From an uncultured bacterium (lineage in GTDB: Bacteria > Cyanobacteriota > Vampirovibrionia > Gastranaerophilales > Gastranaerophilaceae), in contig CASFCQ010000005.1 of the NCBI GenBank assembly GCA_949293185.1, forward strand, positions 1 through 47,151: a stretch of DNA of 47,151 bases, in the 5' to 3' direction. This document shows, piece by piece, positions 1-47,151 of this stretch. The stretch's first letter is position 1, and each line of letters starts with the position of its first letter. The notes below the pieces were generated by a model. That model was not told the origin of the DNA. It saw only the letters and a list, made by a program, of their open reading frames with translations, and ran no database searches. Made by a program: the position numbers and the translations under genes.

Positions 1-428
1 GGACGTGTTACTGCAAGAGTAGTCTTTTCCGGATATTGAAGTGCGATTGACTTCGGCATTAATTCTCCGATTACAACATGCATAAAAGTAATCAGCGCAA
101 ATGCAAGTGCAACTGCTATTGTATGAGAGGCAACGGTGTTTGCTACATACGGCAGAAAATCCAATAACGGATGTAAAATTTTAGCAAGTGTAGCTTCGCC
201 TACCCAGCCAAGACCTATACTTGCAATCGTTATCCCGAGCTGTGTTGCCGCAATGTATCTATCCAGCTCCTTTAGTGCCGTTACAGTAACTTTTGCGGTT
301 TTATTACCTTCATTTGCAAGCTGGTTTATTCTTGTCTGCCTGACACTAACGAGCGCAAATTCAGATGCCACAAAAAATCCGTTAGCAAGTAACAACAATA
401 AGATAATTACTAAATTAACTAAAATCAT
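1..428 (-). CDS. CNNM/HlyC-CorC family membrane protein (partial, 5' part only)
   Basis: The first 142 codons of a membrane protein; the rest lies beyond the left edge. It opens with a hydrophobic helix (residues 2-16) followed by NGFFVASEFALVSVRQTRI, the hallmark of the DUF21/CNNM transmembrane domain. LDRYIAATQLGITIASIGLG and HVVIGELMPKSIA are two further conserved segments of the family. Members combine DUF21 with CBS and CorC/HlyC domains and are linked to Mg/Co ion transport; those C-terminal domains would be outside the window. The ATG is preceded by GGGGGAAT, and a good promoter lies just upstream. The family call is firm; the transported ion is unknown. Confidence 0.88.
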   Translation of the reverse strand, partial: MILVNLVIILLLLLANGFFVASEFALVSVRQTRINQLANEGNKTAKVTVTALKELDRYIAATQLGITIASIGLGWVGEATLAKILHPLLDFLPYVANTVASHTIAVALAFALITFMHVVIGELMPKSIALQYPEKTTLAVTR

Positions 429-463
429 ATTCCCCCGTATATTAAAATTTGACAATATTTTTT

Positions 464-491
464 ATTATACAGGAGATTTTTCTGTTAACAA
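464..491 (-). promoter_or_regulatory. Promoter of the CNNM-family gene
   Basis: On the minus strand, TTGTTA (491-486) and TATAAT (469-464) are separated by 16 nt. The expected transcript start would give a 5' UTR of about 30 nt with a GGGGGAAT Shine-Dalgarno. The -10 is perfect and the -35 matches 4 of 6 bases. Confidence 0.55.
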
Positions 492-510
492 ATATATTAA
501 GCAACTGCGT

Positions 511-834
511 CTAAATTCTTACAACAAGAACAATAGAATCTTTTTTACCGAACAGCGCATGTCTTTCGTTTGCTTTAAAAAAGAATATATTGCCCTCTTT
601 TAATTTAAAGACTTTTTGTTCGTCATTATCAGGATTTTCATTTATGGAAAATTCAATTTCACCTTCAACAATATAAACAAATGCATCAACAGGTGAAATA
701 TGTTCGCTCATAAACTGGTCTTTTTTGATTGCAACAAGCAACGCCATGTGCTCATCATCTTTGGCAAGAATACGTTTGTTAATTTGATCGTCTTTAAAAT
801 CTATCATTTTATTCAATTTTTCGACTGTGTGCAT
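511..834 (-). CDS. Small cupin-domain protein
   Basis: A 107-residue protein that is essentially one cupin barrel. DAFVYIVEGEIEFSINE (about residues 50-66) is the first cupin motif, with the usual His-rich metal ligands largely replaced. FKLKEGNIFFFKANERHALF (about 76-95) is the second motif, with the P-x-x-x-x-H-like turn reduced to a single His. Small stand-alone cupins of this kind act as metal or ligand sensors or isomerases; the role here is unknown. The start is supported by AAAGGAGAGG just upstream. It is transcribed toward the CNNM gene across an 82-nt gap that contains a separate promoter, so it is probably not its operon partner. Confidence 0.75.
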   Translation of the reverse strand: MHTVEKLNKMIDFKDDQINKRILAKDDEHMALLVAIKKDQFMSEHISPVDAFVYIVEGEIEFSINENPDNDEQKVFKLKEGNIFFFKANERHALFGKKDSIVLVVRI

Positions 835-946
835 AACCTCTCCTTTCTTATTTTTTATATATTAATGCTGCCTGCAAAATTTTTAATCCGACTCTAAGGC
901 AATTTTTCAATAGCAAAAAGTTTTATTTATGGTTTTTAGGCTTTAT

Positions 947-3364
947 ATGTTGGTTCTGAATAATCAAAAAATTAATAACAAATACAATACTCCGAGTTTT
1001 AAAGCAGCTCCTAACAAAATTATTTTAAATACCGTTAAAAATTACGCAGACGAAATACCTGCCGGTATGCTAAAAGAAGATTTTTTGAAAGCTGTAAAAA
1101 ACGGTTATGAAAATTTTCAAAAAATGAACAGGTCTGTTTTTTCAGAAAACATAAGACCAGAAAGCCGTGAAATCGTTGAAAAATTCATGCAAATCCCCGA
1201 GTATGATGAATCATTACTCCCCTTTTTTGTTCATCGTAAAAGAGGAGAGCTTGAGTATTTGTATTCACTGGCAACCAAACATGACCTCAGCGGAGAAATG
1301 AGGATTCCGGCATTTGCTTATCCCTATTTTGCAGAGCTTACGCCTGAACGTTTAAAAATCCTTGAACCTATTATAACTTCTAAAAATGATATGGGACTGT
1401 GGAACTACGGTACATCTTTTATTTTGGATCTTGATCGTTTTGATGAAAAGCAGGTAGAAATTATGTCCAAACTTGTTCGCTGCAAAGTCGCAAGAGATAC
1501 GGTTTTATATGTACCCGTAAATCCTTATATTAATTGGGACAAAACAGTTGAAAAAGCAGAGCTTTTAAATAAAATATACGGGAAAAAGCTTAGAGAAATA
1601 AGTTTTTTTTCCAACAGCTACGGAGAAAATTATCTTTATGCAGACATTCAACTTCCTCACAAAAAAGACAAACCGGACTGGCAAAATTTTAAACGTGTGT
1701 ATGCAAAGCTTGATACTGACGTAAACCCGATTGGAAAACTATCAAATATCAAAAACAATAAAATTGATAACCAAATTGACAACTTGTATAACAAAATACT
1801 GGATAAAATATATTTGTTTAACAAACATGATCTGGCCCAAACCGTTGAAAACGTTATGCATAAGATTCCGGAAGCCGATGAGAAAATTATACTCAACGTA
1901 ATGCAGCGTCTTACCCAGTTTGCTAATTACAAATGCCTGCCGCAACTCGGTGAAAAATTAAAAGAAAACAATATCGGAAAAATATATAAATCAGGAGAAA
2001 TTAATCCTTATTTTTATTATTTTAGTGTAAACAAAAATTTATTTGATCTTTCTGATTTCCCTTATTCGTCTATTGCATACTTTGTTACAAAAAAAGATGT
2101 GCAAAATCAAAAATTAATGAAAGCTTTTGAAGAAGTTATAAAAAGCGGTGTAAATATAAAATTTATTAACCTTGAAGGTTTTTCTGACGGGGTCAATCTT
2201 TTTGGAGATAACGAAAAACTTGAAAAAAGCACTATAAAAACTCTTTCAAAAATAAAAAAGATTTTGGCTAAAAATCCTAAATTAACTCCGGATGAGGCTA
2301 TGAACAAATTCTTTAACAGCACTATTGAAAACGAAATGAAAAAGATAGGGGCACAGGTAATCACAATAAAACTTCCCGCACCACCAAGCGCAAGCTCCGT
2401 ACTTGAGCAAATGAATCCGTACCTGCCTGCAAAAGGAATAATAAAATCAACAGTTGAATCCATTGCACGACACTATACCTGTACACAAAGCGGCTTTGAC
2501 GAACTCTGTCAAAAACTGACCTCATATTATGAGGCAAATATAAATGTTTATTCTAAACAAACAATCATAAATGAACTAAAATTGATTAATAAACAGATAA
2601 ATGACTTTTTAAAAACACATAATCTTAGTGAAGAAAATTTATATATCTTAAAGCCCTATACACTTTATGTTCGTAAAAGTTTTGATTTAATAACAAAAAT
2701 GTATGCTGATTTATTCAATATAAATCCTCAAAAGATAATAACAATGGAAGATATTGGCTCAGCAAACAGTTTTCCGCAAAATTCTGTTTTTGTTATTTTA
2801 GATGATATTGTCGGCTCGGGGCAATCAATGATGGATGCCTGCAGTTACGAAACAGCAGCAAGCTCTTTGAAAAAAGACAAGCATATACTGTTTGCGCCTT
2901 TATGTGCTTCAAAAAACGGTGCAGAATATATACGTGACGGTATTACCTCCTGCGGCAGAGAACATTCTGACAGGCTAATTTGCCTTGATAAAAATATAAC
3001 TGACTATAAAAAGACAAATAACAATTTCTATGAATGGTTTGACGTTATTAATGACAAACACACAGGTCAGTGCGGAGAAGGCGGTTACGGCGCAAACGCA
3101 CAGTGTACGGTTTTTCCCTATATGGCACCTGACAATAATTCCGCTCTCGCTGGTGATCTTGTAAAATTCTTTTTACCCGACACACGCTGCATTAAAAATA
3201 AAGCTGATAATTTAAACATAATAGAAGAAGAAACATACTATTATGATGTTTTTGGTGCGGAAAAAAATATGCTGCTAACAGATGCAAAACAAGTTTTTAG
3301 AATAAAAGAACCTTTTTGGGATAAAATAATTGAAAAACTAAAAAAATTTTTAAACAATAATTGA
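947..3364 (+). CDS. Large lineage-specific protein with a C-terminal phosphoribosyltransferase-like domain (PRTase-like A)
   Basis: About 805 residues; not recognised as a whole. The start at 947 has a weak AGG upstream; an in-frame ATG at 929 has no SD. Near the N terminus is NTPSFKAAPN, a short motif shared with other hypothetical proteins here. The middle (to about residue 560) is charged and helical without a familiar motif. The C-terminal quarter looks like a type I phosphoribosyltransferase fold: SVFVILDDIVGSGQSMMDA (about 613-631) matches the PRPP-binding loop pattern of four hydrophobics, two acids, then S/T-G-x-S/T. The final segment VFPYMAPDNNSALAGD (about 720-735) recurs in the 5029-6207 gene, so the two are homologous there. 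No signal peptide or membrane helix is seen. It converges on the NADAR-like gene with a 9-nt gap. PRTase-like fold about 65 percent sure; substrate unknown. Confidence 0.65.
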   Translation: MLVLNNQKINNKYNTPSFKAAPNKIILNTVKNYADEIPAGMLKEDFLKAVKNGYENFQKMNRSVFSENIRPESREIVEKFMQIPEYDESLLPFFVHRKRGELEYLYSLATKHDLSGEMRIPAFAYPYFAELTPERLKILEPIITSKNDMGLWNYGTSFILDLDRFDEKQVEIMSKLVRCKVARDTVLYVPVNPYINWDKTVEKAELLNKIYGKKLREISFFSNSYGENYLYADIQLPHKKDKPDWQNFKRVYAKLDTDVNPIGKLSNIKNNKIDNQIDNLYNKILDKIYLFNKHDLAQTVENVMHKIPEADEKIILNVMQRLTQFANYKCLPQLGEKLKENNIGKIYKSGEINPYFYYFSVNKNLFDLSDFPYSSIAYFVTKKDVQNQKLMKAFEEVIKSGVNIKFINLEGFSDGVNLFGDNEKLEKSTIKTLSKIKKILAKNPKLTPDEAMNKFFNSTIENEMKKIGAQVITIKLPAPPSASSVLEQMNPYLPAKGIIKSTVESIARHYTCTQSGFDELCQKLTSYYEANINVYSKQTIINELKLINKQINDFLKTHNLSEENLYILKPYTLYVRKSFDLITKMYADLFNINPQKIITMEDIGSANSFPQNSVFVILDDIVGSGQSMMDACSYETAASSLKKDKHILFAPLCASKNGAEYIRDGITSCGREHSDRLICLDKNITDYKKTNNNFYEWFDVINDKHTGQCGEGGYGANAQCTVFPYMAPDNNSALAGDLVKFFLPDTRCIKNKADNLNIIEEETYYYDVFGAEKNMLLTDAKQVFRIKEPFWDKIIEKLKKFLNNN

Positions 3365-3373
3365 TTTATATTT

Positions 3374-4279
3374 TTAAAATTTGTGTTTGAAAACAATTGT
3401 TTTAATATTGTGCAAAAATTTCGGCATTTTTGAAGTAAAATAGTCATTTGTTTTGTAATAAAAATTATCTTTACCTCGTAATTCATTTAGTATATCAATA
3501 AATTCCTGTTGTGTAAGAATCGTTGAATTAATATCATTTTTGCCTATTGTATGCCTTAGAATATATTGTTTAGAAGCACGTAAAGCTCTTCTAAAAAGGG
3601 GGTCTTGTTTGTATCTTTCAGCATAAACTCTTTGTAATAATTTTTTGTACTCTTGAGAATCTCTTTTAAAGCTTTTGCCGTTCCAGTATAATGTACGTGT
3701 ATCATATGTTAAATGTATGTTTCGTGCAGCGTCTTTGAGTTTTTCTGACGGCAAAGAACAGATTTTTACTTGTATTTTAGGGTCTTTTTCTTTCAATGCC
3801 AGCAAAAAAGCATTAATAGAGGATATGGTTTTGCCGCCCCATTCAAAAAATGAAGAGGTTAAGTTTTTATTTTTTTGCGCAAGAACCTCTGCCAATATTT
3901 CCCGAAACATTGGAGAATCTTTTCGGAAAGTATGGTTATTCCAAAAGAGCATTAAATCATCCTTTGCTCTTTTGATTGATTTTGATGCTTTTTTAGCGTC
4001 AAATCCTGACATTAAACAAAGTTTACGCTGTTCATCAGGGTCTTTTACTTTCAACGACTGTAAAAAACCTTCCATAGAATTTATTTGGACGCCGTCAAAT
4101 TGGAATTTTGTATCGGAAAAATTACTTAAAACATTTGCAGGGAATCGCCCCCTTGCCTTTATATCCAAAACTTTTACCTGTTCAGTATTTAAATTAGGCA
4201 AATAAGTTGTATAAGCCGGCGTTTGGGTCGGATAAGTTCTTTTTATGTATATTCTATGTTGTTGCGGTATAGATATCAT
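3374..4279 (-). CDS. NADAR-like protein with an internal duplication
   Basis: A 301-residue protein with two related segments 86 residues apart. Segment 1 (about 51-135) reads LSNFSDTKFQFDG, then NSMEGFLQSLKVKDPDEQ, then an AK-K pair and LFWNN. This is the order of the NADAR/YbiA superfamily (SNF, DG, S-x-E with a Q-x-x-K helix, AK, then an aromatic W). Segment 2 (about 145-265) repeats it but has Asn156 where segment 1 has Glu70, the expected catalytic acid, and continues into RALRASKQYILRHTIGKND and TILTQQEF, a NADAR-like C terminus. NADAR enzymes cleave N-glycosidic bonds of ribosylated substrates, including riboflavin precursors and ADP-ribosylated guanine. It is the last gene of a three-gene unit (6207 to 3374), with AAGGTAATTTACTT before its ATG. 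The fold call is by motif order only. Confidence 0.5.
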   Translation of the reverse strand: MISIPQQHRIYIKRTYPTQTPAYTTYLPNLNTEQVKVLDIKARGRFPANVLSNFSDTKFQFDGVQINSMEGFLQSLKVKDPDEQRKLCLMSGFDAKKASKSIKRAKDDLMLFWNNHTFRKDSPMFREILAEVLAQKNKNLTSSFFEWGGKTISSINAFLLALKEKDPKIQVKICSLPSEKLKDAARNIHLTYDTRTLYWNGKSFKRDSQEYKKLLQRVYAERYKQDPLFRRALRASKQYILRHTIGKNDINSTILTQQEFIDILNELRGKDNFYYKTNDYFTSKMPKFLHNIKTIVFKHKF

Positions 4280-4330
4280 AAGTAAATTACCTTGTTATGA
4301 CTTTTTAAAACACATAAACGGTAAAAATTG

Positions 4331-5005
4331 CTATTTGTTGTTAAATAATTTTTCAAAAATTTTGGTCATCACATTCATTCTGGCTGATTCTTGCATACCT
4401 TTGTCGTATTCTTCTATAGGACAAAGATCTTGCCAGTTTGTGCATATAATTTTTTTGGTATCGGGATTTATTTTAAGCGCATTACCATCAAAAATTGCTT
4501 TGTTAACAATTCCGAGTTTTAATAATTTTTTTAAATCTTTATAAGCTTCTTGTTTTGATTCATCTGTCAAAAGGCTATATCCTTTGTGATAATCAATAAG
4601 ATTACAATTTTTTGTTCCGTCAATTTTTAATACAGAAACAGCAAAACCTTCTTTATTATTAGCACAGGTCAAAAATTCAGGCGCCATTGAGATTCCTTTT
4701 TTCTTCAATCCGCTTAAAACAGATTTATCATATTCTGCATCAATATCCATTGAAGGTTTTATTATATATTCCCCGAATTTTATCTCTTTATTTTCATTGA
4801 TTTTTGCATTCGGATTTTCTTCAAGAAAACGATTTATGGTTTCCCAATATGAATTATAGTCAGTTGTTTTTTCTACGTCCGACAAAAATTTAGTTAACTT
4901 TTCAGGTAGAGACAACATATCATTTTGGACAATGCCGCTTGTGCCTTTTTGACTTATTTTGTATTTGAAATAAGAAGTATTGTAGTTGTTAACAATTTCA
5001 TTCAT
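4331..5005 (-). CDS. Hypothetical protein with a degenerate kinase-like C-terminal half
   Basis: A 224-residue cytosolic protein not firmly recognised. EGFAVSVLKIDGTKN (about 118-132) resembles a hinge-like strand, and GIVNKAIFDGNALKINPDTK followed by KIICTNWQDL (about 164-193) resembles the catalytic-loop to DFG/DW region of protein-kinase-fold proteins. The catalytic Asp of an HxD motif and the metal-binding Asp before W are replaced (N and TN). If the fold is right it is a pseudokinase or a very divergent kinase. It lies between the PRTase-like B gene (gap 23 nt) and the NADAR-like gene (gap 51 nt) on the same strand. The start is backed by AAGGGAAATACT. Related in style to the 10627-11295 protein. 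Confidence 0.4.
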   Translation of the reverse strand: MNEIVNNYNTSYFKYKISQKGTSGIVQNDMLSLPEKLTKFLSDVEKTTDYNSYWETINRFLEENPNAKINENKEIKFGEYIIKPSMDIDAEYDKSVLSGLKKKGISMAPEFLTCANNKEGFAVSVLKIDGTKNCNLIDYHKGYSLLTDESKQEAYKDLKKLLKLGIVNKAIFDGNALKINPDTKKIICTNWQDLCPIEEYDKGMQESARMNVMTKIFEKLFNNK

Positions 5006-5028
5006 AGTATTTCCCTTTTCATTTTTGA

Positions 5029-6207
5029 TTAAGAATTAAGACGGTCGATTAACCATCTTGGCGGATATTCCAATCTGCCCTCTTTAGATACAATCGTTTT
5101 TTCGATGTTTTTAATTGCAAATTGTGGACCGCTGAACAGATGCTGTATCATATTTGCCGAAAAAAGGCTGTTGTTGTTTGGTGACATATACGGAAACATT
5201 ATCGCTGTTCCTGCAGAATACCCTTGGGTTGTATCCTGACATCTCAAAAGAGTTTTTAAAAAGTCTTGTTTAACAGTTTTGGGTTTTCCGCCTACCATTA
5301 TTATGAGATTTTTAAAGAAATCTGTTTCTTCAAGTGTCTTTTTAGCAGCACCGTCATAATGTATATTGAGAGCAGGTGCTGTTTTTTTGAGATAATCTAT
5401 GCCCTTTTTATATGCTGCACAAACATACATGTCTACCCTGTTTATGTTGCCGCAAGCTGTCATTATTGAATTATAAACATCTTGCGCAGAATTCCCTGTG
5501 ATTAAACAATCATCCAGTATTGCGACGTTTGTATGAGGATGTACTGCAGTATAATCTTTAAGATTTTTCCATCCTACAATTACATTAGCGTTTGGATTAG
5601 CTTCTTTATATAAACTTGAAATTATTCCATAGCTTTTATTTTTGTCAGGAACATAAATGATAGTATTTTCGCCTGTTTTTTGTATTTGTTTAGAAAAATC
5701 TTTTAAAATATTTTTTATTCTATCATAAGAATAAATTTCAAAATTATTTTCCAGATATTTTGTTAAAACTTCTTTAGCTTCTGCTCTTGTTCTTGTATTA
5801 ACATTGGGAAACGCAATGTCAATATATTCATCAATCTTTCCGTCTTTTTTCAATTTGTTAATTGCGTTTTCAAACACACCTTCCGCATTTGCAATTCCAT
5901 AAGACTCTCTCCAATTATCAAGTACTTTTTCTGTCCTTCCTCTTTTAGCTGCAGCTGCCAGTTTTGTTGCATTATAACCCTCGAGAACATCATCAAAAAT
6001 CAGTTCTGCTTTTTGTAACACTTGTTCTTTTTCTACAATTTGCGGATAAAGTCTCGGAGAAAATTCCACTACATCTTGAGTAAGAAGCCGCGGATATTCT
6101 ATGATTTCATTGGTCGGTTTCAGCGGAACTCTTATAGGCGGAGTGTGCCCCAGTATATTTTTTAAGCCAAATGAAGTAATATTTTTTAAAAAATTTATGC
6201 TAACCAA
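5029..6207 (-). CDS. Phosphoribosyltransferase-like protein (PRTase-like B)
   Basis: A 392-residue protein. NTIIYVPDKNKSYGIISSLY (about 179-198) is followed by NVAILDDCLITGNSAQDV (about 226-243), which fits the PRPP-binding loop of type I phosphoribosyltransferases. AIMFPYMSPNNNSLFSANMI (about 333-352) matches the 947-3364 protein nearly residue for residue at FPYMxPxNNS. The N-terminal 170 residues are helical and unrecognised, with an N-terminal NITSFGLKN. The start is TTG with AAGGTAG upstream; no better ATG is close by. It heads the minus-strand unit PRTase-like B, kinase-like, NADAR-like, and has no signal peptide. A PRTase fold is likely; whether it is an enzyme or a ligand sensor cannot be told. 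Confidence 0.65.
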   Translation of the reverse strand: MVSINFLKNITSFGLKNILGHTPPIRVPLKPTNEIIEYPRLLTQDVVEFSPRLYPQIVEKEQVLQKAELIFDDVLEGYNATKLAAAAKRGRTEKVLDNWRESYGIANAEGVFENAINKLKKDGKIDEYIDIAFPNVNTRTRAEAKEVLTKYLENNFEIYSYDRIKNILKDFSKQIQKTGENTIIYVPDKNKSYGIISSLYKEANPNANVIVGWKNLKDYTAVHPHTNVAILDDCLITGNSAQDVYNSIMTACGNINRVDMYVCAAYKKGIDYLKKTAPALNIHYDGAAKKTLEETDFFKNLIIMVGGKPKTVKQDFLKTLLRCQDTTQGYSAGTAIMFPYMSPNNNSLFSANMIQHLFSGPQFAIKNIEKTIVSKEGRLEYPPRWLIDRLNS

Positions 6208-6260
6208 ATTTCTACCTTAACCAATAAAACCTATATTAAAATAAAAACATTTTACACAAA

Positions 6261-6296
6261 AAAATTGCCTTTTAAAATTTATTAAAAGGCAATTTT
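6261..6296 (-). terminator. Rho-independent terminator (bidirectional)
   Basis: A perfect 15-bp stem (6261-6275 with 6282-6296) and a 6-nt loop, with A-tract and T-tract flanks. It lies just after the end of the Cys-rich secreted protein gene and before the PRTase-like B unit, separating the two minus-strand units. Confidence 0.85.
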
Positions 6297-6317
6297 TGAA
6301 TGTTATATTAGGAATCT

Positions 6318-6749
6318 TTATAATTTTTCACACTCGTGAGTTTGTATATATTGTCTTGCTTGTGCATCAAAGTTGGAATTCCAGCTTCTTTCCCCTATTT
6401 CACAATTTGTATAATATGCTTTACCAAATTTTATATAGCACTTGTTAACAGCATCGACTTTGCAGGAGTAAGATTCTGCAGTATCCGGAGTATATTTGCA
6501 TTTGCCGTCAAGGATTCTTTGTGCGATTTCTTCTTTAGTCTGATAGCACCCGCCATATGACCCGTTACCAACTTTGTCAATCTGAACAAAACAGGTATTA
6601 ACATTATTGTCTTTGCATTCAAATTTGCCGGGTTTAGCATTTACAGTTGTAAAGATGTAATTAATGTCTTCGTAATTTAAAGCCGCCCAAACAGCATTTG
6701 CAGTTAAAAATAAACCTAAAACTGATAAAATTAATTTTTTTGTTTTCAT
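6318..6749 (-). CDS. Secreted Cys-rich protein with two tandem four-Cys repeats
   Basis: A 143-residue protein with a classical signal peptide: a KTKK start, a hydrophobic core (about 6-20) and A-x-A cleavage near residue 22. The mature part has two repeats, each with four Cys: C-NTC-GGC-GKC (about 44-84) and C-NKC-TNC-HEC (about 96-140). In both, the second Cys is followed by an aromatic/hydrophobic strand (CFVQI, CYIKF), and an alanine-rich helix (EEIAQRILDGKC, FDAQARQYIQTHEC) precedes the last Cys. Eight paired Cys suggest disulfides in the periplasm or outside. SD AAGGAG is 8 nt before the ATG. It starts 10 nt after the GH57 stop on the same strand, so the two are probably co-transcribed. 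No family name is recognised. Confidence 0.75.
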   Translation of the reverse strand: MKTKKLILSVLGLFLTANAVWAALNYEDINYIFTTVNAKPGKFECKDNNVNTCFVQIDKVGNGSYGGCYQTKEEIAQRILDGKCKYTPDTAESYSCKVDAVNKCYIKFGKAYYTNCEIGERSWNSNFDAQARQYIQTHECEKL

Positions 6750-6759
6750 ATAATGCTCC

Positions 6760-9033
6760 TTAATTCTTATGTTTTTTGGGTCTTAATACAGGCAGAAGAG
6801 AATTTTGCGGATAAAAATCATCAACAATACCCAGCGGTCCTTGTATGATAAAAAATTCCAGCAAGTCACCTTCTTCTACACGTAAATCTTTGAATGGTAT
6901 TTTCATTTCAAGAAAATCTTCAAATACATGTTCAATTCCGTTTTTAAGTTGAATTACCCACAGATTGTCACGGGTTGCATGCGCAAGCTGCGCATTAAAA
7001 TAGAAATTTTTAAATAATGTAAGTTTAACTTCGCTGTTATATTGCTCTCTCAACAGGGGAATTATTGTTTCTGTCTTGTTTATTGTCCTGATTGGAGAAG
7101 CAAAATAATGTGCTTCGGGTTTATTTTTAAAATAAATATAAATCTGGTTAAAATCTTTAAAGCCCTTATTTTTATCTAAAATATAGCTGTTTATATCAAA
7201 TCTGAGATACAAATTGTCATAATCATAGCCAAAATATATTTTATTAAAAAATCTTTTTTCCTGCATAGTAGGAGTTGCAGGAATTTCCAGACATCCGCCG
7301 GCTTCCCATTTTTCTAACGGGTCTTTGCCATTCAAAACAAATTTTTCAAATGCAGATTTTGGATATCTGGAGTGGGTTTCTATATAGTTAGAAAGCGGTG
7401 ACTCCAGATAAGACGGTATTGGTCTGTTAATATATTTATAAATATTTTTCAAATGTTCTCTAAACATATGGTCAAAAATATCGTCCTGTCCGGAATCGTT
7501 AGGCTCACCATACCACCAGTACCAGTCGCTGCTTTGCGCCACATACAATTCCTTTTGGGCAAGTTTTAGTTCTTCAGAGTCAGGATGTGCCGCTTCATAC
7601 TCTTTAAGATCACAGCGAGCTTTATCCATATAACTCCACGCAAGATTTTTAGTAGGTTCTCCTATCCAGAGTAAAAAATCTCTGTTTATCCACGAACCGG
7701 CATGTACATGGTCTAAAACAAATGCGCTTTCTTCTTTATCAAGTTCGTTTATTTCATCGATATAGTCACTTACCCTGACAACGTCTATATCGTTGTCATT
7801 CATTAAAAGCCCGTATAAAGTTTCTAAAAACTCATGCCCGTCGTTTGCATAGCTTTCCCAGCAGTTTTCACCATCCATTGCTATGGTGAGAAGATGTTTT
7901 GGATTTGGTGAAGTTTGTAATTTTTTCTGGGTTGTTTTTATTCTGTCATAAAGGTCATTAGCCGCTTTTACAGGGTCATGATGAGGATATTCAAAACCTA
8001 TTAAATTAGGTATAACAGCATCTCTGAAAAGCAAATTTATACACTTGCCGTCGTGTTTGTATTTATAGGTTAAAGAAAGGTCATAAGGGTCTTCCAGATA
8101 TCCTCTAAAATCCCTTACAAATTCTTTTTTAAGCGTTTGCTCCAGTACACCTTCATCAGAGATAGTCCATTTTATACCGGCATCCATAAAAAGCTGCAGT
8201 GTCTTTTCACTTATACACTGTTCTGACGGCCACATCCCCTGAGGACGTTTGCCAAAAATGGCTTCAAAACGGTCAAGTGCGTATTTTACATTATATTTTG
8301 CATCTTCTGTCATATCAGAATGAAGCTCTACAATATCAGCATTAGGATTTGTTGATTTAACATCATTTATATCAAGCAGTACAGGTAAAATCGGATGATA
8401 GTACGGGCTTGTTGAAATTTCAATTCTGCCGTCATCCTGATACTTTTTGTATGCAGGAATAATCTCTCTTATTATTTCTCGCTGCAGCTCAATTATGCGT
8501 ACTCTGTCTTCAAGAGTAAATTCTCCGTTTTTCTTGCCAAACAGAGCTTTAATTTCTTCATTTTCACGATATATCGGATCAAACCAGATAAGGTTAAACC
8601 AAGCCATAATATCAGAATATTCCTGATTAGAAAAATCATTGATACCTGTATGTTTTGCATCAAAACGTTTATCATATAGTTTTTTGTATTCTTCGTTAGG
8701 CAGCACCATATTAGGATAATTTGCATCGAAAAAATGGTTTAAAATAAACTCTTTTTCATCGTCAGAGAGTTCTTCAACAGGTGTTACAGTAAGTTTTGAA
8801 TAAATATCATGGCTTTCGTTAAACCCATAATCATAGATAGAAGCTATCAACATGGGAACAAGGTTAAAATTGAGCTTTAAATCAGGGAATTTGTCCATAA
8901 TCAAAAGCATATCGAGGTAATCTTTAACAGCATGAAGCCTGACCCACGGCATAAGATAGATTCCGTTTTGCTCTGATTTATAAATCGGTTGGTGCATGTG
9001 CCATATAAAAGCAACCGAAAATTTTTTGCTCAT
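6760..9033 (-). CDS. Glycoside hydrolase family 57 enzyme (alpha-amylase/4-alpha-glucanotransferase type)
   Basis: A 757-residue protein with the GH57 motifs in order. FIWHMHQPIY near the N terminus (His12, His14) is motif 1. GMWPSEQCIS gives the nucleophile Glu271, and TIAMDGENCWESY gives the acid/base Asp387. HAGSW and W-rich segments follow (about 430-510). About 200 C-terminal residues form a beta-rich domain of the kind appended to many GH57 enzymes. GH57 enzymes act on alpha-glucans such as glycogen or starch by hydrolysis or transfer. No signal peptide is seen, so it probably works in the cytoplasm on storage glycogen. The ATG is preceded by GGGG. An inverted repeat sits in its upstream region. 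Exact specificity is not decidable here. Confidence 0.92.
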   Translation of the reverse strand: MSKKFSVAFIWHMHQPIYKSEQNGIYLMPWVRLHAVKDYLDMLLIMDKFPDLKLNFNLVPMLIASIYDYGFNESHDIYSKLTVTPVEELSDDEKEFILNHFFDANYPNMVLPNEEYKKLYDKRFDAKHTGINDFSNQEYSDIMAWFNLIWFDPIYRENEEIKALFGKKNGEFTLEDRVRIIELQREIIREIIPAYKKYQDDGRIEISTSPYYHPILPVLLDINDVKSTNPNADIVELHSDMTEDAKYNVKYALDRFEAIFGKRPQGMWPSEQCISEKTLQLFMDAGIKWTISDEGVLEQTLKKEFVRDFRGYLEDPYDLSLTYKYKHDGKCINLLFRDAVIPNLIGFEYPHHDPVKAANDLYDRIKTTQKKLQTSPNPKHLLTIAMDGENCWESYANDGHEFLETLYGLLMNDNDIDVVRVSDYIDEINELDKEESAFVLDHVHAGSWINRDFLLWIGEPTKNLAWSYMDKARCDLKEYEAAHPDSEELKLAQKELYVAQSSDWYWWYGEPNDSGQDDIFDHMFREHLKNIYKYINRPIPSYLESPLSNYIETHSRYPKSAFEKFVLNGKDPLEKWEAGGCLEIPATPTMQEKRFFNKIYFGYDYDNLYLRFDINSYILDKNKGFKDFNQIYIYFKNKPEAHYFASPIRTINKTETIIPLLREQYNSEVKLTLFKNFYFNAQLAHATRDNLWVIQLKNGIEHVFEDFLEMKIPFKDLRVEEGDLLEFFIIQGPLGIVDDFYPQNSLLPVLRPKKHKN

Positions 9034-9054
9034 TTTTGAACCCCTGTTTTGTAT

Positions 9055-9094
9055 TTTGCAGAAATATCTTTATTAAAGTAATGTATTCTGCAAA
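9055..9094. promoter_or_regulatory. Inverted repeat upstream of the GH57 gene
   Basis: TTTGCAGAAATA (9055-9066) pairs with TATTCTGCAAA (9084-9094), 11 bp with one bulged base and a 17-nt loop. It lies 22-61 nt before the GH57 start codon, where an operator or leader hairpin would be. The rest of 9095-9238 shows a second weak inverted repeat (about 9105-9139) and no ORF. Confidence 0.35.
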
Positions 9095-9238
9095 TGAATT
9101 GTAACACAAAACCTCAGGAGTGTCTTGGAGGATTTTTGTTTTAAGCATACACCCCAAGTTTTGCAATTAAAAAAGCGCCTGCACATACAGACAAAACATT
9201 TAATCTTAACTTCCTATTAAAAATATCGGGCTTTAATT

Positions 9239-9265
9239 TTGACCACTCAATATTTGTATTATAAT
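9239..9265 (+). promoter_or_regulatory. Candidate promoter of der
   Basis: TTGACC (9239-9244) and TATAAT (9260-9265) with a 15-nt spacer, which is short, and a second TATAAT at 9272-9277. They end about 30 nt before the der start at 9296. Confidence 0.4.
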
Positions 9266-9295
9266 TATCAATATAATATTTACAGGAAATATCTT

Positions 9296-10630
9296 ATGAC
9301 CCAGAAACCCATTGTCGCCGTAGTAGGAAGACCAAATGTCGGAAAATCCACTTTTGTAAACAGAATTGTAGGTTCACGCCAATCCATTGTTGATGACCAG
9401 CCGGGTGTTACACGTGACAGAATATACTTTGATGTTGAATGGCAGAACAAACAATTTACACTTATTGACACAGGCGGTATTATCCCCGGGGATGAAGATG
9501 AGATTATGCTCAATATATTTACCCAAGCCAAAGTTGCCTGTGATGAAGCAGATAAAATAATTTTCCTTGTTGACGGAAAAGAAGGTATAAACCCCATTGA
9601 CTACGATATTGCAAATGTTCTCAGAAGAAGCAAAAAACCAATTTATCTTGCAGTTAACAAAATAGATGCCCCTGAACATTTCAACAATGTTGCAGATTTT
9701 TATGCACTGGCTGTTGGAGATCCTCATCCTATATCGGCATTACATGGCTCTGGCGGAGTCGGTGACCTGTTAGAATCAATAACACAAGATTTTGTTGTTG
9801 ACGAAAACGAAACCGATACAGATATTATCAAACTTGCTATTGTAGGAAAACCTAACGCAGGAAAATCTTCTATTGTTAATGCACTGTTAGGGGAAGAAAG
9901 AGTTATTGTAAGCGATGTATCGGGAACAACCCGTGACAGCATTGACTCCAAAGTAAAATATGAAGGCGAGGAATTTATCCTTATAGATACAGCCGGCATC
10001 AGAAAAAAAGCCAAAGTAGACTGGGGTGTGGAAAAATTTGCGGTAGACAGGGCAATAAGAGCAATTAAAGATTGTGATATTGCCGTGCTGGTTATAGATG
10101 CGGTTGACGGATTAACAGATCAGGACAAAAAAATTTCCCAGATTGTTGTAGAGGCAGGCAAAGGACTAATCATTGCAGTAAACAAATGGGATCTTGTAGA
10201 AGACAAAGACAAGTCCGACCCGACTGCCAAATATACTCAAAAACTTATGCATGACGCTCCGTTTCTGGATTTTGCTCCAAAAATATTTATAAGTGCCAAA
10301 ACAAAACAGCGCCTTGTAAATATTTACAAACAGGCAAAAGATGTTTACGCTCAATGCACAAAACGTGTTTCGACAAGCATTTTAAACAAAGTGCTTTTAG
10401 AAGCTATGGCAATGAATCCGCCGACAACCAAAAAAGGCAAAAAGCTAAGAGTTTATTACGCTACTCAGGTACGTACAGCCCCTCCTACTTTTATTTTGTT
10501 TGTAAATGATGAGGATTTGGTGCAAGACAGCTACAAAAGATATCTAGAAAACAAGATGAGAGAAGCTTTTGGATTCTTTGGTACTCCTATAAGAATGTCA
10601 TTTAGAGAACGCAAAGAAAAAAACAATTAA
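9296..10630 (+). CDS. der: Ribosome assembly GTPase Der (EngA)
   Basis: About 444 residues with two tandem Era-type G domains, the signature of Der. The first P-loop is GRPNVGKS (residues 11-18), with DTGG as its G3 and NKID as its G4. The second is GKPNAGKS (about 183-190), with DTAG and NKWD. The C-terminal KH-like domain ends in FxGTPIRMSFRERK. Der acts in maturation of the 50S ribosomal subunit. The ORF is open upstream to 9239, but the ATG at 9296 has AGGAAAT in front and begins exactly at the family's usual MxKPIVAVVGRPNVGKS. Its last 4 nt overlap the convergent 10627-11295 gene. Confidence 0.96.
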   Translation: MTQKPIVAVVGRPNVGKSTFVNRIVGSRQSIVDDQPGVTRDRIYFDVEWQNKQFTLIDTGGIIPGDEDEIMLNIFTQAKVACDEADKIIFLVDGKEGINPIDYDIANVLRRSKKPIYLAVNKIDAPEHFNNVADFYALAVGDPHPISALHGSGGVGDLLESITQDFVVDENETDTDIIKLAIVGKPNAGKSSIVNALLGEERVIVSDVSGTTRDSIDSKVKYEGEEFILIDTAGIRKKAKVDWGVEKFAVDRAIRAIKDCDIAVLVIDAVDGLTDQDKKISQIVVEAGKGLIIAVNKWDLVEDKDKSDPTAKYTQKLMHDAPFLDFAPKIFISAKTKQRLVNIYKQAKDVYAQCTKRVSTSILNKVLLEAMAMNPPTTKKGKKLRVYYATQVRTAPPTFILFVNDEDLVQDSYKRYLENKMREAFGFFGTPIRMSFRERKEKNN

Positions 10631-11295
10631 AGCCTTTTTAAAATATTTCTTTTAGCTTTATCCAAAAGAGCGTGGAAGATGGTTTTATATTTTGCGCATT
10701 CCGCATCTAAAAGGTACAGCTTACCTTCTTTTGAAATTCCTATCTGGTGGGTATCATATTCATACAGGTCAAAAATTTTATAATCAGACTGTTTTATCAT
10801 ATCTCTTACTACATCTACCCAAAAAGCAGGCATCGCATGTTGGTACAATTTTTCTTCCAAATAAAAATGGGTTTTTCCGCTTTTTCCTTTCTTAAATACA
10901 GGAACATCAAAAAAAGCCCGTGGTCTGTTCAGGGGGATATGATTTCCATCCGTAAGTTTTATTATTTTCCCGTCAGCTGTTTCAAACACGGCAGCACTCG
11001 AGCCGTAACCTGCAAGTTTTACAACTTTTCTGCGCAGGATTTTTTGCGTTTGTTTGCTATTCTGTAAGTCCGTAATGAATCTGTTAATAACATTTTTGTC
11101 GCCTATTATGCCTTCGTTTATGTTTTTGTCATCTCTTACATTGCATAGAGCTTGTTTTAAGGAAACGGGCCGGCTGTAATCCATTGCCAAAACATTTCCC
11201 CTGTTTGAATCTCTGTATAAGGTATAGCTTTTGTTTTGAATAGGTTTATTCTTTTTAGGTATATTATTTGTGCAAAAATTTTTACTGATATTCAT
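10627..11295 (-). CDS. Hypothetical protein with a degenerate kinase-like fold
   Basis: A 222-residue protein. KLAGYGSSAAVFETADGK (about 93-110) looks like a glycine-rich loop followed by the strand IIKLTDG with a possible ATP-binding Lys. HQIGISKEGKLYLLDAECAKY (about 183-203) resembles the strand around a kinase DFG/DxE region, but no HRD-type catalytic loop is visible. The N-terminal 60 residues are basic and low in structure. This layout resembles lineage-specific kinase-like proteins; catalytic ability is doubtful. It overlaps the der stop by 4 nt in convergent orientation. The SD is weak (GAGGGAT, 13 nt before the ATG). Confidence 0.4.
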   Translation of the reverse strand: MNISKNFCTNNIPKKNKPIQNKSYTLYRDSNRGNVLAMDYSRPVSLKQALCNVRDDKNINEGIIGDKNVINRFITDLQNSKQTQKILRRKVVKLAGYGSSAAVFETADGKIIKLTDGNHIPLNRPRAFFDVPVFKKGKSGKTHFYLEEKLYQHAMPAFWVDVVRDMIKQSDYKIFDLYEYDTHQIGISKEGKLYLLDAECAKYKTIFHALLDKAKRNILKRL

Positions 11296-11380
11296 ACAAT
11301 TATTTTAAATCCCTCAATTTTAAAAATTGCTGTTTTTTGATAAAATTATTAATGAAAGTTGAAAAATACGGGGAGAAAAT

Positions 11381-11980
11381 ATGTTACAAATATTACTGGC
11401 ACTTGTTATGGGATACCTGATAGGTTCAATACCTACGGGGTATTTGATAGTTAAAGCCAAAACAGGCAAGGATATAAGAAAAGTCGGTTCAGGCTCAACC
11501 GGTGCAACAAACGTCAAAAGAGTATTAGGGAAAAAATGGTTCTTTATCGTAATGATTTTGGATGCCATAAAAGGTGCTCTGCCGGTAGTTTTGGCGGCAT
11601 TATTCCTACACGCATATGCAAAATACGGAATCACTCCTGTTGCTGCTGCTGTTGCGGTGCTTGTCGGACACAGCAAATCAATATTCTTGAAATTCACAGG
11701 AGGAAAATCAGTAGCTTCCGGTGTCGGTACAATCATCGCTCTGTGCTGGCCTGTCGGCTTAATCATTGCAGCGATATGGGGAGTAATTACCTGGATATCA
11801 AAATATGTTTCTTTAGGCTCAATAATAGCTTTAGCTGTATCGCCGTTTCTTATGTGGGCGTTTAAACAGCCTTTAGGCTACATTGCGTATGCTGCAATAG
11901 GCGCTGTTTATATCATCTGGCTGCACAGAGAAAATATTAAAAGATTAATAAAAGGTGAAGAAAACAAAGTAAGACAATAA
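11381..11980 (+). CDS. plsY: Glycerol-3-phosphate acyltransferase PlsY
   Basis: A 199-residue integral membrane protein with the PlsY motifs: GSIPTGYL in the first helix, GSGSTGATNVKR in the first cytoplasmic loop (residues 36-47) and GHSKSIFLKFTGGKSVASG in the second (about 96-114). It transfers acyl groups from acyl-phosphate to glycerol-3-phosphate, the first step of phospholipid synthesis. Four to five hydrophobic helices are visible. GGGGAG lies 6 nt before the ATG. The malic enzyme gene follows after 20 nt on the same strand. The length is typical. Confidence 0.96.
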   Translation: MLQILLALVMGYLIGSIPTGYLIVKAKTGKDIRKVGSGSTGATNVKRVLGKKWFFIVMILDAIKGALPVVLAALFLHAYAKYGITPVAAAVAVLVGHSKSIFLKFTGGKSVASGVGTIIALCWPVGLIIAAIWGVITWISKYVSLGSIIALAVSPFLMWAFKQPLGYIAYAAIGAVYIIWLHRENIKRLIKGEENKVRQ

Positions 11981-12000
11981 ATCAATAAAGGTGAAACACT

Positions 12001-13530
12001 ATGCCTCAATATAACGGTTTTAAAACAGTACCCAAAGTTGCAATCAACGACCATGAAGCGTTGTCGCTTGTTTATACTCCTGGAGTAGGAGCTTCTTGTT
12101 TGCAGATTGCCAAAAATCCTGAGGCAGCAAGTGTTTATACAAACAAAATAAACTCTGTCGCAGTCATTGCATTTGATTATGAAAAGGCATTAAACCGCGC
12201 AATATTTTTAAAAAGTGTTTTGTTGATTGATGCATATCCTCTTGTTGTGAAAAAAGATATTCTTAAATCTGATTTAAAACTTGCACTGGAAAACATATAC
12301 ATAAATTTTTGCGCGATAGATTTGTCTTTAATACAGGATTTTGTAAGCGATATTAATTTTAATGTTGATATACCTGTATTAAAAGAGACTGTAGCTGATT
12401 TAAAAGACTTTTTCGGAGCTATTGCCAGAAATGTCTTTATGCTCGATATTTCAAAATTAAAAGGTGATGTAAAAGAGCGTTCTCTGCAGCTGCATGAACT
12501 GGCTGGCGGGGTTATAGAAACAGAACTTACAGAACAGAAGCGCCCTAAGCCAGTTGCAATAGTTTCTGACGGTACTGCAGTTCTTGGTTACGGCAATATC
12601 GGGGCACTTGCTGCAATTCCTGTTATGGAAGGCAAAGCAGCACTACATGCGGAAATGTCTGATGTTGACTCAATGTCTTTTTGTATAAAGACGCAAAACA
12701 AACTTGAATTAATCAAAATTGTACAGATGTTTGAAGACTCTTTTGCAGCTATACACCTTGAGGATATAGCAGCCCCTGATTGTTTTGATATTGAAACAAC
12801 TTTGTCAGAAACTTTGAGCATACCTGTACTGCACGATGATCAGCATTGTACGGCAATCATTGTACTGGCAGGTATTTTAAATGCACTTGCTCTAGTCGGC
12901 AAAAAACTTGAAGATACAAAAACCGTTATAACCGGTGCAGGAGCTGCAGGCAGCGCAATTGCAAAGCTGCTTATACATGCCGGTGCAAAAAATATTATCC
13001 TTTACGATATTAACGGTGTTGTATATAAAGGAAGAGACACAAACGACAAATATCTGGAAGAGCTTGCTCAAATTACGAATCCTGATGATGAGAGAGGAAC
13101 TCTTAACGATATAATTAAAAACGCGGATATTTTTATAGGAGTATCCAAAGGCGGTCTGTTAACAAAAGAGATGGTTGAAAGTATGGAATACCGTCCGGTT
13201 ATTTTTGCGCTGGCAAATCCAGAGCCTGAAATTCTGCCTGACGATGCAAAAGCGGCAGGAGCATATATTGTTGCAACGGGCAGGAGCGATTATCCAAATC
13301 AGATAAACAATCTCCTTGTATTCCCCGGATTGTTTAAAGGGCTTTTAGACGGCGGCATTAAAAAAGTCACCGATGATATAAAGCTCGAATGCGCAATTAT
13401 GATAGCGTCAATGGTTGAAGAAGAGGAATTATCAGTAGATTATATAGTTCCGGATGCATTAAACAGATTGCTTCCTGTTCAAATGGCGCAGGCTATAGTC
13501 AATAAATTCGGACATCAGAAAGAAAATTAA
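12001..13530 (+). CDS. NAD(P)-dependent malic enzyme with an internal insertion
   Basis: A 509-residue malic enzyme. It shows YTPGVG (Tyr25), SDGTAVLGYGNIG (about 179-191), PVMEGKA, the metal-site LED (Glu244, Asp245), HDDQH (268-272) and a Rossmann GAGAAGSA (about 313-320). It oxidatively decarboxylates malate to pyruvate. Two oddities: about 115 extra residues (roughly 58-172) lie between NSVAV and PVAIVSDGT, which are normally one continuous strand in about 390-400-residue short malic enzymes; and the near-universal HDDQHGT reads HDDQHCT (Cys273). The sequence runs without a frameshift and the codon use looks like its neighbours. SD AAAGGTGAA precedes the ATG; it probably forms an operon with plsY. 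Confidence 0.93.
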   Translation: MPQYNGFKTVPKVAINDHEALSLVYTPGVGASCLQIAKNPEAASVYTNKINSVAVIAFDYEKALNRAIFLKSVLLIDAYPLVVKKDILKSDLKLALENIYINFCAIDLSLIQDFVSDINFNVDIPVLKETVADLKDFFGAIARNVFMLDISKLKGDVKERSLQLHELAGGVIETELTEQKRPKPVAIVSDGTAVLGYGNIGALAAIPVMEGKAALHAEMSDVDSMSFCIKTQNKLELIKIVQMFEDSFAAIHLEDIAAPDCFDIETTLSETLSIPVLHDDQHCTAIIVLAGILNALALVGKKLEDTKTVITGAGAAGSAIAKLLIHAGAKNIILYDINGVVYKGRDTNDKYLEELAQITNPDDERGTLNDIIKNADIFIGVSKGGLLTKEMVESMEYRPVIFALANPEPEILPDDAKAAGAYIVATGRSDYPNQINNLLVFPGLFKGLLDGGIKKVTDDIKLECAIMIASMVEEEELSVDYIVPDALNRLLPVQMAQAIVNKFGHQKEN

Positions 13531-14054
13531 GGTTTAATTTTTGCCCAGATATTTTTAAAGAAATTGCCGACTGATTTTGCAGCAGATTTTAATGCGTTGC
13601 CGACAGATTGATACCATGGTGTAGCGGTATTTCCGGTTGTGCCGCGCAGAGCTTTAATACCCGCACCGAGTTTATAAAGACCAAATGCAGTAATACCGGT
13701 TAATAGCAGACCAAGCGCAACTTTCTTCCAGCCGTCATGATGAGGTTGTTTTACAAAATCATTTATTTGATTTTTTGACGGCAATCCTTCCGGTGTATGC
13801 GGTTTTTCTTGTGCAACGGTCTGGTATACATCATTGCGAGGCAACGGAGCCGGAGCAGGTGCTGCCGGCAGCGGATCGGGTAAAATTCTGCCCGGTACTG
13901 ACGGCGGCCAGCCTCTTTGTGCCACATAATTTTGTAAATAAGGTGACGGCTGATCTGTAATATACCCTACAACATCGTCTGCAACAACGCCATGAGTTGT
14001 TAAGAGGTCGAAACAGTTGGGGTAGATAGGTGCTCCGTAATGAATTGGCTGCAT
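13527..14054 (-). CDS. Proline-rich protein with one membrane helix
   Basis: A 175-residue protein, family not recognised. It starts MQPIHYGAPIYP with no signal peptide. A Pro/Ala-rich linker (about 52-75) precedes a soluble stretch, then one hydrophobic helix (about 112-130, VALGLLLTGITAFGLYKLGAG) and a short basic amphipathic tail. This suggests an anchored protein with an extended N-terminal part. It overlaps the malic enzyme stop by 4 nt in convergent orientation. The SD is a weak GAGATTA. A hairpin (8-bp stem 14091-14098 with 14118-14125) lies in its upstream region. Confidence 0.6.
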   Translation of the reverse strand: MQPIHYGAPIYPNCFDLLTTHGVVADDVVGYITDQPSPYLQNYVAQRGWPPSVPGRILPDPLPAAPAPAPLPRNDVYQTVAQEKPHTPEGLPSKNQINDFVKQPHHDGWKKVALGLLLTGITAFGLYKLGAGIKALRGTTGNTATPWYQSVGNALKSAAKSVGNFFKNIWAKIKP

Positions 14055-14228
14055 AGTAGTAATCTCACACTTGTTAACACTAATTTTAATAAACGGATTT
14101 TTATAACTTCACTTTTCATCCGTTTCACATGCTATATAAGTATTCTCACAAGTCGAAATTGACTATTTTAGGAATTGCGTGTTACAAAACTTAATTTTTG
14201 TTTGTATGTACAAATGATAGCAGCAAAA

Positions 14229-15611
14229 TTATTTATTCAATCGTTTGGCGATTGTTTCTACAGTGTGCAAAAGAGAATTATTTGTCTTTAATTCATCCTT
14301 AACTTTGTCATATGAATACAATATCGTAGTATGTTTTTTGTTAAAAAAGTCTCCGATTGCCGGCAGGCTCTGTTTTGTCAGCTCTCTGCACAGATATATC
14401 GAAACCTGTCTTGCCTCCGCAATTTTTGCACTCCTGCTTGAACCTTTAATATCTTTTGCAGGCACACTGTAATAATCTGCGACCTCGTCGACTATACCGT
14501 CAAAAGAAAAAACATTTTCTTTTTCTTCATAATTTATAATCTTTTTTACGTTGTCAATAGTCAGAGGCGTTTCATTAATACTTGCATAAGCGGTTACACG
14601 GTTAAACGCTCCCTCTAGCTCTCTAATGTTGCTGGCATATACTGTTGCCAGAAACTCTATAATATTATTGGGCACTTCAATACTGGAATCTCTGGAGAGA
14701 TTAGACAAAATAGCCATTCTGGTTTCAATATCGGGAGGCTGGATATCTGCCATCAATCCCCATTCAAAACGGCTTATCAGTCTGTCTGAAAGCGAGGGAA
14801 TTTCTTTTGGCGTCCTGTCAGAAGTCAAAACTATCTGCTTGCCTGCGCCATGAAGGGTATTAAATGTATTAAATACTTCCTCTTCTGTTCTTGTTTTACC
14901 GGCTATAAGCTGGATATCATCAATCAACAGAACATCAACTTCTCTATACTTTTTGCGGAATTTGTTCATATTTTTTGTTTTTTCGTCACCTCTTGCAAGG
15001 GCATTAACAACATCATTAACAAATTCCTCAGCAGTAATAAAAAGAACTTTTAAATCCGGACGGTTTTTGATTACATAATGACCTATTGCCTGCATTATAT
15101 GAGTTTTTCCCAGCCCCGGACCGCCGTATATATATAACGGATTATATTTTTCGCCCGGTTTTTGAGCAACAGTCTGTGCCGCTACATAGGCAAGTTTGTT
15201 ATTTGAGCCTACTACAAAATTTTCAAATTTATATTTTAAATTCAAATTTGATGACTGCATCTGAGTCAGGCTGTCATACTTTGGTTTTTGCTGTTGTTCC
15301 TGAGATTGGGCAGCTGCAGCACGAACTTTTGATTTTTTTTCAATCTTTTTTTGCAGTTCTTCATCAAAAATAATTTTTACTTCCAATTCCTTGTTAAGAA
15401 CTGTTTTTACCGCGTCTGATATTTGGTTGTAATGGTTGCCTCTCAATAAATTCACGGCAAATGCCTGACCTGTATGCACAACAAAACAATTGTCATCGTA
15501 ATATTGAGGTTCTAAAGGCAAAATCCAGGTGGCAAAAGTTGACTCGGAGATTTGATTCTCCAAAACATTCAACACTGCATTCCAAACTTCAATAATATTT
15601 TCCTGACTCAT
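14229..15611 (-). CDS. dnaA: Chromosomal replication initiator DnaA
   Basis: A 460-residue DnaA with all four domains: domain I (1-85, W-N-x-V-L and TWxxPL-like), a Gln-rich linker (about 95-120), the AAA+ domain with Walker A GGPGLGKTH (about 162-170) and Walker B LLIDDIQLI (about 227-235), and the DNA-binding domain IV with ARQVSIYLCRELT and the DnaA signature FFNKKHTTILYSYDKV near the end. It binds DnaA boxes and opens the origin. dnaN is not next to it. I see no cluster of TTATCCACA boxes nearby, so this is not clearly the origin. A STAS-like gene lies 39 nt upstream on the same strand. Confidence 0.97.
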   Translation of the reverse strand: MSQENIIEVWNAVLNVLENQISESTFATWILPLEPQYYDDNCFVVHTGQAFAVNLLRGNHYNQISDAVKTVLNKELEVKIIFDEELQKKIEKKSKVRAAAAQSQEQQQKPKYDSLTQMQSSNLNLKYKFENFVVGSNNKLAYVAAQTVAQKPGEKYNPLYIYGGPGLGKTHIMQAIGHYVIKNRPDLKVLFITAEEFVNDVVNALARGDEKTKNMNKFRKKYREVDVLLIDDIQLIAGKTRTEEEVFNTFNTLHGAGKQIVLTSDRTPKEIPSLSDRLISRFEWGLMADIQPPDIETRMAILSNLSRDSSIEVPNNIIEFLATVYASNIRELEGAFNRVTAYASINETPLTIDNVKKIINYEEKENVFSFDGIVDEVADYYSVPAKDIKGSSRSAKIAEARQVSIYLCRELTKQSLPAIGDFFNKKHTTILYSYDKVKDELKTNNSLLHTVETIAKRLNK

Positions 15612-15650
15612 ATATTTAATTCTACAACAAAATAAATATGAAGCTTTAAA

Positions 15651-16010
15651 TTAATGGCAAAGTCTTAAGTTTCTTAACGGTATTTCTCCAAAATCAGCGT
15701 AATTTCTTCGTGTTTGTTTTATCTCGATTTCTACATTATCAAGCTTAAGAAGTTCTATCTGATCTTTGATTTTTCTATCTTTAACAAACCATTTTATTCT
15801 GCCTTTGCAGTATTTTGCAAAATGGTATGTAGACGCTAATACGCAAACTTTAAGGGCGTCTATTACATTTAAGCCGGATATATCAATACTTAAAAACGGA
15901 CAGTCATTATGCGCAATATAATCTTTTGCTTCATTAATCGCCTCAAACACATCGGAATTGTAATTGCCTACTTTTAAAAAAGCTTCTTGTCTGTGCAAAG
16001 ATTCTGTCAT
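15651..16010 (-). CDS. STAS-like small protein upstream of dnaA
   Basis: A 119-residue cytosolic protein. FLSIDISGLNVIDALKVCVLAS (about 39-60) followed by GRIKWFVKDRKIKDQI and VEIEI fits the beta-alpha pattern of STAS domains (a strand ending in D-x-S/G-x-x-x-x-D, then a helix, then a KGR-strand). The phosphorylatable Ser of anti-anti-sigma factors is not obvious: Asn/Val fill the place. Same strand as dnaA with a 39-nt gap, so possibly co-transcribed. The fold call is by pattern only; it could also be an unrelated small alpha/beta protein. Confidence 0.45.
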   Translation of the reverse strand: MTESLHRQEAFLKVGNYNSDVFEAINEAKDYIAHNDCPFLSIDISGLNVIDALKVCVLASTYHFAKYCKGRIKWFVKDRKIKDQIELLKLDNVEIEIKQTRRNYADFGEIPLRNLRLCH

Positions 16011-16177
16011 AAGTCTTAATTTATCCGTATATTCTCTATGTAAAATAACGTTTCCAATTAAAATAACGGGTGATTTTTTTAAAAGTTAAATAAGAAAATT
16101 AAAAACTACACCTTTTGAATGAGATAAAAGTCATTCATTTTTTGCAACATTCTTACGCTGCTGTTAGAATTAAATCT

Positions 16178-17836
16178 ATGGAAAAGCTAAAAACATACAA
16201 ACCTTTTTTTATAATTGTCATTTTATTTTTTATAAATATTTTTATGTTTAACGGCAAAATGATAAATATCCATACCGATTTTGGAAGAGAATTGCTTTTT
16301 TCAAAAATGGTATCGCAGGGAGGCGTCTTGTACAGGGATATTTTTAACACATTTGTATGTCCTTTTTCGTATTTGTTTAACGGTTTTGTATTAAAATTTG
16401 TCCCTGTTAACATAAGCACTTTTTACATTCTTGGGACAATTAACTGTGCTGTTATTTTAAGCTGCATTTATTTTATAAGCCGAAAATTTTTGAGCACTTT
16501 TTTATCTGTTGTGCTGACTGTTTTTGTAATGTATTACTGCTGCTTTTATGCGGGGCTTATGAATTTTATAACCCCGTATTCTTATGCCATTGTGTACGGA
16601 CTCGGAGCATGTCTTGTTTCCGTGCTGATGTATCTTAAATTTTTACAAACAGATAAAAAATTGTTTTTATATACTGCATTTTTCTGCGGCGGGCTGAGTG
16701 CATCGTGTAAATATGAGTTTTGTCTTTACGGGTTGTTTTTATTCATTTTTTTCTTTGTAAAAAAATGTGATTTGAAAACGGTTTTGAACAGCATTGTATG
16801 CTTTTTGGTTGTGCCTGTGACATGTGCAGTTGTTTTATTGTTACAGGGCTTGAATTTTCAAGATATATCATCATACTTATCACTTTTAAAAAACTTTTTG
16901 CACCAGCCTTATTTAAAAAAAGTTTATGCATTAACCTGTTATATAAATAAGGAATCTTTAATTTCCGCAATAAAAACTTTTTTAGCAGCAGGTGCACTGT
17001 TCTCGATAATGTACAAACTTTATGAAAATAAATCAAAGCGAGCTAAGTTTTTAAGAGCCTGTTTGTGGACGGTTCTTGCAATCTTTGTAATGGTATATTT
17101 TCCGTTAACAGAATATTTTTCTTACAGTTTTTGGGGATTTTTGACATATCTGGTTTTATTGTTGTCAATTTTCAAAATAAAACAGATAAAAGAGGACAAA
17201 AAGGTTTTATTCCTCACGGGGGCATCACTTGTTATAAGTTTAAAATCTTTCTGGTTTTTATCCGCTAATTTTTACGGACGTTATTTTCTGCCTCTGCTTG
17301 CTATAGCTTTATTCGTTGTTCTAAAAAGATTTTACTTTAACAACAAGTCAGATATATTTGAAAAAACAATATGCGCAATCCTTATATTTCTAAGTTTTGC
17401 GGCATTCAGGCTTAATCTTGTGGGCGTTGTTTTGAAGGATAAAGAATTGTCCACACCGTACGGGAATATCGCCGTAACAAAAACCGAAGAATCTGTCTTA
17501 AAACCGCTCGTTGAATATATTAATAAAAACACATCAGCAGAAAATAAGCTGATTGTGCTGGGACAAGCTCCTTTATTGAATTTTTTAACGGACAGAGATT
17601 CCATACCTTTATACAGCCACTATGACGAAGCAATTGCAGGTGCTTATGGTGCGGACAGAATAATAAATGCATATGCAAAATATAAACCCGAATATATAAT
17701 CGTATTCGACACCAAAGACAATAACTCATACTGCAAAACATACGGAAAGGATGTTTGCAAATGGGTATTCCAAAACTACAATGAGCAACAAACAATTGGA
17801 AACACCGAAATAGCCCATATCATGAGGAAAAAATAA
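16178..17836 (+). CDS. GT-C-like polytopic membrane glycosyltransferase, paralogue A
   Basis: About 552 residues with 10 or more membrane helices, then a soluble C-terminal part (about 430-552). After the first helix comes HTDFGRELLFSKMVSQGGVLYRD, the pattern of PMT/ArnT-like GT-C enzymes with an acidic residue in the first extracytoplasmic loop, then a second helix. Such enzymes move sugars from polyprenyl-phosphate carriers to lipid, glycan or protein acceptors outside the membrane. I prefer the ATG at 16178 (MEKLKTYKPFF, then the first helix) over the upstream TTG at 16115. It is strongly similar throughout to the next gene, 2 nt away. The donor and acceptor are unknown. Confidence 0.7.
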   Translation: MEKLKTYKPFFIIVILFFINIFMFNGKMINIHTDFGRELLFSKMVSQGGVLYRDIFNTFVCPFSYLFNGFVLKFVPVNISTFYILGTINCAVILSCIYFISRKFLSTFLSVVLTVFVMYYCCFYAGLMNFITPYSYAIVYGLGACLVSVLMYLKFLQTDKKLFLYTAFFCGGLSASCKYEFCLYGLFLFIFFFVKKCDLKTVLNSIVCFLVVPVTCAVVLLLQGLNFQDISSYLSLLKNFLHQPYLKKVYALTCYINKESLISAIKTFLAAGALFSIMYKLYENKSKRAKFLRACLWTVLAIFVMVYFPLTEYFSYSFWGFLTYLVLLLSIFKIKQIKEDKKVLFLTGASLVISLKSFWFLSANFYGRYFLPLLAIALFVVLKRFYFNNKSDIFEKTICAILIFLSFAAFRLNLVGVVLKDKELSTPYGNIAVTKTEESVLKPLVEYINKNTSAENKLIVLGQAPLLNFLTDRDSIPLYSHYDEAIAGAYGADRIINAYAKYKPEYIIVFDTKDNNSYCKTYGKDVCKWVFQNYNEQQTIGNTEIAHIMRKK

Positions 17837-17838
17837 AA

Positions 17839-19506
17839 ATGGATTTTATAAAAAAAGAGTATAAAACATTTTTAATTTTACTGGTTCTGTTTTTGATAAA
17901 TATTTTCCTTTTTAAATATAAAATGACAGATTTATATATTGATTTCGGTAAAGAAATATATCTGCCCAAAGCTATTGTCCAAGGCGGTGTGTTATACAAA
18001 GATGTACTTGCATTGTTCGGTCCTTTTGCATATTTGTTTAATGCTTTAATCATAAAGTTGTTCGGTGTTAGTATAAAAACTTATACAGCAGTCGGAGCAG
18101 TTAATGCCATTTTGCTGATATACGGATCGTATGCATTGAGCAGAGAATTTTGTGACAAATTTTTGTCATTTGCAATAACATTTTTCGTTTTGTATTTTTG
18201 TTGTTTTAATCCGGATGTGATGAATTTTGTTACACCTTATTCTTATGGTATAGTGTACGGGCTGTGTGCGATTATTTTTGCAGCGCTGTTTTTTGTAAAA
18301 TATTTAAAATCAGACAAAAACATTTTTTTGTATCTTTCCTCATTTTTGTGCGGACTTGCAGCCGCAAACAAATACGAATTTATACTTCCGGCTCTGGTGA
18401 TATTTGTATGTTTGCTTGTAAAACGTACAAATATTCTGAAAATGCTAAAAGCAACAGTCTGTTTTTTGGCTATGCCGATTTTGTGCGTTTGTATTTTGAT
18501 TTTACAGGGCTTAAGTTTTCCGGATTTTATAAATTACATTGATATATGGTTAAAATTTGCAAATTCTTCTGATATGAAAGCATATTATACGGGAACATTC
18601 TTTTTCTCGTTAAAATATTTTTTCATTGCTTTAAAATCTTTTGTTTTTTCTTTTGTTATTCTTGCTTTTATATATTGGCTCAATCGAGGTATTGATGCTG
18701 TCAGTAAAAACAATAGAGCTAAATATGCATTGTATATTCTTCTATTTTTAATTTGTACGGCAGCCGGAATTTTTTATTCACAGGTGCTGATAAATTTTGT
18801 GTTCTATTCCGCTGCAATGGTGCTTTTTGTTTTGACAGTGATAAAAATTAAAGATATATTTAAAAACCTTCCGATTTTGTTTATTAGTTTATTTTCTCTT
18901 GCGGCAGGCATAAAATCCTTTTTCTTTGTGCAGATAAATCAGTACGGACGCTATTTTTTACCTTTACTGCTTTTAGCTTTAATTGTAATTTTAAAAGATT
19001 TTTACTTTAAAAATACAAGAAAAACATTTGTTTACACAGTTATGTTTTTTCTGTTTTTGATGGGCACTGCAGCTTTTTGTTCTAATTTACAGACCCTCAA
19101 ATTACTTGATACTAAAATTTCAACACCCTACGGCAGCGTGTATACGGATAAAATTTCAGCAAAAGTATTTAGTACAATGCTTGATACTGTTGATAAAATG
19201 ACACAACCCCAAGATACTGTAGTAGTACTGCAGGAAGGGCTGCTGGTTAATTTTCTTTCCGGCAGAAAATCTGATACATATAACTATCTTATACCAGCAC
19301 TGCTTGATTTGTATAAAGAAAATAATGTGGTGCAGCACTATGCAAAAACTAAGCCGGAGATGTTTATTATCCTGACATCTACTGATGATAAAGCATTTAT
19401 ATGCAACGGCTGGGGGTATCAGATTTGCGGTTTTATAAAGCAAAATTACAGGCTCGTTCAAACAATAAATGCGGATAAGTTGATTTTAATATTTAAAAAA
19501 ATATGA
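17839..19506 (+). CDS. GT-C-like polytopic membrane glycosyltransferase, paralogue B
   Basis: A 555-residue tandem paralogue of the preceding gene. Shared landmarks in order: YIDFGKEIYLPKAIVQGGV (about 34-52), MNFVTPYSYGIVYGL, CGLAAANKYEF, QYGRYFLPLL and STPYGS before the soluble tail. The acidic loop DFGKE is kept. The gene begins 2 nt after the previous stop, so the two are co-translated and may form a heterodimer or use different substrates. The tail KPEMFIILTSTDD matches KPEYIIVFDTKDN in paralogue A. No glycan gene cluster surrounds the pair, so the pathway cannot be inferred. Confidence 0.7.
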   Translation: MDFIKKEYKTFLILLVLFLINIFLFKYKMTDLYIDFGKEIYLPKAIVQGGVLYKDVLALFGPFAYLFNALIIKLFGVSIKTYTAVGAVNAILLIYGSYALSREFCDKFLSFAITFFVLYFCCFNPDVMNFVTPYSYGIVYGLCAIIFAALFFVKYLKSDKNIFLYLSSFLCGLAAANKYEFILPALVIFVCLLVKRTNILKMLKATVCFLAMPILCVCILILQGLSFPDFINYIDIWLKFANSSDMKAYYTGTFFFSLKYFFIALKSFVFSFVILAFIYWLNRGIDAVSKNNRAKYALYILLFLICTAAGIFYSQVLINFVFYSAAMVLFVLTVIKIKDIFKNLPILFISLFSLAAGIKSFFFVQINQYGRYFLPLLLLALIVILKDFYFKNTRKTFVYTVMFFLFLMGTAAFCSNLQTLKLLDTKISTPYGSVYTDKISAKVFSTMLDTVDKMTQPQDTVVVLQEGLLVNFLSGRKSDTYNYLIPALLDLYKENNVVQHYAKTKPEMFIILTSTDDKAFICNGWGYQICGFIKQNYRLVQTINADKLILIFKKI

Positions 19507-19560
19507 TATATTAATTTATAAAGCGTTCTAAAAGGTTTTATACAAAGAAAGGCAATCTAA

Positions 19561-20232
19561 ATGAGGTTATCAAAACCGCACGGACTCCCCGGTACTTTGA
19601 TATGTGTCGAAGGTATAGACGGCTCCGGAAAATCTACCCAGCTGGCAATACTCAGGGACTGGTTAAAGGCAAAAAATCTGGATGTTATTTTCACGGAGTG
19701 GAACTCTTCTGATTTAATATCCCAAACTACCAAAAAAGCTAAGAAAAAAAATCTTTTAAGCCCCCGAACATTCAGCCTGCTGCATGCAGTGGACTTTGCC
19801 GACAGATTAGAACAAATAATTATCCCTGCAATGAAAGCCGGTTTTATAGTGCTTGCGGACAGATATGTTTACACTGCGTTTGCCCGCGATGTCGCAAGAG
19901 GCGTAGACAGAGACTGGGTACGCAACCTTTACGGATTTGCCGTTCAACCCGATTTGGCGCTTTATTATAATATTTCTGCTGAAATTTCACTTGAAAGAAT
20001 CTGCTCAAACCGCGCCCCTTCTTTTTATGAGGCAGGTATGGATTTAAAACTCAGCAATAACCCTTACAAGAGTTATGTAATTTTCCAAAACAGGGTTAAT
20101 GAAGAGTATTCTGCTATGGTTGACGAATACGGACTTGTAAGAATCGATGCAAACAATACAATTCATACAAAACAGGTGTTGTTGAGAAAATACGTAACAG
20201 AACTGTTAAAACAAAAAGGAATTGAAATCTGA
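19561..20232 (+). CDS. Thymidylate-kinase-like P-loop kinase, paralogue A
   Basis: A 223-residue nucleoside-monophosphate-kinase-type protein. The P-loop is EGIDGSGKST (residues 17-26), as in dTMP kinase, and the DR motif is ADRYVYTAFARDVARG (about 100-115). The canonical REPGGT base-binding motif after strand 2 is absent and reads TEWNSSDL instead, and the usual DRYxxS-x-AYQ reads DRYxxT-x-ARD. It therefore belongs to a divergent thymidylate kinase branch, and dTMP may not be its substrate. SD AAAGAAAGG precedes the ATG. Its TGA overlaps the ATG of paralogue B by one base, a sign of translational coupling. Confidence 0.8.
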   Translation: MRLSKPHGLPGTLICVEGIDGSGKSTQLAILRDWLKAKNLDVIFTEWNSSDLISQTTKKAKKKNLLSPRTFSLLHAVDFADRLEQIIIPAMKAGFIVLADRYVYTAFARDVARGVDRDWVRNLYGFAVQPDLALYYNISAEISLERICSNRAPSFYEAGMDLKLSNNPYKSYVIFQNRVNEEYSAMVDEYGLVRIDANNTIHTKQVLLRKYVTELLKQKGIEI

Positions 20233-20903
20233 TGGAAAACAATCGCAAGGCTCATAACCATAAAGGTCTGTTGATAGTAATAGAAGGTACTGACGGATCA
20301 GGAAAATCTACACAGATAGAACTGCTGCGCCGCTGGATAGAAGATAAAAGCTACGGCTGCATGGTGTCGGAATGGAAAACAAGCCGGCTGATTGCCAATG
20401 TTATTGATGATGCAAAAGACAGAAACCTTTTAAACGCAACAACTTTCAGCCTTTTGTATGCTGCAGATTTTGCTGACAGGCTGGAAAACACTATTATTCC
20501 GGCACTGGATGCAGGTTTTGTAGTATTACTGGACAGATATACCTACACTGCGTTTGCCCGCGATGTTGTAAGAGGTTTGGATTTTGAATGGGTCAAAAAA
20601 CTTTATGACTACGCACCGGAGCCGGATTTAATCTTTTATCTTGATATGCCTATTGATATTCTGCTCAAACGTGTAATAGGTACAACCGGATTGGATTATT
20701 GGGAGTCCGGACGTGACATCGGGTTAAGCACAGACTTTTATGAAAGTTTCAAAATTTATCAGGCTAAATGCCTTGAACAATATAATAAAATGAAACCAGT
20801 CTATAACTTTGTCAGCATTGACGGTACTTTGCCCGTTGAAGATATACACAATATTATGATTGAACATGTTGAAAAACTGCTGGAGTCAGGTAAATTGGAA
20901 TAA
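20232..20903 (+). CDS. Thymidylate-kinase-like P-loop kinase, paralogue B
   Basis: A 223-residue tandem paralogue of the previous gene, the same length. P-loop EGTDGSGKST (18-27), SEWKTSRLIANV in place of the REPGGT motif, and LDRYTYTAFARDVVRG (about 101-116). The lid region differs: VIGTTGLDYWESGRD against CSNRAPSFYEAGMD in copy A. The conserved YxSGRD/YEAGMD with LS-x-x-xYxSF/Y points to a common substrate feature. The TGATG overlap couples it to copy A, so a heterodimer or a two-step kinase pair is plausible. A terminator follows. Confidence 0.8.
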   Translation: MENNRKAHNHKGLLIVIEGTDGSGKSTQIELLRRWIEDKSYGCMVSEWKTSRLIANVIDDAKDRNLLNATTFSLLYAADFADRLENTIIPALDAGFVVLLDRYTYTAFARDVVRGLDFEWVKKLYDYAPEPDLIFYLDMPIDILLKRVIGTTGLDYWESGRDIGLSTDFYESFKIYQAKCLEQYNKMKPVYNFVSIDGTLPVEDIHNIMIEHVEKLLESGKLE

Positions 20904-20934
20904 TTACAACTTAAGTCAATTAAAATCTATATTA

Positions 20935-20976
20935 AAAAGTCTAAAACTTCTTTTTATAAAGGTTTTAGGCTTTTTT
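20935..20976 (+). terminator. Rho-independent terminator after the kinase pair
   Basis: AAAAGTCTAAAAC (20935-20947) pairs with GTTTTAGGCTTTT (20962-20974) with one G-T pair, followed by a T-tract. It closes the 16178-20903 run. Confidence 0.8.
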
Positions 20977-21082
20977 GCAGTTTTTTATATTTAGTATACA
21001 AAAGAGCAAAATATCTTAGAAAGAGAGGCTATTTGTACAAAAATTATTTTCGTATGATAATTATATTGATGGAAATAAACTT

Positions 21083-21110
21083 ATCGTGATTTTTAAAATC
21101 TTAATCGTGA
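21083..21110. promoter_or_regulatory. Twin direct repeats upstream of the acyl-CoA synthetase gene
   Basis: ATCGTGA occurs at 21083-21089 and again at 21104-21110, exactly 21 bp apart (two helical turns), 42-69 nt before the start codon. The arrangement suits a dimeric or cooperative regulator bound on one DNA face. No matching family site is claimed. Confidence 0.35.
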
Positions 21111-21151
21111 AATCATAAAACAAGGCATAAATTCAAAAGAAAGGTGAACAC

Positions 21152-23317
21152 ATGCTAAAAGAACAACTAGACAAAATTATGCGTCCGAAAGCAATTGCTG
21201 TTATCGGTGCGTCAACAAAGGACCATACCATCGGTTCTGACATCATGAAAAGATTAAAAGAATATAATTTTACGGGTGATATTTATCCTGTTAACCCTAA
21301 AGGCGGAGAAATTCAAGGTTTTAAAGCTTACACAAGCGTTAAAGAAATCCCCGGCAATGTGGATTTAGCAATCATAGTTATTGCACAAAAATTTGTATTA
21401 AACGCAATCGATGAATGCCACGAAAAAGGAATCAAAGGCATTTGTATCATTTCCGCAGGCTTTAAAGAAGCAGGCGAAGAAGGTGCACAAGCAGAAAGAG
21501 AACTCGTTGCAAAATTAAAAGAATACGGTATGAGATGCGTTGGTCCTAACTGCTTAGGCGTTGTTAACACAGCTCCTGATATCAGAATGGACGGCTGCTT
21601 TGCAGAATCTCTTCCTGAAAGAGGCAACATCGGTTTTGTTTCTCAATCAGGTGCTTTAGGCGGCGGTATCTTGAACATCTTAAAAGACCTCAACCTCGGT
21701 TTTGCTCAATTTATTTCAATCGGCAACCAGGCTGATGTTAACGCAGAAACAGCTATTGAGTATTGGGAAAACGAAGACGATGTACAACAGATTTTGTTAT
21801 ACATGGAATCTATCCAAAACCCTGCTAACTTCAGAAAATTAGCTACAAGAATCACCAAGAAAAAACCTATCCTTGCTTTAAAAGCAGGACGTTCAGCAGC
21901 AGGTGCTTCCGCTGCATCTTCTCACACAGGTTCTTTAGCAGGTGCAGACAAAGCTGCTAACGCTTTATTACAGCAGTCAGGTGTTATCAGAGAATATTCT
22001 TTGAAAAACCTTTTTGCTACAGCTAAAGTATTTGCAACTTCTCCGATACCGAAAGGTGACAGAGTAGCTATCATCACAAACTCCGGCGGTCCTGGCATCA
22101 TGGCTACCGACGCTGTTTGCGAATACGGTATGCAAATGGCTAAGCTTTCTGACGCTACAAAAGAAAAATTAAGAAGCTTCTTACCGGCAGCAGCAAGTGT
22201 TAAAAACCCAGTAGATATGATTGCTTCAGCTCCTATCGAACACTACAAACAAACACTTGAAACAGTTATTGCTGATGAAAATGTTGATATGATAGGTGTT
22301 ATCTACTTACCGTTCTTGGGCTTGAAAGATATTGATGTTGCTCAGGCATTGATGGAAATCAAAGCTAAATATCCTGAAAAACCAATCATCGGTATTTTCA
22401 TGACTAAGAGCGAATTCTTCACAAAACTTTCCAACATGGATGTTAATATGCCGTTCTTTATGTATGCTGAAGAAGCTGCTGACGGATTCAACAGACTTAA
22501 CCAGCAAAGAAAATGGATGGAAAGACCTGAAGGCAAAATGCCTGTATTTGATGTTGACAAAGCTAAAGCTGAAAAAATCATCAAAGCAGCAGTTGCTGAC
22601 GGACGTGCTCAGTTAACAACACTCGAATCTATCGATGTATTAAATGCTTACGGTATCAGAGCTTGCAAATACGGTCTTGCAACAAACGAAGAAGAAGTTG
22701 TAAGCCTTGGCAACTCTATCGGATATCCAGTTGTTATGAAGATGACTTCTAAAACAACATCTCACAAAACTGATGTAGGCGGTGTAAGAGTAAACATCCA
22801 GTCAGAAGAACAGTTAAGAGCTGAATACAAAGACTTAATCGCTAAATTGACTGAAAAAGGTCTTATTGACGGTCTTGAAGGTGTAATCATTCAAGAAATG
22901 GTTAAAGGCAACCGTGAAATGGTTTGCGGTATTGCGACAGACCCGCAATACGGTCCGATGATGATGTTCGGTTTAGGCGGTGTATTCATCGAAACTATGA
23001 AAGATGTTACTTTCAGAATCGCTCCGTTAACTGACATCGACGCTGACGAAATGATTAAGTCAGTTAAAGCATATGAACTCTTGAAAGGTGCAAGAGGTAC
23101 TAAACCGGCTGATATTGCACAAATTCAGGAAACTCTTCTCAGATTGTCTCAGATGGTTAATGACTTTAAATTCATTGATGAGCTGGATATCAACCCGCTG
23201 CTTATCTCTGAAAAAACAGGCGAAGGCATTGCTGTTGACGGACGTATCAAAGTAAGAGTAAACGAAGTTAAAGAATACTTCGGCTGCGGAAGCGAATGCT
23301 GTTCTTGCAGCAAGTAA
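21152..23317 (+). CDS. ADP-forming acetate/acyl-CoA synthetase, fused alpha and beta
   Basis: A 721-residue NDP-forming acyl-CoA synthetase. The N-terminal CoA-binding domain has AVIGASTKDHTIGSDIM (about 16-32). The succinyl-CoA-ligase-like flavodoxin domains include VGPNCLGVVNT and FVSQSGALGGGILN. The phospho-His is His258 in SSHTGSLAG. An ATP-grasp domain (about 480-705) has GYPVVMKMTS and the C-terminal FIDELDINPLL. Such enzymes convert acyl-CoA, ADP and phosphate to acid, CoA and ATP, giving substrate-level ATP in fermentation. The gene is rich in a few preferred codons, as expected for high expression. SD AAAGGTGA. It ends in CGSECCSCSK, a Cys-rich tail that I cannot explain. Monocistronic between two terminators. 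Confidence 0.93.
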   Translation: MLKEQLDKIMRPKAIAVIGASTKDHTIGSDIMKRLKEYNFTGDIYPVNPKGGEIQGFKAYTSVKEIPGNVDLAIIVIAQKFVLNAIDECHEKGIKGICIISAGFKEAGEEGAQAERELVAKLKEYGMRCVGPNCLGVVNTAPDIRMDGCFAESLPERGNIGFVSQSGALGGGILNILKDLNLGFAQFISIGNQADVNAETAIEYWENEDDVQQILLYMESIQNPANFRKLATRITKKKPILALKAGRSAAGASAASSHTGSLAGADKAANALLQQSGVIREYSLKNLFATAKVFATSPIPKGDRVAIITNSGGPGIMATDAVCEYGMQMAKLSDATKEKLRSFLPAAASVKNPVDMIASAPIEHYKQTLETVIADENVDMIGVIYLPFLGLKDIDVAQALMEIKAKYPEKPIIGIFMTKSEFFTKLSNMDVNMPFFMYAEEAADGFNRLNQQRKWMERPEGKMPVFDVDKAKAEKIIKAAVADGRAQLTTLESIDVLNAYGIRACKYGLATNEEEVVSLGNSIGYPVVMKMTSKTTSHKTDVGGVRVNIQSEEQLRAEYKDLIAKLTEKGLIDGLEGVIIQEMVKGNREMVCGIATDPQYGPMMMFGLGGVFIETMKDVTFRIAPLTDIDADEMIKSVKAYELLKGARGTKPADIAQIQETLLRLSQMVNDFKFIDELDINPLLISEKTGEGIAVDGRIKVRVNEVKEYFGCGSECCSCSK

Positions 23318-23334
23318 TTATAATTACATAAAAC

Positions 23335-23372
23335 AAAAAGCCCTCAACTGTATAACAATTGAGGGCTTTTTT
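23335..23372. terminator. Bidirectional Rho-independent terminator
   Basis: A 13-bp perfect stem (23335-23347 with 23359-23371) carrying GCCCTCAA, an 11-nt loop and T-tracts on both sides. It serves the synthetase on the plus strand and DedA on the minus strand. Confidence 0.9.
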
Positions 23373-23415
23373 ATTTATAAACTTTATTGTCTCAAATTTA
23401 TCAATACGACAACTC

Positions 23416-24036
23416 TTATGATTCTTTTAAATGTTTAAAATGTTTGTAAAGATAAGCAACACCAAGAACAAAACATATAGCGACTATTGCAACATCGAAC
23501 TTGTGCCATATATGTTTGAAAGCTTCAAGATTCTGCCCCATTTTTACACCGACAAAAACAAGAAAATAACTCCAAACAAGCGAGCCTAAAAATGTTAAAG
23601 TGAAAAATATACGTTTTTTAGCCCTCAATATTCCTGCCGGAAAAGAGATAAACGTTCTTACTACAGGGAGCATTCTGCATATAAAAAATGCCCAATCACC
23701 ATATTTTTGAACCCACTTATCAGCATCTTCAAGGTCTTTTTTGCTGATTAAAAACCATTTGCCGTATTTTTCAACAAACGGACGACCGCCAAAATATCCA
23801 AGATAATAAGATGGTATAGAACCCAACACACATCCTAATGCCCCTGCAAAAGCTGCTACATGTATACTAAATACTCCTTTTGTCACCATATAACCGGCAA
23901 AAGGCAATATAGCCTCACTCGGTAACGGAATATTACAGGATTCTATTGCCATAAGCAGCATTATTCCCCATGCTCCGGTTTTGGCAATAACCCCCTCAAT
24001 AAACGCTATCAAATGTCCCAAAATCATATCCAACAT
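23416..24036 (-). CDS. DedA-family membrane protein
   Basis: A 206-residue protein with the DedA motifs: ESCNIPLPSEAILPFAGYM (about 32-50), GCVLGSIPSYYLGYFGGRPF (about 68-87) and FFICRMLPVVRTFISFPAGILR (about 117-138), ending in a membrane helix and a Lys-rich tail. DedA/SNARE-associated proteins are transporters or scramblases for undecaprenyl-phosphate and phospholipids. SD AAGGGAT. The upstream 233 bp, shared with the divergent 24270 gene, hold AT-rich promoter-like sequence (for example TATAAT at 24200-24205) and no ORF. Confidence 0.92.
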   Translation of the reverse strand: MLDMILGHLIAFIEGVIAKTGAWGIMLLMAIESCNIPLPSEAILPFAGYMVTKGVFSIHVAAFAGALGCVLGSIPSYYLGYFGGRPFVEKYGKWFLISKKDLEDADKWVQKYGDWAFFICRMLPVVRTFISFPAGILRAKKRIFFTLTFLGSLVWSYFLVFVGVKMGQNLEAFKHIWHKFDVAIVAICFVLGVAYLYKHFKHLKES

Positions 24037-24269
24037 AAATTCTATCCCTTATACTTAATAAATTCATTTTCAATTCTATCAGAAAAAAACAGGTGTGTGA
24101 AAACATTAACAGTTAAGCAAGGTTCTTGCATCTGTATTCACAATATACAAAATCTTATAAATTCTTAAAAAATTATCCGATGGGTTAAAACAAACTCTCT
24201 ATAATAGCAATTTTTTATATTCACATGTTTTATAATCTCAAACGTATATATAAGAAAGGATATAACAAA

Positions 24270-25088
24270 ATGGCTTTATTCAGCAAAATAGCAGAATCAC
24301 CAATTAAAGAACCTGTAAGAAGATTATTTAGCGGATTTGAACAAATGGGGGCAATTACAAGAAAGCCTGACACAAGAACAAGAGAAGAAATTATTCAAAC
24401 AATTGACTACTATGCTGAAAAAATCCCTGAAATAAAACAGTTTGCATCAGAAATTAAACAGCTTAATACAAAACACATGGGTATCATTGCCGATACCTTA
24501 GAATTGTCAACATACCGTGCAATGCTGCCGACCAATATTGATATGTCCCAAATAAGCAAAAGAGGAATAAGCTACAGGCAGGCTGTTGTTGAAGATATGA
24601 TAGAAGCCTCAAAAACCAATCCGCAAGCAATGGAACTTGCTGACGCAATTATTAATAATACTGATTCTACGACATCAAAATATGTGCTCGAGGCTATGAC
24701 CGGCGGCATTATGAAAAATAAAGAACTTGCAAACCATATGCAAGAAACAGCGAAAATTGTTCCCAATATAGCCAAAGAGGCACTTGACGGACCTTATCTT
24801 ATGGATTATCATCAGCAGGAAAATTTTGTAAACTGGTTAAATGTACTGATTCACCCCCAAACAAAGCCGGATAAAATAACCTCATTATTCAAAGATGTAG
24901 TCGCTTTTTGCGAAAAACAACAGGAAAACTTAGTGGTTGAAGTTAACAAATTTTTGGAATCCAATACCCCTAAAGAAAAAATTCAGGAAAATTTAAAAGT
25001 CCTGCCAGATGTATTAAAAATGCTCGGAGACAAAGTTAAAGATTTTGATATTGTTGAATTCGTAACAAAAAATACTAATCTATATTAA
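24270..25088 (+). CDS. Helical hypothetical protein
   Basis: A 272-residue, all-helical, soluble protein that I do not recognise. The start at 24270 (MALFSKIAESPIKEPV) is chosen because AAGAAAGGA lies 8 nt before it; an in-frame ATG at 24225 has none. It has no signal peptide and no Cys-rich or nucleotide-binding motif. The N-terminal basic stretch EPVRRLFSGFEQMG precedes a chain of amphipathic helices, and the C-terminal 60 residues have acidic and Lys-rich heptad-like helices. Monocistronic, with a strong terminator after it. Confidence 0.6.
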   Translation: MALFSKIAESPIKEPVRRLFSGFEQMGAITRKPDTRTREEIIQTIDYYAEKIPEIKQFASEIKQLNTKHMGIIADTLELSTYRAMLPTNIDMSQISKRGISYRQAVVEDMIEASKTNPQAMELADAIINNTDSTTSKYVLEAMTGGIMKNKELANHMQETAKIVPNIAKEALDGPYLMDYHQQENFVNWLNVLIHPQTKPDKITSLFKDVVAFCEKQQENLVVEVNKFLESNTPKEKIQENLKVLPDVLKMLGDKVKDFDIVEFVTKNTNLY

Positions 25089-25115
25089 TCTAGTTATCTG
25101 GTTTATTTAAATATA

Positions 25116-25146
25116 GAAACTGCCCGGAAAAATTCCGGGCAGTTTC
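25116..25146. terminator. Bidirectional Rho-independent terminator
   Basis: A perfect 14-bp stem (25116-25129 with 25133-25146) with CTGCCCGGAA and a 3-nt loop. It ends the 24270 gene on the plus strand and, 125 nt beyond its stop, tuf on the minus strand. Confidence 0.85.
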
Positions 25147-25271
25147 TTGTATTTGTATTTTCCAAAATCCGCTGTCTTGAATTTGCTTATCGCTCGGTAC
25201 TGCCGTTCGCTACGCTTTGCTTTTGCTCACTTCATACCTCGCTTTCCGGATTTCACCCGTCCGCAAATCCG
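25147..25271. other. Noncoding GC-richer stretch after tuf
   Basis: A 125-nt stretch between the tuf stop and the terminator, clearly richer in GC than other gaps. On the minus strand it has AGCG/GAGC-type runs (for example GCGTAGCGAACGG) and the word AAATCCGCT occurs near both ends. No ORF with an SD is present. It would form the tuf 3' UTR. Confidence 0.4.
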
Positions 25272-26480
25272 CTATGCGATGATTTTGTCTACAACGCCGG
25301 CGCCAACTGTACGTCCGCCTTCTCTGATAGCGAATCTCATACCTTGTTCGATAGCTACAGGAGCAATCAATTCAACGTCCATAACAACGTTGTCACCAGG
25401 CATAACCATTTCGCCGTCAAATTTGATAGAACCAGTTACGTCAGTTGTTCTAATGTAGAACTGAGGTCTGTAACCAGGGAAGAAAGGAGTGTGACGTCCG
25501 CCTTCTTCTTTTGTCAAAACGTAAACGTTAGCTGTAAATTTAGTGTGAGGTGTAATAGAACCAGGAGCAGCCAATACTTGACCTCTCTGAACTTCAGTTT
25601 TATCGATACCACGGAGCAATGCACCGATGTTATCACCTGCAAGACCTTCGTCTAACAGTTTTCTGAACATTTCAACACCTGTAACAGTTGTTTTCTTAGT
25701 TTCGCCGAAACCAACGATTTCAACTTCTTGACCAACTTTAACTCTACCTCTTTCAACACGACCTGTAGCAACAGTACCACGACCTGTGATAGAGAATACG
25801 TCTTCAACCGGCATCAAGAATGGTTTGTCTAAGTCACGTTCAGGAGTCGGGATGTAAGAGTCAACTGCATCCATCAATTCCCAAATTTTGTCAACCCATT
25901 TGTCTTCGCCTCTTTGGATGTTCGGATTAGCTTGAACAGCTTCTAATGCTTTCAAAGCAGAACCTTTGATAACAGGGATGTTGTCACCGTCGAATTCATA
26001 AGAAGTCAACAATTCTCTTGTTTCCATTTCTACGAGTTCGAGGAGTTCTTCATCATCAACCATGTCGCATTTGTTCAAGAATACAACCAATCTTGGAACA
26101 CCAACCTGTCTTGCTAACAAGATGTGTTCACGAGTTTGAGGCATCGGACCATCTGTAGCAGCGATAACGAGGATACCGCCGTCCATTTGTGCAGCACCTG
26201 TAATCATGTTTTTAACATAGTCAGCGTGGCCGGGGCAGTCAACGTGAGCATAGTGTCTTGTTGCTGTTTCGTATTCTACGTGAGCAGTAGAGATAGTAAT
26301 ACCTCTTGCTTTTTCTTCAGGAGCAGCATCGATTTCATCGAATTTTTTAGCTTGAGCTTGACCAGCTGCTGCCAAAACTGAAGTGATTGCTGCTGTCAAT
26401 GTAGTTTTACCGTGGTCAACGTGGCCTACTGTACCAATGTTAACGTGCGGTTTCGTACGTTCATACTTTTCGCGTGCCAT
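25272..26480 (-). CDS. tuf: Elongation factor Tu
   Basis: A 402-residue EF-Tu. G1 is GHVDHGKT (19-26), G3 DCPGH, G4 NKCD, followed by SALKALE; domains 2 and 3 follow with [29 protein letters not shown] and the C terminus [13 protein letters not shown]. It carries aminoacyl-tRNA to the ribosome. It stands alone here, not beside fusA or rps genes. SD AAGGAGATTACTCTC. The leader holds palindromes (26543-26574 and 26610-26632) around a TTGACA and a TATAAT. The codon bias is strong, as in other highly expressed genes here. Confidence 0.99.
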
Positions 26481-26542
26481 GAGAGTAATCTCCTTTTTTT
26501 AATAAATATTCTACTACGTCTATTATATTTCAAATAGGTGGA

Positions 26543-26574
26543 GCCAAAGTTGGCATTAAGGGCATACTATGCCC
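26543..26574. promoter_or_regulatory. Two palindromes in the tuf leader
   Basis: GCCAAAGTTGGC (26543-26554, 5-bp arms) and GGGCATACTATGCCC (26560-26574, 7-bp arms around one base) follow each other directly downstream of the likely tuf transcript start. They could be operator sites or a 5' UTR hairpin. Confidence 0.4.
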
Positions 26575-26578
26575 ATCC

Positions 26579-26632
26579 ATTATACAATCTTATATGCTCA
26601 TTCTGATTTGTCAAGCAAATACCATGCTTGAC
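26579..26632 (-). promoter_or_regulatory. tuf promoter region with an overlapping inverted repeat
   Basis: On the minus strand TTGACA (26614-26609) and TATAAT (26584-26579) are both perfect but 24 nt apart, so they may belong to different promoters. An 8-bp perfect inverted repeat (26610-26617 with 26625-26632, spacer 7) overlaps the TTGACA. Confidence 0.4.
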
Positions 26633-26646
26633 CATACATACAGGCA

Positions 26647-26688
26647 AAAAATAAGCCGAAATTGTGAGTATGATTTCGGCTTATTTTT
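26647..26688 (-). terminator. Rho-independent terminator after the coiled-coil gene
   Basis: A perfect 16-bp stem (26647-26662 with 26673-26688), a 10-nt loop and T-tracts. It separates the 26706-27410 gene from the tuf promoter. Confidence 0.88.
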
Positions 26689-26705
26689 AAAATTGATATA
26701 TTTTT

Positions 26706-27410
26706 TTATTTACCTTCTGCTGCTTGTCTGTATTGCTGACTTTGTTTGAGAACACTCATGTTGTTTTCAATAACTTCACGATAACTTTCTAAACTTTGAA
26801 TATTGAATAGAGTTTTATCATCTGTTTTTCCGGATTTTTTTAAGTTTTCAATTTGTACATTCAGGTCATCTATGCTATTTTGTGCATTCGCCAAATCGTC
26901 ATCATAAACATCACTCAGGTTGAACTTTTCATTTATAGCTTTGTAATCCGGCTTGGTTTCTAAAAATGCAACAAAATCTGCTTCAATATTCGTTCCATCA
27001 CCGGTATAACTTTCTAAAAATTCTTTCTGGTATTTTTCTATTAACGCTACAACCTGTGTGCTGACCTCTACGGCTTTTATTTGCGCCTCTTTAACCTGTT
27101 GGTCACATTCCCAATCTACAGTGCTTAGCACCTGAGATTCTCTTAAAAAATAAGTACCTATATCAATATTAAAAGCGTTAAGCAAATTATCGGCAGAAGC
27201 CTCAACTTTTTCTTTCATATCTTCCGTAACAACGGCAACGCCAGTTTGTTCTTCAACAAGACCGGATTCTTCATCTTCGGAATCATAAGTTACATTTGCC
27301 GCACTCGAGGCATAATTTTTAGCTTCACCTGTGCTTTTACCTTCTATAAACTTTTTATAATCAATAATTGACGATGAAACAAACGGGTTTAAATTTACAG
27401 AATCTGCCAT
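26706..27410 (-). CDS. Acidic coiled-coil hypothetical protein
   Basis: A 234-residue soluble protein of unknown function. The N-terminal 70 residues are polar and probably disordered (YDSEDEESGLVEEQ). Residues about 80-235 are helical, with heptad-type segments such as DDLNVQIENLKKSGK near the end. It has no signal peptide, yet the N terminus MADSVNLNPFVSSSIIDYKKF resembles secreted or structural proteins such as flagellar/type III export substrates; that is only an impression. SD AAGGAGTTACT. Monocistronic. Confidence 0.55.
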   Translation of the reverse strand: MADSVNLNPFVSSSIIDYKKFIEGKSTGEAKNYASSAANVTYDSEDEESGLVEEQTGVAVVTEDMKEKVEASADNLLNAFNIDIGTYFLRESQVLSTVDWECDQQVKEAQIKAVEVSTQVVALIEKYQKEFLESYTGDGTNIEADFVAFLETKPDYKAINEKFNLSDVYDDDLANAQNSIDDLNVQIENLKKSGKTDDKTLFNIQSLESYREVIENNMSVLKQSQQYRQAAEGK

Positions 27411-27564
27411 AGTAACTCCTTATCTTTTGCCTTCTGAATTGTAAAATCGTCATAAATATGCTAAAACTTTAAGGTTTTAATATACGGGTTTAACAATCTT
27501 TACAATTGACTTTATCCAAAAATTTATTAATAAGAAAAAGTCAGCCTAATGTGAGGTAATCAAT

Positions 27565-27936
27565 ATGTTTTGTTTTCATAAGAAGGAATGTACACATCCC
27601 AAAATTTCTCCTGACAAAGATGCCGGCTACTGCCCCGACTGCGGAAAATACATAGAGAACAGATGGTATCTTACACGCTGCAACTGCTGCAATGTCAAAA
27701 GAAAAAGCATAATAAAATTCGACACAATAATTCCGGAATCACAATACTGCCCTAACTGCGGCTCAGAGCATTATCACGTGGAAGAAGTTAAATCGATAAA
27801 CTTTATTGATATAAATTTTGCGGTACTTGTAAAACAGGTTAACGAACAACGATCTATGAACAGAACACAGACCTGGCTTGAACGGGAAAACAACGAGCCT
27901 ATTAAATTACTTGGTTTTAATCTAAATTTTAGCTAA
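27565..27936 (+). CDS. Small zinc-ribbon protein
   Basis: A 123-residue protein dominated by zinc-binding knuckles: CTHP (Cys9), GYCPDCGKYIENRWYLTRCNCC (about 21-42) and YCPNCGSEH (about 59-67), enough Cys for two treble-clef or ribbon sites. The C-terminal 50 residues are helical and basic, with RTQTWLERE. It is probably cytosolic, binding nucleic acid or protein. The start is supported by GTGAGG. No gene partner: tpiA follows with its own promoter. Confidence 0.65.
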   Translation: MFCFHKKECTHPKISPDKDAGYCPDCGKYIENRWYLTRCNCCNVKRKSIIKFDTIIPESQYCPNCGSEHYHVEEVKSINFIDINFAVLVKQVNEQRSMNRTQTWLERENNEPIKLLGFNLNFS

Positions 27937-27955
27937 CCTGAATATATAATTATTC

Positions 27956-27984
27956 TTGATAAATCTCCTTGTTTTGTCTACTAT
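27956..27984 (+). promoter_or_regulatory. tpiA promoter
   Basis: TTGATA (27956-27961), a 17-nt spacer and TACTAT (27979-27984), 36 nt before the ATG; each hexamer matches 5 of 6 consensus bases. Confidence 0.6.
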
Positions 27985-28020
27985 TCAATTGTAATACGGT
28001 ACAAAAAAGGAGATTTTATT

Positions 28021-28800
28021 ATGTCAAGAAGACCCGTTATTGCCGGTAACTGGAAAATGCACAAGTTGCAGGCAGAATCTGCTCAATTGGTTAATGATTT
28101 AATGGCAGAATTAAAAGATATGGATAAAGCAACAATGCCTGAAGTTGTTGTTGCACCTGTATTTACATCTTTGTATGCAGTTAACAAAGCTATGACAGAT
28201 TGCGGCTGCGGAAGAGTAAGACTCGCATGCCAGAACTGCTATTTTGAAACTCAAGGCGCTTTTACAGGCGAAGTTTCTGTAGAAATGGCTAAAGATGCAG
28301 GTTGTGAATACATTATCATCGGTCACTCCGAAAGAAGACAATACTTTGGTGAAACTGATGAAATGGTTAACAAAAAAGCTAAAAAAATCTTGGCAGAAGG
28401 TCTTGTACCTATTATCTGCTGCGGTGAATCTCTTGAACAAAGAGAAGCAGGTGTTACTGACTCTCACATAGCTTCCCAGATTAAAGCTGCATTAAACGGA
28501 CTTACTCCGGATGAAGTTGCTAAATCAATCATTGCTTACGAACCTATCTGGGCTATCGGCACAGGCAAAACTTGTGATTCAGTTGAAGCAAACAGAGTAA
28601 TCGCTATGATTAGAGGCGTTGTAAAAGATATCGCAGGCGCTAATGCTGCTGATGCTATCAGAATCCTATACGGCGGAAGTGTAAAACCTGAAACTATTGA
28701 AGAGCAAATGGCTCAATCTGACATTGACGGCGCATTGGTCGGCGGTGCAAGCCTTAAAGCTGACAGCTTTGCTAAAATAGTTAGAGGTGCTTTAAAATAA
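28021..28800 (+). CDS. tpiA: Triosephosphate isomerase
   Basis: A 259-residue TIM barrel with all catalytic residues: Asn10 and Lys12 in AGNWKMHK, His102 in IIGHSERR and Glu174 in AYEPIWAIGTG. The phosphate-binding loops YGGSVKPE and GALVGGASL are intact. It interconverts dihydroxyacetone phosphate and glyceraldehyde-3-phosphate in glycolysis. SD AAAAAGGAG lies 8 nt before the ATG. It stands alone with its own promoter and terminator rather than in a gap-pgk-tpi operon. Confidence 0.98.
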   Translation: MSRRPVIAGNWKMHKLQAESAQLVNDLMAELKDMDKATMPEVVVAPVFTSLYAVNKAMTDCGCGRVRLACQNCYFETQGAFTGEVSVEMAKDAGCEYIIIGHSERRQYFGETDEMVNKKAKKILAEGLVPIICCGESLEQREAGVTDSHIASQIKAALNGLTPDEVAKSIIAYEPIWAIGTGKTCDSVEANRVIAMIRGVVKDIAGANAADAIRILYGGSVKPETIEEQMAQSDIDGALVGGASLKADSFAKIVRGALK

Positions 28801-28818
28801 AAAATTAAACAATAATTA

Positions 28819-28855
28819 AAAAAAGCTTTCTTTAAAAATTAAAGAAAGCTTTTTT
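28819..28855 (+). terminator. tpiA terminator
   Basis: A 15-bp stem (28819-28833 with 28841-28855) carrying AAGCTTTCTTT, a 7-nt loop and a T-tract. Confidence 0.85.
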
Positions 28856-28859
28856 GTAT

Positions 28860-29076
28860 ATTTTAATCTGGTGTCGCCGCTTTTCAGAGGCGAACCTTTC
28901 CAAACGCCGTTCAAAATTACGCTCACACGCATTATCTCGAAATTCTCTCGAACAAACTTAACTCTAACGTTTAACCTAAAATGCTGCTTTCCGGCAATGT
29001 AAGCAGGATTTTTTTTGTTCAAAATATACATAAAAATATTCAGCTTTATCAAAAACAAAAAAACAAAGGAGTCAGC
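28860..29076. other. Noncoding GC-richer stretch with a hairpin
   Basis: Between the tpiA terminator and the hsp20 ATG. GGTGTCGCC (28870-28878) pairs with GGCGAACC (28889-28896), 8 bp with one bulge and a 10-nt loop. The rest is open on the minus strand for 80 codons (29058-28816), but without an SD, and it runs through the tpiA terminator, so I do not call it a gene. The SD of hsp20 lies at its right edge. Confidence 0.4.
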
Positions 29077-29529
29077 ATGAAATATTTAATAAGAAAGCCC
29101 GATACTTTTATTAATACTTTAAATGAAGAAATTAATTCCATATTACGCCGCAGTTTTGATTCTGTGTTTCCGGAATATGTACTGGAAAAAGAAACTAAAG
29201 GTCTGACTATTCCTGTTGACATAAAAGAATTCGACAACGAATACAGAATAAGGGTTGAAGTTCCCGGAATAAAAAAAGAAGACATTGATATAGAACTAAA
29301 TAAATCATATATGACTATTTCCGCCAAAAAACAAGAAGAAAAAGAAGAAAAAACAAAAAAATATCACAAAACAGAATTTGCTTATGGAGATTACTGCAGA
29401 ACAGTATATTTCCCTCAGGAAATTAATATCTCAGAAGCTCAGGCTCATTTAGATAACGGCATACTTCGTCTTGACCTTCCTAAATTGAAATCGGCAAATG
29501 AAGAAACTAAAAAATTAGAAGTAAGATAA
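29077..29529 (+). CDS. Small heat-shock protein (Hsp20/alpha-crystallin)
   Basis: A 150-residue sHSP. The alpha-crystallin domain (about 45-140) has PVDIKEFDNEYRIRVEVPGI, KKEDIDIELN, a Lys/Glu-rich loop, and the signature LDNGILRLDLPK; a short C-terminal tail follows. It acts as an ATP-independent chaperone that holds unfolded proteins as an oligomer. The start at 29077 is set by AAAGGAGTCAGC; reading open to 28981 is not needed. I see no CIRCE-type inverted repeat upstream. Confidence 0.93.
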   Translation: MKYLIRKPDTFINTLNEEINSILRRSFDSVFPEYVLEKETKGLTIPVDIKEFDNEYRIRVEVPGIKKEDIDIELNKSYMTISAKKQEEKEEKTKKYHKTEFAYGDYCRTVYFPQEINISEAQAHLDNGILRLDLPKLKSANEETKKLEVR

Positions 29530-29538
29530 AAAATTCTA

Positions 29539-29573
29539 AAAAACCCGCTTCATTTTATTAAAAGCGGGTTTTT
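29539..29573 (+). terminator. hsp20 terminator
   Basis: A 12-bp stem (29539-29550 with 29562-29573) carrying AAACCCGCTT, an 11-nt loop and a T-tract. Confidence 0.88.
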
Positions 29574-29592
29574 ACAATATATGGGAGGAACA

Positions 29593-29841
29593 ATGACAAC
29601 AATTATAGGTATAAAAATAAACAATCGCCTCGATACAGCGATATTAGTACAGGAAATTTTAACTAAATACGGTTGTACAATAAAAACCAGAATAGGACTG
29701 CACGAAGAAATTAACGGTAAATGCTCTCCGAAAGGTCTGATACTGCTAGAAATTATAAACGATGAAACAGGCATCAGCATCGCAAATGAACTATGCGACA
29801 TAGATGATATTGAAATACAACAAATGCGCTTTACTTATTAG
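29593..29841 (+). CDS. TM1266-like ACT-fold protein
   Basis: An 82-residue protein with a single ACT/ferredoxin-like fold: TIIGIKINNRLDTAILVQEILTKYGC, then IKTRIGLHE, then GLILLEIINDE and a closing IANELCDIDDIEIQQMRF. It matches the small TM1266/iron-only hydrogenase system regulator group and close clostridial relatives. Two to three Cys are present (in KYGC, GKC and LC). The function in the family is not well proven. The ATG at 29593 has GGGAGG just upstream. It overlaps the convergent 29831 gene by 11 nt. Confidence 0.7.
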   Translation: MTTIIGIKINNRLDTAILVQEILTKYGCTIKTRIGLHEEINGKCSPKGLILLEIINDETGISIANELCDIDDIEIQQMRFTY

Positions 29842-30847
29842 TTTGAGCAACAGCAGCATTATCCATCATGCTCAAAAGATTTTTAAATGTCTTTTGGGCA
29901 GATGAACGATGGAAACTCAATATACCTGAAGAAACTCTGAACACAGGGGATGTTCTCTGCATTCTGATATCAAAATCCTGCTTGGATATCTGTCCTTCGT
30001 CTAATTTTTTCTGGTATTTTTTTCTCGTAGTAATGATATTCAAATGAGGTAAAAAATAACCGAGGGTAGCTGCCATAAATGCAATACCGCCGAGTTTTAC
30101 ATATGCGTGTGCTTTTTTAGCAAATTTAAGAAGATTATTATCTTTTGGTACTTCTTTCAAAGCTTTTTCCAAATTCTGGAACGCCTCGGTATTATTAGCC
30201 TTTGCCTCTTTAATGGCATCTATAATACCTTTGTTATCTTTTTTGCCGGTAACTGCTTGTAACATATCTGTTAAACCAAGCTTGTTGAAAGCTTTTTCCA
30301 GCTTACCGCCGTGTTTGTCAACAGTTTCTGAAAAATTAACAACAGGATTATCCAAATTATTAAAATCAGAATACCAATCTATTATTTGCTTTTGAGAAGC
30401 AAAAGAAGAGCTGAATACTTTACCCTGTTTACCTGCGCTAAATTTAGGATTTCCTGCTTTATCCTTGCCTATTGAAACTATCGGATCATCAGGATTACCC
30501 ATTACAGATATCGGTACACCTGATTTTTTAGTAACAGCATATGCAACAGCCTTATTAATAATCGGCGCACCTGCTACAGAAAGAGCAACCGCAGGAATAT
30601 CACGTGTTACTACCTCTCTTTTTTCATCATTACTGCGGGACTCAAAAAATCTGCCGCCAAGCATAAATAATGTAGCAACAAGAAAGAACATTGTTCTTGT
30701 TAATGAACCGTTAGAATCTATATTACATGCTTTGCCTAATGATTCAAATGCACGATTTGCAATAGTATTTCCGAAAGCCGGCTGATTATTTATATTTTGT
30801 TTATATGAAGCACGGGGTGCTGCCGATGAATAACCATTAACTCTCAT
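29831..30847 (-). CDS. Lineage-specific membrane protein (second of a coupled pair)
   Basis: A 338-residue protein, unrecognised. Near the N terminus is NNQPAFGNTIANRAF (about 20-34), the motif type shared by other hypotheticals here. Predicted membrane helices lie at about 50-65 (MFFLVATLFMLGG), about 82-100 and about 250-270 (GGIAFMAATLGYFLPH). The loop between them (about 110-245) is soluble and Lys-rich. It begins inside the TAATG that ends the upstream gene, so the pair is translationally coupled. No enzyme motif seen. Confidence 0.6.
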   Translation of the reverse strand: MRVNGYSSAAPRASYKQNINNQPAFGNTIANRAFESLGKACNIDSNGSLTRTMFFLVATLFMLGGRFFESRSNDEKREVVTRDIPAVALSVAGAPIINKAVAYAVTKKSGVPISVMGNPDDPIVSIGKDKAGNPKFSAGKQGKVFSSSFASQKQIIDWYSDFNNLDNPVVNFSETVDKHGGKLEKAFNKLGLTDMLQAVTGKKDNKGIIDAIKEAKANNTEAFQNLEKALKEVPKDNNLLKFAKKAHAYVKLGGIAFMAATLGYFLPHLNIITTRKKYQKKLDEGQISKQDFDIRMQRTSPVFRVSSGILSFHRSSAQKTFKNLLSMMDNAAVAQTNK

Positions 30848-31803
30848 TACTCAGCCCCCTTTACTTCAGCATTGTCTTGCTGTTTTGTTCCGGCAGTATT
30901 AACTGCATTAGGATCTTCTCCTGTATTAAGACCATCTACTCCAGGGAATTTATCACCTGTTTGATAGAGCTTTGGTATTATACATAAGAAAGCTGATAAT
31001 GCACCGACTGCAATGATATTAGTTGCATAACGTAATTGCTTAGCTTTTTTATGAAATTTATCAACAAATGTCTCTTTATCATCAGATGTTTTAGATGCTT
31101 TTTTAGTAAAGTCATCAAGGTAATTTGACATATCTTTAAAGAGACTGTTTACATTATGCTCCCTGCCTCCGGCTTTAATCGTAGAGGCGTTATCCAGATA
31201 TTTGCCGTTAGCCTTGTTGAGTTTTGTTATAACTTCGGTAGCCTTAGCTCTGAGTTTTTTAGCAGGTTCTGTTTTTTCAATGTTTTTTAACATTAAGTCA
31301 GAAAGCTCATCAACAAGACCTTTTTCTTTATCATAACCCTGAAAAGCTTCTTGCGTTAAATTCTTAACAAAATCTTTTTTAATAGCTGCCGCATCCTTAA
31401 TTGATGCTGTAGTTTTTTGCATAATGGGTTTGAAACTATCAAGCACATTAGCTTGTACTTTTGCAACCTTACCGCGCAAAAGCCCTATACCGGTCATTAC
31501 CGTAAGCGGTACATAGAAAAATGCAGGACCTGACAATACCTCTCTAACCAGCTCTTCTCTGCCGGCTTTATAGTTTAAATGACCCAATTCTTCACGGTTT
31601 CTTAAATATCCCTGTCCGGTTCTCGGAGCCATCATACCGAATGTATCGATACTGAGAAATTCTCCCAAAAATCCGTTATTTTCAATAAATGTAGCAAAAC
31701 CGACAAGGGGGTTGCCTCTAAATGAAGGATTTTTACCCTTTGAATTTCCATGCTCCGTATTAACGTTCTGTTGTCTAGTATAATTTAGTGACTGTAACTT
31801 CAT
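30847..31803 (-). CDS. Lineage-specific membrane protein (first of a coupled pair)
   Basis: A 318-residue protein, unrecognised. NPSFRGNPLVGFATFIENNG (about 25-44) carries the shared N-terminal motif. A hydrophobic stretch at about 92-110 (GPAFFYVPLTVMTGIGLL) and another at about 255-272 (NIIAVGALSAFLCIIPKLY) flank a long Lys-rich helical segment. The tail is acidic and polar. It is coupled to the following gene through TAATG. The two proteins share layout (motif, membrane segment, soluble helical domain, membrane segment) and may form a complex at the membrane. Confidence 0.6.
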   Translation of the reverse strand: MKLQSLNYTRQQNVNTEHGNSKGKNPSFRGNPLVGFATFIENNGFLGEFLSIDTFGMMAPRTGQGYLRNREELGHLNYKAGREELVREVLSGPAFFYVPLTVMTGIGLLRGKVAKVQANVLDSFKPIMQKTTASIKDAAAIKKDFVKNLTQEAFQGYDKEKGLVDELSDLMLKNIEKTEPAKKLRAKATEVITKLNKANGKYLDNASTIKAGGREHNVNSLFKDMSNYLDDFTKKASKTSDDKETFVDKFHKKAKQLRYATNIIAVGALSAFLCIIPKLYQTGDKFPGVDGLNTGEDPNAVNTAGTKQQDNAEVKGAE

Positions 31804-32108
31804 TTAATCCTGCCAAAGTCTTCACACATGAATTTTTAATGCAAAACATATTTAAAAATTGCTATTTTGTAACGAACATATTAACATATATTTACAAATA
31901 TGTGTACCCTTTACACTTATTTTTTGTCCATTTATTAAGTAATGTTAAAAATGTAGCAATAACCGAACACGCCACAAACTGCTATCAGTGTAGTGTTTTA
32001 AGGATAAAAAAATTTTTTCTGTATTTAAACTGCAATGCTTATTCTGGAAAAAAATTTTTTTGATTTATAATATATTCTGTATAGGATAAGTCACAGAAGG
32101 AAAATTAG
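31804..32108. other. 305-bp intergenic region, divergent promoters expected
   Basis: Very AT-rich, no convincing ORF. A TATAAT-like box lies at about 32067-32072, ahead of the 32109 gene, without a clear -35. No strong hairpin is seen beyond a short ACATAT-type inverted repeat. Confidence 0.4.
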
Positions 32109-33173
32109 ATGTCCGAAACAATGCAAATAGGTATTCCGAGAGCCATGTCATATTATAATTACTTCCCATTTTGGTATGGATTTTTTGAAAATCTCGGTAT
32201 AAAAGTAGTTATTTCCGATAAAACAACAAAACAAACCATGTCTGACGGTTCGGCACTTGTTGTATCAGAAACTTGCCTGCCTATAAAAGTATATGTAGGA
32301 CACATTCTTAACCTTTTGGATAAAGGAATTGATAAAATTTTTATTCCGTCTATCCAATCTATTGACCACAAAATATACAACTGTTCAAAAATCAGAGGCT
32401 TGCCGGATTTAATCAAAAATGTTGTTAAAAGAAAATTCACTATTATCGACGCAACATTAGACAAATCTGAAAAGAACAGAGGGCTATATTCATTTTTAAA
32501 GGAAGCTGTTGCACCATTTGGTATAACAGATGAAAAAAGAATCAAAGCAGCATCAAAAGAAGGCTGGAAAGTATTAAACAACTTTAAAATCATGCTCAAC
32601 TCCGGTATCCCTTTTGAAAAAGCGCTTAATTATGCAAAAAAAGGACAGGTTGTAATTGTCAACAACTCTAAAACATATCCGATTAGTGTAGCTGTACTTG
32701 CACACAGCTATAATTTGTTTGACGATCGCATTTCCATGAAAATTTTTGACAAACTCGAAAAACTGGATGTCAAACCGTATACAGCAGAACAACTTTCAAT
32801 TGAACAGTTAAAAGAAGGTATTTCTGCGATGGATTCAAAACTATATTGGGCAAATGAATATGAAATGACAGGTGCAGCCGGTCATTATTTACAAGATAAC
32901 AATATAGACGGTCTTATTACTATAAATGCATTCGGATGCGGACCTGATTCCATAATGGTTGAAAGAATTTCCCGAGCAGCCAGAAAATTTAACAAACCTA
33001 TTTTAAACCTGTCAGTTGACGAACAAACAGGTGAAGCAGGATTCATCACAAGAATAGAAGCTTTCACTGATATGCTCTTCCGTAAAAAAAGAGCAAGTAT
33101 CGTTAATAAAATACATATTAACGATATTGTAAAAGAAACAGCTGACAAGGAAGTAAAATTTTCTAAAAAATAA
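32109..33173 (+). CDS. 2-hydroxyacyl-CoA dehydratase-related protein (DUF2229/activase-associated type)
   Basis: A 354-residue protein of the HgdA/HgdB-DUF2229 type. IGIPRAMSYYNYFPFW (about 7-22) is the typical start of this group. The Cys-containing landmarks SETCLPIKVYVGH (about 54-66), IYNCSKIRGLPD (about 96-107) and INAFGCGPDSI (about 276-286) are consistent with [4Fe-4S] cluster ligation. An AKK-like linker and the C-terminal NLSVDEQTGEAGFITRIEAF follow. Related proteins activate or form part of radical dehydratases; here there is no partner alpha subunit or ASKHA activase, so it may work alone or with genes elsewhere. It is first in a run with two WYL regulators. SD GAAGGAAAAT. Confidence 0.75.
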   Translation: MSETMQIGIPRAMSYYNYFPFWYGFFENLGIKVVISDKTTKQTMSDGSALVVSETCLPIKVYVGHILNLLDKGIDKIFIPSIQSIDHKIYNCSKIRGLPDLIKNVVKRKFTIIDATLDKSEKNRGLYSFLKEAVAPFGITDEKRIKAASKEGWKVLNNFKIMLNSGIPFEKALNYAKKGQVVIVNNSKTYPISVAVLAHSYNLFDDRISMKIFDKLEKLDVKPYTAEQLSIEQLKEGISAMDSKLYWANEYEMTGAAGHYLQDNNIDGLITINAFGCGPDSIMVERISRAARKFNKPILNLSVDEQTGEAGFITRIEAFTDMLFRKKRASIVNKIHINDIVKETADKEVKFSKK

Positions 33174-33186
33174 AGAATACCTCAAA

Positions 33187-34149
33187 ATGAATTTTTTGTA
33201 CAACAAAGAGCTCAATGAGAACCACAATATAACCAAAACAGGTTATAGAGCATTGTTTTTACTTATGCAGCTTATAAAGCAGCCTCTTTCCAGAGATGAG
33301 CTGATAGAGCTGGTTGAAGAAAATCCTATTTTAAATAAAGATTTTTCAAAAGACACAATAACAAATACAATAAATACACTTCGTAAATCCGGATGTATAA
33401 TCAGCAGACCATCTCAAAAAACTCAACATAAATATGTCATAAAAACTCATCCTTTCGGCATTTACTTACAATCACAACATATAAAAGCCCTGCAAACTTT
33501 TAGAGAAAGTCTTGTTGCCGGCGGAAATTGGCGTCTTGTTTTTTTATTAAATAATTTATATACCAAAATAGCCGGACGTGCACAAGATTCCACAGATGCG
33601 GAAATCCTGCAGAACCATCATCCTTTTAAAGATATCGATATAGATATAATCAACAATTTGATTTTATTCATAAAAACCGGTAAAAAAGCACGTTTTATTT
33701 ACAATTCATCACGTAACGGAATAGAAGAACTGGAATTTTCGCCTGAATATATTACATTTGAAAATCAAAAGTTATATGTATGGGGACACAATTTAAAGTA
33801 CGATAACTTCGGATACTTAAGAATAGATAAAATCAAAGCAATTACAACCCTGATATATAACGCCCCTAACGCTGCCGATGACAAATTAAAAAAACAAATT
33901 GTCAAAGTTGAATACTTGCTCAAAGGTAACAGTGCTCAGATATTTACTTGTAATGAATATGAAAAAATCATTGAAAAACAAGAAAACACACTCAAAATCG
34001 AAGCAAGTGTCAGCAATAAATTCAACTTTTATCAAAGAATTTTATCATTTGGAACTGATTGCAAAATACTCACACCGGAATCCGCCCAAAAAGAACTTTT
34101 AAACATTTTAATGAATATAAAAGCAGGATATAAAAATGCAAGACAATAA
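33187..34149 (+). CDS. WYL-type transcriptional regulator, paralogue A
   Basis: A 320-residue protein. The N-terminal 80 residues form a winged helix (TGYRALFLLMQLIKQPLSRDEL then TITNTINTLRKSG). The middle (about 155-235) fits a WYL-type ligand domain: GKKARFIYNSSRNG, then LEFSPEYITFENQKLYVWGHN, and YLRIDKI. The exact W-Y-L triad reads LYVWG, so it is divergent. Such proteins bind nucleic acid ligands or metabolites and regulate transcription. It ends with a 14-nt overlap with paralogue B. Confidence 0.7.
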   Translation: MNFLYNKELNENHNITKTGYRALFLLMQLIKQPLSRDELIELVEENPILNKDFSKDTITNTINTLRKSGCIISRPSQKTQHKYVIKTHPFGIYLQSQHIKALQTFRESLVAGGNWRLVFLLNNLYTKIAGRAQDSTDAEILQNHHPFKDIDIDIINNLILFIKTGKKARFIYNSSRNGIEELEFSPEYITFENQKLYVWGHNLKYDNFGYLRIDKIKAITTLIYNAPNAADDKLKKQIVKVEYLLKGNSAQIFTCNEYEKIIEKQENTLKIEASVSNKFNFYQRILSFGTDCKILTPESAQKELLNILMNIKAGYKNARQ

Positions 34150-35041
34150 AATAAATAATGCAGGATACAGACTTCTTGAATTATTAAAAGAGCTGATTAA
34201 AAGACCGTTAAGTATGGATGAATTATTAACGATTGCAGAAGATACGTCTGACAACAGCTACCGCAAAGAGTTAATAAACAAATATCTAAATACTTTAAAG
34301 CTTTTAAATATACCTGTAATTAAACAAAAAGACAAATATTATATTCAAAGAGGTGTTGATAATATTGATTTTAATGAAAACGATTTATCTCTGTTAAAGT
34401 TAATAGAAAATTCCATTACGCAAATTCAAAGCCCGGAGCTAAAACAAAACCTAACCGAAGCTTTACAGATTATCGAAAAAAATTTTTCAACAAACACTGA
34501 TAAACTAATTCAAACAAAAGGCATAAAACCTTTCATACCAAACTTTGAACTTGCTTTATACGATGAAAATATCAAAAAATTTGAAAAATTTTGTAAAGAC
34601 AAGCTAAAATTAAGCGTAAAATATAAAAATGAAACCACCGGTCAGATAGAGCAGTATAACCTTGCTCCGGTGAAAATCGTTTACAAAAACAACTGTGCGG
34701 CACTAATAGGGTATTACTACGGTACAAATTCTTATAAAGAGCTGTTGTTAAAAAATATTGTCGAAGCAAAACAAACACCACAGGTATCCACAATCAACCT
34801 GTCAGGCTCTGTAACCTTTAAACTCAAAGACAGACTTGCATTCTCCTACAAATTAAAAGAAGGTGAAACAATAATTGAACAGGGCATGGACTACATAATA
34901 GTATCTAACAACCTTGAAGATAAAGATTTAATTCTCAATCGTCTAATCAGATACTACAACAATTGCGAAATTTTATATCCTAAAGCTATGAAAGAAAAAA
35001 TGCTCAATCTTATAGAAGATATGGAGAGCATATATGCCTAA
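34136..35041 (+). CDS. WYL-type transcriptional regulator, paralogue B
   Basis: A 301-residue paralogue of the preceding protein. It shares the winged-helix start NAGYRLLELLKELIKRPLSMDEL. The body is more divergent: LKLSVKYKNETTGQ, LAPVKIVYKNNCAALIGYYYG and a following LLKNIVEA strand parallel the WYL core. The two overlapping paralogues recall the PafB/PafC pair, in which two WYL proteins form a heterodimer responding to DNA damage; that is an analogy, not a claim of orthology. The last 8 nt overlap yraN. Confidence 0.65.
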   Translation: MQDNKINNAGYRLLELLKELIKRPLSMDELLTIAEDTSDNSYRKELINKYLNTLKLLNIPVIKQKDKYYIQRGVDNIDFNENDLSLLKLIENSITQIQSPELKQNLTEALQIIEKNFSTNTDKLIQTKGIKPFIPNFELALYDENIKKFEKFCKDKLKLSVKYKNETTGQIEQYNLAPVKIVYKNNCAALIGYYYGTNSYKELLLKNIVEAKQTPQVSTINLSGSVTFKLKDRLAFSYKLKEGETIIEQGMDYIIVSNNLEDKDLILNRLIRYYNNCEILYPKAMKEKMLNLIEDMESIYA

Positions 35042-35402
35042 ATTTTTTAATAACAAAATAACAGGCAAATCAGGAGAAGATTTGGCATGCCAATTTTTGC
35101 AGAAACAGGGATACAAGATACTTGAACGCAACTTTAGATATTCCAGACTGTCAGAAATAGACATAATAGCCAAAGATAAAGACTATCTTGTTTTTGTGGA
35201 AGTAAAAACACGCACAAACGAAAACTGCGGTCATCCTTTTGAGGCAGTGAATTACAAAAAACTTGAGCACATTTTTAAGGCAGGACTGGCATATATGCAG
35301 ACAACGGAAGAAAACTACAAAAAATTCCGTATAGATATAATATCTGTTTTAGGAAAAAACAACCCTAAAATAGAACATTTAAAAAACATAAGTATGAATT
35401 AA
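35034..35402 (+). CDS. yraN: YraN-family (UPF0102) nuclease-fold protein
   Basis: A 122-residue protein with the Holliday-junction-resolvase-like fold of UPF0102: GKSGEDLACQFLQKQGYKILERNFR (11-35), EIDIIAKDKDYLVFVEVKTRT (about 41-61) with the catalytic-type E, D and ExK, and a C-terminal FRIDIISV. The function is not established. It is the last gene of the 32109-35402 run, overlapping the second WYL gene by 8 nt. Confidence 0.9.
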   Translation: MPKFFNNKITGKSGEDLACQFLQKQGYKILERNFRYSRLSEIDIIAKDKDYLVFVEVKTRTNENCGHPFEAVNYKKLEHIFKAGLAYMQTTEENYKKFRIDIISVLGKNNPKIEHLKNISMN

Positions 35403-35412
35403 AATCTAAAAC

Positions 35413-35652
35413 CTATTTAGAAACAGCTCTGTATTTTGCGGCAAGCTGGTTGTATTGTTCAGCCTGAGCACAGGCAATACGGCATGCCAGATCATACTTT
35501 GCATTCAATTTATCGTATTCTTCACGCGAAACAGTTGCATTGCCTGCAGTAAAATTAGGATTAGACGGATTATTTTTTTGCGCCTGTTCAGCTTTTCCAA
35601 AACTTCTCAAAGGTTGGCATGACATATGATTTGTAGCTAAGCTGACGCGCAT
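35413..35652 (-). CDS. Small hypothetical protein with NPNFTAG motif
   Basis: A 79-residue protein. The start at 35652 (MRVSLATNHMSC) is chosen because AAAGGAGATTAAA lies just before it; the ORF is open six codons further. The N-terminal third contains NPSNPNFTAGNA, the motif seen in other hypotheticals here. The rest is one amphipathic Ala/Tyr-rich helix with a YDKLNAKYDLACRIACAQAEQYNQLAAKYR-like heptad pattern. Probably an accessory or structural small protein. Function unknown. Confidence 0.55.
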   Translation of the reverse strand: MRVSLATNHMSCQPLRSFGKAEQAQKNNPSNPNFTAGNATVSREEYDKLNAKYDLACRIACAQAEQYNQLAAKYRAVSK

Positions 35653-35736
35653 TTTAATCTCCTTTCTCATTCCCGTAATACTTTCTTCGGCTCAATTATT
35701 ATACCTCTATATTTTGATTATTTCAATATGTAAAGT

Positions 35737-35764
35737 TTGTAAATTCAGGATTATTTTTTATACT
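35737..35764 (+). promoter_or_regulatory. Possible promoter for a small transcript
   Basis: TTGTAA (35737-35742) and TATACT (35759-35764) with a 16-nt spacer on the plus strand, leading toward the 17-codon ORF at 35887. It faces the convergent sigma gene. Confidence 0.3.
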
Positions 35765-35833
35765 TTAAATTACACTTTCTATCATAGCATACCGGCTATA
35801 CAAAAACCGGCAAGTTAAAGTTAAGCAAAGAAA

Positions 35834-35860
35834 AGCAAAACCCGATTTTCGGATTTTGCT
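35834..35860 (-). terminator. Sigma-factor gene terminator
   Basis: On the minus strand a 12-bp stem (35860-35849 with 35845-35834, one U-G pair, 3-nt loop) is followed by TTTTCTTT. It lies about 110 nt beyond the sigma-factor stop. Confidence 0.65.
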
Positions 35861-35883
35861 GAAATAGCGTCACTAAGGAGTTT

Positions 35884-35964
35884 AAGATGTCCAAAGAAGA
35901 CCATATAATTTCCGGTTACGGAATTATAAGTATCCTTTGAAAGTTGTTATTACCCTCACATCTT
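35884..35964. ncRNA. Candidate structured element with nested stems
   Basis: Three nested inverted repeats: AAGATGT (35884-35890) with ACATCTT (35958-35964); CAAAG (35892-35896) with CTTTG (35935-35939); and an inner 10-bp hairpin with one bulged T (35904-35914 with 35919-35928). The nesting works on either strand: as a 3' UTR element of the sigma gene or as a plus-strand RNA. No known RNA family is recognised. Confidence 0.35.
35887..35940 (+). CDS. Possible 17-codon ORF
   Basis: ATG to TGA encoding MSKEDHIISGYGIISIL, with a perfect AAGGAG SD 6 nt before the ATG and a possible promoter 120 nt upstream. It lies inside the nested stems at 35884-35964. It may be a leader peptide or small protein; the strong SD is the only solid evidence. 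Confidence 0.3.
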   Translation: MSKEDHIISGYGIISIL

Positions 35965-35970
35965 CCGGTT

Positions 35971-36960
35971 TTAGTTTAAATATTCTTTGAGGTGTGATAT
36001 TTCTTTTTTTGTTTTTAGTTTTTGCAGAGCAATATTTTCAATCTGACGTATCCTCTCTTTTGAAAAACCCATTATTTTCCCTATTTCTTCAAGAGTGTGC
36101 CTGCTGCTGCCATTAAGCCCGAAACGGTTTATAAGTATTGTTTTTTCTCGCAGGCTTAAAAAATTCAACATTGACATAACATCCTTGTATAAAAACATTG
36201 ACTGGGTAGTTGCATCAGGAGAACGGTAACTGTCATCCGCAACATAATCCTCGAGCACTAAATCTTCGGCTATAGGTGTATCAAGACTTACAGGGTCTTT
36301 AAAAATAGCATTTTTTATATTTTCAAGTTTTTTTACAGATATCCCCAGCTGTTCGCTCATCTCTTCATCATTTGGTTCACGCCCCAGCCTGTTTGTTAAA
36401 GCCGCTGCAACTTTTTTATAAAGGCGGATTTTATCCGTCATATGCACAGGGATTCTTATTGTACGCGAATGGTTGGATATGGCTCTCACAATAGACTGTT
36501 TTATCCACCATGTTGCATAAGTGCTGAATTTAAAACCTTTTTTGTAATCGAATTTTTCAGCAGCCTTAATCAACCCCATAGACCCTTCCTGCACCAAATC
36601 CATAAACAAAACACCCTGACCTATATATTTTTTAGCAATACTTACTACAAGTCTTAAATTAGCCTGTATAAGTTTTTTCTTAGCAAGCTCAGCCTCTTTT
36701 GCATACCCCTCTCTGATTTGCCTGCCGAGTTCCCTCTCGTCTTCCGCTTTTAAAAGTTTTATTCTCCCTATATCTTTAAGATAATTTTGTAAAATATCAT
36801 TTTTCTTAACAATTGTGCTAAAAGTTTCAACTGTTTCTATTTCTGTATCTTGAGCAGAATCCTGTAAATCCTGATTTGTTTCTTTTTCTAAAAGATTTTC
36901 CTCAAAATTTTGCATGTCAAAAGCTTCGGCTGCAAAGTTTTGCGTCGGATTATTCAACAT
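35971..36960 (-). CDS. RNA polymerase sigma factor of the sigma-70 (RpoD/SigA-like) group
   Basis: A 329-residue sigma factor lacking region 1.1. Region 1.2 is [21 protein letters not shown] (about 54-74). Region 2 contains [36 protein letters not shown] and [17 protein letters not shown]. Region 3 follows with [12 protein letters not shown], and region 4 ends with [32 protein letters not shown] and a Lys-rich tail. These are primary-type -10 and -35 recognition sequences, so it is either the housekeeping factor or a group 2 factor. SD GAGGAAT. Confidence 0.93.
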
Positions 36961-37118
36961 TTCCCAATTCCTCTTTTAAAAATTTATATTTAGTAAATCT
37001 CTCTTGTTAATTTCCATGACGACAGGTTAAAAAAAAAGTTTCCTCAAATGTTACAATGTATTTTCTTTTTGTTCAAAATATATTATCATTTATATACATT
37101 CAGGTTGTTGAGGTCTTG

Positions 37119-37817
37119 ATGTTTAATAAAGAAAAAATTATTGAAATCTTAAACAGTGAAGATTTATTTATAGACAATTTTTTGCTTGAAGCATTTATAA
37201 AAAATTGGAAAATTGAGCCCATTTATGAAGACGCAAACGGGGTAGAATTTTTTGATGAAATGGCTGTTGAAAAAATCCGTAACGGCATAAAACAAAAAGA
37301 GCCAAAACACGAAATAAATATAATGAATAAAGATGACATTACTCCTGTCGACATGACTATAGAAATGTCTGAAATATCCAATAAAGAAGAAAAATCATCA
37401 CCAATAGAACAAGTTCCGGAAATTGAAATTGTACAACAAGAAAATAACAATGAAAGTGAACAAAATATTCAAGACCCGCAAGAACTGCCTGTTGCTGTTT
37501 TAAATGAAGTCAACCGAGAAGTTGAAAATGAACTGAAAAACGTAACACTTGATATCTCTAACCAGACTCTTGCCGTTCTTGCAGAATCAATTGCAAGAAA
37601 AATTACAAGCGATGTTGCCGATTACATAAAACAATCAGACTTTATTGAAGATGCACTGCAGCTCGGTGAGTACAAAAAAGATAACGAAATACTTGTTAAC
37701 AAGCTGGAAGAATTATTATCAGATAACAAAATACTTGTTAAAAGAATAGAAGAGCTTGAAAAAGAGCGCAGTTCTTTTGTAAAATTATTCGGTAATATAT
37801 ACGTAAAAAACAATTAA
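37119..37817 (+). CDS. Hypothetical protein with N-terminal HTH-like part and C-terminal coiled coil
   Basis: A 232-residue protein. The N-terminal 60 residues (FNKEKIIEILNSEDLF, then IEPIYEDANGVEFFDEMAVEKIR) resemble a MerR-like winged helix, but this is a weak match. The middle is Glu/Gln-rich and disordered (about 75-140). The C terminus (about 180-228) is a clear coiled coil with LVNKLEELLSDNKILVKRIEELEKE. The start at 37119 has GAGG 6 nt before it; the upstream ATG at 37056 is not needed. The poly(A)/CCA polymerase gene follows after 4 nt, so the two are coupled. Confidence 0.5.
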   Translation: MFNKEKIIEILNSEDLFIDNFLLEAFIKNWKIEPIYEDANGVEFFDEMAVEKIRNGIKQKEPKHEINIMNKDDITPVDMTIEMSEISNKEEKSSPIEQVPEIEIVQQENNNESEQNIQDPQELPVAVLNEVNREVENELKNVTLDISNQTLAVLAESIARKITSDVADYIKQSDFIEDALQLGEYKKDNEILVNKLEELLSDNKILVKRIEELEKERSSFVKLFGNIYVKNN

Positions 37818-37821
37818 TAAT

Positions 37822-39033
37822 ATGCCTTTAAATATAGAAAAACAAATGAAAGCACAGCTTTCTGAAGATATATTGAATGTACTTAAATTGTGCTCCAAAA
37901 TAGCGGATGAACACAATTTTAAAATCTATTTAATAGGCGGAATTGTAAGAGATTTGATTTTAAAAAGGAAGTCGCTTGATATAGATATTACGGTAGAAGG
38001 CGATGCAGTAAAATTCTGCCATATTCTTGCCGAAAAAAATTGCTGCAAAATACTGCAGGTGCAAAATGAACTAAAAACCGCAAAAGCTTTATTTGATGGA
38101 GAAATTGAAATAGACTTTGCCTCAACAAGACAAGAATTTTACCCCCACAGAGGACATTTGCCGGTTGTTGTTAAAATAGGCTGTTCGCTTCAGGAAGATG
38201 TTTACAGACGTGATTTTACCATCAATTCTCTTGCTATGTCATTGAATAAAAAAGACTATGGAGATGTTATAGATTATGTCGGCGGAATAAAAGACTTAAG
38301 CAATAAAAAGATTAGAGTGTTGCATGACAACAGCTTTAACGAAGACCCGTCAAGGATTTTGCGTGCACTAAAATTTGCCGCAAGATTTAATTTTCACAGA
38401 GATGCCCGCACGAAAGCCCTGCAGGAAAAATATATAAACACCCAGATTCACAATGATATTTCCTGGACACGTATAAAATCAGAGCTTAAACAGTGCTTTT
38501 CGCTAAACAGCGCAAAAATATATGACATGTTTTTAGCGAACGATAATTATAAATTAATATACGGGCAAAAACCTGAAATAAAAGGACTCGAGATTAAAAC
38601 CCTTGTTGACAAATACAATCCCTACAATGTTTGGCTGGTATATTTGGGAACAGTATTGACTAATACCCAAATTATTGAACAATTTTGCTTTACACGCAGT
38701 GAAAAGAAAATCTTTAGCGATATTGAATACTTGCTTAACAATCATTTAAGCATGATGAACACAAATTATGATATCTATAAATTCTTTGTAAAAAAATCCA
38801 CAGAATCTATTCTTGTATATTACCTTTTGACACAACGTAAAGAAGCACTAAAATATCTTGAAAATTTATCTCTAATACGGGTTGAACTAAACGGCGATGA
38901 AATAAAAGCAATGGGGATACAAAACGGCAGAGAAATAGGTGAAATTTTAGATGAGTTATTAAAGAAGAAACTGAATGGAACAATTGTTAAAAAAGGCGAT
39001 GAGATTAAATTTGTAAAGAGTAAAATAAAATAG
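37822..39033 (+). CDS. CCA/poly(A) nucleotidyltransferase
   Basis: A 403-residue class II nucleotidyltransferase. LIGGIVRDLIL (about 37-47) and SLDIDITVEGD, with the catalytic Asp53 and Asp55, are the active site. IDFASTRQEFY, RRDFTINSLAMSL and EDPSRILRALKFAARF are further class landmarks. In bacteria these enzymes add or repair CCA ends of tRNA, or split the task into A-adding and CC-adding enzymes, or polyadenylate RNA; the motifs cannot separate these. The C-terminal half is shorter than in E. coli pcnB. Immediately upstream is the 37119 gene; tRNA-Gly follows downstream. Confidence 0.88.
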   Translation: MPLNIEKQMKAQLSEDILNVLKLCSKIADEHNFKIYLIGGIVRDLILKRKSLDIDITVEGDAVKFCHILAEKNCCKILQVQNELKTAKALFDGEIEIDFASTRQEFYPHRGHLPVVVKIGCSLQEDVYRRDFTINSLAMSLNKKDYGDVIDYVGGIKDLSNKKIRVLHDNSFNEDPSRILRALKFAARFNFHRDARTKALQEKYINTQIHNDISWTRIKSELKQCFSLNSAKIYDMFLANDNYKLIYGQKPEIKGLEIKTLVDKYNPYNVWLVYLGTVLTNTQIIEQFCFTRSEKKIFSDIEYLLNNHLSMMNTNYDIYKFFVKKSTESILVYYLLTQRKEALKYLENLSLIRVELNGDEIKAMGIQNGREIGEILDELLKKKLNGTIVKKGDEIKFVKSKIK

Positions 39034-39075
39034 TTGAAAAATAAAATTTGCCATGTATAATAATAATTACCGAAT

Positions 39076-39150
39076 GCGAGAGTAGTTCAGTGGTAGAACA
39101 CTTCCTTGCCAAGGAAGGGGTCGCGAGTTCGAGCCTCGTCTCTCGCTCCA
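39076..39150 (+). tRNA. tRNA-Gly (anticodon GCC)
   Basis: A complete cloverleaf: acceptor GCGAGAG with CTCTCGC, anticodon stem CTTCC/GGAAG with loop TTGCCAA (anticodon GCC), T-loop GTTCGAGCC and an encoded 3' CCA. Decodes GGC/GGT. A terminator follows. Confidence 0.96.
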
Positions 39151-39159
39151 TAAAAAATA

Positions 39160-39184
39160 AGCACCCGTCTGGGTGCTGTTTTTT
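39160..39184 (+). terminator. tRNA-Gly terminator
   Basis: AGCACCC with GGGTGCT, a 7-bp stem with a GTCT loop, followed by GTTTTTTT. Confidence 0.85.
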
Positions 39185-39244
39185 TATAGTTAGAGATAGA
39201 GTGAGAAGTTGCAATATGGCTAGTTGCGCGAGCGAGCAGAGGCT

Positions 39245-39290
39245 GGAGTGTTTTTGTTTACAGTGACAAAGTCTTAAACAAAAACGCTTC
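39245..39290. repeat. Long imperfect hairpin between tRNA-Gly and the EamA gene
   Basis: A 16-bp stem (39245-39260 with 39275-39290) with two G-U pairs and a 14-nt loop, core GTTTTTGTTTA/TAAACAAAAAC. The surrounding 39186-39360 has no gene and a GC-rich GCGCGAGCGAGC run at about 39225. The hairpin could be a terminator for the minus-strand EamA gene or part of an insertion scar. Confidence 0.4.
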
Positions 39291-39360
39291 CGCTACAATA
39301 AATAATGAGGCATATTTTTGGCGAAGAAGACCACGCCAATGATTACTATTATTACTACTA

Positions 39361-40254
39361 TTAAGCCTTGCTGCGTGCACGTTGATGCCGTGTTATAACC
39401 AGGAAGACACCAAACAAAATGAGTGCTACTCCGACACAAATCCTTAAGGTTAATTGTTCGTGAAAGAACAATACTCCAAAAAATATGGCTGTTAATGGTT
39501 CTAATGCGCCGAGAATTGCTGTTGTGGTAGAGCCAATAAGTTTAATTGCTATAGTTATTGTCTCAAGTGAAATAATTGTCGGGAAAAGCGCAAGTCCGAA
39601 AGTACACAACCATAAAAACGGAGTGTTTATTATTTGCAGTTGTGTACAAAATTTCAGATTATAAATATAAACAAGAAGCCCGAATAACATTACATAAAAA
39701 CTCAACTTGTCTGTTTTTATATGCTTAACCGCTTTTACATTTTTTACCCCGACAATATAAAGTGCATATAAAAGTGCGGAAAACAGCACCATAATAACCC
39801 CATGCACATTAAGAGTTGTTCCGGATTTGCCGTTGTACAAAAGTACAATACCGCTAAATGTTAATATAATCGAAAAAATAACAGTTTTAGTTAATTTTTC
39901 ATGAAAAAAGAGCGTCATTATTATTGCAACAAGCAACGGGTATATAAAAAGTATTGTACAGGCAATACCTGCTTCTATGTAATTAAATGCATCAAAAAGC
40001 GTTAACGAGGACAATGAAAAAAACAACCCGAAAATTAAAAGTAATATGCCCTCCTTAAAAGTAATTTTTAAAGAAGTTTTTTTCACAAACTTAAGCCATA
40101 AAAAATAGATTGCAACAGCAATAGCGTACCTGTAAAACAAAACAGAGTTAACGCCAATACCTCTGGCATACATCGGCAGCGCAAAAAGCGGGTTCATCCC
40201 ATAACTTGCCGCTGCTATTACTCCGTTTAGTATACCTGTTGTTTGTCTTTTCAT
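39361..40254 (-). CDS. EamA/DMT-superfamily transporter
   Basis: A 297-residue membrane protein with ten helices in two EamA halves. The first begins GVIAAASYGMNPLFALPMY and contains FSLSSLTLFDAFNYIEAGIACTIL. The second contains LYALYIVGVKNVK and the signature SLETITIAIKLIGSTTTAILGALEPLTAIFFGVLFFHE (about 229-266). Family members export or import metabolites; the substrate here is unknown. The start at 40254 (MKRQTTGILNG) is chosen from AAGGAT 8 nt before it, over the ATG at 40272. A palindrome lies upstream. Confidence 0.92.
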   Translation of the reverse strand: MKRQTTGILNGVIAAASYGMNPLFALPMYARGIGVNSVLFYRYAIAVAIYFLWLKFVKKTSLKITFKEGILLLIFGLFFSLSSLTLFDAFNYIEAGIACTILFIYPLLVAIIMTLFFHEKLTKTVIFSIILTFSGIVLLYNGKSGTTLNVHGVIMVLFSALLYALYIVGVKNVKAVKHIKTDKLSFYVMLFGLLVYIYNLKFCTQLQIINTPFLWLCTFGLALFPTIISLETITIAIKLIGSTTTAILGALEPLTAIFFGVLFFHEQLTLRICVGVALILFGVFLVITRHQRARSKA

Positions 40255-40266
40255 GGCAGTGTATCC

Positions 40267-40283
40267 TTGCATAATTTATGCAA
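40267..40283. promoter_or_regulatory. Palindrome upstream of the EamA gene
   Basis: TTGCATAA-T-TTATGCAA, 8-bp perfect arms around one base, touching the first copy of the direct repeat and 13 nt from the EamA start codon. A possible operator. Confidence 0.35.
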
Positions 40284-40304
40284 AAAAATACAAGAAAATC
40301 AATT
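40280..40304. repeat. 25-bp direct repeat, left copy
   Basis: Identical over 25 bp to 41642-41666 (starts GCAAAAAAATAC, ends AAAATCAATT). The two copies bracket the ATPase gene and its promoter, 1362 bp apart. Flanking bases differ, so the match ends sharply. Confidence 0.85.
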
Positions 40305-40327
40305 AGATTACGTAGGGATATATAATT

Positions 40328-41521
40328 TTATTTTATCAGCCAGTCCAAAGCATAAATCTGTTTAATTCCGTTATGAGACACATTCGGTATATTATCCATC
40401 GTTATTAGATATTTAGCGTTATGGTCTTTTATTTTGTAAAGAGGTTCTAATTCCCTGTCTAAAGTATTTTTATCCATAACAGTTTGGGCTATCTGATAGT
40501 ATTCTGTTTCTCCGTTTTTTTCTGCAACAAAATCCACTTCCAGTGTTCCTATCCTGCCTATAAAAACTTTATAACCGCGGCGTAAAAGCTCTAAATAAAC
40601 AATATTTTCTAATATGTGCCCCATATCAACATATTTTGAACCTAAAAGAAAATATCTCAACCCCGTATCAGCAATATAATATTTTTCCAGCGTTTCCAAA
40701 TACTGTTTGCCTTTGATATCATATCTGCCTGCTTTATACAGAATAAAACTATCGACAAGTGCCGAAATATAATTCTCTACAGTGTGATTTGATATTTTTC
40801 TACCTTTAGATGTCATTGTGTCACTGATTTTTTTAGGAGTAGTTATATTCCCGATATTGTCAAAAAGAAATTTAATAATGCTTTCTAAAGCAGAAACATC
40901 TGATATTTTTTTGCGGGTGACAACATCTTTTAATATAACTGTATTATAAATACCGCTTAAATAATCTCTAATTTGTTCTTTGTTATCGTCCAGTTTGGTT
41001 ATATAAGGAAAAGAACTGTTTTCTATGTATTGCCTGTATAGTGCAGACAAATCTTGCTGTTGAGGAAACGCTGACAAGTACTCTTTAAACGATAACGGAA
41101 GCATTTCAATTTCTATATAACGTCCGGACAGTAACGTAGCCAGCTCCCCCGACATAAAGTAAGCGTTAGAGCCTGTGATATACAAATCGACATTATCCAT
41201 TATATATAATCCGTCAATTGCTTTTTGATATTCGGGTACATTTTGTATTTCATCAAGAAATATATAATTCTTAGTGTTTTTTACTAATTTATTTTTTAAA
41301 AATTTATAAAGTTCTTTGTAATCTTTTAAATTGTCATAATCAGGATTTTCGAAATTTATTGTTATTATTTGTTCTGGTTTAATTCCATTTTCTAACAAGT
41401 AATTTTGAAAAATTTTTAACAAAGTTGATTTTCCGCATCTGCGGATTCCTGTTATTACTTTAATGAGTTGTTTATCTTTAAAACCAATAAGTTTTTGTAA
41501 GTATATATCGCGTTCTATCAT
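40328..41521 (-). CDS. AAA ATPase with C-terminal DUF4143 domain
   Basis: A 397-residue ATPase of the AAA_14/DUF4143 type. Walker A is GIRRCGKST (25-33), Walker B IFLDEIQNV (Asp90, Glu91), and the sensor strand is LYITGSNAYFMSGELATLLSGRYIEI. The C-terminal DUF4143 domain has EKYYIADTGLRYF, ENIVYLELLRRGYKVFIG and EVDFVAEKNGETEYYQI, the last a nuclease-like D-x-E-x-K-like strand with Glu-Val-Asp. These proteins are common in gut bacteria, appear in variable copy and are of unproven role (some linked to defence or plasticity). A near-leaderless promoter and twin palindromes lie upstream. It sits between perfect direct repeats. Confidence 0.9.
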   Translation of the reverse strand: MIERDIYLQKLIGFKDKQLIKVITGIRRCGKSTLLKIFQNYLLENGIKPEQIITINFENPDYDNLKDYKELYKFLKNKLVKNTKNYIFLDEIQNVPEYQKAIDGLYIMDNVDLYITGSNAYFMSGELATLLSGRYIEIEMLPLSFKEYLSAFPQQQDLSALYRQYIENSSFPYITKLDDNKEQIRDYLSGIYNTVILKDVVTRKKISDVSALESIIKFLFDNIGNITTPKKISDTMTSKGRKISNHTVENYISALVDSFILYKAGRYDIKGKQYLETLEKYYIADTGLRYFLLGSKYVDMGHILENIVYLELLRRGYKVFIGRIGTLEVDFVAEKNGETEYYQIAQTVMDKNTLDRELEPLYKIKDHNAKYLITMDNIPNVSHNGIKQIYALDWLIK

Positions 41522-41538
41522 TTGATACCTCTATATTT

Positions 41539-41567
41539 ATTATACAAAACAATTATGACAATTTCAA
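41539..41567 (-). promoter_or_regulatory. Strong promoter of the ATPase gene
   Basis: On the minus strand TTGAAA (41567-41562), a 17-nt spacer and TATAAT (41544-41539). The transcript would begin about 10 nt before the ATG at 41521, giving a very short leader with GAGG. Confidence 0.7.
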
Positions 41568-41633
41568 GTTTTTGGAATTGAAGTTCCAAAAAACTTAAAA
41601 ATTAATAACTTATGGAATTATGATTCCATAAGT
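41566..41633. promoter_or_regulatory. Two related palindromes upstream of the ATPase promoter
   Basis: Palindrome 1 is AAGTTTTTGGAA (41566-41577) with TTCCAAAAAACTT (41584-41596), one base unequal. Palindrome 2 is ACTTATGGAA (41608-41617) with TTCCATAAGT (41624-41633), perfect 10-bp arms and a 6-nt loop. The cores GGAATTgaAGTTCC and GGAATTATGATTCC are related and 40 bp apart. Palindrome 1 touches the -35 hexamer. Confidence 0.65.
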
Positions 41634-41641
41634 TTGGTTAC

Positions 41642-41666
41642 GCAAAAAAATACAAGAAAATCAATT
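41642..41666. repeat. 25-bp direct repeat, right copy
   Basis: The second copy of the repeat at 40280-40304, 28 nt beyond the end of the XRE gene and just outside the ATPase palindromes. Confidence 0.85.
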
Positions 41667-41693
41667 GCCGTAACTTACCCGGAACACAAAAGA

Positions 41694-42023
41694 TTATTTA
41701 ACGTATTCTTTAAAGCTTTTTACTATTTTATAAATAAACTCTATTTCTTTATTTGCCGCTTTATTCAGGTAATCAGTAATCTCCGATATAAGTTTTTCCC
41801 TTTGTGAAAAATGGTTGTAATCAAAAAGGTCTTTTACCTCAATATTGAGCACTTCTGCTATTTTATACAAATTTTTTGTCTGAGGAAAATGCGACCCGTT
41901 TTCCATTTTGCAGAGGTTTTGTGTATCCATCCCTATTTTTTCCGCAAGCTGCTCTTGAGTCAACCCCTGACTTTTTCTCAATTCTTTAAGCCTTTTGCCA
42001 AAATTTTTTTTGAGTGAATCCAT
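41694..42023 (-). CDS. XRE-family transcriptional regulator
   Basis: A 109-residue protein: an HTH_3 domain in the first 65 residues (RLKELRKSQGLTQEQLAEKIG, then TQNLCKMENGSHFPQTKNLYKIAEVLN) and a helical C-terminal part (80-109) for oligomerisation. Same strand as the ATPase gene, 172 bp upstream, and divergent to the SGNH/MBOAT genes, with palindromes on both sides. It may control either. SD GGAGGCAAGTA is strong. Confidence 0.93.
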   Translation of the reverse strand: MDSLKKNFGKRLKELRKSQGLTQEQLAEKIGMDTQNLCKMENGSHFPQTKNLYKIAEVLNIEVKDLFDYNHFSQREKLISEITDYLNKAANKEIEFIYKIVKSFKEYVK

Positions 42024-42092
42024 TACTTGCCTCCATAAATAGGATAGCTGTTAAGCTTTTTAACTATAAGGACAAATAGTGACAAGTTTTAT

Positions 42093-42140
42093 TGACAAAA
42101 TAGATGTATTATGACATGTATTGAGTAATAATCTGTCATA
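42093..42140 (+). promoter_or_regulatory. Promoter and inverted repeat upstream of the SGNH genes
   Basis: TTGACA (42093-42098), an 18-nt spacer and TGTATT (42117-42122) give a fair promoter. TATGACA (42110-42116) and TGTCATA (42134-42140) form a 7-bp perfect inverted repeat over the -10 and start site. GACA words recur at 42071, 42081, 42094 and 42113, between the XRE gene and the first SGNH gene. Confidence 0.4.
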
Positions 42141-42183
42141 TTTTATCAACACAAGCTCAAAAATTGTATTGGAACAGGCAATA

Positions 42184-43284
42184 GTGAATAACAAAAACTA
42201 CAACATTAAATTTTTTACAATATTTTTGATATTAGTTTTTTGTATTATAGGGCTGAATTATATTGTCAATCCTTACAATATATTCAATAATTCATATCTG
42301 CCGTTTGAACTTTTAAAGCCGGAAGCCACAATACAAGAGCGTTATACAAAATTTATTGCGCTCAAGTTAAACAGAAAACAAATTGATACTGTTTTTCTCG
42401 GCACATCTCGTGTTGATTATGCGTTTCAGAAAAAATATTATAATCAAATTACAGGCAAAACAGCGGAAAATCTTGCAGTAGGCGGGCTGTTTATTAACGA
42501 ATACATTGACATTCTGGACGAGATATTGTTAATACACCCCGAGGTTAAAAATGTATATCTGGGTTTGGATTTTGCGACTTTTAGCAAAAACCAACAGGAC
42601 AATAATCAAAAAACAAGATACAAAATATCCAAAACCCCTAATATTACACCGAATGAACTCGGCTTTTCCATCCTTTCTTTAAAATCAACAGGTGACAGCA
42701 TCTGGACTATTATAAAAAACTTGCTGGGTATTGAATCCAGAATGTTCTACAATGACGGCACAAAACATGTGTATCACAACAAAGATATAGAAAAAAGTTT
42801 CAACAAATCTTTTAGGGAATACCAAAGAAAATATCAGGATTATGAGCTTAATCCGCAGGCTTTTGACACAATACAAAAACTTATTCAAACCTGTCAAACC
42901 AGAAACATAAACCTTGTTATATTCATCATGCCTACGCATATTACCGACCAATATTTAATTTACCGAACAGGACATTGGAAAGATTTTACAAAATGGAAAA
43001 AGACATTAACCAAAATCGCACCAATATATGATTTTCAATACCCGCATGTTTATCACTGTGAAGATATCAATCCTAATATAATTTACTTTTTTGAATCTTC
43101 TCACCCCACATATATTCTGGGTGACAAAATAATAGATTCTCTACTGGGGAAAGATACAAAATACAGACGCATCTTAAACAAAAATAATGTTGACGTTTTA
43201 CTTGAAAAAGACAAAGCCAATCTTTTGGAATATATGGAAAAAAACAAGGGTTTAAAACAATGGATAGACGAAAAAGTAAAATAA
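42184..43284 (+). CDS. SGNH-like membrane-anchored protein, paralogue A
   Basis: About 366 residues. I start at GTG 42184 (SD GGAACAGG, 5 nt) instead of TTG 42121; this gives a length like paralogue B (369). An N-terminal helix (about 10-27, FFTIFLILVFCIIGLNYIV) is followed by NPYNIF. DTVFLGTSRVDYAF (about 68-81) has the SGNH block I G-T-S, and NVYLGLDFATFS parallels the second strand. The C-terminal ESSHPTYILGDK resembles the DxxH block with E in place of D. Such proteins work with MBOAT acyltransferases (as in DltD or AlgX/AlgJ) in O-acylation of surface glycans. Overlaps the next gene by 25 nt. Confidence 0.65.
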   Translation: MNNKNYNIKFFTIFLILVFCIIGLNYIVNPYNIFNNSYLPFELLKPEATIQERYTKFIALKLNRKQIDTVFLGTSRVDYAFQKKYYNQITGKTAENLAVGGLFINEYIDILDEILLIHPEVKNVYLGLDFATFSKNQQDNNQKTRYKISKTPNITPNELGFSILSLKSTGDSIWTIIKNLLGIESRMFYNDGTKHVYHNKDIEKSFNKSFREYQRKYQDYELNPQAFDTIQKLIQTCQTRNINLVIFIMPTHITDQYLIYRTGHWKDFTKWKKTLTKIAPIYDFQYPHVYHCEDINPNIIYFFESSHPTYILGDKIIDSLLGKDTKYRRILNKNNVDVLLEKDKANLLEYMEKNKGLKQWIDEKVK

Positions 43285-44369
43285 AATTTTATAATTGTTT
43301 TATTGTTCTTTCTTGTGTTGTATTTGTTGCAATGGCTGCTGTAATAAATTTTACGGTTGATCCGTATAATATATTTAGAACTTTTAAAATTAAAAGATTT
43401 AATATAATTAAACCCTGCGAAACAAAACAGGAACGTATCACCAAAATACCGCAGTTAAAACTATACAAAAAACAAATAGATGCTATTTATGTCGGGAGTT
43501 CAAAAACAAACTGGTGGCTAAATCCCGATTATCACTCCAAACTTTCAGGAAAAAACATTTATTCAATGGCGCTTAGTTCTTCCAGCCTGCCTGAAAGTAT
43601 TGTGATGGCTAAAAACAGCATATTTTTACATCCGGAAATAAATACGATTTATTTTGGGGTGGATTTTTTCTCTTTTACCGAAGGGTATTATGACACTGCT
43701 TTAGATGTAGAATTAATCAAAGAAAAAAATCTTACAAAAAATGAAATACTCCCTCTTTTTATATCATTAGATACGCTCAACTATAGTATACAAACTGTTG
43801 TTAACAATATAAAATACGAACCTGCATTACCTTCCGGCGCTGGTGTGTGCAAAGTCAACAATCCAAAAGCTGAATACTATTTTAAACAGACAATAAAAAA
43901 ATATACAAAAGAATATTATTCAAATTACAAACTGAATAAAGATGCTTTTATTGCACTAAAAGATTTTAATGAATATGCAAAAAGCAAAAATGTAAAAGTT
44001 ATATTTTTTGTAACTCCTTCACACGTCGCTGATTTGATTAATATTTATCAGAACAATCAATGGGAGAAGTACAAGACTTTAAAAAAAGAACTTGCAAATT
44101 TATTTGATTATTATGATTTGTCATCAATTACAAAATACAATACGGAATCAATAAATCCGGATATTAAATATTTTAGGGACGCAGTACATGCCACCTGTCT
44201 GCTTGGTGAAAAGTTGGCATTTAATTTCTATATAAACCCTAATGACAGCGCAGTTTTAATTACTAAAAACAATGTGAATGACTACCTGCAAAAAGAAGAT
44301 TTGAAGCTGCAAAACTACATAAAAAATCATCAAAAAACAGTACAACAAATTGAGGAGTGGATAAAATAA
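43260..44369 (+). CDS. SGNH-like membrane-anchored protein, paralogue B
   Basis: A 369-residue tandem paralogue. An N-terminal helix (about 11-28) precedes FTVDPYNIFR. DAIYVGSSKTNWWLNPDYHS (about 74-93) carries G-S-S, and NTIYFGVDFFSFTEGYYD follows. The C-terminal DAVHATCLLGEK has an intact DxxH. It keeps the catalytic-looking residues better than copy A. The SD is AAGGG. Its stop overlaps the MBOAT start (TAATG). Two SGNH partners for one MBOAT would be unusual. Confidence 0.68.
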   Translation: MDRRKSKIKFYNCFIVLSCVVFVAMAAVINFTVDPYNIFRTFKIKRFNIIKPCETKQERITKIPQLKLYKKQIDAIYVGSSKTNWWLNPDYHSKLSGKNIYSMALSSSSLPESIVMAKNSIFLHPEINTIYFGVDFFSFTEGYYDTALDVELIKEKNLTKNEILPLFISLDTLNYSIQTVVNNIKYEPALPSGAGVCKVNNPKAEYYFKQTIKKYTKEYYSNYKLNKDAFIALKDFNEYAKSKNVKVIFFVTPSHVADLINIYQNNQWEKYKTLKKELANLFDYYDLSSITKYNTESINPDIKYFRDAVHATCLLGEKLAFNFYINPNDSAVLITKNNVNDYLQKEDLKLQNYIKNHQKTVQQIEEWIK

Positions 44370-45787
44370 TGCTTTTTAATTCATTAGAATTTTTATTTAT
44401 TTTCTTACCTGTTACATTTTTTGTATATTTCTTTCTAAATAAAAAAAGACTTATTACAGTTGCAACCGGCTGGCTTGTTCTGGCATCACTTGCGTTTTAT
44501 TCCTACTGGAACATAAAGTATTTACCGTTAATTTTAGCATCAATGGTATTTAATTACTGCGTAGGTTATACATTATCACACAGAACAAATTTAAGACTCA
44601 ATCGCAAAGCTGTTTTAATATTCGGTATAATCGGCAATGTTTCTCTACTGTGTTACTACAAATATTTTGATTTTTTAATAAATAACATAAATACGGTATT
44701 ACATACAGGTTTTGACACACTAAAAATAGCGTTGCCTCTTGGCATAAGCTTTTTTACCTTTACACAGATTGCATATCTTGTTGATGCATATAAAAAAGAA
44801 GTAAAAGAATACGACTTTTTGAACTATTCATTGTTTGTCACATTTTTTCCACACCTGATAGCCGGCCCTATATTGCATCACAGTGAAATGATGCCTCAAT
44901 TTGCAAACCTCAGAAAAAAAATAATAAATCATAAAAATATTTCGATAGGCTTATTTTTACTGGCTGTAGGGTTATTTAAAAAAGTAATTATTGCAGACAA
45001 TCTGTCACCCGTTGTTCAGGATTTGTTCGATGTTATACCGGTGCTCGATTTTTGGGAAGCCTGGAGTGCAAGTCTGTCTTACACTTTTCAACTGTATTTT
45101 GATTTTTCCGGCTACTGTGATATGGCGCTTGGTATCGGTTATTTGTTTAACATAGTGCTGCCGATAAACTTTAACTCACCTTACAAATCAGACAGTATAC
45201 AAGATTTTTGGCGCAGATGGCATATTACATTATCACGCTTTTTAAAAAATTATATTTATATTCCCCTAGGCGGAAACAGAACAGAAGAATGGAAAACCTA
45301 CCGCAATCTGTTTTTAACCTTTTTAATAGGCGGAATCTGGCACGGTGCTAACTGGACTTTCATTATGTGGGGTATTTTGCATGGATGCTGCATTTGTTTA
45401 CACCGGTTTTGGAAAAAATTCAACATAAAAATCAACCAATATATTGCTATTGTGCTAACTTTTATGTTTATTAACATTGCCTGGGTATTTTTCCGTTCAT
45501 CATCAATTCATAGGGCTTTTGATATTTTAAAATCTATGCTTGGATTAAACGGAATAAATCCTCTCATTATAAACAAGCTCCGTTTTTCTTTTGAATCAGG
45601 CAGTATAAAATTAAGTATGATATTGCTGATTTCTTGCTTTATTCTTGCATTTTTCTGCAAAAATTCCATGGAATTTGTAAAAACATTTAAACCCAATAAG
45701 ATTTATTTTATAGTAACTCTCATTTTTATGCTGATATCAGTATTGTCGATAAACAAAGTTTCAGAATTTTTATATTTTCAATTTTAA
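44369..45787 (+). CDS. MBOAT-family O-acyltransferase (AlgI/PatA-like)
   Basis: A 472-residue polytopic protein of the membrane-bound O-acyltransferase family. MLFNSLEFLFIFLPVTFFVYF is the typical start, and YYKYFDF, LPLGISFFTFTQIAYLVD and FFPHLIAGPI are AlgI-type. PINFNSPYKSDSIQDFWRRWHITLSRF and GGIWHGANWTFIMWGILHG (His325 catalytic) complete the active site. It transfers acyl groups, often acetyl, across the membrane to surface polysaccharides. The ATG at 44369 with GAGGAG 10 nt before it is chosen over GTG 44357. The TAATG overlap couples it to the SGNH pair. Confidence 0.95.
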   Translation: MLFNSLEFLFIFLPVTFFVYFFLNKKRLITVATGWLVLASLAFYSYWNIKYLPLILASMVFNYCVGYTLSHRTNLRLNRKAVLIFGIIGNVSLLCYYKYFDFLINNINTVLHTGFDTLKIALPLGISFFTFTQIAYLVDAYKKEVKEYDFLNYSLFVTFFPHLIAGPILHHSEMMPQFANLRKKIINHKNISIGLFLLAVGLFKKVIIADNLSPVVQDLFDVIPVLDFWEAWSASLSYTFQLYFDFSGYCDMALGIGYLFNIVLPINFNSPYKSDSIQDFWRRWHITLSRFLKNYIYIPLGGNRTEEWKTYRNLFLTFLIGGIWHGANWTFIMWGILHGCCICLHRFWKKFNIKINQYIAIVLTFMFINIAWVFFRSSSIHRAFDILKSMLGLNGINPLIINKLRFSFESGSIKLSMILLISCFILAFFCKNSMEFVKTFKPNKIYFIVTLIFMLISVLSINKVSEFLYFQF

Positions 45788-45876
45788 AAAATTTAATATC
45801 TGATATTTTTGGTGGATTACATTATTTGAAAAAAGACTAATATTAATATATCAGCTAAAATGGAGTTTTTATAAAT

Positions 45877-46074
45877 ATGGTAAAATTGATTGTTTTTATT
45901 ATAATTGCAGCTATATTGTGGATAGGATACACAAACTGGGGCAAACCTCTTAATATTGATAATGCTGTAAAAAGCGGCACTTCTTCCATCAAAACAGAAA
46001 AAAGTATAGACAGAGTAATCAACTCACGAGAAAATACAGCAAAAGATAACAAGGAAATGCTGGATAAGATGTAA
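45877..46074 (+). CDS. Small single-helix membrane protein
   Basis: A 65-residue protein with one N-terminal helix (about 3-19, KLIVFIIIAAILWIGYTNWG) and a charged tail with Lys/Asp-rich heptad-like residues. No function recognised. SD GGAG lies 11 nt before the ATG. It converges on prmA with an 18-nt gap. Confidence 0.5.
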   Translation: MVKLIVFIIIAAILWIGYTNWGKPLNIDNAVKSGTSSIKTEKSIDRVINSRENTAKDNKEMLDKM

Positions 46075-46092
46075 TATTTTAAAACTACATTT

Positions 46093-47016
46093 TTAGCTTG
46101 CAGCAGACTTTTGTACAACTATAGCTATCCACTGATCCTGCTGCATAATTTCTACAACCTTAAGGTCGTGTTCCTTAACAGAATCCAGCACGATTTGTTT
46201 TTTCTCGTCAAGAATGCCGCTCATAACCATATAGGAAAGCGGCTTCATTATATTTTTCAAATCACCCATAATCTCAGCAAGAATGTTGTGTAAAATATTT
46301 GCACAAACAAAGTCATACTGTTGTGTAAGCATATCTGCCGTAGCATGCCAAAAATCGATTTTATTAAAGACTCCGTTTATCTGTGCATTATCCTTTGCAA
46401 CATCAATAACCGAAGGGTCGTTATCAACAGCAATTGCATGAGTTGCGCCGAATTTTATTGCAGTAATAGCAAGAATTCCCGAGCCCGTCCCTATATCAGC
46501 AACTTCATCGCCTTTTTTAAGATATTTTTCAATAGCCTGTATACAAAGCTGGGTTGTAGCGTGAGTTCCTGTGCCAAAAGCAGAACCGGGGTCAAGAGTA
46601 ATAAGAACCTCGTCATCTTTTTTGGCGCATTCTTCCCAGGAAGGGCATATGACCACATGCTCGGATGCCTTTGTTGGTTTCCAGTGTTCTTTCCACTTTT
46701 TAGACCAATCCTGATTAATTATTTTTTTAGCAGAAACGCTCCACTCCCCTAATTCTTCATCAGTGAAGCCTTCTTCTTTTAATTCTTCTTTTGCATGGTC
46801 AAAAACTTTTTGAATTTCTGCAACCGAAAAATCGTCTTCTTCATATTTTATGTAGCCTTTAGCAATATTATTTGTTGTTTCAATAAGTTCAAGGTCTTTG
46901 TATTTTTCTTCTGCTTGAACTACACCTTCGCATTCAAAACGTTCAAAGAAAATTTCTGTCACAAGTTCAATTGCACATGGGTTAATTTTTACGGAAACTT
47001 CAAAATAGTCTTTCAA
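46093..47016 (-). CDS. prmA: Ribosomal protein L11 methyltransferase PrmA
   Basis: A 307-residue methyltransferase. The N-terminal domain (about 1-115) ends with the W-SKKWKEHWKP signature. TLDPGSAFGTGTHATTQLC (about 141-159) is the PrmA fingerprint. AdoMet motif I is VADIGTGSGILAI (about 172-184), then AVDNDPSVIDVAKDNA and FVCANILHNIL, where the NPPY-like site reads ANIL. It trimethylates L11. The start is TTG with AAAGGAG 7 nt upstream. Confidence 0.96.
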   Translation of the reverse strand: MKDYFEVSVKINPCAIELVTEIFFERFECEGVVQAEEKYKDLELIETTNNIAKGYIKYEEDDFSVAEIQKVFDHAKEELKEEGFTDEELGEWSVSAKKIINQDWSKKWKEHWKPTKASEHVVICPSWEECAKKDDEVLITLDPGSAFGTGTHATTQLCIQAIEKYLKKGDEVADIGTGSGILAITAIKFGATHAIAVDNDPSVIDVAKDNAQINGVFNKIDFWHATADMLTQQYDFVCANILHNILAEIMGDLKNIMKPLSYMVMSGILDEKKQIVLDSVKEHDLKVVEIMQQDQWIAIVVQKSAAS

Positions 47017-47028
47017 TATATTGCTCCT

Positions 47029-47151
47029 TTAAGCCTTTACACGGCTTACGCTTTTTTCCGCCTGTCGAATCAAAGATTCGTTCGTTTCGTTAACTGCGTT
47101 AACTTCACAACGGCGGCTTTTGATTGTCCGGCTTTTCGGTCTTTCACTTCT
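47029..47151 (-). CDS. Partial ORF ahead of prmA (3' end only)
   Basis: Forty in-frame codons run from the right edge to a TAA at 47029-47031 that sits in the prmA SD, which fits operon coupling. Its peptide is Arg/Lys/Ser-rich (for example EVNAVNETNESLIRQAEKSV) and not recognised. The DNA here is GC-richer and hairpin-rich (GTTAAC-TGC-GTTAAC; CGAATC-AAA-GATTCG), more like the noncoding stretches at 25147 and 28860. It may be spurious. Confidence 0.25.
   Translation of the reverse strand, partial: RSERPKSRTIKSRRCEVNAVNETNESLIRQAEKSVSRVKA

What the first reader, a model, noticed from the sequence alone, without database searches (positions are those of the whole stretch)
947..6207. Candidate new system: two PRTase-like proteins with a NADAR-like and a kinase-like protein
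Seen: two proteins with PRPP-loop-type motifs (VILDDIVGSG, AILDDCLITG) and a shared FPYMxPxNNS tail lie at the two ends of a compact convergent cluster; between them, on the strand of PRTase-like B, are a degenerate kinase-like protein and a duplicated NADAR-like protein. Family knowledge: type I PRTases make or break ribosyl-phosphate N-glycosides from PRPP, and NADAR proteins cleave N-glycosidic bonds of ribosylated or ADP-ribosylated compounds. Inference: the cluster may make, sense or remove a ribosylated nucleotide or modified base, possibly in phage conflict or stress.
Basis: partly seen in the sequence, partly recalled or inferred. Interest (0 to 1): 0.78.

Follow-up and report, generated by a model that had tools for sequence, protein, structure and literature searches.

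The report
PRTase–pseudokinase–NADAR writer/eraser gene cassette
A gut bacterium carries a conserved three-gene cassette: an enzyme of the kind that attaches ribose-phosphate to bases, a dead kinase-like partner, and an enzyme of the kind that removes ribose-based marks. Close relatives carry an ADP-ribose-attaching toxin with its eraser at the same spot, so the cassette may be an unrecognised chemical-mark toxin/antidote system.

Summary
All four proteins are real. Both end genes exceed Pfam's cut-off for PRTase-CE, with an intact PRPP loop. The "NADAR-like" gene is a T4 gp30.3-type NADAR with its E/K/H catalytic residues intact and an internal duplication. The "kinase-like" gene models confidently as a protein-kinase fold without conserved catalytic residues.

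The system is three genes, not four. PRTase B, the pseudokinase (K) and NADAR (N) recur together: among 26 Gastranaerophilales loci holding N (window included), 20 have an adjacent PRTase and 16 also have K, in tandem or convergent layouts. PRTase A is separable.

Two substitutions suggest the role. In five further N loci the PRTase is replaced by a probable ADP-ribosyltransferase (ART). At the window's own chromosomal site, four congeners carry an ART plus a DraG-type ADP-ribosylglycohydrolase and two more an ART alone; four of these six ARTs share B's N-terminal leader. Against G008 the DNA is 97–98% identical across promoter and early leader, then collapses.

Best reading: B writes a ribosyl mark (probably phosphoribosyl, from PRPP) on a base, N erases it, K restrains or assists B. 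Co-occurrence and swap are shown; chemistry, toxicity, target and site of action are inferred. Not a retron: no reverse transcriptase was found.

The parts
5029..6207 (-). PRTase B (392 aa, TTG start): PRTase-CE domain with N-terminal leader; proposed writer
   Evidence: PF24390 36.8 bits over cut-off 27; AlphaFold model, VIA Z 13.3 to uracil PRTase 1o5o and other type I PRTases over residues ~150-360
6028..6207 (-). first ~60 codons of B: leader shared with ADP-ribosyltransferases at the same site in congeners
   Evidence: 97-98% DNA identity to G008 over promoter and early leader, 77% and 68% in the next two 60-column blocks, then 26-47% in all but one later block; 40-58% amino-acid identity over 50-100 aa to ARTs of G019, G017, G002
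5488..5523 (-). PRPP-binding loop of B (AILDDCLITGNS)
   Evidence: D232 59/59, D233 58/59, G238 58/59 relatives
5167..5196 (-). C-terminal signature FPYMSPNNNS of B
   Evidence: nearly invariant P339, P343, N345, N346 in A4; about 70% in the wider family
4331..5005 (-). K, pseudokinase-like protein (224 aa)
   Evidence: AlphaFold pLDDT 84.7, pTM 0.78; VIA Z 10.7 RIO2, 9.6 TkArkI, 9.4 HopBF1; catalytic positions not conserved
3374..4279 (-). N, gp30.3-type NADAR (301 aa); proposed eraser
   Evidence: PF08010 6.7e-53; invariant E70, K77, H243 match the NADAR catalytic set of PMC11543638 / PMC11125620
3878..4147 (-). first gp30.3 stretch of N (profile 1-90), carries E70 and K77
3476..3868 (-). 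second gp30.3 stretch of N (profile 8-137); its copy of the E position is N (SINAFLLALK), carries H243
929..3364 (+). PRTase A (811 aa, perhaps from ATG 947): PRTase-CE domain at 2540-3139 behind a long N-terminal region of unknown fold; neighbour, not a member of the cassette
   Evidence: PF24390 47.5 bits; 96% identical homologue beside an ART-DraG pair in G008, absent beside the B-K-N operon of G013

Best explanation
B-K-N is a writer/partner/eraser cassette. B uses PRPP (its PRPP loop is intact) to put a phosphoribosyl group on a nitrogen of an acceptor, most likely a base of nucleic acid or a nucleotide, which is harmful when unchecked. N, a NADAR with a complete active site, hydrolyses that N-glycosidic link. 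K is a catalytically dead kinase-fold protein that stays next to B and probably binds, restrains or matures it. The module does with a PRTase what DarT-NADAR and ART-DraG pairs do with an ADP-ribosyltransferase, and it has replaced an ART-DraG pair at this site by exchange inside the gene for the writer, keeping promoter and leader. Shown: families, folds, catalytic residues, conserved operon, site and leader swap. Inferred: donor, acceptor, toxicity, reversal by N, role of K, and whether it acts inside the cell or is delivered.
For: PRTase-CE with intact PRPP loop and type I PRTase fold. N is gp30.3 NADAR with E70-x6-K77 and H243 invariant, matching catalytic E88/K95 of C7 NADAR and the phage-type His; T4 gp30.3 removes ADP-ribose from guanosine in vitro (PMC11125620). 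K is a kinase fold without conserved catalytic residues. Co-occurrence: PRTase adjacent in 20 of 26 Gastranaerophilales N loci, K in 16, with two gene layouts. Substitution 1: in L158-L161 and L163 the partner of N is a probable R-S-E/QxE ART (PDB match TreX 0.0034). Substitution 2: at the same site ART-DraG in G008, G019, G016, G006 and ART in G002, G017; DraG PF03747 1.1e-75, nearest NCBIfam match Tri1 hydrolase 7.4e-26; G008 ART matches PHROG 3895 'ADP-ribosyltransferase exoenzyme toxin' 7e-7; sharp loss of DNA identity after the leader. One PRTase of the family is fused to a RelA/SpoT domain (L162).
Against: No activity or toxicity was tested. NADAR is known to act on ADP-ribosylated guanine and holds the ADP-ribose pyrophosphate; that it can remove a bare phosphoribosyl group is unknown. 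ART assignments rest on motifs and mostly weak profile matches. K or N is missing in some loci (P-K without N in G020 and G005:C46; P-N without K in L151, L164, L172). The site comparison covers one genus, and the PRTase replacement is seen there in two genomes only.
Confidence: 0.5

Rival explanations
1. [quoted passage not shown] no macromolecule is marked. This is what has been proposed for the PRTases of Ter systems.
For: Classical type I PRTase fold, nearest to uracil and 6-oxopurine PRTases. PMC5512222 and PMC7824862 describe PRTases proposed to make nucleotide-like products in Ter systems. YbiA-type NADARs cleave riboflavin-pathway intermediates.
Against: The gene exchanged for B at the same site and behind the same leader is an ART with a macromolecule-type eraser (DraG). 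No kinase, phosphatase or transporter that a pathway would need is present; K looks inactive.
Confidence: 0.22
2. The proteins are exported effectors: B (like the ARTs) is a polymorphic toxin with an interchangeable catalytic end, delivered to other cells, with N and K as immunity or co-effectors.
For: Shared, low-confidence (probably disordered) leader with exchangeable catalytic bodies; DraG neighbour resembles the T6SS immunity hydrolase Tri1; K's N-terminal tail is also unordered; a short N-terminal motif is enriched in these proteins.
Against: No signal peptide, secretion-apparatus gene or trafficking domain was seen in the cluster. The immunity-like genes carry similar tails, which cytosolic antidotes would not need. 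Nothing here tests export.
Confidence: 0.18
3. Housekeeping or repair: N clears ADP-ribose or ribosyl damage (as KptA-linked gp30.3 proteins of Bacteroidales may do in RNA repair), B is a salvage PRTase, and their adjacency reflects related chemistry only.
For: KptA-gp30.3 fusions and RNA-repair neighbours in L208 and L191.
Against: Patchy presence (PF08010 above cut-off in 10 of 386 genomes of the phylum), site exchange with ART-DraG, conserved pseudokinase partner.
Confidence: 0.08
4. Remnant or variant of a type III-A retron, whose accessory gene is a PRTase.
For: A and B match PADLOC PRTase_III-A models (1.4e-10 for B).
Against: No reverse transcriptase (PF00078) anywhere in the 99%-complete genome, while the controls ring; no winged-helix partner; 16 loci have K and N instead.
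Confidence: 0.02

Closest known systems
DarT1-NADAR and YarT-YbiA toxin-antitoxin systems (PMC11543638, PMC11125620)
   Same: A NADAR with conserved catalytic Glu and Lys is encoded next to a ribosyl-transferring enzyme and is proposed to remove its mark.
   Different: Transferase is a type I PRTase-CE instead of an ADP-ribosyltransferase; NADAR is of the gp30.3 (His) type with an internal duplication; a third, pseudokinase gene.
ART-DraG/ARH pairs (Tre1-Tri1-like), found here at the same site in congeners
   Same: Same chromosomal site, same leader in four of six, writer next to an eraser.
   Different: Writer body and eraser are unrelated folds (PRTase and NADAR instead of ART and DraG); gene order co-directional instead of convergent.
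Retron type III-A (RT, PRTase, winged helix; PMC12548924)
   Same: PRTase of the same Pfam family (PRTase-CE).
   Different: No reverse transcriptase in the genome; different partners.
PRTase domains of polyvalent proteins and of Ter systems (PMC5512222, PMC7824862)
   Same: PRTase with DD motif in biological-conflict loci; RelA/SpoT also among the domains.
   Different: No MuF, TerB/D or HAD partners; paired with NADAR and a pseudokinase.
NARP1 (Adps + Namat, PMC12774641)
   Same: Conflict-related PRTase superfamily chemistry with ribosyl pyrophosphates.
   Different: Namat is Nampt-like, B is a type I PRTase; no Adps (PRPP-synthetase-like) gene; NADAR and pseudokinase instead.

Membership tests
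PRTase-CE (PF24390) / type I PRTase | Score above Pfam's curated cut-off | tested here: met
   A 47.5, B 36.8 bits, cut-off 27
PRTase-CE (PF24390) / type I PRTase | PRPP loop with two acidic residues and [ST]G | tested here: met
   D232 59/59, D233 58/59, S/T237 56/59, G238 58/59
PRTase-CE (PF24390) / type I PRTase | Type I PRTase fold | tested here: met
   VIA Z 13.3 (129 residues, 2.6 A) to 1o5o; 530 chains with Z of 8 or more, all 50 listed being PRTases, PyrR or PRPP synthetases, apart from unnamed entries
PRTase-CE (PF24390) / type I PRTase | PRPP-dependent transferase activity | not testable with these tools
   needs an enzyme assay
NADAR superfamily, gp30.3 type | PF08010 match; link to PF08719 NADAR | tested here: met
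   6.7e-53; relative L205 matches both models over the same stretch, PF08719 at 2.3e-4 but below cut-off
NADAR superfamily, gp30.3 type | Catalytic Glu-x6-Lys and, in the last strand, His | tested here: met
   E70, K77, H243 invariant in 13 relatives, compared with PMC11543638 and PMC11125620
NADAR superfamily, gp30.3 type | Hydrolysis of ribosyl N-glycosides | not testable with these tools
   needs an enzyme assay
Active protein kinase (K) | Kinase fold | tested here: met
   Z 10.7 RIO2, 10.3 Rio1, 9.4 HopBF1
Active protein kinase (K) | Conserved beta3 Lys, catalytic-loop Asp, DFG-type Asp | tested here: not met
   K83 in 6/14; position 170 Asp or Glu in 6/14; position 190 Asp in 8/14 and Asn in the window
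DarT1-NADAR toxin-antitoxin | DarT-type ADP-ribosyltransferase partner | tested here: not met
   the partner is a PRTase
Retron type III-A | Retron reverse transcriptase | tested here: not met
   no PF00078 match in the 99% complete genome
NARP1 | Adps kinase plus Nampt-like Namat | tested here: not met
   K has a protein-kinase fold; B is a type I PRTase
Toxin-antitoxin system (general) | B toxic; N or K neutralises | not testable with these tools
   needs expression tests

The most novel reading that the evidence does not exclude
A PRPP-dependent toxin that phosphoribosylates a macromolecule (for example guanine in DNA or RNA), with a NADAR as dedicated de-phosphoribosylase and a pseudokinase as third component: a chemical-mark toxin-antidote class parallel to ADP-ribosylation.
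Probability: 0.3. Interest if true: 0.88.

Novelty: new variant of a known kind. Interest (0 to 1): 0.72.

Why it matters
PRTases turn up in several conflict systems (type III-A retrons, Ter systems, polyvalent proteins), and the papers read here leave their role open or proposed only. Here a PRTase replaces an ADP-ribosyltransferase at the same chromosomal site behind the same leader, with the eraser changed along with it. That gives a specific, cheap test: does the PRTase write a mark that NADAR removes? A yes would establish PRPP-driven phosphoribosylation as a reversible toxic modification and give the many NADARs without an ART partner a candidate substrate.

Tried and rejected
Four-gene system: rejected, because A is absent beside B-K-N in G013, G022 and G005 and present beside ART-DraG in G008. 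Retron: rejected for lack of a reverse transcriptase. Active kinase: rejected on residues. A's residues ~280-500, which a drifting iterative profile matched, are not a second PRTase domain: hhalign probability 0.6 on a 0-100 scale; that region stays without an assigned fold. A profile of N found no NADAR structure in the PDB by sequence, so the NADAR assignment rests on Pfam, catalytic residues and literature; N's structure was not predicted (both jobs went to K and B). ART candidates get no Pfam family over cut-off. The K match in Prevotella L208 was not confirmed by Pfam and is not used. Literature searches for 'PRTase-CE' and for Gastranaerophilales toxins gave nothing useful.
Full report
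1. What is there. The window is contig C5 of a 2.2 Mb genome; relatives named in the public collection are Candidatus Gastranaerophilales. The four ORFs of the finding are present as described. A (929-3364 +) and B (5029-6207 -) exceed the Pfam cut-off for PRTase-CE, N (3374-4279 -) is Phage_30_3/gp30.3 at 6.7e-53 in two stretches, and K (4331-5005 -) matches nothing. B's gene starts with TTG behind an AAGG-type ribosome site (seen in the alignment).

2. Folds and active sites. B's model (pLDDT 71 overall, about 90 over the core) is a type I PRTase: VIA Z 13.3 to uracil PRTase 1o5o, and the other listed rows are nearly all PRTases, PyrR or PRPP synthetases. Over 59 relatives the PRPP loop is near invariant, as is a Lys-Ser pair at 191-192, which I read as the pyrophosphate loop; the FPYMxPxNN tail is a family signature in about 70%. 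K's model is confident (pLDDT 84.7, pTM 0.78) and is a protein-kinase fold (RIO2 Z 10.7, Rio1 10.3, TkArkI 9.6, HopBF1 9.4). Its kinase active-site positions vary among 14 relatives; only Pro109, Asn168, Trp191 and the initiator Met are invariant, so I call it a pseudokinase. N keeps E70-x6-K77 and H243 in all 13 relatives. These correspond to the catalytic Glu and Lys of C7 NADAR (PMC11543638) and to the His that marks gp30.3-type NADARs (PMC11125620). N carries an internal duplication; single-copy relatives exist, and the second copy has Asn in place of the Glu.

3. Co-occurrence. Protein searches in 59 relatives found B-K-N in the same order in G000, G013, G022 and G005, while A occurred apart. 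Local profiles extended this to other genera and to PRTase proteins of 370-1713 aa. In the public genome scan and the window, 26 Gastranaerophilales N loci were counted (one, L157, comes from a bin labelled Eubacteriales whose flanking gene resembles that of G020). An adjacent PRTase is present in 20, K between or beside in 16, an ART-like partner in 5, none in 1 (L165). The loci include near relatives, so they are not 26 independent events. K always lies directly after the PRTase on the same strand, while N is either downstream on that strand or convergent; two layouts for the same partners argue for a functional link. Outside Gastranaerophilales, gp30.3 loci had no PRTase within the fetched flanks; some are KptA fusions beside RNA-repair genes.

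4. Substitution of the writer. In L158-L161 and L163 the neighbour of N is a protein with an invariant R-G (LYRGE), S-T and Q-x-E pattern, as in R-S-E ARTs; QxE is the form known from guanine-targeting ARTs such as Scabin (general knowledge). Profile matches are TreX toxin (E 0.0034) and Scabin (0.4-2.6). The assignment is probable, not proven. The layouts mirror those of the PRTase loci, both convergent and co-directional.

5. Substitution at the window's own site. The site lies between a 143-aa gene plus a glycoside-hydrolase-57-like gene (my reading of the sequence) and a cupin/CorC-like pair. It holds PRTase-K-NADAR in G000 and G013, ART plus a convergent DraG-family gene in G008, G019, G016 and G006, ART without a DraG seen in G002 and G017 (the latter at a contig end), and no cassette beside the 143-aa gene in G010. 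DraG is certain in G008 (PF03747 1.1e-75) and resembles the Tri1 hydrolase in G019 (7.4e-26). The G008 ART matches a PHROG named ADP-ribosyltransferase exoenzyme toxin (7e-7); a profile of four of these ARTs weakly matches C3 exoenzyme over about 150 residues (0.056). Four of the ARTs (G008, G019, G017, G002) share B's N-terminal leader; those of G016 and G006 are homologous in their bodies but carry a different N-terminus. Between the window and G008, DNA identity is 97-98% across the promoter and start of the gene, 77% and 68% in the next two blocks, then 26-47% in all but one later block. This looks like recombination inside the writer gene that swapped the catalytic body and the eraser.

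6. Mechanism. I infer that B transfers a ribosyl group, by its fold and loop most simply phosphoribosyl from PRPP, to a nitrogen that NADAR can unlink, and that the unrepaired mark is harmful. NADARs are the hydrolases reported to reverse guanosine ADP-ribosylation in DNA and RNA (PMC11125620, PMC11833690), which makes guanine a reasonable first acceptor to test. K most likely acts on B: it is B's constant neighbour and looks inactive as an enzyme. Whether the cassette acts in the cell (phage defence, growth control) or is delivered to other cells is open; the exchangeable body behind a disordered leader recalls polymorphic toxins, but no export gene was found.

7. Place among known systems. 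By function it would work like DarT1-NADAR, YarT-YbiA or ART-DraG pairs; it is not a member of these, as its transferase is a different fold. It shares the PRTase family with type III-A retrons but has no reverse transcriptase. It differs from NARP1 and from Ter or polyvalent PRTases in partners. I found no description of a PRTase-NADAR module; PMC11125620 notes a predicted PRTase, YbiB, in the ybiA operon of E. coli, an interesting parallel that was not studied there. The literature tool holds only open-licence papers, so absence there is weak evidence.

8. Verdict. Observation confirmed, interpretation partly supported and sharpened. New variant of a known kind (writer/eraser module with a PRTase writer); if the chemistry proves to be PRPP-driven marking of a macromolecule, it would be a new class.

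Noticed in passing
G000:C51 (L065:8012-10419), also L067, L068, L070, L071: A ~580-aa PRTase-CE protein lies directly downstream of a 190-aa J-domain-like protein, with a divergent ~290-aa gene beside it, in five genomes: another conserved PRTase-CE neighbourhood.
   Followed up: no
window 929-3364, residues ~254-520 of A, and 20 relatives: Long PRTase-CE proteins share a conserved region before the PRTase domain (INLEGFxDGVNLF) that is not a second PRTase by hhalign; fold unknown.
   Followed up: partly
N-termini of A (residues 21-26) and of many proteins in the fetched Gastranaerophilales loci: A short N-terminal motif like PSFKA/LNFTG occurs in 30% of P/K/N proteins (residues 6-60) against 6% of deeper windows and 8% of other proteins; a wider pattern and window gave a weaker contrast, and a second motif DVFExS shows 10% against 2%. 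Possibly a lineage-specific sorting signal.
   Followed up: partly
L162:3793-8934: A 1713-aa protein in a P-K-N locus carries both a PRTase-CE stretch and a RelA/SpoT domain (8.8e-8).
   Followed up: no
L208:9413-10936, L191:2351-4042, L178:2668-3798: Bacteroidales gp30.3 domains fused to KptA (L208, L191) and to an alpha/beta-hydrolase-like domain (L191, L178); L208 lies among RNA-ligase-, RtcB- and ADP-ribosylglycohydrolase-like genes.
   Followed up: partly
L163:10538-10993, L161:10456-10923, N-terminal part of N in L159/L160: In ART-NADAR loci a ~150-aa helical-looking protein lies convergent to NADAR; a similar stretch appears at the N-terminus of the longer NADARs of L159/L160: a possible third component in place of K (by eye).
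   Followed up: no
L165:7707-10510: The only Gastranaerophilales gp30.3 locus without a PRTase or ART neighbour follows a gene with FHA domains and a peptidase-like domain.
   Followed up: no
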